Below are positions 1 through 64,000 of a stretch of 64,000 bases of DNA, piece after piece; positions within the stretch are counted from its first letter, which is position 1, and the number at the start of each line of letters is the position of its first letter. Source of the stretch: Bolinopsis microptera (taxonomy: Eukaryota > Ctenophora > Tentaculata > Lobata > Bolinopsidae); NCBI RefSeq assembly GCF_026151205.1, contig NC_087082.1:12263365-12327364 (forward strand), given 5' to 3'. The position numbers and the translations under genes are program-made. The notes beneath the pieces were generated by a model. The model ran no database searches. It was not told the origin of the DNA and saw only the letters and a list, made by a program, of their open reading frames with translations.

Positions 1-1519
1 ACGTGGCGTTTTTTAGTTTGTTCTAGCGCCCAGATTCAATTAGAACAGATCCTGTATCGTACCCGTCTGCATAATTTCCGCATTCTTCATATCTTTGATC
101 CCATTCTGGGAATCTGGATGCCCTTTACTCGCTAGCCAGCTACATCAATGATCCAGTCCTCTCAACTTATACTAATTAGCCAAGTGAGGTGGTATGATGT
201 TACCCAGTTAAACTGCCTCAATCGAATGAGGCTATGATAAGTGTGTGTGTGTGTCACACTGTAGAACTATTATTCTGTTTACTTACTATTTGAGTTACTC
301 TGTAGCGTTTAGAGTGCAGTGTACTGTCGACGTGGTCTTGTTCAGGCGTTTAACTCTTTTATTTGTGTCCAACTATTGTTCGTAGCCCATCCCTTAGGTC
401 GCGAGATGGAGCACGAACCCAAAACTAAAAGTGTGAATTTAATTATCGGTTGTCGTAAGTGAAAGGTGAAACGTTAACGTTAACGTCTCACTTCTGTAAT
501 GAGATTGAAAGTCAATGAAATGATATGTTTGGAAATTCGATTATTTTGTTATTGTAGTTCAGCTGCGGTCGGGGTCTGATGAGGTTTGTTAGTGAATTTG
601 AGTGTTATTTTTGCAGAGCTGTTATAGCTGGAACATTTTGCAGATTTGCTTGAAGTTGCACATTTTGCCACGTTCTCTAAGACAGCCAACTATCGCAGCA
701 CACAGACATGTGCAGTTGTGTGTAAGCTTTAAACCAGTTCGGGTGAACTTCCAGCCCGGGTGCTGAACCACACAACACTGTTAGTTATAGTGGCGTGATG
801 CTGAGGTTGTAGTGCCCACGTATTCCAAGAGGGTCACGAGACACACTCTGGAGTGTCACGTGACCTACAGCTCACTACATTGTCCACAGTGCTCTGTGGT
901 ATCACTTGCGTTCTCTTTCCTCCACCTGTGCAGCAACCTCGTATCTCAAATTTCGCGTTCATTGTACAGTTTCGTTTGTTACTGGGCCACGGTTATGGTT
1001 AGTGTTACTTATACCCTTCAGTCTTCATAAGTTGAATAGAGTAGAGATATGTTAAAAAACCGATTAAGTCAGCACTTCTCTATCAGTCAATTTTCTGGAA
1101 TCAGTGGTTGAGTAGCTGCAGCAGAATCTGATTTCATGTATGCAAAATTTGTGTCATATTTTGCAATGCAGCGACAAAATACTTACATTTTTTTCCCGAT
1201 TTTACTGATCGGCCATCATGTTTGCAAAATTGACCTAATGTTGCAAAATATTAAAAATATTCGTGAACTAAAAATTCTTTAACTGGGATTTTGCGTTAAA
1301 TGTTAATGTTTTGTTCAAAAATAATTTAAAAATTGGATTATAAATTATTATTTATGTTTACAGTTTAATTTATTATATTGATAATTAATATTAATCTTAT
1401 TTCCACTGATCTGAGTTTGATTTTTAATTATTCGATTCTAATTCTTTGTGACAGTTAGCAGCTAGGTGGTAAAAGCTCCCGTCGGATCTTTGGACTGTAC
1501 CTTGTAACTTAACAGAATC
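1..1519. other. 5' flank of the PAPS synthetase gene, no gene seen
   Basis: No convincing exon is visible. The stretch holds a short GT microsatellite (241-254) and an imperfect 26-bp palindrome at 466-491 built on two GTTAAC units. Open frames here are short and look random. The proximal part presumably contains the promoter of the downstream gene, but no TATA or initiator motif stands out. Confidence 0.5.
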
Positions 1520-4500
1520 ATGCCGATGAATATTCACGACAACTCGTTCAACTCGGTAAGTGAAGTACGCGTTTTATCAAAATTTTCAAATCATCGTCAA
1601 ATTTCAATGAAGTTTAAACCACACTCATTTTCTATGATTATTTTATTTTCAAAAACTTCATCACAAGTTCACTGTTTCCCATTTAAATTTACTTAAAATC
1701 GATTTAAATTGTACTGCGCCGCGCGGCCTCAACTTAAAACTTGGAGCCGCGCGCTAACAAAATTAGTCGACTTCCAATCGAGCGCCCCACAATCTGATTT
1801 TAGCGCGTTCAGCACGATATAACCGGTGTTTCATGTTGTTTTTCAGGGCTTTACTTAAGTTGAAAAGATTAGCACTTTTGTTTTCTGTTTACTTATTTTC
1901 ATGACTCTGTTTAGCTAACTATTGAGCCATAGTGTTTGTACTAATATCATAGAAAACTTGAGTGCCTTAACGATTTTCATCCGGCCTGATATAATTCTAG
2001 GAATTGATTGAAAGAATGAATTTGACTGGGAATTAGGACTGCAATCAATTGAAACCTTTTCCCTATATTAATTTTGCCCTTAATCCTTCCTTTCTCATTG
2101 CAGAAAGACACATCAAAGTTTAGATCTACAAATTTATATAGTATAGCTTTTAACATATATAACATATATAATGTTTGCTACCCTGCCAAACGATAGAGAA
2201 TCTTCTTTAAGATACCGTTTTTGCTCTCAAAACTTGACTTACGTGATTGGCTTAATATTCTTATTCGACCAGAGATGTCAGGCTCTAACCGCCGTTCCAG
2301 GGACCCGGGCAATGATGATTATGTAGGTTCTATAACTTCACTCAGCCTTAATCACTCATCCACTGATTCCAATTTCATCACTGCAAGAATAGTGGGTATT
2401 TAAATTTTACTCTAAACCATCATAATCTACTATACAAAGATTGCAGCTAAACTCAGGACCACCAACACTACTAACACCCCCCCCTTTCAGAACGAGATCA
2501 AAGCAACAAACGTCCGGTATGAACATGGTACGGTCTCACGTACAAAGCGTGCTAAGGTCCTGGGAGCGGGTCAGTTCCGTGGTTGCACGGTCTGGTTCAC
2601 CGGACTGTCCGGCGCTGGCAAAACTACCATCTCTTTTGCTGTTGAAGAGTACCTCGTTATGAAGGGAATTGCTGCTTACAGGTTAGCACCATCAAACAAT
2701 TCTGTTGAGTACTTTCTATTGTTATTCATACAGCACCTGTACAATCTCAACTAAATATTAATGTTTCAAATTTACTCGTTCAACTCAATAAAAATATCCT
2801 CCCAACAGTTTGGATGGAGATAACTTAAGACATGGTTTGAACAAGAACCTTGGCTTTACTGCTCAAGACAGAGAAGAAAACATCCGTCGTGTTTCAGAGA
2901 CAGCTAAACTGTTTGCTGACAGTGGAAACATCTGCCTTACCTCCTTCATCAGCCCTTATCTCGCGGTCAGTTCCTTTGCTTTTATAGTTTGTAATGAAGA
3001 TTGTCATTTAAATCTCTTTATTTGAATACAATTTGCATTGTTATATATCATAAATGAAGAGGCCTTAAAACTAGCGGGCTGTGATGAATAGAGACTAGCC
3101 ACCCCTTGGCAACATTAAATATAGTGGCTCTGTTACATCGCTTCCTCAAATAATTTGCTATATAGTAGTGTTCAAAATACATATTATAACGATGTTCTAT
3201 TCAATTTTATTGCTATAGAATAAAGCAATTCAGCCGAACTATAAATCAGTAAATGTAAGCTTGTAGACATTATTTCGCTATTCCAAAAATTGTAACTTGA
3301 CTTGATTTTTTCACCGAGTACTCGATAATTTAGTACTGATTAAAAGGCCTTATATTCCACTGTCTCCCGAATTTTCCCTGTACAGTTCGGTGTAGCTGAA
3401 GTTGAAATGCGTTTTACAGCAGAAATAAATTATGACTGCCTCCTCCAAAATATTCGTCGCCTAAACTCGAAACCATTACAGCAAAGAGAGTTGGCAAGAA
3501 AACTGCACGAGGACGCAGGACTGAAGTTTATTGAGGTCCACGTGGCTACTCCTATCGAGATCTGTGAGAAGAGGGACGTCAAGGGACTTTACGAGAAGGC
3601 CAGAGCTGGAATAATCAAAGGTTTGTAAATTAAAAAGCTTACAGCATTTCTTAAGGCCACAGGGGGGGGGGGTCGAGGCCTCAAAAAATGCAAAAAAACA
3701 TTATGCTTTGAATCAATATATATTTTTGTGGTGGATACTTTGCCACCACTCATTTGTCTGTAGCTATTTTACTTTTTTTTATAAATGAGGTTAACCAATT
3801 TTCATTTAACCTCATTTTTTTGATAAATCGATAATGGAGGGCAGAAATATTGATGCCATTACAACTGAAAACTACGATAAGCTTTTTTAAAATTGTTTTT
3901 GTGTTATTTCAGCAGTTAAACTTTGAAAAATATACAAATAAAGGCAAAATTCTCAAAAATCACATAACATAAAAAACAGTTTTTTGCCTCTCCTGAAAAC
4001 CTCGAATTTTTGACTTCAAAATCTATCTTCTCCTAGAGTTTTTATCCATTTTACCTCAAATTTGGAACTTATGTTCCTGACATAAATTTAAAAGTTTGTT
4101 ATGTAACGATTGTTGTAATTTTGCTCCTAACTCTTTTTATGAGGTTAACCATTTTAAATTTTGTAACCCGCACTCATGGTTAACCTCATATCTCAGCTTT
4201 GGAGCAAGATATCATAAATCGTTACATAACAAAAACTCAAAATACCTTGAAGAACATTGTTGCCAAGTTACAAGGTTCTAAGTCATAAACTGAAAAAGAA
4301 GATAGATTTTGAACACGATTTCATTTAAAGTTTTCATTTACAATAGAATTACAGGTAAACCTCAAAATTCAACGCGCGATATCTTCAAATAGGAAACTTT
4401 GTTTTCGGTAAGGACAAAAGCATTTGAAAATTTAGATCGAGCTCTACAACATATCTCAAAATCTCAAAATCGACCTCGGACCCCCCCCCTGTGGCCTTAA

Positions 4501-7500
4501 CAATTCAGCTTATTTGATATGCTGGAATGCGCCCACATCTACATCTGTGTTCATCTCGTGTCCACTGTCTGTTTCACTATGTTTCTCCAACTCAGCAACC
4601 GGCCTCCCCACCATTGGTCAAGTATTCTGATGATAAAATAATAAAAACTTGTCTAGTTTATAAAGTTATAAGTTATTTCAGACCATCTTTCTCTCCGTTT
4701 AATACACAGTTTACTTCCCCAAAAATATAAAGATGCACAATATTTACACGATAAATTCTAGACAAATCCTTGCACTTTATCTGCACCGCTGGTGATTAAA
4801 TGATCTAGCTAATTCCCTCAAAGAGACTGGAGGGTACGCCATTAATTATCAGCCTCATTGCTATCTACTATCTACTTTATCAAGTACTGTTGCCACGTTA
4901 TCTGCAATATCTGCCTGATTGCTAGCTATGTACGTTATAAATAGTATTTATTGCATTGTTAGCTCTGCCACGTGTTCACCATGTCTGCACTGTACTAAAT
5001 ATTATATTCCTTACCTCCGATACCTCCGATACCTGGCTCCCTAACTGGAATGTACAACTTGGTTGTAAGTATGACTACGGGTATAATGACACGATTCAAG
5101 TTTCAAAGGTTTCTCTCCATTACTTGGTTACATAGTGTGATGACATAGTGGTCACATGACGGTCACATGGTCACATCCCCTACACTCCCCACTGCTCATT
5201 GCTAGAGAGTGTTTACTGTTTGTGCGAGTCTGTGTGTTTGTGTGAGCTGTGTGTCAGTGTGTGTGCGAGTTTGTGTGAGCTGTGTGTCAGTGTGTGTGCG
5301 AGTTTGTGTGAGCTGTGTGTCAGTGTGTGTGTGTGCGAGTTTGTGTGAGCTGTGAGTCAGTGTGTGTGTGCGAGTTTGTTTGAGCTGTGAGTGTGCGAGT
5401 TCTCCCCTCATGTGATAGTGTCACGTTCGATAGTTTTAGTGAACATAACTACCAACATCTCACAGAACCGTGTGTCGTGTACCCACAGCTACCGTAAAAC
5501 CAGATGTGGAACTAGTAAAATGAAAGTTAAATTTTTTGATTCCTGTTACCTGTGCAGAATATATTTGAATTGTACAATGCAGTGTACATTGCAGTACATT
5601 GTACAAGAGGGTACAATAACCCTCTTGCAAACCCAATACATGGTCTCAGTATAGCTACTAGCTATAATAGTTAGCCAGGGTTTCAACCAAGCTCAAACGA
5701 TCGTCTATAATATCCAATATTTTTAATGTCAACGTGGCAGAAATTTAACCAAATCAATATTTCGATGAAGTCTAACCCCACACCCATTTTGCATTGTCTA
5801 TTGTAAGTAATAATTTGAGAACACAGAGCATTGTACACGTGTCAGTGCAGTCTGCAGAATAGTTACTGTGCAGATCAAACTAACAGATTGTTCTCGTAAA
5901 TAAGGTGGAAGGACGTGTCATTTCACAGTGCTTTGTACACAGAATACATCATGTCAGTACACAGCAACAGGGGAGGATGAGTTGGTAGATTTGTTATTAG
6001 TTAAGTAAACAAGTCCCACACAGTCACCTCTCTCGCCTCTCTCTCTTTGAAATTTAACTCAACCAATCAGTGCGGTTTAATATAGGAGTTCTAGATATCT
6101 CGGCTCGGATTTAATCTAATTTACATATCCTCAGTTTAGATTTTATTTCACCCAATCAGTATTAACATTCCTAATAATTGCATCACGAAATGTTTGAGTA
6201 CACTACTCTCCATCTCATTAAATCACGTACAGTATTATCTTCAAGTAGTCTGAAATTGTACAATTTCTATACAATTTATCCAAAGCAGTACACCCAATCT
6301 TGGTTAAAAGCCTGCAACATGATCTGGAATAATATCTTGGCTCGGTTGTATGTTATCTCCGTACAAGTAATACATTTTGTATGGTACTGTGACAGACAGA
6401 GAGATAGAGTAAATCTCATTACCTAGAAGATTCGATTTCATGCAATCAACAGAATCTTCCTAATCACTTTTAATTTTCTGTTATTGAATTACAACATCAA
6501 ATGATTAATGTTCACGAGTCTCGGCAGTTTTCATTATAAAGATTCTCATGAGTTCACGAAAATTGCACTTTTACGGTTCCTAACTGTCAATACGTGCTAA
6601 ATTTAACTGTAGATAATGTTGTAAGGCCTAAGGGTTGTTACTTCCGATGTGCATGAACACATTTCTTTGCCTGTTCATTGTACAAGGTAATGAAAGATGA
6701 AGCTTAAAATGTGTGGTGGGTGCGGTGTGTGATACACCGAGTATTGGTGATATGAGATTATACTATTACCTAACTATAGCATCACTAGCTATATCATGTC
6801 AGTTGTGGAACAGTTATGGAATCATTCGCCAGAATAGTTCGTATCAGTCAGTTTTAGAAGGGATAATTTATTGTAATCCGTTTGAAAGTGAATAAAGATA
6901 ACAAACCCACAATTGATGCCTTCACTCGCCTCTAACTTGGGAGAATAGCATATTATAACACGGTAGAACAGTCTGCATAGTAAGACACTCCCAGGTTTTG
7001 AGCGACCAAGTTTCCTATCGTGACTGAGTCTCTATCAGCCTACGTGAGGTGCTATCTGAACTCCACAATACAGCAACTATTCGGCTTCAGCTGGAACTTC
7101 CTCCTATTTCCCGTCGTAAAGACTGAGTTTAACGAACTGCTCACTCCAACTCTCCTCTTAAGAGACTGTCTTCATGGCCTGGCTAACCTGGTCCTCGGTA
7201 ACTGACAGCCCCTCTCCTCCGTTTCTCTATCTTCTCATTTCTGAGTGTTACCTTCTCTAGCTGCTCCAGTTTGATTTCTCTTCTCTTCTGAGCATCTTCA
7301 ACCCTTAGTCTTCTGAGTGTGGTACTTATTGTAATCGGTAAATTTTCATCTTTTAATGTATGTTTCTTGAGATACGTAGCTTTACTACCGGAATTTTAGG
7401 GATTTCACTGAGTTTCAGCAAATAATATATCTAACTACTTTATTTCAATCTAACCGGTTTATTTTTCAGGATTCACAGGTATTGATGATCCGTATGAGGC

Positions 7501-10500
7501 CCCAGTCAGTCCAGATATTGTTTTATGTTCTGACAAGGATAATATCCACAGTATCAACGATTGTGTCCAACAAGTCGTGTCTTTCCTTCAGAAAAACGTG
7601 AGTATTGACTAAACTTTACAACAAAAGTTCCCATTTAAATTTTAACACGTGGCTGAATCTGACTAAAACTATAAATTGTGGTGAACAAAGAGCCCTTTAC
7701 CCGGCCACCTCGCCTTTTGTCAGACAGTGAATAGGAGACATGCAGTGATGATGTACATTTGGTTACACGTATGTGACAATGACGTCACGTTATGACTTGA
7801 CCGCGCGCGCGGTGTGTTTCTGTCATAAAAACAAAATTTTCCGCCCCTCACTGTGATAGTAGCAGCCGCGCGCGCACGAGCGATGGACCTGTTTAAATTT
7901 TACTCAATGCTATACAAATATAGGATGCAATCAGGAATGTATAATAATAATTAAACGATTTTAGTCCCCTCTAGCGTTAAACAGGCAATATTACAGGACA
8001 TCGTGCCATTTGATTGCGTGGATACAGTGAGGGAGCTGTTTGTTCCAGGACACAAGGTCGATGAGCTGAGACAGGAAGCCGAGACTCTCCCCCAACTGGA
8101 GGTCACCAAACTTGACACACAGTGGATTCAGGTGCGAATCTTTCATTGTACTCTTATTATTTCAGGCTTATATATAGTCTGTTTATTTTTCATCTACTAA
8201 TCAAGTCTGCTTTGCAATTATCATTTCAGAACTTTATTTTGTAAATCTTTATTTGATTAATTTCTCAGGTTTTGTCCGAGGGATGGGCAACTCCTCTCCG
8301 AGGGTTCATGAGGGAGACGGAATATCTCCAGACTCTTCACTTTAACAACATCAAATCAGTAGACGGAAGCAGTAACCAGTCAGTACCTATCGTTCTTCCT
8401 ATCTCTGTCGAGGACAAGGACCGGTATGTAGTGGAATACTTCGCAGTGATAATTTAATATCAAGTAGTTGTGTAATGAATGGAATTTGTGTTGTGTTAAC
8501 AAACATATTTAATATATTTAAATTTCCTTTCAATCTTTTTGTCATATGATAAGACTTTCAAAAATAAACCATAATTCGTGGGCTGGTTTTACTCCTATCT
8601 CTGTTAGATCAGCTAATCTTTTCACTAAAATAATTACTAATTTAAACCCAAGTTTTGATCTACCATGACGTGCACCTCATGGCTCACGACACAACGTGCA
8701 CACTGCACACGTAATATCACAATAATTGTGTGCTCATGAGAGTGTGTTATATTGACACGTGTAGTACACACACTCCCTCATGGGGAGGTGGGTCGCCTCC
8801 GCTCCCTCGCACACATTTGAAAGTTCACTCACGGTTATCAGTTACGTCATAAAGGGGAGAAATTATAATTCCAGGAGATGTGCAAAATGTATTATTAAGG
8901 AATATGCTAGAATGTTCTGGTGGAAGGATTTAGGTGAACTGGATCATCTGGTTTCTGTAGAAAAGTATGGAAATGGCTGTAACATAAGTTTGCTGCTTAT
9001 TTTTCTGTAGTTTAACGATATTTATCATCATTACAGTCTGAAAGAAGAGAAGTCAGTAGCTCTGCGATACAACGGTAAGATCGTCGCCGTGGTCAGAGAA
9101 CCGGAGACATACGAGATGAGGAAAGAGGAGAGATGTGCCAGACAGTGGGGAATTGTCCACAAGGAGCATCCTTATCAACAGGTATAGTGTGTACTCTAAT
9201 TGGGGGGTGGGTTGAATATTATATTGTCGTTGAGTCTCAAATATGGTTATCGTTTAGATATAATTGTTCGAGTCTGGACTGTAATCAACTTCGAATGTTT
9301 ACCGATTGGAGTTTTGATCCTGAGAAATATATCATTTTCAAAAGTGAGTCCACGTTGTACATAGTGAAATTTGAACTGTCAACTGTGAAACGTAAGGTAG
9401 CAGCCTGTTTACATTTTAATAAAATGCCAACATAATATATGCATAGTAACATATAACACGTTGTCGAGACTGTAGGTCAGGTTTAGTACATCCGGCGCAA
9501 GCACAATACACCCCTTCCTCCAATCCCTGCACGAGTATGCACCCACGTGAGCTGAGCTTCCCAAGTCACGTGGCTGATTCTGACCAATAAGTGCAGAGAT
9601 TTGCCTGCCCTTTTTGTAGTGTGGGTGTGAGTATGACCAGTGTGTACCCGTGTAGAGGTTAGAACCATGGTTGTGAGCCAATAACTTTAGTTCATTGGAC
9701 GTGGATACGTACACGTGGCAACTTTTGCATTCAGGATCATCCACCGTCAGAATTCTAAAGGAACAACGGTGGGAGCGGGTGTGAATTAGAAACAGGAGCT
9801 CGCTAAATTTATATTTTTAAACTCAACTTTAAAACGACATCAAGAAAGTCCTAACTAACATTTAACTAACATTAAACTAACATTTCTGCAGCTGATCTGG
9901 GAATCTGGTGACTGGTGTCTTGGTGGTGATCTGGAAGTTCTCGAGAGGATCAAGTGGGAAGATGGCCTGGACCAATACAGACTTACTCCTAACCAACTGA
10001 GAGCCGAGTTCAAGAAGAGGAAAGCTGATGCAGTGTTCGCCTTCCAGCTGAGGAACCCCATCCATAATGGACACGCTCTCCTCATGGCTGATACCAGGAA
10101 GAGACTGTTAGAGAGAGGTTACTCGGTGAGTGGGGACCTCTGTTAGCTGACTATTTGTTCATTGTAAACAAGGGGACGATTTGAATTATAGGCCGAACAC
10201 TTATTTTAAATATGAACTTTAACACTTTGTACCACATCCACTAACTACCCCCTCTATCCCAGAACCCCGTCCTGCTGCTGCATCCTCTTGGAGGGTTCAC
10301 CAAGAACGATGATGTGCCCCTGAATGTGAGGATTGAGCAGCATCACGCTGTTATGAAGGAGGGAGTTCTGGACCCTGACTCCACTGTCATGGCCATCTTC
10401 CCTAGCCCCATGATGTACGCTGGCCCTACTGAGGTCCAGTGGCACGCCAAGGTCGGTCAAGCTTGATACTTTGATAGAACCGAGTTTTAATTCATTGACA

Positions 10501-11089
10501 GAAATTCTACAGATCATCACAAATTTGAATAGTAACCTTATACTTCAACAATTTTTGAAGTTTTTAAAATTTCTCTGACCACCTATCTCTGCAGGCTCGT
10601 ATTGCAGCTGGTGCAACTTACTACATTGTCGGTAGAGATCCGGCTGGTATGAAACACCCCGGTCACGGAGACGACATCTACGAGCACACACACGGACGAA
10701 AGGTAACTCATTCATTATATTTAATTAGATTTTTTAGATATCTTGAAACATATATCTTCTCAAACTCATTTATCAGATGATGGCCGATGGGGAAAATGGA
10801 ATTGTAAAACTCGACATCTTCTAACATTCCTCCCGCCCAGGTCCTGACCATGGCCCCCGGCCTTGGACAACTCACCATCATCCCCTTTGTTGTGGCCGCC
10901 TACGACAAGACAAAGTGTCAGATGGCATTCTACGACTCTTCCCGGCACGAGGACTTCCTGTTCATTTCCGGCTCCAAGATGCGACAACTCGCTCGTGACG
11001 GAGAGGAACCCCCTCCCGGCTTCATGGCTCCCAGCGCTTGGGAAATCATGTCTTCCTTCTACAAAAACAAAGCAAAGATGCAGTCATAA
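1520..11089 (+). CDS. PAPSS: Bifunctional PAPS synthetase (APS kinase + ATP sulfurylase), 12 coding exons
   Basis: The enzyme makes PAPS, the universal sulfate donor, in two steps: ATP sulfurylase forms APS and APS kinase phosphorylates it. Coding exons: 1520-1555, 2491-2681, 2809-2965, 3482-3620, 7470-7597, 7997-8131, 8269-8423, 9037-9181, 9892-10125, 10263-10451, 10595-10702 and 10841-11089. All have GT-AG borders and phases agree, giving 621 aa, close to the roughly 620 aa of animal PAPSS. The N-terminal kinase shows the P-loop GLSGAGKT, the LDGDN motif with GLNKNLGF, and the [13 protein letters not shown] segment. The C-terminal sulfurylase shows [14 protein letters not shown], with the HNGH nucleotide-binding motif, and GRDPAGM. 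The kinase-sulfurylase fusion order is the animal one. Intron 4 (3621-7469) is by far the longest and carries a foldback element and a GT-rich minisatellite. An alternative first exon lies at 2275-2322. No broken or missing catalytic motif was seen. Confidence 0.96.
2275..2322 (+). other. Candidate alternative first coding exon of PAPSS
   Basis: An ATG at 2275 opens 16 codons (starting [12 protein letters not shown]) that end in phase 0 before a GTAGGT donor at 2323. The exon at 1520-1555 also ends in phase 0, before GTAAGT, so either can join directly to the exon at 2491. Using both in series fails: reading 2273 onward in the frame set by the first exon makes the downstream join out of frame. 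This suggests alternative promoters giving two different short N termini. Inferred from frame and splice signals only. Confidence 0.5.
3655..4496. mobile_element. Foldback DNA element with TTAA target site, non-autonomous
   Basis: The left end reads GGCCACAG followed by an 11-base G run (3662-3672) and TCGAGG; the right end is its inverse, with a C run at 4481-4489 and CTGTGGCC. Both ends are directly flanked by TTAA (3651-3654 and 4497-4500), the target duplication used by piggyBac and Kolobok transposons. Inner segments are also inverted: TCAAAATCTATCTTC near 4015 pairs with its inverse near 4300, and GTTATGTAACGATT near 4097 with its inverse near 4215. Much of the 842 bp could therefore fold on itself. 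There is no transposase frame. It sits in PAPSS intron 4. Confidence 0.75.
5219..5402. repeat. GT-rich minisatellite
   Basis: Imperfect tandem units of about 34-38 bp, each containing GTGCGAGTTTGTGTGAGCTG followed by a GT-rich stretch, about five copies. The minus-strand open frame through it (rich in Thr, His and Gln) is a by-product of the repeat. Located in PAPSS intron 4. Confidence 0.85.
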
Positions 11090-11238
11090 GTCGTGGGAGA
11101 GACTAGATTTGCAAGTTCCCCAGTGAGAGACTATTTGATTTATTTTATTCCTATTCTGATTAAAAACAGTTACTGTAGACATAATGTTGATGACCGATTT
11201 TTAGACGATAAAACCTCTTTATTCTGTACAGTAAAACT

Positions 11239-11244
11239 AATAAA
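11239..11244 (+). promoter_or_regulatory. Poly(A) signal of the PAPSS gene
   Basis: AATAAA 150 bp past the PAPSS stop codon, in an AT-rich 3' UTR. Assigned by position; the actual cleavage site is not visible. Confidence 0.5.
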
Positions 11245-11679
11245 ATAAGTGATGTAGACAACTGTGTTAAATATAGTAAATTAAAATTATTTTGGATTTT
11301 GTAAAAACAATCTCCCTGAAGTTATTTTCGCAGTTAAATTAACTTGTTGTGGTTAAATTTAAGGGACACATATATATGGTTATTTTATCTTGTTATTGGT
11401 AATGAAGTACTTATCTATTTTAATCCCTTAATAAACAATTATGGAGTTTATTACAATTACATGGTACAGTTTCAAATTTATCAAATTCTTAATAATAATA
11501 TACTTATATAAATAGATTAAATTTAAATGTTTTTTCTTTGAATGCCCAATTCTGACTTGCATCATCCGCTATAGATATTAATCTAATTAATGCTTATTGT
11601 TAGGGAGATATAATATATTTATTTTATTTATGATATATTTTAATTTGGGCCTCTTTTTCGCGTTGAGCGCTAGGGTTAT

Positions 11680-11772
11680 CTTTTTTCTGCATTTTGCTGG
11701 GGTTTTGTCGCTATTTTTCCACATTTTGCTGGGGTTTTGTCGCATTTCATCCACATTTTGCTGATTTTTTTC
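11680..11772. repeat. Short imperfect minisatellite
   Basis: Three imperfect copies of a unit around CATTTTGCTGGGGTTTTGTC, each about 36-38 bp, the last truncated. No coding meaning seen. Confidence 0.7.
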
Positions 11773-13734
11773 GCATTTCCCTGTTCCTCTCCAGAACATC
11801 TGAATTGAGTTTCCCCTCTGCCTTGGACCGGGGTTCTAAGCATGTTTGATATATGATAGAAATAATGAATTTGTCATGGAAAGAGGTTGAAGTCCATGTC
11901 AACAAGCTTTGCGTTTCATTTATATATGTCATCTGAAAAATAATTATTAATCATTATTAATGTTATGGACTTGGCTGTCCAGCTTTAGGGTATAACGTTG
12001 ATTGATTCAACTGTTCTTGAGAAAACGAACGGAATTGTATCTAGATAATTTCAGTTAATTGAATTTCTGTAAAAATGAAACACGTCATGAAGCATGACAC
12101 GTCACAAACTAAAAACTAGCTAATCAGTATTGGAATGCCAACTATGTAAATTGTAGGAGGATCCCATCCCAACCTGTCTACAACTGTAGTCCTAGTAATA
12201 TAAATGTTCCTGTCCTCTCCACACCATGTCCTAGTTTTAGATCTAATTTCCGTGGAACTAGTCCTGGGATCCCCTTCCAGTTGACCTTGTTAAATTTGTC
12301 GTAGTAGATTGAACACGTCTCTGTTTATTGGCAGATTGCTTTATAACTCTCCAATGACCCTCTCTCTCCTTGTCAAATGTCTGAACTGTCCTACAGCTGT
12401 TACCCGACTGTCTACGTTTTCAATAAAACGAGGTTTAGCACGTGGTTAACGCCCTCTCATCAAGATGTTTGGCACCTCATGTCATAACAACTTGTATTAA
12501 TTTGTTCGTCTGGTTTCAACTTCTGCGGCGGCATTTCTCATAATTTTTAATGAAATTACATGTCATGGTACGGGAAATCGAGCAATCCATGACATGATAT
12601 TGTGTCATGTTAATTGCAAAATAATACAAAAAAGGCTGCAAATTAAACACGATTGCGTACCCTCCTTAATCCTTATCTGAATGGTCCCTCTCATTTGCTT
12701 TGTAAGGAAGTTCACGTTGCTATTTATACTTTCTAAAAAATTGAGAATTTTGCCTCATCAACCAAAAGTACTCCTGTGTGTACATTGTTATCCTTATTAT
12801 CATTACTGCAATTATAATATTTATTGGCGTACGTTTAAAGAATGGTATCGGAAATTATTTCGAGAGATATTTCTCTCCGATGGCGATATGATACAATTAC
12901 AACACTTTCACCATTGCCAGTAATTGTATTTTCATTTGTCACTCGATCTTTTGAGGTATTCAATTAAAACCCAATTATGATTTTTGATTTCTCATTTCCT
13001 GCATTAACCTATTTTATGTTGTTGTTAGTAGTAGTACGCACCGACGTACGTGGTACGACAGGCTCAATTTTCAGTATTAATCCAATCTGAAATAGTATTT
13101 GATGCGTAAACTGTATTCGAGTTTGACTTGTTTTTCTCGCTCTCAGTCTCGCAGTTTACTTTTTATAAAGTAAATAAATCTTTGTTTTTGCATGTTTTAT
13201 TTGCATCTTCAAACGCAATTATGACGGAATTGGCTTGGCATTAATCAAGCTAAGTTGATGTACAAAATTAGATTAATTGGTTTCTAATTATACTAATTGG
13301 ATACTAATTATATCAATTGGTTACTGAAGCTGTCCACAATAAGTTTTTTCCACAATGCTGTATTCCTTGATCGGTATTGGGCCATGTCTAACATTTATGA
13401 TATTAATAGCAAATAGGAAATTATCCACCTTACTGAACCATGAACGTACTAGTTTTATTTTTCTGTGAGAATATCGTAATAGCTTGAGTAGCTTTTGTTG
13501 AGGTGCCCCGGAATAGTGATATTATTATTAAACGATTCGTTATATTTTGGTCGACACTTGTTAACTTAGTGCACAATATAGCAAGTTATTAAATTGGATT
13601 GTGGATGTGTTTTTTGTTGTTTTTTTGTTGTTGTTTTGTTGTTGCCAGGTTGCCTCCTCAAAAGGTGAATAGTTAAACACGACAATATTAAACAGTTATT
13701 CTTACGAAAAGGCTTTGCGTTATCTTGTTACTAA

Positions 13735-13821
13735 CAGACGATGCAAATCATTATTTCTGCGTAACACTAACACTAACTAGCTATTAGCGTTATCCAAAAA
13801 TGATTTGCATCGCGTCGTCTG
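13735..13821. repeat. 87-bp foldback with octamer-containing arms
   Basis: The arm CAGACGATGCAAATCATT is matched by its inverse, AATGATTTGCATCG...CGTCTG, with a 5-bp insertion (GCGAC-like) in the right arm. The arms include the octamer ATGCAAAT. The spacer is about 45 bp. It could be a small MITE remnant or a chance-maintained hairpin; no target duplication is clear. Confidence 0.55.
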
Positions 13822-15684
13822 GGTTTTACTTTGATGATGTTAATCACTTAAATGAACCTTTTACTTTTTGTATGATTGATTTGCTCTGTCTTGAGATTTG
13901 CTTTCCACGTTGTTGCGAGGATGATATTTATCCTACTCCCTTATAGTTATGATATGACCACGTGATCTAAACAGATTTCGCCGATAACTCGTCCGGGAAG
14001 CATTTTAATCTTATACCATGTTGTATGATTCTGTTTCTGAATCAGCGTTCAAAAATACGTCGAATTAAAACGGTTTCAGCTGCCGGATGCTCTTAAAAAA
14101 TTAATCTACTATTTATGTACTTTTAGGATGAGCGTCCCTGCTAGTGCTACAGTGCAGCATATTTGACTTTTATATCAATGTGTGGGTCAGAGCTTGTAAA
14201 AATAAAATAATCACCTTATCTTGCAGTTACACTACACCTTACTTACACCACTTCAATATATATATATAAATAAATATATTGATGATTGGTATTGTTTTAT
14301 ACATATCATGAAACGGATCGTTTGCCCGCCAGTTTGATTTGTTTCAATTGTTCGAATTATAATATAGATATATATTATATATATATAAATGACTTAGGCA
14401 TTACAATCAGTATCACATTATAAACAATACCAAGCTATAAATTATTCATAAGTTTAAGTAAAGTGGTACAGCTCAATCCTTAATGGGGTGCAGCTCAATC
14501 CTTAAAGCTACTTATTTGCGCTGCAGCCCGCTTCGATATTTGTGGGGCTATTATTACACTAGTTTAGACTATAGCTAGTAATATAAGATATCGATAATGT
14601 TATTGACTTTTAGTACAACTACTGTATAATCTCGCTGGCTGGTGTTTACTACAGTCATAAGTAGAACAATATCATTAGAGTTAGACGTCTAATGAATTTG
14701 GGAGTTACTCAGAACTCTAGCCTCAGTTCCTTAGAACTCAAGCCTTCTAAGGAAGCCCTAGAAAGGAGGCTTAAGTCAAATCTATGATCGCTTGATCTCA
14801 AATACGGTTTATTTTATGTTTAGGCAAAATGTCTCTGCCACTCTAATTCGTATTTTCTTTGACATTTGACTTGTTTGTACTTTGTTGTTCTATAGAATTA
14901 AACTTCTGTCGAAAATTACTGTTGTATTTACTCGCTAGCAGTAGCAGTTTTTCGTCTTCAAACCATAATAAGGGCGGTATACTATACTGAGTAGTAAACA
15001 AGAACTCATTATTCAGCATGGGTTCTTACTTTAAATATACCGGTTTAGATCAATTTGTATGCAAATTACTAAATTGTTCTGGTTAAATTGCTGCTGTAAA
15101 GAGAATCTACTGACACTGTCAGTACAGTCTATTATCTGCTATAATCTACTGTCAGTTTAACAGTCTATTATCAGTAATCAGTATAGCCAGTAATACGGTA
15201 AATGCAGACTTTAGATCAAATGCAGGGTCACTCCCATGGTTCATTTCCCACGGCTCATGATCAAAAAGTGATCATTTCCTCCATAACTTGACATATCTTT
15301 ATACGAAAATATGCAATTTAGAAATGAAACTTTGGTTCATGATCACCCAGTCTCTTTAGCAGTTACCTAAGTAAACGCGGTATCTATTAAAATGGCTGGA
15401 ATATCCACAGATTATTCGTGAAAGTTCATTTTCAGAAGCTTATAAAGTATCCGTTGAGTACCTATTGACACTGCCAAGTAGCTGCCAAGTAGCTGACAAT
15501 AACAGCCTTGGCTTTTATTTACAACATAAAGCTTGAAAGACTTCGCATGCACCCCTCCGCCAGAATGGCTACCTTCATTGATCAAATGCTGGGTCGTGTG
15601 ATAAATTAAAACATAGAATTTGTCGTACAAATTTGTATTATTTCTCCGTTTAGCTTGTCAAATTTCATCGCCTGTCCGCTTATT

Positions 15685-15990
15685 GTCTATTGAAACTTTC
15701 ATCGGTTCGGCTAGACTAAGGTGGTACGGACACGTTGTCAGAATGCCAGAGACACGGTTTCCCAATATTTTACTGGATTGGAAACCAAACTATGGAAAGA
15801 GACCGAGAGGACGACCCCGCAAACTGCAAAGGCTGGATGGCCTGTGTACTCGAGGGTGCGGCTGACTTTACAGGCATGTCGATAACAGCAGAGACGCAGT
15901 AAAACAGTTAGCTCTAAAACGAGTGGAATGGAGGAACATGTTACACCGTTGAAGAGATGTGTGTGATGCAGGCCGCTCCAACGACTAGGA
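15685..15990 (+). mobile_element. Remnant of a non-LTR retrotransposon ORF2 C terminus
   Basis: Translation gives RLRWYGHVVRMPETRFP then RPRGRPRK, the conserved tail downstream of the reverse transcriptase in many animal LINE polyproteins. The frame then shifts: RWMACVLEGAADFTGM continues in another frame, and VKQLALKRVEWRNMLH in a third. It ends near a CDAGRSND-like sequence typical of the element terminus. At least two frameshifts show it is dead. No reverse transcriptase core is present upstream, so this is a short 3' fragment. Confidence 0.75.
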
Positions 15991-16563
15991 GGAGACCTCT
16001 TTATGACTATGTAGCATGTATGTAGTGTCCGCTTGAATTGTAGCTTTGTTCTCACCACGAGTAATGCCTCTGGGTAGTGCTCCTCAATCAATCAGAGGTG
16101 ATAATTATAGTGATACTTAATCTCGGGTATAAAAATCATACCGTGAAACTGAAAGGTTTAGAATTAGTGTCCTGCCCGCCTGTAAGGAGATTAGAAAACC
16201 TCAAAACCTGTACATTTTAAAATTCCAATCCAAACTTTAGGATAATATTTTTATAAGTTTAGACGGGTCAAATTTTCGCAGATCATTATAAACCGTCTAG
16301 CAGTATATTTCAGAAGTTTATAAGCTCCTAAAGACTGAATACCGTCCAGTACCTGCAGGGGGTAATCTACCTTACACTTACAGCTTTACAGTGGTGGCTT
16401 TTTCACCTGTGATATAAATCAGTGGATGTACAAATAGATCTAGATTCTAGATACTGTACCACATCTTACAGCAATCACTCGAGAACAGCTAAGCTCTTCT
16501 CTTGAGCTCTCCCTTTCCTTTTGTTATCTCTATCCTTTGTGAGAAATAATCACTGAGACTTAA

Positions 16564-16633
16564 TTGACACACGCTGCAACCCCTTTTGATCGCGCGCCGG
16601 CGTGCACGAGAGGTATACAACGTGTAGCAAAGA
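16564..16633 (+). repeat. Left arm of a 2.5-kb-spaced inverted repeat
   Basis: Begins TTGACACACGCTG, then AACCCCTTTTGATCG, and after a short GC-rich insertion TACAACGTGTAGCAAA. The inverse occurs at 19011-19062. May mark the ends of an old DNA transposon or be two oppositely oriented copies of one repeat. Confidence 0.65.
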
Positions 16634-18797
16634 CTTAACATTGAACATTAACATGTCTCCAACTATATCACTTATACAATATAGTACCGTGAACTCGTGA
16701 ATAGTCCCTGCTTTGACTCTACCTGGTTTTGTTCTCCAGAAGAGGCAAAGGACCTTGGGTTACTTTGTTACACTCTTCGTTATATTATCTTCAGCTCCCT
16801 ACGTTTAAAATAATGTGTAGTCAGACCATTTTAGTTTGTTTCAGTACTTAAGTTAAGCTAGTTTCTGTTAAGTTAAGAGTTTCCGTTGAATTAAGAGTTC
16901 CGTTAATTAATATAATAGGTTAGCCGTCTAGAGATAAACGGTTTTTGCCGGTAAATAGTCGGGCATTTCAACCATTTCTAGCATCTTTAAGTTTAGCTAC
17001 GTTAAAAATTAAATCCAATCATGCACAGACATGCAGGTTGGTTGAATAATTTCCAACCAGTCTCAGGTATAGAGACCGGACCCCCATCTCATGACAATTT
17101 GTCGCATTTGTATCCACTGAAAGACTAAGATATTCCTCTAAATTGAAAAGATCCAGACAACAATGTTGACACTTGACACTATGAAGACTGGTTAATGGTT
17201 ATGTATTAAAATGTAAAGTTAGTTAACTCATTTGAATGCATGTATTTGTTTTATTTAATGAATCGACTGTAAATAGGACGACTCTCACCTTATTAGTATA
17301 TAATCCTCTCAAATAATTGTGGAGTCTGTAAACATGTAAATACGATAAAGATTCCGCTGCCTACTTAGAAAAATCAATTTACATTTAAAGATGATCTCGA
17401 AAATTTCTATTGTGCCAAATAATATATGATAAAATGCCTTTTTATTGATACCACAATAAAATTAACTCCGCGTCTTCGATAGACAGTCGATAATTAATAC
17501 TTTAATATTATCATTTTACCATACAGCACATACCTTTCCTTCCCTGATAAAATATTTTGTATCTGACTCTTCAATTTTCTTCCCGTTGATATAATATCAA
17601 GTTCTAAAACGACTTTCAATTTCACATTCTACTCAGCACGCTGCTTTCTTTAGCACTTACTGTCTACTTACTGTTTACTAACTTACTGCTTAATTCACTT
17701 GATGATCTGTTAACCTTATCGGACTTTACTTGGTCAGACATTACACCAGTCGTGAGCGCTAGAGGACTTTCACTTAACGCTCACGTAACGACCGCCAAAT
17801 TTAAAGTCCAGCTACCATGATTCATGAACGTTCAAAGATATTTATCATAATTATGTCCGCCCACGTAATGTCCGCCTAAATAACATCCGATAAAATAGAT
17901 TTTAATCATCTGCAGCAACGTACTGTTCAGAGACTAGTTATACTTTATAGTGTTAGACCCTAACAAAAGAAGCTACTATGCTACCTAAACCTTATACCAT
18001 TAACCATATGTTAAAGCAAAGAATTGTGATAACTTATAAGTGTAGTCCACCTCTATTTCTCCTTTTTCTTTTGTTACCGCCCTCCTTTGTAATAAATAGG
18101 CGTAGACTCAGCAGTCAGCTCTTATCCTAACATTTAGATCTCTATTTGAATCGTGAACTCATTGATAATTCATTTCCTGACCATTTAATTAAATCTCCCT
18201 ACCCACTTTCATTATACTATTTCTACCTAGAACTCTATAACCTTTATAGGCTGCTTTGTGACCGTCTTCGTTGTTTATACCTCCCCAGGTTTAATCTACC
18301 ATCCCTCCTCACAGCATGGTTTAGTCTTCTGTATTTTAGCTTGTTTCAGTTAATACTTTAATAGAACTAAGAAGCATCACATTTTGTCATCAATTGGTGT
18401 GGTGAGGTAAGGAGTGGGTTATTTGAAGTCTTGTTTTTTACGGAGGCGATCTTTCCATATCTTTTGGGTGTAGTGGGCAAATCGTGATAGATGGTGTCCT
18501 CCAAAAAGTGTCCAAAGAGTTGAGATTTAGTTCCCGTCTCTAAGTTAGTCCTCTACTCATGGTATTTAGGACAGGAGATACGGACATGGAGTATAAAAAC
18601 CTATGTTTCACACACATGCACATACACTCACCAGTCACTCATCTTTTATTTCGTTATTGCGGCCTATATTCAGTTTAAACAAAATGTCGTTCAACGTCAT
18701 ATTTCATTTATTTTGTTGCTAACTTCTACCGTGACTATTCATCACAACAACAGAGATTTTTAGCTATCAGGTTGGCATTTGTAGGTTAAAACTGATT

Positions 18798-18900
18798 ATA
18801 TAACCTACCATGAGTTACCACAACGTGCGCCGAGTTGAACTCGTCGACGGTCTTGATATTTGAAACAAATATTTTACCAGTATGACCCGGTATCACTGGT
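18798..18900 (+). repeat. Dispersed ~90-bp element, copy D
   Basis: Runs from TATAACCTACC through GCGCCGAGTTGAACTCGTCGACGG to a segment ending in GGTATCAC. Three more copies lie at 41849-41935, 42070-42155 and 42672-42750. The shared core can form a short stem, CGAGT/ACTCG, next to the palindrome GTCGAC. Confidence 0.7.
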
Positions 18901-19010
18901 TCATAGTTTTAAGTTTACACTCTGTTGAAATGTCTTTGAGTTGCTCTTCGGAACATCTAAGTATCTAGCTTACTCGGGCATAAGGACGGTAGCTGGGTCA
19001 GAGTCCCATA

Positions 19011-19062
19011 TCTTTTGCTACACGTTGTAAACCCGATCAAAAGGGGTTACAGCGTGTGTCAA
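19011..19062 (-). repeat. Right arm of the 2.5-kb-spaced inverted repeat
   Basis: The reverse complement reads TTGACACACGCTGTAACCCC, then TTTTGATCG and TTTACAACGTGTAGCAAA, matching 16564-16633 apart from one substitution in the first block and a GC-rich insertion in the left arm. Confidence 0.65.
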
Positions 19063-19686
19063 CATATCTTATAACCTCGCATAGTCTTCCGATATTCCAT
19101 TTCCTGGATCTAATTCTATGCCTGCCGCATGCCTGTATAGTGTATATAATACAGCAGGTATGTTCGTCAACACAATACAAACTCTTTGCACAATTGGGAC
19201 ATCGGTATTCTTTTATATATACGAAATTTCTTCGAAATGTTAGACTCCGGGCAAAGGGCTGCTTTGTGGTCCACTAACTATTAACAATGGAATTTCACCG
19301 AGCTGTCAGCACACAAAAACTACAAATCCTACAAATAGCATGTGCAGGATTATCCAGATTGTACGACAAAGTGGCTTCATGTTTGTAATTTCCTAGTGTA
19401 TTTAAAATGTTTAAATTATGCTTGTATGCTTGTGCAGCATACAGAAGTTGTATCTCCACTCGATATCTCTTTTTTGGTGACCCTCATATCAGATCTTTTG
19501 TTTTTCGTCATTATTGTGTAAACTGGTAGTGGTACGTATGTAATTGATCGATTTTAAAAATTTCAATAAAAAACATTGAGAACCTTGGATGCAAGGAAGT
19601 AATTAACAGTTCTTGTTAGGGTTAGGTCTTTGACAAATGTTTTATTGACAAAGCTAGTCAATATTAAAGCTCATAATGTTTGTAGC

Positions 19687-20439
19687 ATGTTGGTTGCAGT
19701 TTTCCTCTTCCTCCTAAAACCACTTACAACGCTCACTAACTCCGACTATCCTGACTGCAGTGACCTGTCTACCCACAGAATCTACGGGGGCAACACCTCC
19801 CACAAGGGACTCAGCAACCGTCAGGGCTTCAACAACTCAGATATGTCAGAGTGTGATCTCTCTGGGACGATTGTGAAGGGTTCTGGATACGATTGTGGTG
19901 ACTGTGATTTCCAGAGGATTCAACCAGGCGAGTGGTACCAGTTCATGCTACCTCACGAAAACATAGTGGAGGTCGGATCATCTGAGATAGCTGATAAGTG
20001 TCCGGAAGTGGGTCAGTGTAACGGAATAAATCAGATGATATTAAGTAAAAGTGATAATTTTACCCAGGTTAAAGGTTCCTGGTTTTACCGGATAATCTGG
20101 TCAAAGAAGGGACTGTGCAGAACTCTAGGAGAGGCTGAGGATAAGGATAACAACCTTGTCGAAAAGAGAGATTGTAGCGGTTTCTATCTGTATCGATTTC
20201 CTGAACTGTTTGCTCGTAGTTGTGGTATTGGTGGGACGGGGGATCCCTGGAGACCGACCAGTATCTGCATGGACGATTCTAGAAAATTGTCCCCTATTTG
20301 GACCCATCTCATTGTAGCAGTTTCCTGTGCATTGCTTCTTCTGGTCATCGCCTTAGTGGCTTTCTCAGTATATAATCTTAATCGAAAGAATCATATCGGA
20401 GAAATGGAAGTGATTCAACTGGATTACAACTCGGAGTAA
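19687..20439 (+). CDS. Single-pass membrane protein with a D8C-like (uromodulin/GP2-type) cysteine-rich ectodomain
   Basis: Intronless frame. I prefer the second in-frame ATG (19687; the first is at 19630) because it places a hydrophobic signal peptide, MLVAVFLFLLKPL, at the N terminus of a 250-aa protein. The ectodomain has about a dozen cysteines and the pattern WYQF..., C..C..., then DCSGFYLYRF followed by SCG. This recalls the D8C domain of uromodulin, GP2 and OIT3, where a W-Y-x-F strand and a final C-x-G-[FY]-Y-[VL]-Y-[RK]-[LF] are hallmarks. One transmembrane helix lies near the C terminus (WTHLIVAVSCALLLLVIALV), followed by a short tail ending QLDYNSE. Likely a cell-surface recognition or matrix protein. 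The family assignment is by motif memory and moderate; the membrane topology is clearer. Isolated between long non-coding stretches. Confidence 0.7.
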   Translation: MLVAVFLFLLKPLTTLTNSDYPDCSDLSTHRIYGGNTSHKGLSNRQGFNNSDMSECDLSGTIVKGSGYDCGDCDFQRIQPGEWYQFMLPHENIVEVGSSEIADKCPEVGQCNGINQMILSKSDNFTQVKGSWFYRIIWSKKGLCRTLGEAEDKDNNLVEKRDCSGFYLYRFPELFARSCGIGGTGDPWRPTSICMDDSRKLSPIWTHLIVAVSCALLLLVIALVAFSVYNLNRKNHIGEMEVIQLDYNSE

Positions 20440-21144
20440 CAAACAAAACCCCTCCCCCCTCAACTAGGAACAAACAATCCTTCTATAGTTCTATCAGGAG
20501 AAGTGATCACGTGCAGTATAAAAACTATCACGTGCAGTAACAAACGGTCCCCTAACCATATCACGTGACCACAGTCAATAACAACAGGCGTAACACTAAC
20601 AAACGCCCCTCTCCCCTTAATTAATGACCCCTGAGTAAGTGCAATGGCTTGGAAAGCTATAAGTAAGCCTTAGTACGGAGCTCAAGCCTTAACAATGCAC
20701 CAAATCTCAAATAGGGTTAACTTTAGAGGGAGCGAGAGTGTCTCTGGAACACTCTTATTCGTAGTTCCTTCTCTTTGTGTTAATATGATAGATTACATGA
20801 TAAGTATCGAACAGATCACACTTCACAACACTTGCCTGCCATGATATGACCATGATTGTGGTCATTTTGCACCCCCATTTTGCTAGGTGCCTTCCTGATA
20901 GCATATACTTATAGACAGTTTTAAACTTTGTTCGTAAGCGCCTGGAGAAAATGTTCTCCAGTGCCCATCAGATCTACCTTTATAACTCTTTGAGGTGGTT
21001 CCTTGGACTATTGATAACACATTCATGCACAGAAAAGCTTGTTGGAAATTATATACCAGAAAATATATTTGGATTGTTAGTAAACCTAGATAAGTACGAT
21101 CCATATTGAGTCTGATTTTACAGTTTTAATTATAATTTTGAATG

Positions 21145-21226
21145 TTTAATTCCTGTTTAATTCCTGCTTAATTCCTGTTTGATTCCTGATTGAATCCTGT
21201 TTGATTCTTGTTTGATTCTTGTTTAA
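21145..21226. repeat. Short minisatellite, unit about TTTAATTCCTG
   Basis: Seven to eight imperfect 10-13-bp copies of TTTRATTCYTG in tandem. Non-coding. Confidence 0.75.
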
Positions 21227-22370
21227 TATGATATCGATGCTGTTATACTAACCATGATAATTCCACTTACCACTTCTTATATTGTTCACTCAAAAGAGGA
21301 AGAAGTAACGGTGTACCATATGTGATAAGTTACAAGTAAGAATAGTGGGCAGCCTAGCTAACCTGCAAATGGTCACAGGTTGGAGCCATCTCCTGGGCTA
21401 GCTTCTGGAGCTTCTAATCCCTAAGGAATAAGGATTTGAGTTAAATAAAAATTAGGAGAAAATCGATTATGTCCAACTCAAAGCCTTCGAAGAGATGTTT
21501 ATTCTTTGAAGAGATGCTTATCCAGGTTAATTATTCCATAGCAAACACATAAAACCCACATTTCACTGCAGTAATTCAAATTGGGCAGTCTAATTGGTTT
21601 GGCAGGTGCTGCATAACACAGTAATAAATAATGATGTTCTTAACTAAGATACACTGCAATGAAGTGCGAATAATGACAATTTCTCAGTACAAATCATTGA
21701 TTAGATCTACGTAATTGCAGAGACATTTGCTCGACAATCGACATCCGACGACGGTTGTCTCACTTCTACTTCAAGTGATATCTCAGGACAAGATCCTGCA
21801 TTTTGCACATTTTGATGGCTTCTGTTAGTGATATCTTGCATTAAAGAGCTCAATTACGGTCCATTTAATTTTAAAGTTTTATACATACAAAATAAAAAGT
21901 AAAACCGTCGAACATAATTTTAACTTTAGATTCTGACACAGTCAGGAGGGATGGCAACCATCCATGCCGAATATTTTACAACGGTAATGAATTATTCTAA
22001 TTTTAAACCAACGCGGTAATTTTAATATTAACTCGTCCAACAATGCATACATAAGTATGAATTTTTATTCTTTTGCGGAAATAGGCTGTGGCCCAATTTC
22101 AACTTTGATGAATGACAGGCTTGTCCGATTCACTAAGACAAGATAATATTCCTTTATATTTCCGTCTAGACATGTGGTGGTATCTGAATAGTGATTGGGG
22201 AGGTTTTTATTAAGTTTGTGTTTAATTCAATCCTCCAAATCTGAGCCTTTTGGAGTGCCTACCTTAAATACATACCTTAATAATTCAGTCTTAAATTCTT
22301 GATATTTGATAGACACAGTATATAGTAGTAGAAGTATACCTAATACTTAGTATTATATAGTTGCCACGAT

Positions 22371-23243
22371 GGCAATTCGGTAATCTGTCGGTGGACACAA
22401 AACGCACGGTTAAGGCACGGTTAAAACACGGTTAAGGCATAATGGTTACTAAAGCGAAATATGTCTTTTTACGTTTAAAAATATTTGTTTCACTAACGAA
22501 AATATAGTCGTTTCATTTTATTATTATTTTGATTCACAATTCAATTTTAGAAACAGAATTTGAAGGTTTATAAATTTATTTAATTTTAATATTACAGTAA
22601 TTATTATGTGACAAAACTTAATGCATAATTTTAATGTTTAAGATTTTTATTAAATAAAAGTTCTTAACTAAATTTAAGGCCCTTCTTTCATGCCTAAAGG
22701 GCCTTTTCACAAGAATTTTCTTAAAATTTGGGCGAGCGATTTAGTAGGAGCGCTTAAATGCAGCCGGTTTCGACTGGGCGAGTTCATGCTTTTGCACCGT
22801 TTATACGTTTGCAATTCAACTGCGATAGTGAAGTCCCTGCCGAAGGCACGGGATACACTAGTATATTAATATACCAATAATAACTTTAACTTGTTATCAA
22901 AGTTAGTTAATATGATTATAAGATCGTAAGCGAGGTCCTCGCCCATTAATTTACTTGTAATAACGAACAAGTTAATTTTATTTATAATAAATAAGCGGAT
23001 CGTTTGCGCAGCTGGGTACAGGTTGGATAGTGTTAGCTTACGCCTTACGGATCTGAAACATAGCATGTCAAAATGCAGCTCTATCAACCGTGCATTAAGT
23101 GTCCGTTCCTCACTGTGCCTTAAGTTTGCCGTTCCTCACTGTGCCTTAAGTTTGCCTTACAGTTGCTTTAACCGTGCCTTAACTGTGCCTTAACCGTGCC
23201 TTAACCGTGCGTTATGTGTCAATCGACAAATTACCGAATTGCC
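22371..23243. mobile_element. Non-autonomous DNA transposon (MITE-like) with ~75-bp inverted ends
   Basis: The left end starts GGCAATTCGGTAATCTGTCG, then ACGCACGGTTAAGGCACGG and further AAGGCACGG units. The right end is the inverse, ending CCGAATTGCC. Both ends carry an internal short tandem of GTGCCTTAACC (four to six copies at 23100-23215). The flanks are GCCACGAT (left) and GAAACGAT (right), a 6/8 match that may be an 8-bp target duplication as made by hAT-type transposases. No transposase frame is present in the ~720-bp interior. Confidence 0.7.
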
Positions 23244-26200
23244 GAAACGATTTGTTTTTAAATTATGCAATTGCCACCGATTTGGTTGTCTTCCGATATA
23301 ACAGTCCATTGTCTCGCATTTGTGGTCGTTTGTATCCGTGTGAGTATCATATTAGAAACTATCTGATAGGAAAATAACGGCAGCAATGTCATTAGCGTCC
23401 ACAATTTCTTAATGACGCTTTTCACATTTTCAGTGCTGTGGTTTTAGTAGTTGCAATATCAGGGAAAAGATACAAAATGCATTTTAACACGCCCGCGCCC
23501 TGAGATCTTTTCATTTGCTTTAGCTTTATTTTAGACTATCCAATTTCGCACTAAGTTCTACCGAAGAGAAAGAGAAAGTGCTGTGTCAGAATGAACATTG
23601 AACATTAAGTTCAAGCAAGAAATAATGAATTATTTTCTGTCATTAATCCTCCCAAGAAAAGGCCGCCACCAGAACCCAATACCTTCATCAGGGGATTGCT
23701 CGATTCTATTGTCCCTTTCATGTCAATTAATTAGAGTTCATTCTTAAACATTGAGGGATCTTGCAATAGCAAAGCATCTGTACTACCACGGATTTAATTA
23801 ATGTTTGGGTTTGCCCATTGTTTCTACTCTCGGGATGAAGCAATATCTATCAGTGCGAATAATGATATAACTTCTGGCAATACTAATATCAATAATAATT
23901 GCTGACCGATATCTGACGCCCTAAGTTTCAGTTTTTCAGCTACTGTTCGTCCTACAATCTACATATGGTCGCAAGCATCTACAAGTAATACTATAAGTCA
24001 TATTAGACACTGCTGTTTTTATCACAATATAGATGGTCTTTGACGTTGGATAAATCTAATGGCTGTCCCCTGAGACTCAATTCAAATGCATTTTCATCTA
24101 TTATAACCGACTTTACCGTGCCAGCTCCTCCTACTGAATTAAGTTTTTTTAACTCAAAGCAGCAGAAACTTGAGAACAGGCCTGATCATGATATGTGATA
24201 GCAGGCGTTGATTCCCCCAAAATTTGAAATCAATCACCACCTATCACGTTGATTGCTGGTGTCAAATTCAGTAAAAGTAATACTAATACAATTTATTTGC
24301 ATTGGGAGTTTAAATCAACATAGAAATAACATCAACATGGACACTGGGAAACTCTAAACACTAAAACTGTAAAATATTTATTGTAAAAAATCGTTCTTAC
24401 TCCACAGTGGAAATCGAAATACGCGAATTTTCGGCGACAAATACGTTTGCGTATGCATACGTTTGCTTGAAACGCTACGCATTTAACAGCATTGTTACTG
24501 CCATAACCACTCCAAGCAAATTGTATATCTTGGAGAATTATCAGAGATTGTGATAGCCCCAAAATACTTTTGAGCCATTATATCGGGCTATGACTTTATT
24601 AGTAATAGGGCCCATATAACATGAAATTATACCGTCAGTTATTTTCATCGCAACACGACCGGGCGTTCACGATTTGATGGCACCATCGTCGTTTTACTGA
24701 ATGGTGCTAATTGCTGATGGCGATTGCTCGAGTTTCGTGTGATGTATTTTATCCCAAATATCTCAATCTCATAGGTCGTAGTTTTCCGGCCTTTTGATTT
24801 TCCGGTACAAACTGTTTCCTTATTCTCTAAATCTACAAAAATGGAAACATTTTTGCAAGCGTCATCTTGGAAAATCGTAGATTGAATTCAATTTTTTTTC
24901 TATTTTGAACCGAATTAGAACCGAAATTAGACCCCAGATTCCCTTGCCTTGCGTCATGCTACTGACACTGTTACATGCATAATTTAAAATTGCAACACAT
25001 ACCTAATCTTCTTCTGACCTCAAGACTAAAAACAGCCACTACAACCGGTACTTCCCGCCAGTAATATAAATGATGTCAGAGCTCCCACACTCGACACTAT
25101 CACCCTGTCACTATACAATTTAACAACTTGTCGCAGACCCTCATTTTATAATTTTATCTCAGCTGCTGAACAATACGCCCTGCTCTATGTAACGTGCCTC
25201 TTAAAGTTATAAATATAATCCAGGTCGGACCACGAACCCACTAAGTAGTGACCACTTACCCAACCAGGTGCCCATTATCGCTGTTTACCTCTACACAGAG
25301 TCTGTCCGGAAGTTAACCCCCTGTATTGACGGTGGATTAGTCTCCGTTTTCATTAGCCTCTCATGTCTCAGGCCGAACATTCGTCCTTCTGAGGAAGTTT
25401 TTGTCGACCTCTTGTCGTACCAAAATCTCTTTGTAGTGATGTGGTATATGTTGCAATCACCGGTTATTAGTAGTTTTGGAGCTATTAGTAGGTCGTATGA
25501 TCGTTTTACGGCAGCCATTTACGCAGTTTGATACAGTCGAGCACTTTTATTTGGAGTCTCGTGATAAGGTCGCGGTTGAATTAGCAACATTTGTGATTGC
25601 GTTTGTTCAGAATCCGTTTAAACTGTTTTCTATTCTCTTCTATTATTAAAGCACCGTCGCTATTCTGAGTCTAAACAGATACATCAGTTACGGAGAACAA
25701 ATTAGTCTTTGTATCAATTCAAAACAGTGCCATACATATTAGCCTAAAGGGTAATGAGTAAAACAGTCCAAGAAAACAGGCAAAATTCTAGAAAATGCAT
25801 TTAAATCTCTTTCGTTCAAAATACGACGAAGTTTTAATAACTTGATTTCAAATTTTTATTAGAGTTAGAAACTAAATATTCAATATTACCCATGCAATTT
25901 TTCAGATCGATCAGACCATTCAAACTTTCCCAATACAGCGCTTATATTCTAAATCAGATATTGGATGCACGGACCGTACAGCACGGTATTAGATGGGATA
26001 CCCGCATAGATCATTACCTGTCGGGTTCATACTTAAAATTGTTCTGCTTCAATGACTGCCGCTTACTTGGGGAATAGACTTTAACTACGAACAGCAGTAC
26101 TGTCCGTTAAATTTTGTGGTCTACCAATGTTTACGGCCCTCAGATCAACTTTAGATCAGTCACGTTACAAACTTTTTGAATAAATATTTTAACAAAGTAC

Positions 26201-26630
26201 TCAGCATGCCACTGCTATTTTTGTTTTCCTATTTACTGTGCAAAATAAGCAGAGTTCGCCGCGATTTACCGGAACTTAAAAGCAGATCAGTGGTCAAAGA
26301 AAATCAAGATCGCTCAGATATCAGTAACCTTTCAAGATTTAGTCAATATTGATTTCAACGGCCACCATCGATTTGTTTAAACGATTAACCGACAAGACTA
26401 ATCATTATTTTGACTTGAATTCTACATTGTTCTAGGCGGTTTTTTTAGTCATAACATGATCGATGTCAATATGAACTCTCAAATCAATTCATTTCTACAT
26501 ATGCATTTTATCGATCCTTTCAATCTCGGTTTCTATTCCAATCTTTGAATACGGCACAGTAACTGTAACTTAGCATATTTGCTAGAGAAAGTATAAAGCT
26601 AAGGCTATAAAAGATGCAAAGGATTGAGCT

Positions 26631-28988
26631 ATGATGGACCACGACATTTCTCTTCATGATACTGATAATATCTCCTGCAGTGGTAACCTGCACTTGATCC
26701 TTCAGAATGGGTCCCAGCAATTACTCCTCTACAAACCTCTAGGTAGTTTACCAGACAACATTTATCTGATTTTAGCTCTAAATACATAAATACAACCTAG
26801 GAATCTATTATTTATGAACCATATTAATAAAGATGTTAACACTTCACGACTGATCTGATAACCTTCCGTGATCCGCAGAATACACGCTGGGCACTGTACA
26901 TCTGGTGTTAGGACTGTTATCAGTAACCTGTAACTCGATAGTTATTTGGAACTATCTGAAGGAAGGCGGTTTTAAAAATACCTGCTACTTTCTCTTCATC
27001 AATTTAGGCATGTTATAAACTTGTTTACTTAGGTACAAATACCTGCTACTTTCTCTTCATCAACTTAGGTATGTTATAAACTTGTTTACTTAGGTACAAA
27101 TCAACTAACTTTGGAGTTTTCCTCACATGATGATCACCTCATTGTATAGTTCCTCTCATATCACACTTCTTTAACAATTTAAAGGTACATCTAACTTAAT
27201 TGAATTGTATGAATTGTATGAATTGTATGAATTGTATGAATTGTATGAATTGTATGAATTGTATGAATTGTATGAATTGTATGAATTGTATGAATTGTAT
27301 GAATTGTATGAATTGTATGAATTGTATGAATTGTATGAATTGTATGAATTGTATGAATTGTATGAATTGTATGAATTGTATGATAGTTAGTTAGTGATTA
27401 GATACAATTTGTATATAATCACTAACTAACTACTAACTAATATCCATCTACCTATTTGCAGCTATAACGGACACAATCACGGGCTTGATCGGGTTCCACA
27501 AAGGATTCCACTTCTTCTATCTCCGAGAATGGTTCGACAAGGGTCTGTTAGATGATTTCCTGTGCAGACTGTTCGCTGGTATGCAGAGTTTAACTACTTT
27601 CTAACTTTCTATTCTATTATTTGTGCTGAGTTCGATTTAAAGTTGGAATAATAGTTATCATTCTTTGTTCTTGCATATTTTTATAGTGGATGTCTATTCA
27701 TTTTTTGGTCGTGGACCTCTCTCATTCTGTTATTTGGAATACAGTGAGGTAGATACGTTTAAATTTAGAGGTAAACTCATTTACTCTCAGTACTGCTAGC
27801 GTGGATGCCCTCAGCTACATTAGTGAACCTAGCTTTAGCCTCTCTGATTCGAGCAGTAGCGATAGTTAGACCGCTACAGTACAAACGGATCATTAATATT
27901 CGAACTACGTGGCTACTGGTCATCGGCTGTTGGGTAAGTACTAAGTTATTTAATAGTTTGTATTATTGAAAGACGATAGACATCATATACAAACCGTCAT
28001 ATACATACCGTCATATACATACCGTCATATACATACCGTCACGATATATAGTTTAATATATACATGAATGCCATCTTCAAGCAGAAGCAAGTTTGAAAAA
28101 TATCTATATTATCACATTTGTTATTCGTGTGGTTTACCTCGTGATAATTCGTGCATGCCTGAAATCTTACAACCGAATTCCCGCAGATGTTCACATTGGT
28201 GTCATATTGTATCCTGCCGATTCTGTTTGCTGAGTTCACTTTCAACTTCTTCTGGGCAAGTTGTCAGTACACATGGATAGCTCTGACTCATGAGGCGTAT
28301 GATGTTCTGGAGACTGTTCTCATGTACAGCCCTCTCTTAATTCTCATCTTCTCCAATGTTACAACAGGTAAATTGTCTGCCATATTTTCTAATAAAAACT
28401 AAACTGAGTGATTTTGTTTTTAAGAGATTTTGTGCTTCCACATAATCTTTCGATCACTCATGGATATTTAAAATATATTTTATCTCCTAATAGTAATACT
28501 AAGCACGTTATTACCTAATTTCCCTTCCAGGCTGGCACTTGTTCTACAACGTTGCTCCTTCACAACGCAGCAACTCAATTGTCTTGAAAAAGATAATATC
28601 GATGACAATCTCCTACCTGTTAGTATACTCCTTTGTCATAACATATGACTTAGTAATGGTTTTACGGACTATCGGCTACGACAGTGCATTTCATGAGACA
28701 ATCGGGAAACTAGAATGCAGTCCGAGGATATTTGCTTATATTATAAACTGGTACGATTTGAGCATGCTCATCAACAGCAACATGAACCCACTCATACACC
28801 TGATTTTCGGGAGGGAGTTCAAGAGACAGATCACTAAACGAGTCTCGACTGTCTCGAGAAAAGTCTCAAATGCGGTTTATTTTAACCATAAAAGAAAAAG
28901 TTTGGCTGAACTGAATATTATAGCTGAGGAGGGTGGACTAGTCCATGATAGGAGGAGAATGATCCGAAGAGCGAATACTTTTTTATGA
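26631..28988 (+). CDS. Class A-like G protein-coupled receptor, six exons
   Basis: Exons 26631-26742, 26879-27007, 27462-27578, 27791-27933, 28187-28367 and 28531-28988 join in frame to give 379 aa with seven hydrophobic segments. TM2 has NLAITD (class A NLAxxD, D2.50). From the disulfide Cys of FLCRLF to the Arg of LIRAVAIVRPLQY is exactly 25 residues, the class A C3.25-R3.50 spacing, which fixes the acceptor at 27790 rather than 27799. Asp3.49 is Ile and Tyr3.51 is Ala. TM7 has NSNMNPLIHLIF, so NPxxY ends in His. The extracellular loop 2 Cys is present (SCQYTW). The start is chosen because it gives phase 1 and an N-glycosylation-type N terminus; a TATAAAA lies just upstream at 26606. The second exon ends in a tandem duplication and needs a GC donor (27008). 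Ligand unknown. Confidence 0.85.
26976..27097. repeat. 61-bp tandem duplication across an exon-intron border
   Basis: Two 61-bp copies (26976-27036 and 27037-27097) differ at two bases. Each contains the end of receptor exon 2 plus the start of the intron. Copy 1 has AG|GCATGT at the border, copy 2 has AG|GTATGT. Confidence 0.9.
27202..27381. repeat. Perfect (GAATTGTAT)20 nonamer repeat
   Basis: Twenty exact copies of a 9-bp unit inside the second intron of the receptor gene. Because the period is a multiple of three it creates long artificial open frames (for example repeating Met-Asn-Cys), which are not genes. Confidence 0.97.
27984..28039. repeat. Four 14-bp tandem copies of CATATACATACCGT
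   Basis: One copy has two substitutions, the rest are identical. Located in the fourth intron of the receptor gene. Confidence 0.9.
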
Positions 28989-29011
28989 TTTCGGCATAGC
29001 ATATTAAGTTG

Positions 29012-29017
29012 AATAAA
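29012..29017 (+). promoter_or_regulatory. Poly(A) signal of the receptor gene
   Basis: AATAAA 24 bp past the stop codon of the receptor at 26631-28988. Assigned by position. Confidence 0.5.
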
Positions 29018-29284
29018 TTAATATCTTTATCAACCATGTACATTGTACGTCAATACCATAGTACGTATAAAATCTTAAGTTGGCATTTAGATTAATTTTC
29101 AATATTTGGCAGAATGTGGTCAGGTTTATCAAGTTCACAGTCTTAACTTATTATGAGTTACAAATACAATTCTTCTCATTATTTAACGGATGATAGTCGT
29201 CTAAATATTTCTGTAATTAAAATAAAAGTGATACAAAATATCTGAGACTACAAAATCGTAAATCGTTCATAATAACATTAACAA

Positions 29285-31813
29285 TTATAAAATTAAATCT
29301 AATGAAGTATATAAATGTGCGAAATCTTTTAATTTGTTTAATACGCCAAACATGTGTTTGTATTTAAACGTTCTCCCCTTCTCTGAGAATAGAACAACGA
29401 CACAATAAACTCGAGCACGTGATATTTGAAGATAAAGTGTTACCAGGTTATCTTTTGACTCTCTCATCTCCTGCAGCACAATTACTGCTGGCCACTCAGC
29501 TGAAAAACAATCTGCACCATCAAAAAGAGCTATCATGTCTTTCGTGTCACATCGTTTTTCAAGATTTTGAGAAACCAGATTCATTAGATCAGTAGTGATA
29601 TTGTCATGAACTATGCATACGTCAGAATTTTTCAATACGTCTCTCCCACAAAGTTTATTCAATTCATCGTTTATGATATTGATTGTCAATGGGTCGTTAT
29701 TAGTCTTCAAGATATGCACCACAGTTTTGGGGCCATGAATGAAATGGCCGGGTTTCTGTTCAGGTAGGACCATGTTTAAAGCATGCAAACTGTCAGAACA
29801 GAGTCCTGGACCTGTGTAGTATCCAACAAACTCGGCTCTAAGTATCGATAGGATGTTTGATAGATCGTAAGTATTTCTTAAATTTTTAGATACAATTTTC
29901 AATTGGCTCACCGATAAATGTTTAGCTAATGAACTAGTTAGGTTGAAGATATCCTCGTCTTGATTAGCAAACCAATACTGCGCAATGTCGCAAGCTATGC
30001 GAACAGTTTTAGATCGTGATAGTTCCAGCAGCGCAGCACACAGATCATCGTATTGTTCTGGTGTTTCATCGTATTCCATCAAAATCTGAATATCGTCAAC
30101 GAACACGTGATAACCGTGCAGCAAGCGGATTGTCTCCGTGAACCACGTGAGATTAACATACCCTGTTACTATCAAGATGATGACACGAACTGATGATTTT
30201 CCTTCCGATATTTGGAAGTGTAGATTTGAGGGTGTGTGTGTGTCCTCTGACACATCGCAAATTTCCAAATATTTTATGTCAGCGTTATTGAATCCCTCCT
30301 GATACAGTGAACAAGTGTTACTCTGCCCACAAAATCGGAATAATACTACCACATCAGCATCATTAGCTTGGACAATCTGTATAATCTTTCCACACAAGAT
30401 AACGGTTTTGCCAGCTCCTGCGGGTCCATTGATCCAAAGTAAATGTTCACTTGAATTAAACAAGCTGGTTTGCTGTAGAGTTAAGTTTGATACCCCAACG
30501 CAGTCTTTGATTACTGCAGGGGCTGAGATGACATTTGGGTTTTTACCTCTGAAAGTGAATTTTCCACTTCGTAATTTTTCACTAACGGTGACAATACACT
30601 GGGCCAAACTACACTTTTCTTTGTCAAACTTGTCCTTATCAGTACCCCAAATCGCAAGCAACATGTTTCTTGCTTTCTCATGTTTGTTGAGCAACTCTTC
30701 TTGTGAATCCTCTTCATCCAATATGACAGATCTAATGTTATTCTTCCGCCATACACTGAAACTATTAATTTCTTCGTCTGTTAGACAGAAATCTTTTGTT
30801 TTTTCCTCCTCGTCAGAACTTTCTTCTTCGCTTGTTTCCTTTTCAGAACTCCCTTCAACACCCTCTTTAAAACCACCTTCTAAACGCTCGTCTGCAGTTT
30901 CTTTTTCTGCTGTTCCTTCTGATCGGTCTCCAGTCATCTCATCTTTATTCAAATCACTCTCAGTTTTTTCTTCTTCTGTTTCTTCTAACAAGGTCCCTTC
31001 TTGATTGCAGTTAGTTCGGTCAATGGTGCACCACTCTCTTTGAGATACATATCTGCTCTTTGGTGGCGAATCTTGATTGTCAGTTTCGACTTCCAAAATA
31101 TCCGTAACGAAATTTACTTATTTTTCCTCTGCAAGTTTTATAAGATCCTCTTCAAAAATTATCGAAGACATTTCTGCATCCGTCAATTGAAACTCACTCT
31201 GGAATTGCCTGCTAAAATTTGGATACGCAGTGAAGTGAAGAACGGTAATATTTTCATCGATACAGTGAATCAGTTCCTCCATTCTTTTTCTCTGCTCCAG
31301 CGATTTGTGAAAGGTTCCACCCAAAGCTTGCTGCTGCTTTGCTCTGTTAATTTCACACTCCCCAACTTGGTTAATTTTAGATCCATCAACTGTTTCTTTC
31401 ACTCCAAGAGACGCCATGTCTTTTACTTCAATAATTACAGCATAGTTCTTGCCCAAGATCAAAAAGTCACATTCCCCTTCTTTGTTCGCAGCCTTTTTCC
31501 CTTTACACTTTGGACACCCTTTCCGGACATGAGTTTGGTTACACAAGCGATATTGGTGGTGAGTATACTCGAAGTTATGGAGAACAATGAAATGGTCGTC
31601 AACTTTTTCCAGAGCACAGTAAACCCTGACTTCAGCTTCGTAGTTTGACTGTAGTTGTCTGTCGTTCTTGAAATTAACTCCAGTATGATCTTTGTTTGGA
31701 TATACATCAATGAAAGTTTGTTATGGGGCTCTTGGAAACATGATTGGGGTACTTTCGGTCGACAAACAAAAAGTTTCGAAGATTTCCTTTCCATTCTTTA
31801 AATATTTGTCCAT
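29285..31813 (-). pseudogene. NERD nuclease + helicase-like P-loop protein, frame interrupted by two TAA codons
   Basis: From ATG at 31813 to the stop at 29285 one frame of 843 codons is open except for TAA at 31721-31723 (codon 31) and TAA at 31118-31120. Both fall in the same frame and there is no frameshift. The N-terminal part matches a NERD (nuclease-related) domain: EYTHHQYR, a CPKC pair, GECDFLIL and then IIEVKD, giving the D...ExK triad of PD-(D/E)XK folds. A Glu/Ser-rich acidic linker follows. The C-terminal part has Walker A NGPAGAGKT (about 30405-30432), a Walker B-like FVDDIQ, a motif IV-like NLRNTYDL and LQISRARVYCVV, as in superfamily 1 (UvrD-like) helicases. NERD-helicase fusions are known in bacteria, and related proteins occur in marine invertebrates. 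Most likely a recently inactivated gene or allele; readthrough or short cryptic introns are alternatives. A splice-acceptor-like TTTTATTTTCAG just upstream of the ATG suggests a 5' UTR exon. Confidence 0.75.
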
Positions 31814-31839
31814 TGTCGGATGTCTGAAAATAAAATTGC

Positions 31840-32190
31840 ATTGATTGAGACTTTCTCAACAAATGCCACACTAACAGGAGACAATGCGCACCCTGACATC
31901 CGTGCCAGGGGATTCTATCGGCCGGGACAGAACTCCTATTTCGACATAAAATTTCTCAATCCCAATTCTGAGTCTTATCTCTCATCATCAACAGAAAGAA
32001 TATACGAGAGAGAGGAGACTCAGAAACGGAGGTTATAATATAACGAGAGAATTCTAAATGTCGAACATGGGAGTTTTTTCCACTGGTGTACTCTGTCATG
32101 GGTTGTAACAAGCCAGAAGCAAGGACATTTTTTAGATTATTGCGTGAGAAAATATTTCATAAGACTCAACAGAACTATTCAGATGTCGTT
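31840..32190 (+). mobile_element. Remnant of a retroelement ORF C terminus
   Basis: Translation gives NAHPDIRARGFYR, then FFDIKFLNPNSESY-like sequence with YFDIK, then after one stop YNERILNVEHGSFF and, shifted by one frame, PLVYSVMGCNKPEAR. This order (DIRARGF...FDIRVFNP...YxERIxxVEHGSFTPLVFS) is a conserved tail I recognise from reverse-transcriptase ORFs in many aquatic invertebrate genomes. One stop and one frameshift show decay. The core polymerase is absent. It abuts the start of the minus-strand NERD frame head to head. Confidence 0.65.
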
Positions 32191-32752
32191 AATTTTTAAA
32201 GATGAAAATCATCTTTTTTATCAGGAAGCTGGTTCTCCTGTGTATAAGAGGAACCAGATTCATTGCCAATACAGTTGACAAAAGTTGTGAGAGTGACTTT
32301 GAGTTTGCATGCTTTGTATCAAAGCTTAGTTAACTAAGAGTCCCACAGAATCAATGAATTGATGATAAAAAATCATATTAATGTTATATATTATTCTATT
32401 TGGTTTTTTTTTTAATTAATTGATTTAACGTTAAGCAATTCGTTCAGAGATTTGCCAATTTTATTTGAAAACAAACGTCTATTACGTACTTGAATTGAAT
32501 GGCATAGGTAAACTAGTACAAAACGACAAGACGAAGGAAATTATATTTGATAGAAACAAGAAATTTACGGAAAATAGAACGATTTGACAAACTGGATAAA
32601 CTCAAAGGACAGTAGGTTTGCAAATTTTGTTGTGTAATGTGTGGTAGCAACAAGCACGGATCCTGTTACAATTCTATATGAGTATCGATATATATCAACT
32701 CATGAGTCATATACAATATACATTCTCTACTCATAGAATAACTCATAGAACA

Positions 32753-32755
<3 letters not shown>

Positions 32756-32787
<32 letters not shown>
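32756..32787. repeat. TA dinucleotide microsatellite
   Basis: An uninterrupted alternating TA tract of about 32 bp. Confidence 0.9.
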
Positions 32788-32791
<4 letters not shown>

Positions 32792-32888
32792 GTGACTGAG
32801 TGATCAAATCAGGTGGAAAAGCTCTACATATTCGTTATTTAATACGTGTAAGATGGTGCATTATCATATTTTGATTCACGATGTCAAT

Positions 32889-32950
32889 CCTTCGCAGCTC
32901 GGTGAGGCACAGTGGTGCATCTCGCCGATCTACCGAAGGATTGATGCATA
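32889..32950 (+). repeat. Diverged copy of the CCCAGTAGYGCATC repeat family
   Basis: Reads GAGGCACAGTGGTGCATCTC then GCCGATCTACCGA, which aligns with the copy at 42493-42530 in the 42-kb cluster with several substitutions. Confidence 0.55.
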
Positions 32951-35429
32951 ACAACAAGACACGCGCTAAAGACGCGCATTTTCTGAGTGATGTTAACGAT
33001 AGCTTTAAATTCACTGATGTCATTATTATTCAGCGTGACCGGTAATAGTTTAAAAATCAGAAGGAGAAAACACATGTTTAAATTACTAAAAAAGGAGTAT
33101 CACTTTACAGGATTGAATTTAAATATAGTCATAATAGATAAGAGAGGAATTTGTTTCCCTTTGAATCAATCAAACTAGATGAATTGTTGTAAATACTTAG
33201 ATCAAACTATCAATCTACAGGCTATCGTCAAACATGTTGCAAGGCGTCATCTTCAGTGACATAATAGATAAGAGTTTATTAACTATCATGCCAACTTTAG
33301 AGACGGTAACCACATTAAACTAAAGTTTTCCCAATCAAAATAAAGGGTTTATACAAAATAAAAGGTTTATGCACTAGACTGCGAGACAATTAACCTTATG
33401 CAATGCAGGTTAGTATAACTATAATATCGGACTGAGTTGAAATTTCTGAGAGCATGATACCCCAAAATAAATATATGCCTGTGTCTGGCAATAGCGTTCA
33501 GATGGCTTCCGAACTTGTGCGGATAAGATAATATAAAAAATACAAATAAACTATAATAACAATCTGAAAATTAATGTATCAGTACAGATCTTATACTCGA
33601 AATCAGGCACTTTCAAAACATTTCTCTTAAATTATCTTTCTTAACACCGTTCAATTGTAACTTTAAATTAAAATATTATGATGATCCGGACGATGATAAA
33701 TATTTAATTACAACTGATTATATTTATGGATTTCGGCCTGTCGATGCTGGAAGCTGATCAGCTAATCGTTAATCGTTACCATGTGACAAGAATAGTATGA
33801 TGAACCTCCCAATCAGTATCTATGTATCAAAAGAAAATATTGATCTAATTCAACTCGTCGGGAGCCCTTTTGAAACATCTCGAAGTTAGAGTGCAGAGTG
33901 CATGATTACTGATTATCAGCACGATTGGGTGAAACAAAGACGAAACCGTGTGTTGATTAGAATTAAAAGAGGAAGATATTTAGTGATAAATTGTGCACTC
34001 TTGCATTTAAGTTTTAATTGTTAGACTTGTTCGATGTAGGGCCTTTAATTTAACCTAATACTAATGCAGTTACTTAATACTTGGTAAGTCTAGGGAAAAC
34101 AGGTGCTAGTTGTCGGAAATGAAATGGAGTCTGTTCCTGATCGAAGTTACATGATCCTGATAGATTTGATGCAGCTCAGCACTCAGCAGCCACTGTCTTC
34201 AAATAGAGTGTTCCAGTTCTGCAATCTGCAGTCTCAAATGTTTTCGCCCAGCTTTTCTTTTCATCGTGGTTATAGAAGACAGACCTGAAGAAATACTAGT
34301 ATAATGATAATATAGGTAACATGTCCAGAATGAGTAAAATTGTATTATCAGCAAATTTACTTATGTGACAACTCCCAACAGGGTGGCGCTGGCCCAGAAG
34401 TAACTGCACACAAGCAACCCTTTAATGATCACGCACGTAATTTGTGTGAAAATATGTAACTCATTTAACGAAGTCAGTGAAAAGAACCTACCTTTATTTA
34501 CCAATGTCGATTTTTTGCTTGTGATGAAGTAGTCCTCGCAAATGTGAGATATGTATGTAGTTTGTTTTTAAAAGTAGGATTGTAGTCATAGTCGATGTAT
34601 AGCGACGGTAGTTTACCAGCAGCTCCCTGTACAAATAGAAATGTGGTTTTTATATAATATTACTAGTTAAATTAATGAGTACAATGCAGGAATAAAAAAA
34701 TGTGTCTTAAATGTTTTATATTAAATGTGTTATAATTATATTAACCACCTTATATTCGTATAATATGTACTCACAAACAATGATAGTCCCAACTGTTTTT
34801 AATTGCTTATAATTTAAACCTTCTTATTAAATAATTTAGATGACTGTGTCTGATCTAAAATTGCACGAGAAATAGAGAAAATTAGGTCTCAGACAGAACT
34901 CGACCGGGATATAACCGGCGCAGCCGGAATACCGGCTGGTATTTGGCGATTTTGTACCGGTACCGGCCGGGATTTTGGTTTTAGCCGGGATTTTTCCAAA
35001 ATAAATTCAGTTTTTCTCAACGTTAATTTGAGTCCAAAATTAACAAATCTGTGAACATTTTCCTAAAACATTTTGACGAAGTCATTGAACAATGGAGACT
35101 GGAGTCAATCTATATTTAACATAATCATGGGTGTACGAATTATGGACTTCTTTCTGACTTATGACTTAATTATTGTGACTAAGTGTCACGGCTCACGGTC
35201 TTGTGTTACCGAGGGACAAGTAAAACAGAGTTCTCCGGGTAAAGAAAGCATTAATAAATGCTATTCAGTATTCATCCTATTCAATTATTCAGGTAAGGTG
35301 ATGTAAACTGTAAAGTGATAAGCTCCAACGTCAAACACCATGTTCAATTAAATAAGTTTAAGTAACCAATACCAGATCACAAGATTGTTATAGTTACGGA
35401 GACTGTTGGAAACGATGCAAACCAGGATC

Positions 35430-36855
35430 GGACTCCTATCAGAAATAGTCGACCACCGGTCCAGCCTCCCTCAAACTCAAATGCCCTACCACTACCCCAG
35501 ACCACATCCACCTCTTCAGCCAGGAACAGCGCTCCCACTATACCACTACCAGCAGTTCCTACCGCCTCAGAGGATACACTGCACGTGCCCGTTATTCCTC
35601 ATGCCTCGTCTTAAATGTCCAGTCCATGAATCCTGTGCATCAAGTGCGAGTATATGGGAAGTGCCAAAAATCTCAGCTCTTATTCAGGAGAAATCCAAAA
35701 ACCACTCGTTACCGATTATTGCACTTACGGAAACGTGGCTCAAGTCCTACATGTCAGACAAATACAAAATGTGCATCACCTCTTTCTCCTGCTGAGCAGA
35801 ACCTCCCCCTTAAAAGTAAACAAATCTGCATCGCCTCCCAACGACAATCCAGATATATTAAGCAGCAGAGACAATCATTTAAGGAGACTTCGATATCTAT
35901 CAGGATCATGATTATACTGCCTGAGAACTCAGCACTTCAGGATGAAACATATAATATTTGGTTTTCTCGATTTCATTCATATTTAGACAGAAGTCCGTGT
36001 AGATAATTGGTTATAGAATAATTGGATATAATTTTATGCGAAGTTGTGTCTGCGAAAATATACGTGTGAACTGGTCATCCCGCAAATGCTGAAAAAGTAG
36101 ATGTTACCTATCATAAAATAACCGCTCGCACCGTACAGTGTACACGACAGAGTTGTGACTGCGTTTACAAATTCTTTATCATATTGATGTGTTGCCATGG
36201 CAACCGAAACTCCATCGGAAGATCGGCCTGTAAGGCATAATCATGATAATACACAGTATCAAAACATTGCCATTGATATCATAGCAACATTCCAGAGATT
36301 AGATTATGTGTGTGTAAGAAAATGTATGTTATAGTATTATACAGTCTGCTAGAACATTCCGTTTACACATGGTGGCCGATAACAACTTGTTTAATTTAAA
36401 GTCTCCAAAAGAGAGCTATTAAATGGATTCTGTCTGAAGAGGGCCGCAGTTATCCACCTGAGCAATATGTCAAAAAGTGCAAGCTTGTCGACATTCTCCC
36501 TTTGTCTCAAAAGTTTGACTTGAATGATCTTATTTTTTTCCACAAAGTTCTTAACAATTTAATTCCTGTATCGCTGCCTCACTATCTCTCTTTATATCAG
36601 GGCACTTCTCGACTAAGACGTTACCACCTCGACAGTCTGTCTATTGTGTCATCAATTTTACCTAAGTTAAGTCAGAATTCACACACCACATGTACCTCAA
36701 ATAGCCCACTGGCAAAATCATTTTTCTACAGAACCCATATACTGTGGAATGGACTCCCTTTACAGGTAAGACAGATTGTGTCTACTAGTCTTTTCAAAGC
36801 TGAGGTCACTAAGCATCTCTGGAAATGTTTATTGGACAGTGAAACAACAGTCTAG
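35430..36855 (+). mobile_element. Internally deleted non-LTR retrotransposon
   Basis: Near 35664-35765 the translation LPIIALTETWLKSYMSD matches the start of the AP-endonuclease domain of LINE ORF2 (TETWL motif). Then the frame breaks. At 36403-36855 an open frame gives RAIKWIL, FFHKVLNNLIP, then FFYRTHILWNGLPLQVR and SLFKAEVTKHLW, the C-terminal tail after the reverse transcriptase. The polymerase core between them is missing, so a deletion joins the two ends. Frameshifts and stops between the pieces show it is inactive. Confidence 0.75.
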
Positions 36856-39800
36856 CCTAGTCTCTTTGCTCCCCATATTATTATTATTTTTGTTTTATTA
36901 ATTTTTTTTATCTACCTTCCTATACTTTCAACATCATATCACACTTCACCCGCACACCTTCTCACACATTAATGACCGTTTCAGACCTGTATCTAATGTA
37001 TCTGGAATTTGACGTATTGAAATACCAATTTTGACTCTTTATCCACAGTTATTCACCATGGATTTGTTTGTTATTAAATAGTTTTTCATAAATTTTTGGA
37101 TTTAGATTAATTCGATGTAATGGGTCCAAGTTACTGCGGACATAGTTCACTATGTGTTTACCGTGTTTGGGTGCCCATCATATTTTACAGATGGGGGCGA
37201 TATTTTGAACGATTCTATTTTATATTCATCTATTGCTGTACTCTGTAAAATTTGAAAAGTATTTAATAAAAAAATCTCCGAATTACACACAAATTTCTGA
37301 AAGTTTCGTAGACTTAAATCAATTACAGAGGGTGTGGCTATTGGCCAGCCCCTCTATTTCACTATTATGGTTGAAACTATAAGAATACGGATTATATTGT
37401 TACAGTGATTTTACAAAAGTCGAAACAGTAAAGTTAACGAGACCTTTAGAAAATGAGTTATATAACTTGCAACTTAAACTAAGATAAATTGAGTATTTAT
37501 ACTCAATTTATCTTAGTTGCATGAGTAATATATATATACTCTCATTTTTTAGAGCAAACGTAATTTAAATGGCTAAACACAATTCAATAAAATTTGGCTC
37601 GATCCGATTATCCAAACTATCAAATAAATGCGAAAATGAACCTTCTTTTGAAAACAATGAACACAAATATGTTTCGATTTGACAAATTTCTCGAACCAGT
37701 GGTGGTAGTAAGTCATACCAGAACCAATTATTTCAATTGGGCACTCAGTGACTGAGCTATTAATGCCAACGTTTGCACACTGACTTTTGGCCCACCCTGT
37801 ATATTTATAATATACGGCTGGAAAAAATGTAACTGGATATCTGCCACAATGCTGCTATTATTAAGGTTAAAGTAACATTTAGCACATAAAGAAGTCTGGT
37901 TTGCTAGGTTTTAATTGGTCGTATAATAACAAATAAAAATGAGTTAAGACTACAAAAACGGTCGATAGAACCTAATTATAATACCTGTATCGAGAACTCG
38001 ACTTCAATGCACTGATAGCGTTGGTACTAACATTCTATCAAATTATGTCATATCTTGAGACTTGATAGCTGCCTGAAACAGTTTTGAGTCAACATTATCG
38101 TGATATTCTAGAAATTGAAACCAATTCTCAACTTTAAAAAAGCAGGTTTCAATAAATGCCATAGAATTAAATTCTACCTTTTTAAATTTTAAGAATTTGT
38201 TGATTTATTAAAATTCTGTCTCAATTAATATATAAGGGTACATGCAATGTATTTCGACACGCACTGTAGACTCACTTATTGGATTCGTGCTAGATGCTGT
38301 GTACGTCACCCTCTTAACCACCTCTATGGCGAAGATGAGGATGGTAAGTGCAAGTACAGTAATGTGAGGAGAAGATGGGTATCATTTAGCACATTTTTGC
38401 TGTAGGTGTAAAGTAGCTCTTAGTCAAGGAGTATATAAATGACGGCACGACAAGGTTCTGCAACAGATCTCTGAACATGTTATCTTGTGAGCGCCGAGTG
38501 AACACTTATAAGAACAAGGCCAGCGATGTAAGACAGTATCATTGACTTAGTCCATGCTGGGAGGAAAAAAGCAAGTACAGACGACCGAAAGGAGTCGTGG
38601 TTTGGGATCCTGAGTGGGTCTCGATATTGGATAGTGCTTTTATATATCGGACCTTATGATATTCTCAAGGTCACCAAGACGGCACAGTCTTATGGCGGGA
38701 GGTAACGGTACCATCTAAAGAGCAGATTGCTGAATCATACAAGTAAAAACTCTACCGGTACAGCAGTCTTACAGCAGACTGAGATTCAAGCGAAAGAATT
38801 GTGCTGTTATAATTATGCGGTTAAAGTTCTAGCACCGGGAGTAGTTGTTCACGGTTTGGAGAGAGCTGAGTAGGCTAGTACGGGATAGAAGGGAAGAAGC
38901 AGCTCACTGTTCCAGATGGATCTACTTCTTATCAAGGAAGAAGGAGTGGTAGGTATAGTAAGGAAGATTGGAGCCTAAGAGTTAACTTAACATCTAGAGG
39001 TACCACAAACTTTATCTCGTCGCCAATTGCGAGCTTTAACGGGTTTCCTCAAGTGACTCGATGGTTTAATTGTGACAAATCATGATACGAACTTTGATGA
39101 ACCCATAATAGTATAGTGCAATAATACTATGATAGTATTCTCATAAGTTCTACCCTTGCAACCGAGTACAATGTACATACTAAGTGATATCAAGCTGCAA
39201 TCTAAAATTTATTAATTGAATCTCAAAATAACTTCAAATTTAAACCTAATAATTGCGACATCGTTGGAAGTGAGAAATAAAATACATTAAATTTTAATCC
39301 AATTCTGCGAGAGAAGATTTGCCCAGACAGCTGACAAGAATGTATTACCATACTTCCTGTAAATGTGGTAGTTATTAGGTCATATCAAACTTGAAAATTA
39401 TGTCAAAGTTTTTCTCAGTCTCTGGTGTCAATCACCAGTAGAGTGCCCAGCCGCACCAAAACAACCTGCGATTTTTACGTGGGAAACATCGTATAATACA
39501 CATGCTATACACTCTAGTTTTATAGCAGCTACTGATATCATGCGGCAGTATTAATAAGCATACAAATTCAGCGCAAAAAATTGTAAAGACGACACAAATT
39601 CATGCGGGATGTTAATAAATGTGTCCATGTTGAACTCAAACTCCGACAGAATAATATTTCAAATCGGATATATTATAATTAATCAAATGGTATCTGCTCA
39701 TGTTCCGTCTATATAAACTACAAAACTTAATAAATTAGTGAAGTTCTGAAACAAAGATCACGACTAGGTTTTATCAAAATTGAAAAGAAAACCGATCGAA

Positions 39801-40330
39801 GTGCACTAGAGATATAGTTTAAGTTTAAAGGGTCATCATTACTAAAATCTCTTCCTAGCTCCTAGCAATCAAGTTGTTAATCCTAGTTCTACACCTAAAC
39901 AAGTAAAAAATTACAGCCTTACATTTTGAAATTTTTCGATATTCAGCTCAACATAAGACTTCGATACCAATAATGCATAATGGGTACATACCGATGATCG
40001 GTGTTCGTAAATATTTGATTATTTATAGTATTGAAGTTTAAAATCTTCCTAATTATGTAAGAATAACAAAAGGAATCACGTACTAGTGTGCTGTTACGAA
40101 AAACAACTATTTAATAAAAATAAATTAACAGTATTCGAGTACAAACTTAAAAATACAAACTCCAACATAATCGACAGACAAACTCAATAAATGAAGATTC
40201 CGTCGTGAAACGAGCTATATATACAGCTATAACGTAGCGCTCGACTCCAGTCTGAACCAAAATTAAGTCGCGTTCGTAGGAAATTGACCACCAGCTGCTG
40301 GTGGTTCGAATGTTGGTTTGCACACTACTG
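36856..40330. other. Intergenic DNA, no gene seen
   Basis: No supported exon or family motif. A perfect-arm palindrome lies at 37477-37518. The stretch 38330-39000 is somewhat richer in G and A than its surroundings but has stops in all frames. Confidence 0.45.
37477..37518. repeat. 42-bp palindrome with perfect 19-bp arms
   Basis: The arm AACTAAGATAAATTGAGTA is separated by TTTA from its exact reverse complement. Could extrude as a cruciform; no adjacent gene suggests a terminator role. Confidence 0.9.
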
Positions 40331-40388
40331 TGGTTGCGAGAAGCATTATTTGATGCGCGCGCGACCCAGTAGTGCATCGCGCTACAAT
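40331..40388 (+). repeat. Copy of the GGTTGCGAGAAGCATTATT / CCCAGTAGTGCATC repeat
   Basis: About 58 bp matching 42427-42484 closely (GGTTGCGAGAAGCATTATT, then CCCAGTAGTGCATCGCGCTA). The two copies are separated by about 2.1 kb that includes the GGA tract. Confidence 0.8.
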
Positions 40389-40653
40389 ATCATATTACAT
40401 TGCTACGTAATTAGATTGATCCGAGATGTGCACCGTGTTACTTTTAGGCGGCGGCGGTCGACCGCGGTATGACTATTAGATATTATACAAACCGCGGTCT
40501 GTGAGGACATTTCGATGAATTATAGGATATTATATGTTATAGCTTTATAGCTGGATTATGGAACAAAAAAAATAATACAACAGTTTTCAATGGCGGCGGC
40601 GAATCGCGGTAGTGCATATCTCTGATATTAGATTCAGGACAATACTGGAGGAA

Positions 40654-41310
40654 GAGGAGGAGGAGGAGGAGGAGGAGGAGGAGGAGGAGGAGGAGGAGGA
40701 GGAGGAGGAGGAGGAGGAGGAGGAGGAGGAGGAGGAGGAGGAGGAGGAGGAGGAGGAGGAGGAGGAGGAGGAGGAGGAGGAGGAGGAGGAGGAGGAGGAG
40801 GAGGAGGAGGAGGAGGAGGAGGAGGAGGAGGAGGAGGAGGAGGAGGAGGAGGAGGAGGAGGAGGAGGAGGAGGAGGAGGAGGAGGAGGAGGAGGAGGAGG
40901 AGGAGGAGGAGGAGGAGGAGGAGGAGGAGGAGGAGGAGGAGGAGGAGGAGGAGGAGGAGGAGGAGGAGGAGGAGGAGGAGGAGGAGGAGGAGGAGGAGGA
41001 GGAGGAGGAGGAGGAGGAGGAGGAGGAGGAGGAGGAGGAGGAGGAGGAGGAGGAGGAGGAGGAGGAGGAGGAGGAGGAGGAGGAGGAGGAGGAGGAGGAG
41101 GAGGAGGAGGAGGAGGAGGAGGAGGAGGAGGAGGAGGAGGAGGAGGAGGAGGAGGAGGAGGAGGAGGAGGAGGAGGAGGAGGAGGAGGAGGAGGAGGAGG
41201 AGGAGGAGGAGGAGGAGGAGGAGGAGGAGGAGGAGGAGGAGGAGGAGGAGGAGGAGGAGGAGGAGGAGGAGGAGGAGGAGGAGGAGGAGGAGGAGGAGGA
41301 GGAGGAGGAG
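40654..41310. repeat. Perfect (GGA)219 trinucleotide repeat
   Basis: 657 bp of uninterrupted GAG/GGA repeat, preceded by an imperfect start (40646-40653). All-purine on one strand, so prone to triplex or G-quadruplex structures. The poly-Glu, poly-Ser and poly-Pro frames across it are artefacts with no promoter, splice or homology support. The exact copy number should be treated with caution because such tracts assemble poorly. Confidence 0.97.
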
Positions 41311-41848
41311 CCAATCAAAGTCAAAAGTGCAGGAATCCGCAAAGTTTTAGTTAAAGTTGCAATAATATAATTTTCGATCGGCCCGCAAAATGAGACTTTT
41401 TTGGAGAAAAACGTTATTTTTACAAGCGAACAGTTTTCAAAAAACCGCGACCGCGATCGGAAGTCTTTATTTCTTTTACTTTCGAAGTTAGGCCCCAGCC
41501 GGTATAGTTTCTAGAGTTTTAATTAAAGCCCTCTCGGCTCTCAGTCTCTAGGCTCTCTTGTAATAGCGCGCGCCCGCAGTGGTGTGCGGCGAAAGTATAC
41601 ATGATTAGGTACTGAACGCGATGCAGAACAATGTATGTCGAATTGTTCACATAGCCATGTGTATACGCGTACTGCGGTCGAGCGCCCAACTGCAAGCGAG
41701 AGGGCTCTGGTTAGAGCAAGTCGAATTGCTTTAATAAGTTTAACCATAGTTCAGAGCCCTCGCGCTTATGCAGTTATGCTGTGAAACGAGCGCGTCAAGT
41801 ATATAGTACGCAAACATTCATGGTTATGTAAATTACACCTTGTATGTT

Positions 41849-41935
41849 TATAACCTATACCAGGACGCGCGTCGAGTTAGACTCGTCGACGGTGATTCTG
41901 TTGGAACAAGTATTTTATAAGCAATAAGTATCACC
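41849..41935 (+). repeat. Dispersed ~90-bp element, copy A
   Basis: TATAACCTATACCAGGACGC, then GCGTCGAGTTAGACTCGTCG and ACGGTGATT, ending TATCACCGG. Forms a palindromic pair with copy B about 135 bp away. Confidence 0.75.
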
Positions 41936-41956
41936 GGCCGTTAAACTACACTTGGC

Positions 41957-42573
41957 TTGTAGCTCAATGCGATACTAACTGGGCCGATGCGTTACTGGAC
42001 CGCGCCGCGCATCCAATAATGAATTAGATCGGCAAAATGCGCTACTGCGGCCTTGCCGAGTTGCGATTAACGGTGATACTCGTAAAATATAAATATTTGT
42101 TCCATACAGGACTGTCGACGAGTCCAACTCGGCGCGCGTCCTGATAGGTTATAGACCTACAAAGTTGCAAAGAATTGACATCGTCAATTAACACATGGCA
42201 TCAGTCGATCAATACTTTAAAATATTACTCTAACTAAAGCCGGCCTCTCGCTTGCAGGAACGTAAACACATAAATAGCTATGTAAACTTAAAATACTAAG
42301 CTAAAATTATAAATTCTTTTACTAGTATTTCTATTATTGTTAATTGACGGTGTCATGAATTGACATGTCAATTCATTCCAGCTCGGCGGGTTGATTTACA
42401 ATATCAATCTTTCGCATCTCGCCGCATGGTTGCGAGAAGCATTATTGGATGTTCGGCGCGGCCCAGTAGTGCATCGCGCTACAACTTAGCAAGGCCCAGT
42501 AGCGCATCTCGCCGATCTAGCGAGAAGAATAATTGAGTGAGCGGCGAGGCCCAGTAACGCATCGCGCTACAAG
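41957..42573. repeat. Cluster of CCCAGTAGYGCATCGCGCTA units in both orientations
   Basis: The unit GGCCCAGTAGYGCATCGCGC-TACAA, or its inverse, recurs at about 41957-41984 (-), 41985-42010 (-), 42034-42057 (-), 42460-42484 (+), 42493-42518 (+) and 42548-42572 (+). Spacers carry GCGAGAAGMATWATTGRRTG. Minus copies come first and plus copies last, so the cluster is roughly palindromic. CG-rich against an AT-rich background. Function unknown. Confidence 0.65.
42070..42155 (-). repeat. Dispersed ~90-bp element, copy B
   Basis: GGTGATACTCGTAAAATATA, then GTCGACGAGTCCAACTCGG and GCGCGTCCTGATAGGTTATA. Inverted relative to copy A. Confidence 0.8.
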
Positions 42574-42671
42574 TATTAGTGATGAGCTCTTTTGCATTTT
42601 GGCACAGACCAAACAAGTAAAAAACCTTTTGCATTATCAGTCAATTAAAGAATGAGATCTCGGAATGATTT

Positions 42672-42750
42672 AACGGGTGATACTCGTAAAATATATGTTC
42701 CAGGACCGTCGACGAGTCCAACTCGGCGCGCGTCCTGGTAGGTTATAAAC
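42672..42750 (-). repeat. Dispersed ~90-bp element, copy C
   Basis: Nearly identical to copy B: GGTGATACTCGTAAAATATA, a 12-bp shorter middle, GTCGACGAGTCCAACTCGG and GCGCGTCCTGGTAGGTTATA. Confidence 0.8.
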
Positions 42751-43419
42751 CTACAAAGAATGATGAAAATAGAAAAAAGGGAGTAGCGTGACACACCCAC
42801 TGCAATTGATGAAATTTTACGAAATTTTCAGGAAATCTAGGTTCGATTCATACGGGGTCTTTCACTTTTTGAAAAATGTTTAACTCCCATCCCCCGGCTC
42901 TCCGTAATTAGTTTTACACATATAGTTATTGTGTTAAAATTATACTAGCGTGATCATTTTAAAATTTCATACTGTTTTTATTTATTAATTGACAGAAGTT
43001 TACTTTTATGTGTCTAACCTTATGGTCAGACAATTACCATTGCTGAATTTATATTTTGAAACCACCCTTTCCCCCCTCCGGCTGATTACGTAATATGTGA
43101 ACGACCCCATATGCCATATCTAATATTTCAGAATTTAGAGAATTAGAGAAAAAAATAATTTTTTAAATAATTACCTTACTAAACAATAGGTTGCAGAAGA
43201 GTGAGCTGAAAAGAAGACTAGATTCTATTCTAATTTATTGATTATCATATTTATTGAAATAAACATATAATATCCATTACTCCAGGAGTGATGACAGGAT
43301 ATATACTAAACAATAAATATAAATTATTATAATCAATAGTGCTATTTATAATACTTTGATTGATTCCAGTATTCTCAGATACAGACCAAAACTAATACTC
43401 CTGATACCACAATCCAGTC
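42751..43419. other. Upstream region of cutC, no gene seen
   Basis: AT-rich sequence without a supported exon. An acceptor-like TTGATTCCAG near 43370 could belong to a 5' UTR intron of the downstream gene. Confidence 0.4.
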
Positions 43420-44148
43420 ATGTTAATATTAGAAGTTTGTGTCGACAGTGCTGAATCTGCTATTCTGGCTGAAAAGGGTGGAGCCAAGCGCATAGAATTG
43501 TGTTCTGTCTTAGAACTTGGTGGTTTAACACCATCGGCTGGACTCCTTCAAGAAGTAAAAAAGCATGTTCGAATCCCAGTATTTTGTATGATTCGATGCC
43601 GTTCGGGTGATTTCTTTTACAATTCATATGAGATTTCAACCATGATTTCTGATGCTCAAGAACTTTCTAAACATGGTGCGGATGGCTTTGTCTTTGGATT
43701 TCTAGATCGTAACAAAGCTTTAGACACAAACTCGTGTGAACTGTTAATAAAATCTCTTTCAAAAGATTATCCATGCACTCTTCATCGTGCATTCGATTTT
43801 ATTCCAATTGATTCTGGTACTCTTCGAACTGTAAAACAAATTGGATTTTCGAGGATTTTGACCACTGGTGGTGGTCCTGATGTCTCTTCTAGTTTTGATG
43901 AACTCAAAATATTGTTTATCCAATCCGAGGAGGTTGGAATCACAATTTTGCCTGGAGGGGGCGTTAATGAGTCGAATATAGCCACATTAAAAGAAATTGG
44001 CTTCAAGGAAGTGCATTCCTCATGTAGTGTGTATAGCTATGATGGTGATTATGGCACACTTTTTAATAATCCATTGCCAAATGGCAAAAGAAGGGTTGTT
44101 TGCTTGGATAAAGTTGAGACTCTGTGTGGTAAATTAAATGCTATTTAA
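43420..44148 (+). CDS. CUTC: CutC family copper homeostasis protein
   Basis: An intronless 242-aa frame covers the CutC TIM-barrel family: LEVCVDSAESAILAEKGGAK, RIELCS..LGGLTPS at the N terminus, RCRSGDFFYN (family R-x-R-x-G-D-F-Y), DGFVFGFL, TLHRAFD and RILTTGGGP, and a late GGGVN. These are the most conserved family blocks, in order. Human CUTC is about 270 aa and the copy here lacks only an N-terminal extension. The protein binds Cu(I) and is implicated in copper tolerance; no enzymatic reaction is established. The absence of introns in an intron-rich neighbourhood suggests a retrocopy or intron loss. A LINE starts directly at the stop codon, so the natural 3' UTR appears displaced, and the last residues may be altered. 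Confidence 0.92.
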   Translation: MLILEVCVDSAESAILAEKGGAKRIELCSVLELGGLTPSAGLLQEVKKHVRIPVFCMIRCRSGDFFYNSYEISTMISDAQELSKHGADGFVFGFLDRNKALDTNSCELLIKSLSKDYPCTLHRAFDFIPIDSGTLRTVKQIGFSRILTTGGGPDVSSSFDELKILFIQSEEVGITILPGGGVNESNIATLKEIGFKEVHSSCSVYSYDGDYGTLFNNPLPNGKRRVVCLDKVETLCGKLNAI

Positions 44149-45500
44149 CTATTGACAAGAAAACTAAAGTTGTTCTTTTACTTCTAGATTTGAGTGCTGC
44201 CTTTGATACTGTCAATCACCCAAGATTAATCAAGAAGCTAAGATCTGCTTATGGCATTACAGGCATTGCTCTTACATGGATCAGGTCCTACTTGGCTAAC
44301 CGTTCATTTTGTGTCAAAGTCAAGGATTCGTCTTCCTCAGCAACTGTTCTTGAGATAGGTGTACCACAAGGTTCAATCCTTGGCCCCCTGCTATTCATAT
44401 TGTACACCAAAGATCTTGAGAACATTGCAAGTATGCATGGGTGCTGTATTCATTTGTATGCTGATGACACCCAGCTGTATTTCACACTTGATTCTGATGA
44501 CCCATCACAGCTAGAGCACAATATGGAACACTGTATGTCTGATATCAAGAAATGGATGACAAACAATTTCCTTCAACTGAATTCTTCTAAGACTGAAGTC
44601 ATCGTTATATCCTCTAAATTTGACTCAAAAAATATTCCAGCCTCTCTACAGATCGTTAAGCATCAAGAGCCACATGTTGTTAGTGGAACTGTGAAGAGTC
44701 TTGGGCTGTATTTGGACAGTTATCTTTCAATGAGTGATCAGATTACGTCAGTGGTTCAAGCATGTAATATTCAGATCAGAAATTTGTGGTTTATTGCATC
44801 AAAACTGTCTTTTAACCTTAAGATTCAGCTTGTTCATGCTCTAGTACTCTCTGAAATTGATTATTGCAATAGCGTATATTTTGGACTGAGCTCTTATGAT
44901 TTAAGTCGTTTACAGAAGGTGCAAAATTCTGCTGTAAGATTTATTTTCGGGAGAGGAAGAAAGGCACACACTACTCCACTACTTAAGAAAGTTCATTTTC
45001 TACCAGTTAGATTTAGAATAGATTTTAAGATTGCCCTACTTGCCTACAAGTGTTTAAATAATATAGCTCCTCCTTACTTAAAAGAGTTGATATCTCCTAG
45101 GCAGCAAAGTTTTAAAAATGTACGTCTTGATAATGATTATTTTTACCTTAGTTTTCCGCCCTCTCCTAACTATGTAAACACAGAGAAAGCTTTTAGTCAC
45201 TGTGCAGTTAAAGTATTTAATTCCTTGCCATACGACATAAGATCAGCTGAGTCAGTTACATCTTTCAAGACCAAACTTAAAACATACTTCTTTTCTCTAG
45301 CATTTGATTGATTTTGCATTTACATAGGTAAAATGAACTTGTCATGTCTAATTTTCAATTAAACTAAGCTCAGTTAATGTAAGAGCCGCTTTAGAAAGCA
45401 CTGGAGTTTATCTCCAGGATTAAATTATATCGAGTTATATGATTTAGCTATAAGGCGGTTTATAAATGTTGTATTTATTATTTATTATTATTTAGCAGCA
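44149..45500 (+). mobile_element. 5'-truncated LINE (CR1/L2/jockey-like) with intact reverse transcriptase C-terminal half
   Basis: Directly after the cutC stop a different frame reads VVLLLLDLSAAFDTVNH, GVPQGSILGPLLF, YADDTQLYF (catalytic YADD), LNSSKTEVI and LGLYLD, then the tail SEIDYCNSVYFGL, LQKVQNSAVRFIF and a terminal FKTKLKTYFF, ending at 45311. These are RT motifs A to E plus the post-RT tail. The frame is uninterrupted over about 387 codons. The 3' UTR ends in GGCGGTTTATAAATGTTG followed by irregular ATT repeats, as in CR1/L2-type 3' ends. The endonuclease and first RT motifs are missing, the usual result of incomplete reverse transcription. The open frame suggests a young insertion. 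Confidence 0.9.
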
Positions 45501-45800
45501 TGATCCAATTTAAAATCTCTGGTACCTGGAACTGTTTACATATATTGTTCTTCTACAAGAGACTTTGTCATGAATGTATATCAATTGTTTACTTTTTATT
45601 TTAATATAACTGGACACAATTAAATCGATTGTGTGATTCATGATTATACAAACAATTGATCCATTCTTTAAATCACCAATGGCCATTGACCATTGGCCAC
45701 CCGAAATAAAATCAGGTATTATTCTTATGGTGGTCAAAGAATTGCACTAAACAGTTTGATTTGTCTGAACTTATTCTGTACAATTATTTTGCTTAACAGG

Positions 45801-48800
45801 ATGGGTGACTATCCAACAGATGGCATTAAACTCTCCTTTATAAAGGATCTGGCAAGAGGTGACCTTCTGGACCATCTCAAGCTTTGTGATGGCACCAAAG
45901 TAAGTTGGTATTTATGATAATTATCAGAATAATACATTGGTAGACTTGAACACTTGTGAATAAGTAAAACAAAATTTTAAGTAAAACAAAATTTAAATTT
46001 GATTGCCATTACAATGAATAATGATATCATAATAAATATAAGTAGACATCCGATAATAAACTTGTTAGGTCCAGTACAACCCAAGATGTCGGCCGACTAA
46101 CAAAATAAAGAAAGCTTGCATGTTCATACTTAGGCTGTACGGATAGAGATAGATGAGCACTGTTTTAGTCTGGTCACACAAGAGTAATTTATTAATCAGA
46201 TTCCAGAAGGGGCTTATCGAATCTCTGGACCACTTTTTTAATTGAAGAGTTTTATTTTCAGGCAATATTCTGGGATCCAAAATTAAAGGGACCATTCAAT
46301 TTGATAATAGATTGGGCAGTTCTGAAGCAGCATGGTGTGAAGAAAATGTTTGAGCTCCAAGAATACATACCAGACGAAGTAATTGAAAATAAGTGGCAGA
46401 GTGTTATAATGTTGATAAGGTGAGCAATTAGGACAAATAAAACACAATCAGAATTCGGTTTAGAAACCTTTTGACTAATCTGTAACTATTTGTTAAATTA
46501 TATATTACTAGAAAGTACTTCTTGATAGACGGTTTTTATCGCATCAAAAAATATCCATGATTATGTTCTGGTTTGTAATTCATTGATTTTCTTTCAGGCC
46601 TAACCTTCCTATGATTGATATGATTCACAAAGCTATTCGTTCTGTGTCAGTTGCACAGAGAGACAAAATAGATTTCCATATCATTTTCGTGTCAAGAAAA
46701 TCAACAATGTGTACTCAGCGACTGGAAAAATACAATATTATTGGCGAATTTAAGAACATTCTGGAACTAGAACTGGATTTGATTCCGTTTGATCATGATC
46801 TGTTGACTCTGGAGCATCCCCTTGGATTCAAAGAAATGTGTACTGAGCTGGATGACAGTTGTCTGTACCAAGTTTCAAGATCACTCATGTCATTGCAGTC
46901 ATACTTTGGATTTTTTCCAAACATCATTGGAATTGGACCGAGTGCTGCTAAAGTAAGTGCAGTTTTATATTAAATATTAATCATTTACAATAAGATGGTT
47001 GTGAACGTTAATCGATCAATGTTTAACCAGGCCAGGGAGGCCACGATTTTCTTAACATCCCAAAATACTTACCACTTTTTTTACCAGGTTAATAAAATGA
47101 TCCAGAGGATGCGTAAGGAAGGATCAGCGCACGAGAAGCCACTGACTCCCCGAATAGAGAATTTAGTACTAATAGATAGAAGAGTTGATCTGATTACACC
47201 TCTCTCCACCCAACTCACATATGAAGGACTTATTGATGAGCTGTTTGGTATCAAAAACAATGCAGCCACATTTCCGGGTAAATCATTCCTGTCTGAAGAG
47301 GAACAAGCTCAACAGGAGTCCGAGATAAAGCCAAAACAGATTCTCCTCAATTCCAATGATACCATCTACAATGTTGCAAGAGATGTGAACTTTAATGCTT
47401 TAGGTCCTTTCTTGGGTAAAAAGGTTTGAATTTTGGACATAACAGTATTTTGTTACAACATCTAAAAATTGGCTTTTAAGGCTGTGCTTGATTTATAAAG
47501 GAGTATATATTTTCATCGTGCTTTGTATTATTATTAGCTGCTATATAGGTATATTTCAGGCAAAGCAAATCAGTGCTGCCTATAACGAAAAGAACGATGC
47601 GAAGTCTCTACAACAGCTAAAGCAGTTTGTCAGTAAGTTACCTCACATGCAGGCGGAACGAAAATCTCTAGAAATACAGACTGCTATCGCTGGATTGGTA
47701 AGTACTGTCCGTTTTCTCTAGCAGCTCTTCGTACACTTATGAACATGACGAATACATCTTGGCATGGTTTGATCACTCACAATTGTCATTACTTTTTTTG
47801 GAATAAACATTGAACTAATTTATCATCAATAGTATTTTTTGCAGGTAAAAAACAAGATAGATAACAGAGATTTCCGCCACACTCTGGGAATAGAACAAGT
47901 TCTCAGAGAAGGAATCGAAGTTGATAGGGTGAACGAGGACATAGAGGTAAAAAACATTTGAATCATAGCTTCGGAATTATTTCTAAATATGATCGATATC
48001 ATTAACATAATTGAACATCTTCTCTCGTTCGGCATTTAGAATTTATTCACATTTTAACTCTGTAAAATCGAGTATAAATACTCATGAGTGTACATTGTAC
48101 ACTCATGTACAATGTACATAGTACAATACACTGTACAGTGTACAATGTCACCACAGGAGATGATATACAAGCAGGAGCCTCTGAAGAAAGTGCTCAGGTT
48201 ACTCTGTATTCAGTGTATCGCTGCGGATGGTCTAAAACCTAAAGTTTTAGGTGAGATTTTTAACATCTATCTATCATCATCTGTTCCTGAAATCATCGCT
48301 TATTAAATTATTATAAACTTCTCAACTCTGTTTTATTAATTGCTGTGTTTCAGAATTTTACAAACGTGAGATAATACAGTCCTACGGGTACCATCATCTG
48401 ATAACTTTTGACAGGTGAGATTCTAGAATATTCCTTCGTTTTAATATCCCCTTGTGAGAAATTTGAAACCAAAAAGCGTATCTTGAAATAATTGAAAAAT
48501 GAAAATAACCCTCCTTTTTTTCAGGCTGGAGAAGTGTGGACTGATGTATATGCAAGAAAAAACGCCCAAAAAGTCATACCCGATACTGAGATCAACACTA
48601 AACCTTACTGTCAGTAACGTTAACGAGGTAAACACAAATATGTATTTTAATGGTTAATTATTGAACCTTTGCACTTCAAACTAAGTTGCCCTCTGATTTT
48701 GGTCCATTTAGTTTTGAACTTATTACTTAATTGCTGTCACGTGTTGCCCAAAATTGAACATTTCAAAATAACAAATACCATCATCACAACAACTTTCTAT

Positions 48801-51800
48801 CAGGACAATATACACTTATACAATGTACACTTATACAATATACAATGTACTTTATGTAGCTAACAGTAACAGAATTACCACCAGCGAGAACCCAGTGATA
48901 TAGCGTACGTGCACAGCGGGTACGCTCCCCTGACAGTACGCCTCGTTAACTGGATGACACAGCGCTCTGGTTTGAAGTATCTGGCTGACATGGTTAAACA
49001 CCTCCCTGGACCCGCTTTTAATGACCATCAGAAGCTCAGTACCACTCAGGTATTATTTGAAATTGTAGCTTAGTTTCCTTTTTTCTTTCTTACGTGACTG
49101 AAAGATTAAAAATATGGCAAATTAAATGCACTTAATAACACAGCAAAGTAAAATAGGCCCCAGTTACACTAACAAGATTGTGTTTCAAGCGAGGTTTCGT
49201 GTTAGGTTATAGGATTGGGTGATGTATAGTTTAAAATTGCCGTTAATGACGTATAAAAGAAATGTGATTCCTGTTATTATTTGTGGAATGGTTGTGAATA
49301 ATGCAATGCTAGCGGTATTAGGGTCGCATCTTCATCTTAACTTATGCCTTTGAGCCAGGCCTTGATGTAATGAACTTCTAACTTAAGGAGAGTCATGTTT
49401 CATAAACCAGAATATTTACTGCCTTATGTTGAGCGTAATAACGTTGCCATGCCATCTAGTGAGAATTTGAGGGGATAATCTGTTGATTTTGTTGTTTGCT
49501 TCGTGTTTTGGAGAATTTTAGAATATTTTAACAGTAGTAAACCGTGTCCTACTTAACAACTAAACAACTTATATACACCACAGCAACATGTCGCAAACGT
49601 TCACTGCAAAAAGTCGCACATTTTCGGATTCTTCGGTTTTTCAATTCTACCAAGGAGTTCTTGGTTATAAACTCAGTTCAATAGACCTTATCTTATCAGT
49701 TATAATAATTCTCCAGAACTCTCTCGTCATCAGCTGCTACATTAAACAAAGAGCTAGATTCTCAGCGTCCATGTACATCGCCATTGCTATCGCAGATATA
49801 GTAGCAGCACAGGGTGGTATAGTGTTATCTGTAGCTGGGATACTTGTCTCGGACTACAAAATGGATATCCAGTTCTTGTACTACAGCCTGTACTACTACA
49901 TAGCTACAGCCGGACTTGCCCAAACATGTTCTAAAGTGTACAACGCCGTGCTGAGCACCGTCATGTCCGTAAACTTGTCAAACCCATTCAGGAGAATTCA
50001 GTTCAGGAAGATTAGACTTTTTGTAGCAGTCTTCACTATTATGAGTTGTGTTGTTTGCATCTGTGATGGTGTCACTCTCTTGTATTTAGATCTGTCCAAC
50101 ACTTATCTGCGTATTAATAGTTTCCATGAGTTTATAGTGATGGTTGTTAATTTCCCTGGAGCAGCAAGTGTGGCTGCTCTGGGGTGTTTTGGTTTTAAGG
50201 CTGACGTTTGTTTTCCATATGTTAACCGACATATTGAAACCCCCATTTTATTCATAATTTTTCTACTGTACAATGTTCTCCCACCGCTTGTTTTCATGAT
50301 TTCAGCTATTTCCTTGGGTATAAATCTGAGAAAAACCGCCAATAAGCACGATTATAGATCCCTTGCCTCAAATGCGAGACATGTCTCTGTTACAGTGCTC
50401 CTCCTTGCCTCTTCTTCCTTCGTCTGTAACTTCGCTGTTACAGTTATCTTAACTTTATATTGTATTTATGAGTTTGTCCTTCACGATATGACTTCTCCCT
50501 TCACCTTAATGGAAATCGGCAGACTTGTTGGCATAACGGAGATCACCTTGCCTCTTCTCAATGCAGCCCTCTTCCCTGCCATTCTAATCACAAGGAGTGT
50601 TACACTACGTCAGAGTGTCATTGCATCATTGGCAAGAGTCCTAGAATTTCCAAGGAGTTGTTGGGGGAGAATCAGAAGAATCCTTGTCTTCGAAAATTCT
50701 GACTTTTCGTATCGTTATCTTGGGGAGGAATAGAAACGAACGGTGGGATTAATGAAAGTGCAAAAGTAACCACTAATAGATAGAGAAGCATCTCATAGAT
50801 TTTATTGATGTAGCAATAATTTCGATTATAAAATACCTATTATCTATGTTTGATATTAATTGATTGCTTTAACGGTGCCATATTTTGCACGTGCTACTTT
50901 TGTAAATCTCTGAGTTTGGATATATACCGGGCCGCTGCCAGATATTAATACCCTTTAGAGAAGAATCAACATGTATTTTTTCCCGATCCATGACTCAAAG
51001 TGCCGAAGGCACAAAAGAGTCAAGGACAAGGGTTAGCGAACGAGGTTTTTTTTTGTATATGGTAGCTTTGCGACCGTACCTGCGAGCGTGCGCGCGACCG
51101 TACCTGCCTGCACACACTGTAATCGCCCACGTGACTACCTGCGCAAAGTTATTTTGCGGAATAATCCGAATTAGCTAATTGTTGGCGCGCGGCGCTGAAC
51201 TGACCAAGTACATTGTTAATTTCACCATGTACATATCCCACTAGGCACTAATTGATAGCATACTATTATTATTTTGAGTTACTTATACTATTTTGCACAC
51301 ATCCGTGTCGGGTGTCAGGTTGCATAAACAATAAGCATATGGTTTTTAAAAATATACACGATTTTCAAATTCAATATGGAATTATATTAACTTGGTGGCG
51401 CTCGGCCTGTCACTTCGCCATATCATTATCTGCATACATATAAACAGTAAAAACTGGGGTACCCAGGTTGTATAGAAAATGATAAAATACGCCATCACGG
51501 ATCGGGAAATTGAGCGGCCATGCACAAAAAAAAGCGGCCGCATTTCTTGTTAATTGATCCGATTGTGTAATCCTATATTATTATTTGAAAAGATTTTCAA
51601 TAAAGAAATCTGTCATTGAATGAAACAGCGCAGTATAGCTAATTTGTTAATGTCAGTATGAGCATTGTTTAGTCTCTTTTGTAACCGTGAAACGGACTCT
51701 TCGGGTATGGAAATGGAATTGGAGTAGAACGGAAAATTAAACGAAGCAAAAAATTATTCTTCTGATATTCTCCCATCTATAGAAGTCCTCAAGGGCATAA

Positions 51801-52246
51801 GTTATTCCAAATGTCTCATCAATAAACCTTAAAATCTCATACATTTTTTGGTAAACATCAAAATGAGAAAACAGATCAAAAATTTGCTGATTTTGGCTGG
51901 ATCTTAAATTATATATTTTTACATTCCCTTTAATGGGAGCTAAATGAGATATTCTTTTCAGAACAAATTACTGTTATTCCAGAACAAACCTCTCAGATTG
52001 AAGAACTACACAATTAAATGTTATTTTCCTCAGGACCGACTGGAACACTCTGATAACCACACCCTAGTCTACTTTCTGGGGGGCTGCACGTACGCAGAGG
52101 TCAGCGCGCTGCGCTTCCTGGCGCAACATCACCCCAACAACGCTACCTTTACCATAGCAACCACCAAACTTATCAACGGCAACTCTTTGCTAGATACTCT
52201 GATAGAACCCTGTGGTAAAGAAAACATTCCTGACTTTCTCACGTGA
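45801..52246 (+). CDS. VPS33A: VPS33A-like Sec1/Munc18 protein of HOPS/CORVET, 11 exons
   Basis: Coding exons 45801-45899, 46262-46419, 46598-46952, 47088-47423, 47560-47697, 47845-47946, 48157-48250, 48354-48414, 48525-48627, 48885-49049 and 52034-52246 give 607 aa with all phases consistent; human VPS33A is 596 aa. Recognisable blocks are LDLIPFDHDLL, LVLIDRRVDLITPLSTQLTY (the SM-family DRxxDxxTP motif), EGLIDELFGI, KQFVSKLPHMQAER, SGYAPLTVRL and the terminal GGCTYAEVSALRFL...ATTKLINGNS. The protein templates SNARE assembly for endosome-lysosome fusion. The A paralogue is favoured over B by memory of the C-terminal block. ATG at 45801 follows an acceptor-like TTAACAG, so a 5' UTR exon probably lies upstream, near the LINE. 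The last intron (2984 bp) contains an intact receptor gene on the same strand. Confidence 0.94.
49588..50733 (+). CDS. Divergent seven-transmembrane receptor nested in the VPS33A-like gene
   Basis: An intronless 381-aa frame with seven hydrophobic segments. TM1 contains QNSLVI (N1.50) and TM2 IAIADIVAAQ (D2.50). The TM3 end reads STVMSVNLSNPFRRI; placing the Pro-Phe on the class A PF/PL position puts Val-Met-Ser where DRY should be, so Arg3.50 is lost. TM5 holds YNVLPPLVF, TM6 lacks CWxP, and TM7 ends LNAALFPAILIT, a degenerate NPxxY. The fold looks like a class A receptor, but the G-protein activation motifs are largely gone, so it may be non-signalling, chaperone-like or coupled unusually. 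It lies in the same orientation as its host, so it would need its own promoter or would be spliced out with the intron. Ligand unknown. Confidence 0.75.
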   Translation: MSQTFTAKSRTFSDSSVFQFYQGVLGYKLSSIDLILSVIIILQNSLVISCYIKQRARFSASMYIAIAIADIVAAQGGIVLSVAGILVSDYKMDIQFLYYSLYYYIATAGLAQTCSKVYNAVLSTVMSVNLSNPFRRIQFRKIRLFVAVFTIMSCVVCICDGVTLLYLDLSNTYLRINSFHEFIVMVVNFPGAASVAALGCFGFKADVCFPYVNRHIETPILFIIFLLYNVLPPLVFMISAISLGINLRKTANKHDYRSLASNARHVSVTVLLLASSSFVCNFAVTVILTLYCIYEFVLHDMTSPFTLMEIGRLVGITEITLPLLNAALFPAILITRSVTLRQSVIASLARVLEFPRSCWGRIRRILVFENSDFSYRYLGEE

Positions 52247-52827
52247 CACATATATAATGCAGATATTATAATTGTTAACCGTTTTCTTACATTCTTGATA
52301 GCTTGATAAATTATTGTTTGGTTGCGTCAGAGAACGATTGAATTGAAATGTTAAGGTCTCACGCGACCTTTTTTAGGCTGGTTTTCCTAATTTAATTTTC
52401 CTATTTTTTCAAGGAAAGCAGGTTAAATAACCGTTCTTGATAAATCTTGCTCTTCTAAAGATAATTCTGAATTTATTGTTTTATATTCAATTTGATTGAA
52501 AGATTTTGACATATTATGTGGATATGATTTCTGTTTGTATGTACAAATTCCCATTGATTTAATATCCAAAGAATTATCGTTTTCTTGCATTTTTATACGA
52601 TTCCTTCCTCACAGGTTGAACTTGAATTTAATTAACCTCCAAATATGCTTGGATCATAAAATCATATTTTATCAAAGTTCTAATCCTTATAAAATGAGCT
52701 ATAATTTTCAAAATTATACCTGAATTAAAATTGTATACTCTTATACTGTAGAGTGTAGCAGTGTAGCTGTTACTCTACACAAATGGAGTAACGAGTCCTT
52801 CTTATAATCGTAACATTAACAACACAG

Positions 52828-53770
52828 ATGTCGCTCAGACTCCCTTGGACTCGTACTCCTCTCAAGATTAACGACATAACATCCACTCTCCGCACGTTAT
52901 GGGGGAACAATGAATGTGAAGCCAGGTGTAAATTAGCAACAGCGTACAGACTCACTCACTTCTTTGGGTGGGATGAGCTGGTATACGGGCATCTCACCCT
53001 CAGGGTGCCGGAATCAGATCATCTTCTCATCAACCCATTCGGTAAATAGAACCATTTTTGTAACTTGTTATTGACTTATGTTATTACAGTGAAATGTCAA
53101 CGATACCATGTTTTATGATGATTTATTCTATTCTCAGCACTATAAGTATATATATACTATTTCAGGAATGCATTACAGCGAGATAACGGCCAGCAGCCTT
53201 GTCAAGATAGACCTATCTGGAAACGTTATACACAAAGGAACATCCGACTTTAGCTTCCAACAAACCGGCTACGTGATACACTCCGCAATACATGGTAACA
53301 GACCTGACTTGAACGCACTCATGCACATTCACTCACGCGCTGGTGTTGGAGTAGCGTGCTCCGTTGATAAGATAGTGCCGATATGTCAGCACAGTGTGTT
53401 TATAGAACCTGTTTCATACCACCCTTTTAGGGGGATTGTCACGGTGGAGGCAGAAAAACTGGAGCTCGCTGAAAACTTTGCGGCTCCTTCCAAATGTCTG
53501 CTGATGAAGAATCACGGACTTCTCACTGGAGGGGGGACTATAGAAGAAGCGTTCTTCAGGATGTACATGTTTCACAGTGTTTGTCAGGCGTATATAGACG
53601 CAGGATACACCCAGAGAACAGTCCCTGCTTATAAGATTGTGTCTCAGGATATTGTGAAGAGTTCTTTGAAAGCTGCGGCTGGTCAGGTAGGATCTCCTGG
53701 ATATCTTGACTTTAGAGCGTTAGCTCGGCAGTTGGACAGTGCTGGGTATGAAACTGGATATCCTTACTAA
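52828..53770 (+). CDS. Class II aldolase/adducin-fold protein, two exons
   Basis: Exons 52828-53041 and 53166-53770 join in phase 1 to give 272 aa. The blocks YRLTHFFGWDELVYGHLTLR, then LLINPFG, MHYSEITASSLVKID, HSAIHGNRPDLNALMHIHS and LLMKNHGLL are those of the class II aldolase/adducin N-terminal domain. The His residues of HIHS and NHGLL correspond to zinc ligands of the enzymes, so unlike many adducins the metal site looks intact. The length fits a stand-alone domain rather than a full adducin with tail and neck, resembling the bacterial putative aldolase class 2 group (PA3430-like). Substrate unknown. The gene starts 580 bp after the VPS33A-like gene on the same strand. Confidence 0.88.
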
Positions 53771-54285
53771 GGTTTTAGTTACCCCGTACCCGGCCCTTCG
53801 CAGTTAGCAGTGTAGTTTTGGAGTGCCGAGTGTAGTTACCTTTTGTAATTTATTGTGTTGAATTACTTCGTGGTGGCAGTGATTTGTTGAAATTAGTTTT
53901 AAATTAGGAGGTCTATTATTAAAGACGTATGTATTAAAGTATCGTGTAAGCAGTTTAGAAAGTGCCCTTATTTCAGTTACAGTCATTAATTTATTACTAC
54001 ATACAACTACTACAATTTGCGTATGAATCTGTATTAAAACTCAATTTACATTCGTTAATTAATTTAGGCGGATTACGCTTTGTAATGAATTTTTCATTCT
54101 GCTTAACTTTATTTTTGCAACTTGTTTATTGTAAGCTGTTGTTTTTTAATAGATTTTAAAAGGTTTAATTTTGTTAGAATTTTGATTTGTATTTTCATCT
54201 TTGTTTTCATCTTACTATTTCATATTATTTATTTCTTTTCTCGTTACCGTTCTGCAAAGACATAATTTACCTTCACTTCAGGAAT

Positions 54286-55761
54286 ATGTCTGGGCAGTCA
54301 TCCAAACGTCGCAGAGTTGATCCTCCGTCAAAGCAATCAAAATTACATCACTTCTTTTCAAAACCTGTTGGAAGAACTGAGAAATTGTTATCCCAGGTTT
54401 CATCTCAGAAGTTAAGAAAAGATGGTCTGAAAAATTATAGGTGTTTGTTAAAGGAGAAAAGTAGTGGCTTATCGTCAACTCAGTCCTACGTAAAACCCAG
54501 CTCTTTTGATAAAGGTGATCCGGGAAATATATCCTCATGTAAGAAAGAGTCCGCCTTTAAAAAGCGATCAATTTTAAGAGACATCGGAAATTCCTCGCCG
54601 AATGTAGAAAGTTCAGTTGATAACAAGACAATTCCAAAAGGTGACAACTTGTTTTCACAGAATGATGGTTATTTTCTCAAGCAGTCTGGTGAAAGATTAG
54701 AAACTTCTCCAATCCCAAATCAGCCACGTTCTCCAGCCGACTTTCTTGTTAATCATGATGATTCTCAGCTGGACGAGCTGAACACAAATGATGTCATGAC
54801 CATTACTCACAGTCCAATCATCGGTCAAATAAAACTCTATTCTGATCTCACGGAGCAATCTCTAAACTCGCATGATGTTGACACCTTACCATTTAGTGCA
54901 GTGATCAGCAAACCGTCTGTAGTAGCACCCAACACTTCTACTGTCAGTCAACATTCTGAGTTTCCTGTTTCAGATTATCCTGCGATTGTATCTGGTTTAA
55001 ACGAGGAAACATTGGAGGAACTAAATACCAGTGATGTTGAAACAGTTCCATTTAGTTTTGTTATTGGCAAATATCTGACGGAGACAACTCCTTCTAAGTC
55101 AACATCGGCAGAAGAGCGATATGACTCACCAACGAAGGAGGAACTTTCTGAGATGAATACTGCTGATGTCATGACCCTTCCGTGCAGCTTTGTTATTGGA
55201 AAAGTAAAGAAGTCCGTTGAAACAACAACTTCTATCGGAAATAAAACCTCTGAACATACAACTGAAGAAGACACATCAGTTGTTAAAGCTGAGAAGGATA
55301 AGAAAGTTCAAGTGCCTGAAAGAGGTCCTAAAAGCTCGGTCACTTCCCCACAAGCAGACTCTTTGTACATGGACCGAGTTTGGGCCATGTTCGAATCTGA
55401 CTCGGATGAGGAGCAAGAAGACCGGATGACTACAAACATGTCAGCTGATAAACTTAAAGTAACCATAAACAAGCATAGTTTGGGCCCTCCAATTAATAGC
55501 CAAGTCATGAATTCAAAAGATCAGCAACTTTCTCAACTTGAAGAGTTAAATACAGCGGATGTTTCGACTCTGCCATCTAGTCCTATTATTGGACAGATGA
55601 CTTTAAAGACTTCTCCTCCAGGCGTAGGGTCAGAGTATTCTGGTTCTCAGAATTCGGATGATACTGTTTGTAAAGAGGATAGTTTTGTTGAAGAAGACTC
55701 TTTGACTTTAGACAACTTTCACGGGATGAGGGGACCTAATTCTATTTTCATGGGAACTTGA
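54286..55761 (+). CDS. Nuclear PIP-box protein with five copies of a ~20-aa repeat motif
   Basis: I start at ATG 54286 because an acceptor-like CTTCACTTCAG lies just before it and because the residues upstream in this frame are hydrophobic and unlike the rest. The 491-aa product is hydrophilic. Residues 7-10 are KRRR, a likely nuclear signal. Residues 17-24 are QSKLHHFF, an exact PCNA-interacting PIP box (Q-x-x-[ILM]-x-x-F-F). The body carries a motif with consensus ELNTxDVxTLPxSxVIGK at residues 162-181, 193-209 (degenerate), 243-262, 287-306 and 418-437. Between them the sequence is Ser/Thr-rich and looks disordered, with an acidic ESDSDEEQED segment near 377. No folded domain was recognised. 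Probably a replication- or repair-linked scaffold recruited to PCNA, with the repeats as a multivalent docking array. I do not recognise the family. Confidence 0.82.
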   Translation: MSGQSSKRRRVDPPSKQSKLHHFFSKPVGRTEKLLSQVSSQKLRKDGLKNYRCLLKEKSSGLSSTQSYVKPSSFDKGDPGNISSCKKESAFKKRSILRDIGNSSPNVESSVDNKTIPKGDNLFSQNDGYFLKQSGERLETSPIPNQPRSPADFLVNHDDSQLDELNTNDVMTITHSPIIGQIKLYSDLTEQSLNSHDVDTLPFSAVISKPSVVAPNTSTVSQHSEFPVSDYPAIVSGLNEETLEELNTSDVETVPFSFVIGKYLTETTPSKSTSAEERYDSPTKEELSEMNTADVMTLPCSFVIGKVKKSVETTTSIGNKTSEHTTEEDTSVVKAEKDKKVQVPERGPKSSVTSPQADSLYMDRVWAMFESDSDEEQEDRMTTNMSADKLKVTINKHSLGPPINSQVMNSKDQQLSQLEELNTADVSTLPSSPIIGQMTLKTSPPGVGSEYSGSQNSDDTVCKEDSFVEEDSLTLDNFHGMRGPNSIFMGT

Positions 55762-56475
55762 GAAATGATAATATTTGGTGCCTGGTGGGGACGCTATTGA
55801 GACTGCTACAAATTACTATTACATTGTAATCATTGACTGAGTAATGAATCAAATTTAGTAGAATTAGTATGATGAGCGTGAGACTCCTTATAACCCGTCT
55901 AATGTTATCAAATTACTGTTATATAATTAATAATTCATCGTACTCAGTGGTTGACATGATCAGATCATCGCCCCGGATATCAACGGCCAAGTTTTCGGCC
56001 TCCCTTTATAAGTGTCAAATTAAAACCGTTTCTGATTAATGACTCTAATTGTAGGTGTAATTTGAGATGGTGTCTAATTAAAGGTATATTTATTATTGAG
56101 TCGTTCTGACATTCTTTTGAGCTAGTTTTGTACGTGTACGATATAGCTGTTTTAGGGGAATCTTCTTAAAATTGTACGCTATTTGACTTTGCATAAAATT
56201 GTTTTCCTTGACAAACAGTTAACTTTCGAACACCTTGAAATTTTTCGTTTCCCTCTTTCCCTTAAATTTGTACAAACAAAATCACCATCGCTGATCGATT
56301 CCATCAGATTAAAAACTTGTTATTCATACTCATAGTCTTATCAGCAACTTCATTAATGTGATTCGGATAGTTGTCCAATCTTGCACTTACACAATTTTCA
56401 CTGTCCTATTTTGTAATCCCTTGAAAAGTATTTGTTTCCTTCATCAAATTAACCTTCTCTCTCATTCTAGATAAT
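55762..56475. other. Intergenic, probably 3' UTR and 5' UTR/intron sequence
   Basis: No supported exon. An acceptor-like CTCTCATTCTAG ends 5 bp before the next ATG, so the downstream gene probably has a 5' UTR exon somewhere in this stretch. Confidence 0.45.
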
Positions 56476-57306
56476 ATGCCTGTACCAGTCAGGCTAGTAT
56501 GTAAAGTCCTTTGTCCTGACGACGGGTGCGGATCATTTATCGGAGACAAGGGCTGCAGAGTGAATGAATTGGAAAAAGAAACCAACACCTTGATATGCGT
56601 TTCAAAGAAAGGGGAATACTTTCCAAGTTGTGGTAATGACCAGCTCAGGATTATTTCCATAGCGGGTTTCAAAGTTGAGTCGATCTTACCGGTCCTTATG
56701 AAAGTCATAGATCTTGTGGAAAATAACAATAATCGTATATCACATGCTCAGTGTGTATTGGTCACCTCCCCTGATGCGGCTGGTTTTCTTCTTGGTTCGG
56801 GAGGGAAGAAACTGTACGACATCACTAAGCGTTATAACCGGTTAAATATAAACTTGCAAAAACGAGAAGAGGTGAAAGAGGAGAGGTATGTTGAGGTAAC
56901 GTCGTTAGTTGGTAACGTTGATGATGTTAAAGACTGTTGTAAGCGGCTGATTGGGATTATTTGCCAGGATTCTGTTCAACAACCTATGTTTGAAGTTTAC
57001 TACTCTCAAATAAATAAAAAGAGCTCGAGCAAATCAGCTGATTTTGATCACATGACCAACACGTGGGAGAACCTCATGAAGCCCCTCCGCAAACATTCCA
57101 ACAGAAAACCCTCCAGCGTCAAGGAAGATGAAGAACACGACAGGAATGTGACATCTAGCGCTGGTATTGTGGATTGTAGTATAATTAAAGATGGTAATGT
57201 GGTTAATTGTGTCAATGGAAACTTGTGGGAAGTGGCTACTACTTATTCTGTTTATTCGATTACTAAAGACAGCTGGGGCAAAATCGTGTTTCGTCAGATA
57301 AATTAA
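56476..57306 (+). CDS. Two-KH-domain RNA-binding protein (PCBP/Nova-like KH fold)
   Basis: A single visible coding exon gives 276 aa. KH1 spans about residues 6-81 with the GxxG loop GDKG at 23-26. KH2 spans about residues 91-163 with GxxG GSGG at 107-110. Both follow the type I KH pattern: a hydrophobic strand (VCKVLCP, QCVLVTS), helix-loop-helix (GSFIGDKGCRVNELEKET, GFLLGSGGKKLYDITKRY), then strands and a final helix. Such tandem KH proteins bind single-stranded C- or U-rich RNA in splicing, stability or translation control. The KH1 C-terminal half has an unusual EYFPSCGNDQ insert. The last ~110 residues (Ser/Lys-rich linker and a C-terminal segment with VNCVNGNLWEV) match nothing I know. 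The exact family (PCBP, Nova or other) is not certain. Confidence 0.85.
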   Translation: MPVPVRLVCKVLCPDDGCGSFIGDKGCRVNELEKETNTLICVSKKGEYFPSCGNDQLRIISIAGFKVESILPVLMKVIDLVENNNNRISHAQCVLVTSPDAAGFLLGSGGKKLYDITKRYNRLNINLQKREEVKEERYVEVTSLVGNVDDVKDCCKRLIGIICQDSVQQPMFEVYYSQINKKSSSKSADFDHMTNTWENLMKPLRKHSNRKPSSVKEDEEHDRNVTSSAGIVDCSIIKDGNVVNCVNGNLWEVATTYSVYSITKDSWGKIVFRQIN

Positions 57307-58269
57307 TTTGTACCTTGATGTTATTTTTAACTAGTTTTTAAACTATAATTGTGAATTTTAAATAATTGCACAAATATTATTTTGTTTTTACAATGGTTTT
57401 TATCAAATTATATTATACCGTATATAATTTTTTATAACCTTGAATTTTTAAAGTTATCTACAGTGATTAGTAGAAAAGATTGTATCATTTACCGAAGCAT
57501 AACTATATAATGTTAAATTACTAGCATTGTTTTTTAATAAGATTTGACATTAATTATACAATTCAATATTTGAGCGTGGTAGATGGTATGGAGGAATGTT
57601 TGTAGCTATATACAAGTGGCTTCCCAGTCACTAATAGGTAAATATTTAAAATGTATTACTAATTTTGTAGAGCTTATTATGCACCTATTTGTTTTATAAA
57701 TTCTCCTATCAGCTCATTTCCTTCAAGCCTCAATTAATTTTACAACGATCAGATTCACATTATTTAATTTATATCCAACCTCGTAATTTTAACTTATACA
57801 TTTTATTTAATCTTATTTTAACAATTTAATTTGAAATTATATTCATCAACGAAACGATTACATTTATAAATCAATACCATATTTTTTATATTGAATTTCA
57901 AAAATACTTTGTTTTACTGACGAAGTTCGAATTTCGTGTTTTTGAGAAATTGGAATCAGTAAATAAACACACAAGTAATATAAATTAAAAACCGATCCAA
58001 ATTCAGTGAACTAAGTTTAAATCCTAATTGGGACCAATTTGAATCCTTTTTAATAAGAATTTGATCTAAAGCCCAACAATTACTTTTAAACCTCAAATTG
58101 AATCAATAACAGCAATAACAAAATTCAAAAACAATCATACGATAGTAAAGTTCAGGAACGATCATCCTAATAAAGTTTCAATGTGAAATGTTCACATACA
58201 ATTGTAATGTGTAGTGGTTAGAATAGCAAAAGCCTCCTACTAATATCATAACTTCTTAAGCTAGCTGAA
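57307..58269. other. AT-rich intergenic DNA, no gene seen
   Basis: Very AT-rich, with many short A/T runs and no open frame of note. Probably contains the 3' UTR of the KH gene and the promoter of the eIF2B delta gene. Confidence 0.45.
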
Positions 58270-61200
58270 ATGGAAAATAGTTCTGTTAGTCCTGCGGACG
58301 TCAAGGTTCAACTTCAACAAAATGGCAGCCAACAACCTCAGAAAACCAAAGCCCAACTCAAAGCAGAACGACGAGAAAAACAAGGTTTGTTCTTTATTAA
58401 TACAGTAATTACAAAAATTTAAAAGTACTGCTGCCGCGTATTTTATAACATTTTAACTGTTTGCGAATCAGGTAAAGTTCATCACACGTTATCGTCCTCC
58501 TGAATCAACTAAGTGAGTCAACATCTTCCACAATGCTTCCTTCCTTCCTTCAGCATAGCAGCGTTTCCTTGATGGTAGAGTGGAAGACATCAATGATCAA
58601 TCCTGTCTCAGAGCACTTCCTCTACAATTGTAGAATGGATAATGTTACTCCGATACTCTGTGTGTCCTAATTCAAACATCCTACTACTCATGAAGTAGGC
58701 TCCAGTAAAAGTGGACTCCGCTCCAATCTGTCTTTTACAGCGCACCAACTTCTTTACCCACTTCCTGTATCTCTTGAAGCGGGTGATATAGATGACTGGG
58801 TTAGTGCATGTGTTGAGAGCAGTGCAGAGCATGAAGGCTATGTTCCAGGAGTAGTACTTCATGAAGGAGGAGGAGAAGAAGAGCTCGGTGTTGGAGGAGA
58901 AGAAGAGGACAGTTATGAGGTAGAGGAAGTAGTTGAGGAGGAGGGGGGTTTTCAGGAGGACGAACAGGAGTGCTACCAGGATTATCGTCATCGTCATCTG
59001 GTGGTTGGTCTTCCTGATCTTTTTCCGGCAGTTCTTTGTCAGTTTTATTGAGCCAAACTTTGTTCTCTGTGACTTCTTTACCCTTTTTATCGACATGACA
59101 CAAGATACCAGTATCGGTATAATCGGGGTTGCTATCGCCAGCATATTTATCAATACCAGTGCCCTTTTCAGGATGCTGTCTATAGCTTCAATACGGCAGT
59201 AGCCTGTATTTTTATCAAATTCTATATTGACTGCTCCCAGCAAAATTGGCAGCGTTATGGTAGATGCTACAAGCACCCATATTGTTGCCAGCCAAATCAG
59301 CACTGATTTAACTTTAATCCTTCTCATTGGGTAGACAAGAGTGTAGGTCCTGCTCATCGACAGGAGAGCCACCAGACACACAGACATCCTCTCCGACACC
59401 ACAAAGAGGATGAAATGAACGGAGCAGAGTGTGGGGTCCCAGGGGTCTCTGTCCCTCAGCAGGATGAGACCACTATACAGCGCTAGGATGGAGATGATGG
59501 TGTCCTGGAGCGAGGTGAGGCTGTAGAGGTAGGTGGTGACGCTGCGCCGGCTCCGTGCACACCGTCTTGCGAAGAAGCAGAGAGATGAGACGTTGTTGGG
59601 AAGGCCGAATGTGAAACAGGCCAGGTACAGGCATCCGATGATGAGATCTGCTATCTTAGGAGGATGGTCTTGTAAGGCTAATGTTTCTGGAATTTTCTTT
59701 ACCATGGCGTGAGATGTCAAATTCTACCTTTTTGTGAATGGATAAGAAAGTAGATACTGGCAATAACAGGCTGCAACCATCGCATGGAGAATTGTTTAAG
59801 TCTTCAAATCCACGGTGATTTCTCAATTATTAGCTTTCAAACAAAATCTGACAAAAAAGGAAGTGTAATTTTATCATATCTTGCGCCTTTGATGTCCTCC
59901 CCTTATGCATTGCTACGTCAAGAGTTATAGCTCTGCCAAATTTTTCACGTGATCAGATCACCTGCACTCTGCAGGCTCCACAAAATGGAAATAACCTTTC
60001 TTGGGAACTGTTTGTCTTGCCGCACGAAACTTTGAGTAGATTTTCCATCATTATTCAAACTTTCCATTTTTTTGTGTCATTGCCATTAATAATAACATGT
60101 ACATTTGTCTAAAACTCACCCTTCTCTAAAGAAATTTTGAAGAACTTCTTAAAATTTTAAATGATATACCGTATTATCAAAATTACATTTTAACGCTATG
60201 ATATTGTGTTATCATGCTTTTTCCACAACAGAGGCACAGCGAGCAGCAAAAGCAAAACTGAAGGAAGCACAGGCTCCAGGAGGCGTTCAGAAACAGCAAC
60301 CCAAGCAGCAACAGAAGAAGGAACAGAATAAACCACCACAGAAACCAAGTACGAAATTGTAAAATAGCTGGTTCGTTACGGCTTGTCCACGTTTGTTGAC
60401 GATATAATGATTTGGCCTGACAAGTTATTTAGGATAAAAATTGGGATTAACATGATTGCTGTCGCTAAATCATTTTGGCTGCTGGATGTTTTTGTGCACA
60501 GAGAAAATGAAAACACAATGTTTCACGATTCACTGAAATTATAAGTAAAATTACCTTCACCTTCAAGTTTCAGAGAAAAAAGACGTCCAGAAACAGTCTG
60601 ACAATAAACAACTGAAAAAGGTTTGCTACTGACTACTGAGTGCTCTCTGTTTTTATGTTTAATTTCAGCTCAATCGAACCGATTTAGTCATTAAAACTTG
60701 CGATTGACCTTTCTTTATTGTAGTTGGACGATACGTTAAAAGCCCCAAGCTCTAAAGATGGAATATTTTCTCATTTAAAACAATACGATAGGAATTCACC
60801 TCCTACATCGACCTTAAGGTAAATAATCTTCAATCTTGCAATTTCATTGTAAAGCTTAGCTATCCGAAGGTTAAATATATATGTACAATGTACATGAGAT
60901 TGGAGCACAAAGCTTAATCCTGGTACGTCATAACTCAGTACGTGTTTTTGAGAGTGTTAAGGATTATATGCAAAAGTGGATGGATCTTATTACTCTATCC
61001 TAAACTGTAATTGTTCTATCTCAACCGTATCGTGAAAAGGATGTATGATTTCATGATAAAAACATCTGTGAACTGTTGCAATAGGGCTCAATTTGCACTG
61101 ATACGGCGAAAAACGTTTATGTAACGCGCGTCGTCGTTGGAAACAGTTTCATCGCGCAAGCACGTACAAATTTATCGTCGTGACGTAGAAATTACCTCAG

Positions 61201-61897
61201 TTACTCATCCTCGCCTGTCCATCCAGCCTTCGTCAAACTTGGTATCCAGATGGCACGGGTAAGATTTTTTGTTCATTCGAATACATGTTTGGATGTCAAC
61301 TACTAAGTTACTTGAAAAATTCGTTTGACTAGGATTAATACAGGATGTAATAAGAGTATGTTTCAGGAAACGATAGTGGGCAGTAATGGCCGATGTGCTG
61401 CATTGATATGCGCAGTTAAGATATTTATCCAGCAATACAGGTGTCCTAAATCTAAGGAAGTTCGACAACATCTCAACATAGCACTGAAACCGTGTTTTAA
61501 GTAAGTTTTTTCAATGAAATCAGTATGAAATTACAATTAAATTTACAAAAACGAAGCCACTGACGAGATTCGAACTCGCGACCCCTGCTTTACGAGAGCA
61601 GTGCTCTAACCACTGAGCTACAGTGGCTCTGGGTCGAATTGAAAGATGAAAATTATATTTCCGCAATAAATCCATTGTTATTCTTTGCGCACGGCTCTGA
61701 TGTGATTCGGCACAATATGGTGAAATTCTCACACCCTTTTCTGTTGCAGTTATCTGAGCGTATGTCGGTTGTTCTCAGTGTCAATGGAAAACTTCGTAAA
61801 GTTCATCAAACACACAATCTCCAAAGTCAGCCCGGAAATTTCTCTCGAAAAAGCTAGGGAAGAACTTCTCAGTGAATGCGACCGGTACTTCGAAGAG
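58270..61897 (+). CDS. EIF2B4: Translation initiation factor eIF2B subunit delta, N-terminal 238 codons (partial)
   Basis: Exons 58270-58384, 60232-60348, 60574-60620, 60724-60818, 61201-61258, 61367-61500 and 61750-61897 join with consistent phases. The start is Gln/Lys-rich with KAQLKAERREKQ then EAQRAAKAKLKEAQ, the basic N-terminal extension of the delta subunit. Then FSHLKQYDRN, SSPVHPAFVKLGIQMARG-like sequence, TIVGSNGRCAALI, LSVCRLFSVSMENFVKFIK and EELLSECDRYFEE match the helical region preceding the Rossmann-like catalytic-fold half. eIF2B is the GDP-GTP exchange factor for eIF2, the target of the integrated stress response. The second half (about 250-280 residues in animals) is not found before 64000, although a clean GTAAGC donor follows at 61898. 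Intron 1 contains a receptor gene antisense, and intron 6 a tRNA gene antisense. Confidence 0.88.
58608..59720 (-). CDS. Class A-like G protein-coupled receptor, antisense in eIF2B delta intron 1
   Basis: An intronless 370-aa frame with seven hydrophobic segments. TM1 has FGLPNNVSSL, a form of the class A GN motif. TM2 has YSLTSLQDTI (D2.50). From Cys of TLCSVHF to Arg of SMSRTYTLVYP is exactly 25 residues, as expected for C3.25 to R3.50, with Asp3.49 replaced by Ser and Tyr3.51 by Thr. The extracellular loop 2 Cys is present (GYCRIE). TM7 has NTCTNPVIYITRF, an intact NPxxY. Intracellular loop 3 is short and basic. Receptors with SRT in place of DRY are frequent in cnidarians, to my knowledge. 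A TTTATT on the plus strand near 58391, AATAAA on this strand, could serve as poly(A) signal. Ligand unknown. Confidence 0.9.
   Translation of the reverse strand: MTSHAMVKKIPETLALQDHPPKIADLIIGCLYLACFTFGLPNNVSSLCFFARRCARSRRSVTTYLYSLTSLQDTIISILALYSGLILLRDRDPWDPTLCSVHFILFVVSERMSVCLVALLSMSRTYTLVYPMRRIKVKSVLIWLATIWVLVASTITLPILLGAVNIEFDKNTGYCRIEAIDSILKRALVLINMLAIATPIIPILVSCVMSIKRVKKSQRTKFGSIKLTKNCRKKIRKTNHQMTMTIILVALLFVLLKTPLLLNYFLYLITVLFFSSNTELFFSSSFMKYYSWNIAFMLCTALNTCTNPVIYITRFKRYRKWVKKLVRCKRQIGAESTFTGAYFMSSRMFELGHTEYRSNIIHSTIVEEVL
61555..61627 (-). tRNA. tRNA-Thr (anticodon CGT)
   Basis: A 73-nt cloverleaf on the minus strand. The acceptor stem is GCCACTG paired with CAGTGGC, with discriminator T. 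The D arm is GCTCAGTGGTTAGAGC, and the anticodon arm CTGCT-CTCGTAA-AGCAG gives CGT. The T arm is GCGAG-TTCGAAT-CTCGT with one G-T pair. The internal A box and B box (GTTCGAATC) are intact and an oligo-T run follows within about 10 bp, fitting RNA polymerase III termination. It sits in an intron of the eIF2B delta gene, antisense. No intron and no encoded CCA, as usual for nuclear tRNA genes. Confidence 0.95.
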
Positions 61898-61918
61898 GTA
61901 AGCCTTTCATCAAATAAC

Positions 61919-64000
61919 TCATCGCTCGCTGTCCGACAACCAAGAGGACAAATCGTCATCTTCATTTTCTGAATCGGTTTCTTCCAAGGGACACTCTGAA
62001 ATGACGTCATAACATTCCGATGCCGGCCTGGCCATATCTAGTGCTGTGTACCCGTATCTTGTTTTCCTGTGAAAGCAGCAGTTTTAAGGTCCTGAAGGTT
62101 AGATTGTATTCAAAAGTTTACAAAAATATTAGAAAAAACTGTAATTATTTAATAAGTGAAATATTATCTTAGTAAATTAAAAACTGACGTTTTGACATTT
62201 GCTCCATATTCGATAAGAACTCTCGCCAAGCCAGGTTTATTGGACCTAGCAGCTGCCATGAGCATTGTCTCCCCTCTCTGTAGATTCAGATTAGGATCAG
62301 CTCCGTTGTCCAGGAGAAACTTGGCCATTCGTACGTCCTCACTGTGGGGTTATCTTTCTGGGTTTCAACACTAAGCGTGTACTGCACCGATCTCTCTTAC
62401 ATTTATTTTTCAAGTAGAAGATATTTTATTTTTACTTCATTTAATAATACTCAATTACGAATTATGAGTGTTGGAAAACACGGCAAGTCTGTGTTGCCCA
62501 CCACAACATAGAATTAGTATATTATGATTCATTGGCCATGGAAATGAGAACCAACCTATCATTAATACAGAGGGAGAGTAGACAAGTGTAGCCCCGACTA
62601 TCAGGCATGTTGATATCAGCTCCACTATCTATCAGCGTCTGGGCTATGTCTATGTTTCCTCTCTCCACGCAGTAGTGCAGTGCTGTAGGATTAGTGTCTA
62701 TTACAAAATGTAATTATTTATAGTTGTAGAATTAGTTTAAAACTCTCTGGACAATGAACATTCATTATTGATCTAATGTGTTGTAAGCTGACCAGTGCAC
62801 CCAGCATTGTCCAGTCTCTGCCAGTCACAGCCCAGTTCCATCAGTGTTGTGATCACGTGAGAGTGACCGTGATATGCTGCTAACATTAGTGCCGTCTTTC
62901 CACCTGGGATCCACATGTTAATTATCAGAATATCTTATGAAATACAATACCATACTCATTCTGAGTATTTAAAAACCTAAGAGCAAGATAATTGTAGAAT
63001 TAATGGAGTCAGTATGTTAATAAACCACAGAAGCTCAAACTTAGTACTTTAATTCGTGATTTACAGAAACTGAGGTACTAACCAGGATTGAGCTGATCGA
63101 GGTTAGCACCAGCCTCTAACAATATTCTTATAATACTGGGGTAACCTCTAACAGCAGCTATCATCAGCGGTGTGACCCCCGTCTTATCTGGAATACTTAT
63201 TACCTGAAACCACCAGCAATTATTTTGACACGAAGTGACCCAATACCCATAATTACTTAACACTTAACGAATGGAATGGTTCAGTTTTCTTCATTTGCTG
63301 ACTACCTAATGCATCAAAATTCAACTCTCGTAGCTTAGCTATGACGTAGCTACCCTTTTTCTATGTCAAATTGTTACACAAAGTAGTACATAATATTATT
63401 ACGAAGAAAATTCGCCGAAAGACCTGTACATGCCTTGACAAGTGATCAAGTGTAAGTAAAAGGAAAAGAACACACCATTTTATTGACCACAATAACACGA
63501 GTTTCTCACCTCAGGAGACTGCGAACATATCCTTACAACTTCTCCCATATCATGGTTCTCAATAGCTGATATCAACCGCGCGTCATGCTTACCACACTTT
63601 TCTGTCCTGAACGTCACTTCCAACTCTACAGTCGTTGGAGATGTTGGAGCATATTCTACTGCTGATTTTTCATTGTCTGTTACTAATAATTCGGGTTCAT
63701 TTTCGGGTATTGTTTGCTCAGGTGATGTTGGAGGTGATGCATAATGTAAATCTAATTGTTTGTCTGCATCCTCTGTGTCATTTTGTTCATCCCCGTTGCC
63801 ATTCTGTCCACTCTCTATGTCATGTTTCCCATCCTCCGAAGATGATTCTGTCGGTTTAACGGCATCATCATTTATTAGATTCTCCATCTTCTGCTCAGAC
63901 TCGCCCTCTTTCTGATTTTCATAATCATCTACCTTTATTTCTGGTATATCAGGTTTTAAAAGTGAAGTAGTAGAGCTCAAGTGCTCATTGTGATGAGATG
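61919..64000 (-). CDS. Ankyrin-repeat protein, FANK1-like, 5' end beyond the window
   Basis: Exons on the minus strand: >64000-63510, 63203-63083, 62903-62793, 62697-62556, 62341-62189 and 62066-61919, all in phase, giving 387 visible residues. The first visible part is acidic and disordered, followed by VELEVTFRTE and then about six ankyrin repeats: DKTGVTPLMIAAVRGYPSII, GKTALMLAAYHGHSHVI, NPTALHYCVERGNIDIA, a MAKFLLDNGADPN unit with GETMLMAAARS, and RYGYTALDMARP. The tail is acidic and ends SSWLSDSER. The repeat order and spacing (GxTxLMxAA..GY, GKxxLMLAxYxGH, xTALHxxxxxGN) recall FANK1, which carries a fibronectin III domain before six ankyrin repeats; if so that domain should lie beyond 64000. 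The stop codon is only 22 bp from the last visible eIF2B delta exon on the other strand. Confidence 0.82.

Follow-up and report, generated by a model that had tools for sequence, protein, structure and literature searches.

A 491-residue protein with a canonical PIP box and five copies of an ELNTxDV-type motif: a candidate PCNA-tethered scaffold

The clients of PCNA include many enzymes and small regulators, and disordered proteins with a PIP box are already known among them. PAF15/PCLAF (PF15715), for instance, is a short disordered client with a PIP box, and CAF-1 p150 (CHAF1A) is a nuclear, PIP-bearing protein with long disordered parts. Multi-copy docking in disordered scaffolds is likewise familiar. 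Claspin, a disordered fork protein, has several phospho-regulated copies of a Chk1-docking motif; KNL1, a disordered scaffold of the kinetochore and not of PCNA, displays degenerate docking motifs at intervals (the MELT arrays); and the BRC repeats of BRCA2 present a partner-docking motif in spaced repeats.

The 491-aa protein described here is encoded in a window of 64,000 nucleotides, the whole stretch of DNA that was analysed. It has the PIP box in common with PAF15, but it also carries a motif array, which PAF15 is not known to have, and unlike CAF-1 p150 it lacks the dimerisation region PF12253. Moreover, neither the Chk1-binding LC[ST]GxF of Claspin, nor the MELT pattern M-[D/E]-[LIVM]-[S/T] of KNL1, nor the FxTA/FxxA core of the BRC repeats occurs in the protein. 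We propose, giving the idea roughly even credence, that the protein is a nuclear, largely disordered scaffold tethered to PCNA, with motifs that repeatedly dock a single partner. The features on which this proposal draws are as follows.

54279..54281, plus strand: CAG acceptor-like trinucleotide, 4 bases 5' of the ATG and after a T-rich stretch (read from the sequence)
54286..55761, plus strand: whole coding sequence, 491 aa and TGA, single exon (ORF reading)
54304..54315, plus strand: KRRR basic cluster, aa 7-10, a possible nuclear localisation signal (sequence)
54334..54357, plus strand: PIP box QSKLHHFF, aa 17-24 (pattern match)
54391..54483, plus strand: three SQ/TQ sites, aa 36, 40 and 65 (sequence)
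54772..54837, plus strand: motif copy 1, DELNTNDVMTITHSPIIGQIKL, aa 163-184, SP type (self-comparison)
54856..54921, plus strand: motif copy 2, degenerate, QSLNSHDVDTLPFSAVISKPSV, aa 191-212 (self-comparison)
55015..55080, plus strand: motif copy 3, EELNTSDVETVPFSFVIGKYLT, aa 244-265, SF type (self-comparison)
55147..55212, plus strand: motif copy 4, SEMNTADVMTLPCSFVIGKVKK, aa 288-309, SF type (self-comparison)
55393..55422, plus strand: acidic stretch ESDSDEEQED, aa 370-379 (sequence)
55540..55605, plus strand: motif copy 5, EELNTADVSTLPSSPIIGQMTL, aa 419-440, SP type (self-comparison)

The reading frame runs from the ATG at 54286 to the TGA ending at 55761 with zero internal stops. Codon usage fails to set the coding frame apart from alternative readings of this DNA (0.047 for the ORF frame, against 0.008, 0.056 and 0.063 for the reverse complement), and the measure was left unused. 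This failure would suit a non-functional ORF, but 491 open codons and an acceptor-like site 5' of the ATG speak against one, and we consider it hardly credible that the locus is either such an ORF or the product of a recent repeat expansion. The CAG upstream of the ATG may possibly be the acceptor of a 5'UTR intron or of a spliced leader. A CAG or TAG lies within 5 bases before the ATG at five of the eight plus-strand ORF starts printed for the window (43420, 49588, 52828, 54286 and 56476), and among these five a pyrimidine-rich run beside it was seen by eye at 54286 and 56476 only; the arrangement is compatible with spliced-leader trans-splicing or with 5'UTR introns. In two spliced genes of the host genome the introns look short by eye. 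The gene appears to be of invertebrate type, and its product would be nuclear and is probably floppy.

An exact PCNA-binding box next to a basic nuclear signal had been predicted for the extreme N terminus, and the box is present there together with a basic cluster that is a possible nuclear signal. QSKLHHFF fits the canonical Q-x-x-[LIVM]-x-x-aromatic-aromatic pattern by which PCNA clients are recognised. A CRL4-Cdt2 PIP degron has TD within the PIP box and a basic residue downstream, whereas QSKLHHFF has HH where TD would stand. The pattern Q..[LIVM]..[FWY][FWY] matches 19 times when the window is translated in all six frames, QSKLHHFF at aa 17 being one of these. Among the other 18, 16 have a stop inside the match or at most 10 residues away, one (minus strand, 47435) has none, and one is listed without its letters. 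Since the pattern is this common in raw translation, it is the position of QSKLHHFF that matters. The PIP box might be a chance match, leaving a real motif array unconnected with replication: 18 further matches lie in the window, and a match falls somewhere in 1.0% of 100,000 shuffles of the protein. We hold this to be quite improbable, because the box is canonical in form, lies in a basic neighbourhood and sits where a match falls in 0.064% of the same number of shuffles (inside the first 30 residues).

The charge of the region points the same way. By eye, the seven-residue flanks of the box (RVDPPSK and SKPVGRT) sum to a net charge of +3; the first 120 aa carry +15 and the remainder -32. According to a published study, positive charge in the flanks can shift PIP-box affinity across four orders of magnitude, and the positive flanks found here are in line with that effect (PMC6881253). 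FoldIndex is -0.34 for the region around the box (aa 1-51), where pLDDT is low in a model made without an alignment. The same genome holds a PCNA gene, a 262-aa ORF whose residues 1-259 align with PDB chain 1axc_A (E 3.5e-88). From the canonical form and N-terminal position of the PIP box, from its positive flanks and from this PCNA gene, we soundly infer that the protein would bind PCNA through the box and be tethered by it.

The second predicted feature, five spaced copies of a motif of about 20 aa with one of them degenerate, is borne out by self-comparison. The consensus reads [E/D]-L-N-T-x-D-V-x-T-L-P-x-S-x-[V/I]-I-G-[K/Q], and all five copies agree in six columns (N, D, V, T, S and I). 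The top ungapped 20-residue self-match scores 71, whereas none in 60 shuffles exceeded 43. A score of 30 or more is reached by 10 self-match diagonals, as against 4 or fewer in the same shuffles. Under a matrix derived from the five copies, the copies themselves reach 47.6 to 58.0 bits, values inflated by this derivation; the next position in the protein scores -1.7 and the best of 300 shuffles at most 14.0, and a scan with this matrix found no sixth copy within the protein. Among 20,000 random sets of five windows none had more than one invariant column; the control is lenient in that the real copies were chosen for their likeness. The degenerate copy 2 has NS in place of NT and ISK in place of IGK, its C-terminal part being SAVISK, and copy 1 reads TITH where the remaining copies have T-L/V-P-x.

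Two subtypes can be recognised among the copies. SPIIGQ is common to copies 1 and 5 and SFVIGK to copies 3 and 4, and identity is highest in the same pairs (14/22 for 1-5 and 13/22 for 3-4). The linkers are unrelated: over the ten pairs, the twenty residues flanking a copy on each side have between 0 and 4 of 20 places in common. Of 38 other linear-motif patterns scanned over the protein, none matches all five copies. Single copies overlap a few of them: an SxIP-like STLP and an SSP lie in copy 5, and of three USP7-like strings AVIS lies in copy 2, ADVS in copy 5 and EELS at the edge of copy 4, where it touches the first residue. A B56-like LSQLEE reaches just into copy 5 at its start. That the motif might be a second site for PCNA was also considered and is ruled out, as the PIP and APIM patterns are absent from it.

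The codons of the copies bear on their age. Among residues that are identical between copies and allow a synonymous choice (108 pairs over the ten copy pairs), 62 differ in codon compared with 70.3 expected by random codon choice, the expectation being drawn from the codon usage of seven window ORFs that include this one. Two pairs fall well below expectation (2/7 against 4.7 for 1-2 and 4/11 against 7.1 for 2-3); all these counts come from 22-codon windows and from pairs that are mutually non-independent. Such near-random codon choice at identical residues suggests that the copies are probably old and have been kept by selection on the protein. Internal repeats can have a neutral origin, and a recent expansion would be one way to obtain them, but it is at odds with linkers that are unrelated and with high synonymous divergence alongside conserved residues. 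The same two observations, with the residues of six columns invariant, support the view that the repeated motif is functional.

Outside the motifs the protein was predicted to be disordered. Serine makes up 15.3% of the residues, and a single-sequence AlphaFold2 model has a mean pLDDT of 35.1 with zero residues at 70 or above. FoldIndex is borderline: the whole protein scores -0.018. Negative values come from 13 of the 18 windows and 0.00 from one, and the four positive windows (aa 176-226, 201-251, 226-276 and 401-451) overlap copies 1, 2, 3 and 5. Composition and the very low-confidence model thus suggest a disordered chain, with FoldIndex giving a less clear answer. Two helices in the model (aa 240-248 and 411-421) run into the starts of copies 3 and 5, both at very low confidence.

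Phosphorylation control of the motif had also been raised. Copies 1 and 5 have S-P, for which such control is possible, while copies 2, 3 and 4 have none, and the S-P of copies 1 and 5 does not match the fuller CDK pattern S/T-P-x(1,2)-K/R. Over the whole protein there is no enrichment of SP/TP (9 compared with 7.2 expected, a level found in 27% of shuffles). SQ/TQ sites number 9 compared with 4.8 expected, and at least 9 occur in 3.3% of shuffles.

Searches for relatives gave nothing above chance. In Pfam the best match is UPF0767 (E 0.55), and among PDB sequences the best E values are 1.4 for the whole protein, 1.2 for a five-copy profile (a carbazole dioxygenase) and 1 for the N-terminal piece; we reject these weak matches, with E between 0.55 and 1.4, as chance. 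Pattern matches were found in one stretch of a viral and 14 stretches of a prokaryotic collection, none of which encodes a relative at the reach of the scan, which detects close relatives only. This absence is as expected for an animal gene. In the genome of the host (264,652,675 bases, 232 contigs) the sole match at E<=0.001 is the gene itself, all 35 first-look candidates having been scored; single weak motif copies in other genes are possible at that threshold. Among the titles and abstracts listed from the open-licence literature, none describes a PIP protein with this motif, and six peptide strings looked for are absent from the open-licence papers. The prediction that the protein belongs to no known family hence holds within Pfam, the PDB sequences and the viral and prokaryotic collections.

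Identity with the two nearest PIP-bearing systems is ruled out. The protein matches neither PF15715 nor PF12253 in the Pfam search, and both models find matches elsewhere in the same genome: PF15715 has four at E<=1, of which the two over the cut-off are both on contig C7, and PF12253 has one on contig C5. In controls over 14 genomes PCNA_C matched 4, PF15715 none and PF12253 none. The two PF15715 matches below the cut-off (L005 and L006) have equal scores (E 0.0425), and the stretch of L005 contains a histone H3 ORF. The two on C7 (L003 and L004) lie about 288 kb apart on opposite strands and are possibly a duplicated gene. L003 is probably an inner exon, as no ATG-, GTG- or TTG-started ORF of at least 50 aa is found at the match.

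These searches also bear on another explanation, that the protein is orthologous to a known replication or repair factor (e.g. Claspin or Treslin) but has diverged too fast for Pfam-type models to recognise it. Disordered replication factors can diverge past profile detection, and the comparison covered Pfam, the PDB sequences, the viral and prokaryotic collections and the host genome. We nevertheless regard such an orthologue as fairly unlikely, given the chance-level Pfam and PDB matches, the separate PAF15 and CAF-1 p150 matches in the same genome and the absence of the Claspin CKB, BRC, MELT and APIM patterns.

A multivalent docking array and a role as a replication-fork scaffold are what we infer from the sequence for the protein as a whole. 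In the proposed mechanism the N-terminal PIP box would seat in the PCNA pocket and anchor a tail of about 470 residues. The tail would present the five motif copies, most likely docking one and the same partner repeatedly, and in this way the partner may be concentrated at replication or repair sites. Going by the weak model, LEELNT might form a short helix when each motif binds, with an extended S-x-V-I-G segment after it. A proline-directed kinase could control copies 1 and 5 through their S-P, and damage-dependent control might come from the SQ/TQ sites that lie near the N terminus and three residues ahead of these two copies.

The motifs could instead be self-association 'stickers' by which the protein oligomerises or condenses on PCNA without a separate docking partner. 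Several spaced hydrophobic-polar segments within a Ser-rich chain would suit this. Stickers tolerate loose sequence, and the six residues that never vary (N, D, V, T, S and I) look more like the ligand of a specific pocket; hence we consider self-association distinctly unlikely, and docking of a partner remains the preferred reading. If this reading is true, a clamp-tethered protein with five motifs would offer a direct route for loading a partner at the fork in many copies, and its motif is a ready bait for finding that partner. Tentatively, and with more doubt than confidence, the protein may represent a metazoan family, so far undescribed, of scaffolds that are tethered to PCNA and have a docking motif of their own; each molecule would hold up to five copies of the partner, and the SP and SF subtypes would correspond to regulated and constitutive docking. 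If the host animal is early-branching, the protein would also shed light on changes in the set of PCNA clients among animals.

Several other features were seen in the window. On the minus strand, an ORF with an NPHP3_N match (29285-31096, E 4.2e-6) lies just downstream of a NERD-like, nuclease-related ORF (31118-31546; E 9.3e-4, 20.1 bits compared with a cut-off of 22.1), and 29285-31546 is possibly a single gene for a nuclease and NTPase. A single-ORF CutC gene occupies 43420-44148, and a reverse-transcriptase ORF (44190-45311; RVT_1, E 1.7e-20) starts 41 bases past it. Two tandem arrays are also present: a 9-bp unit, TGAATTGTA, is repeated 20.3 times at 27201-27383 with 100% matches, and a GGA triplet array at 40647-41310 comprises 221.3 copies with 99% matches.
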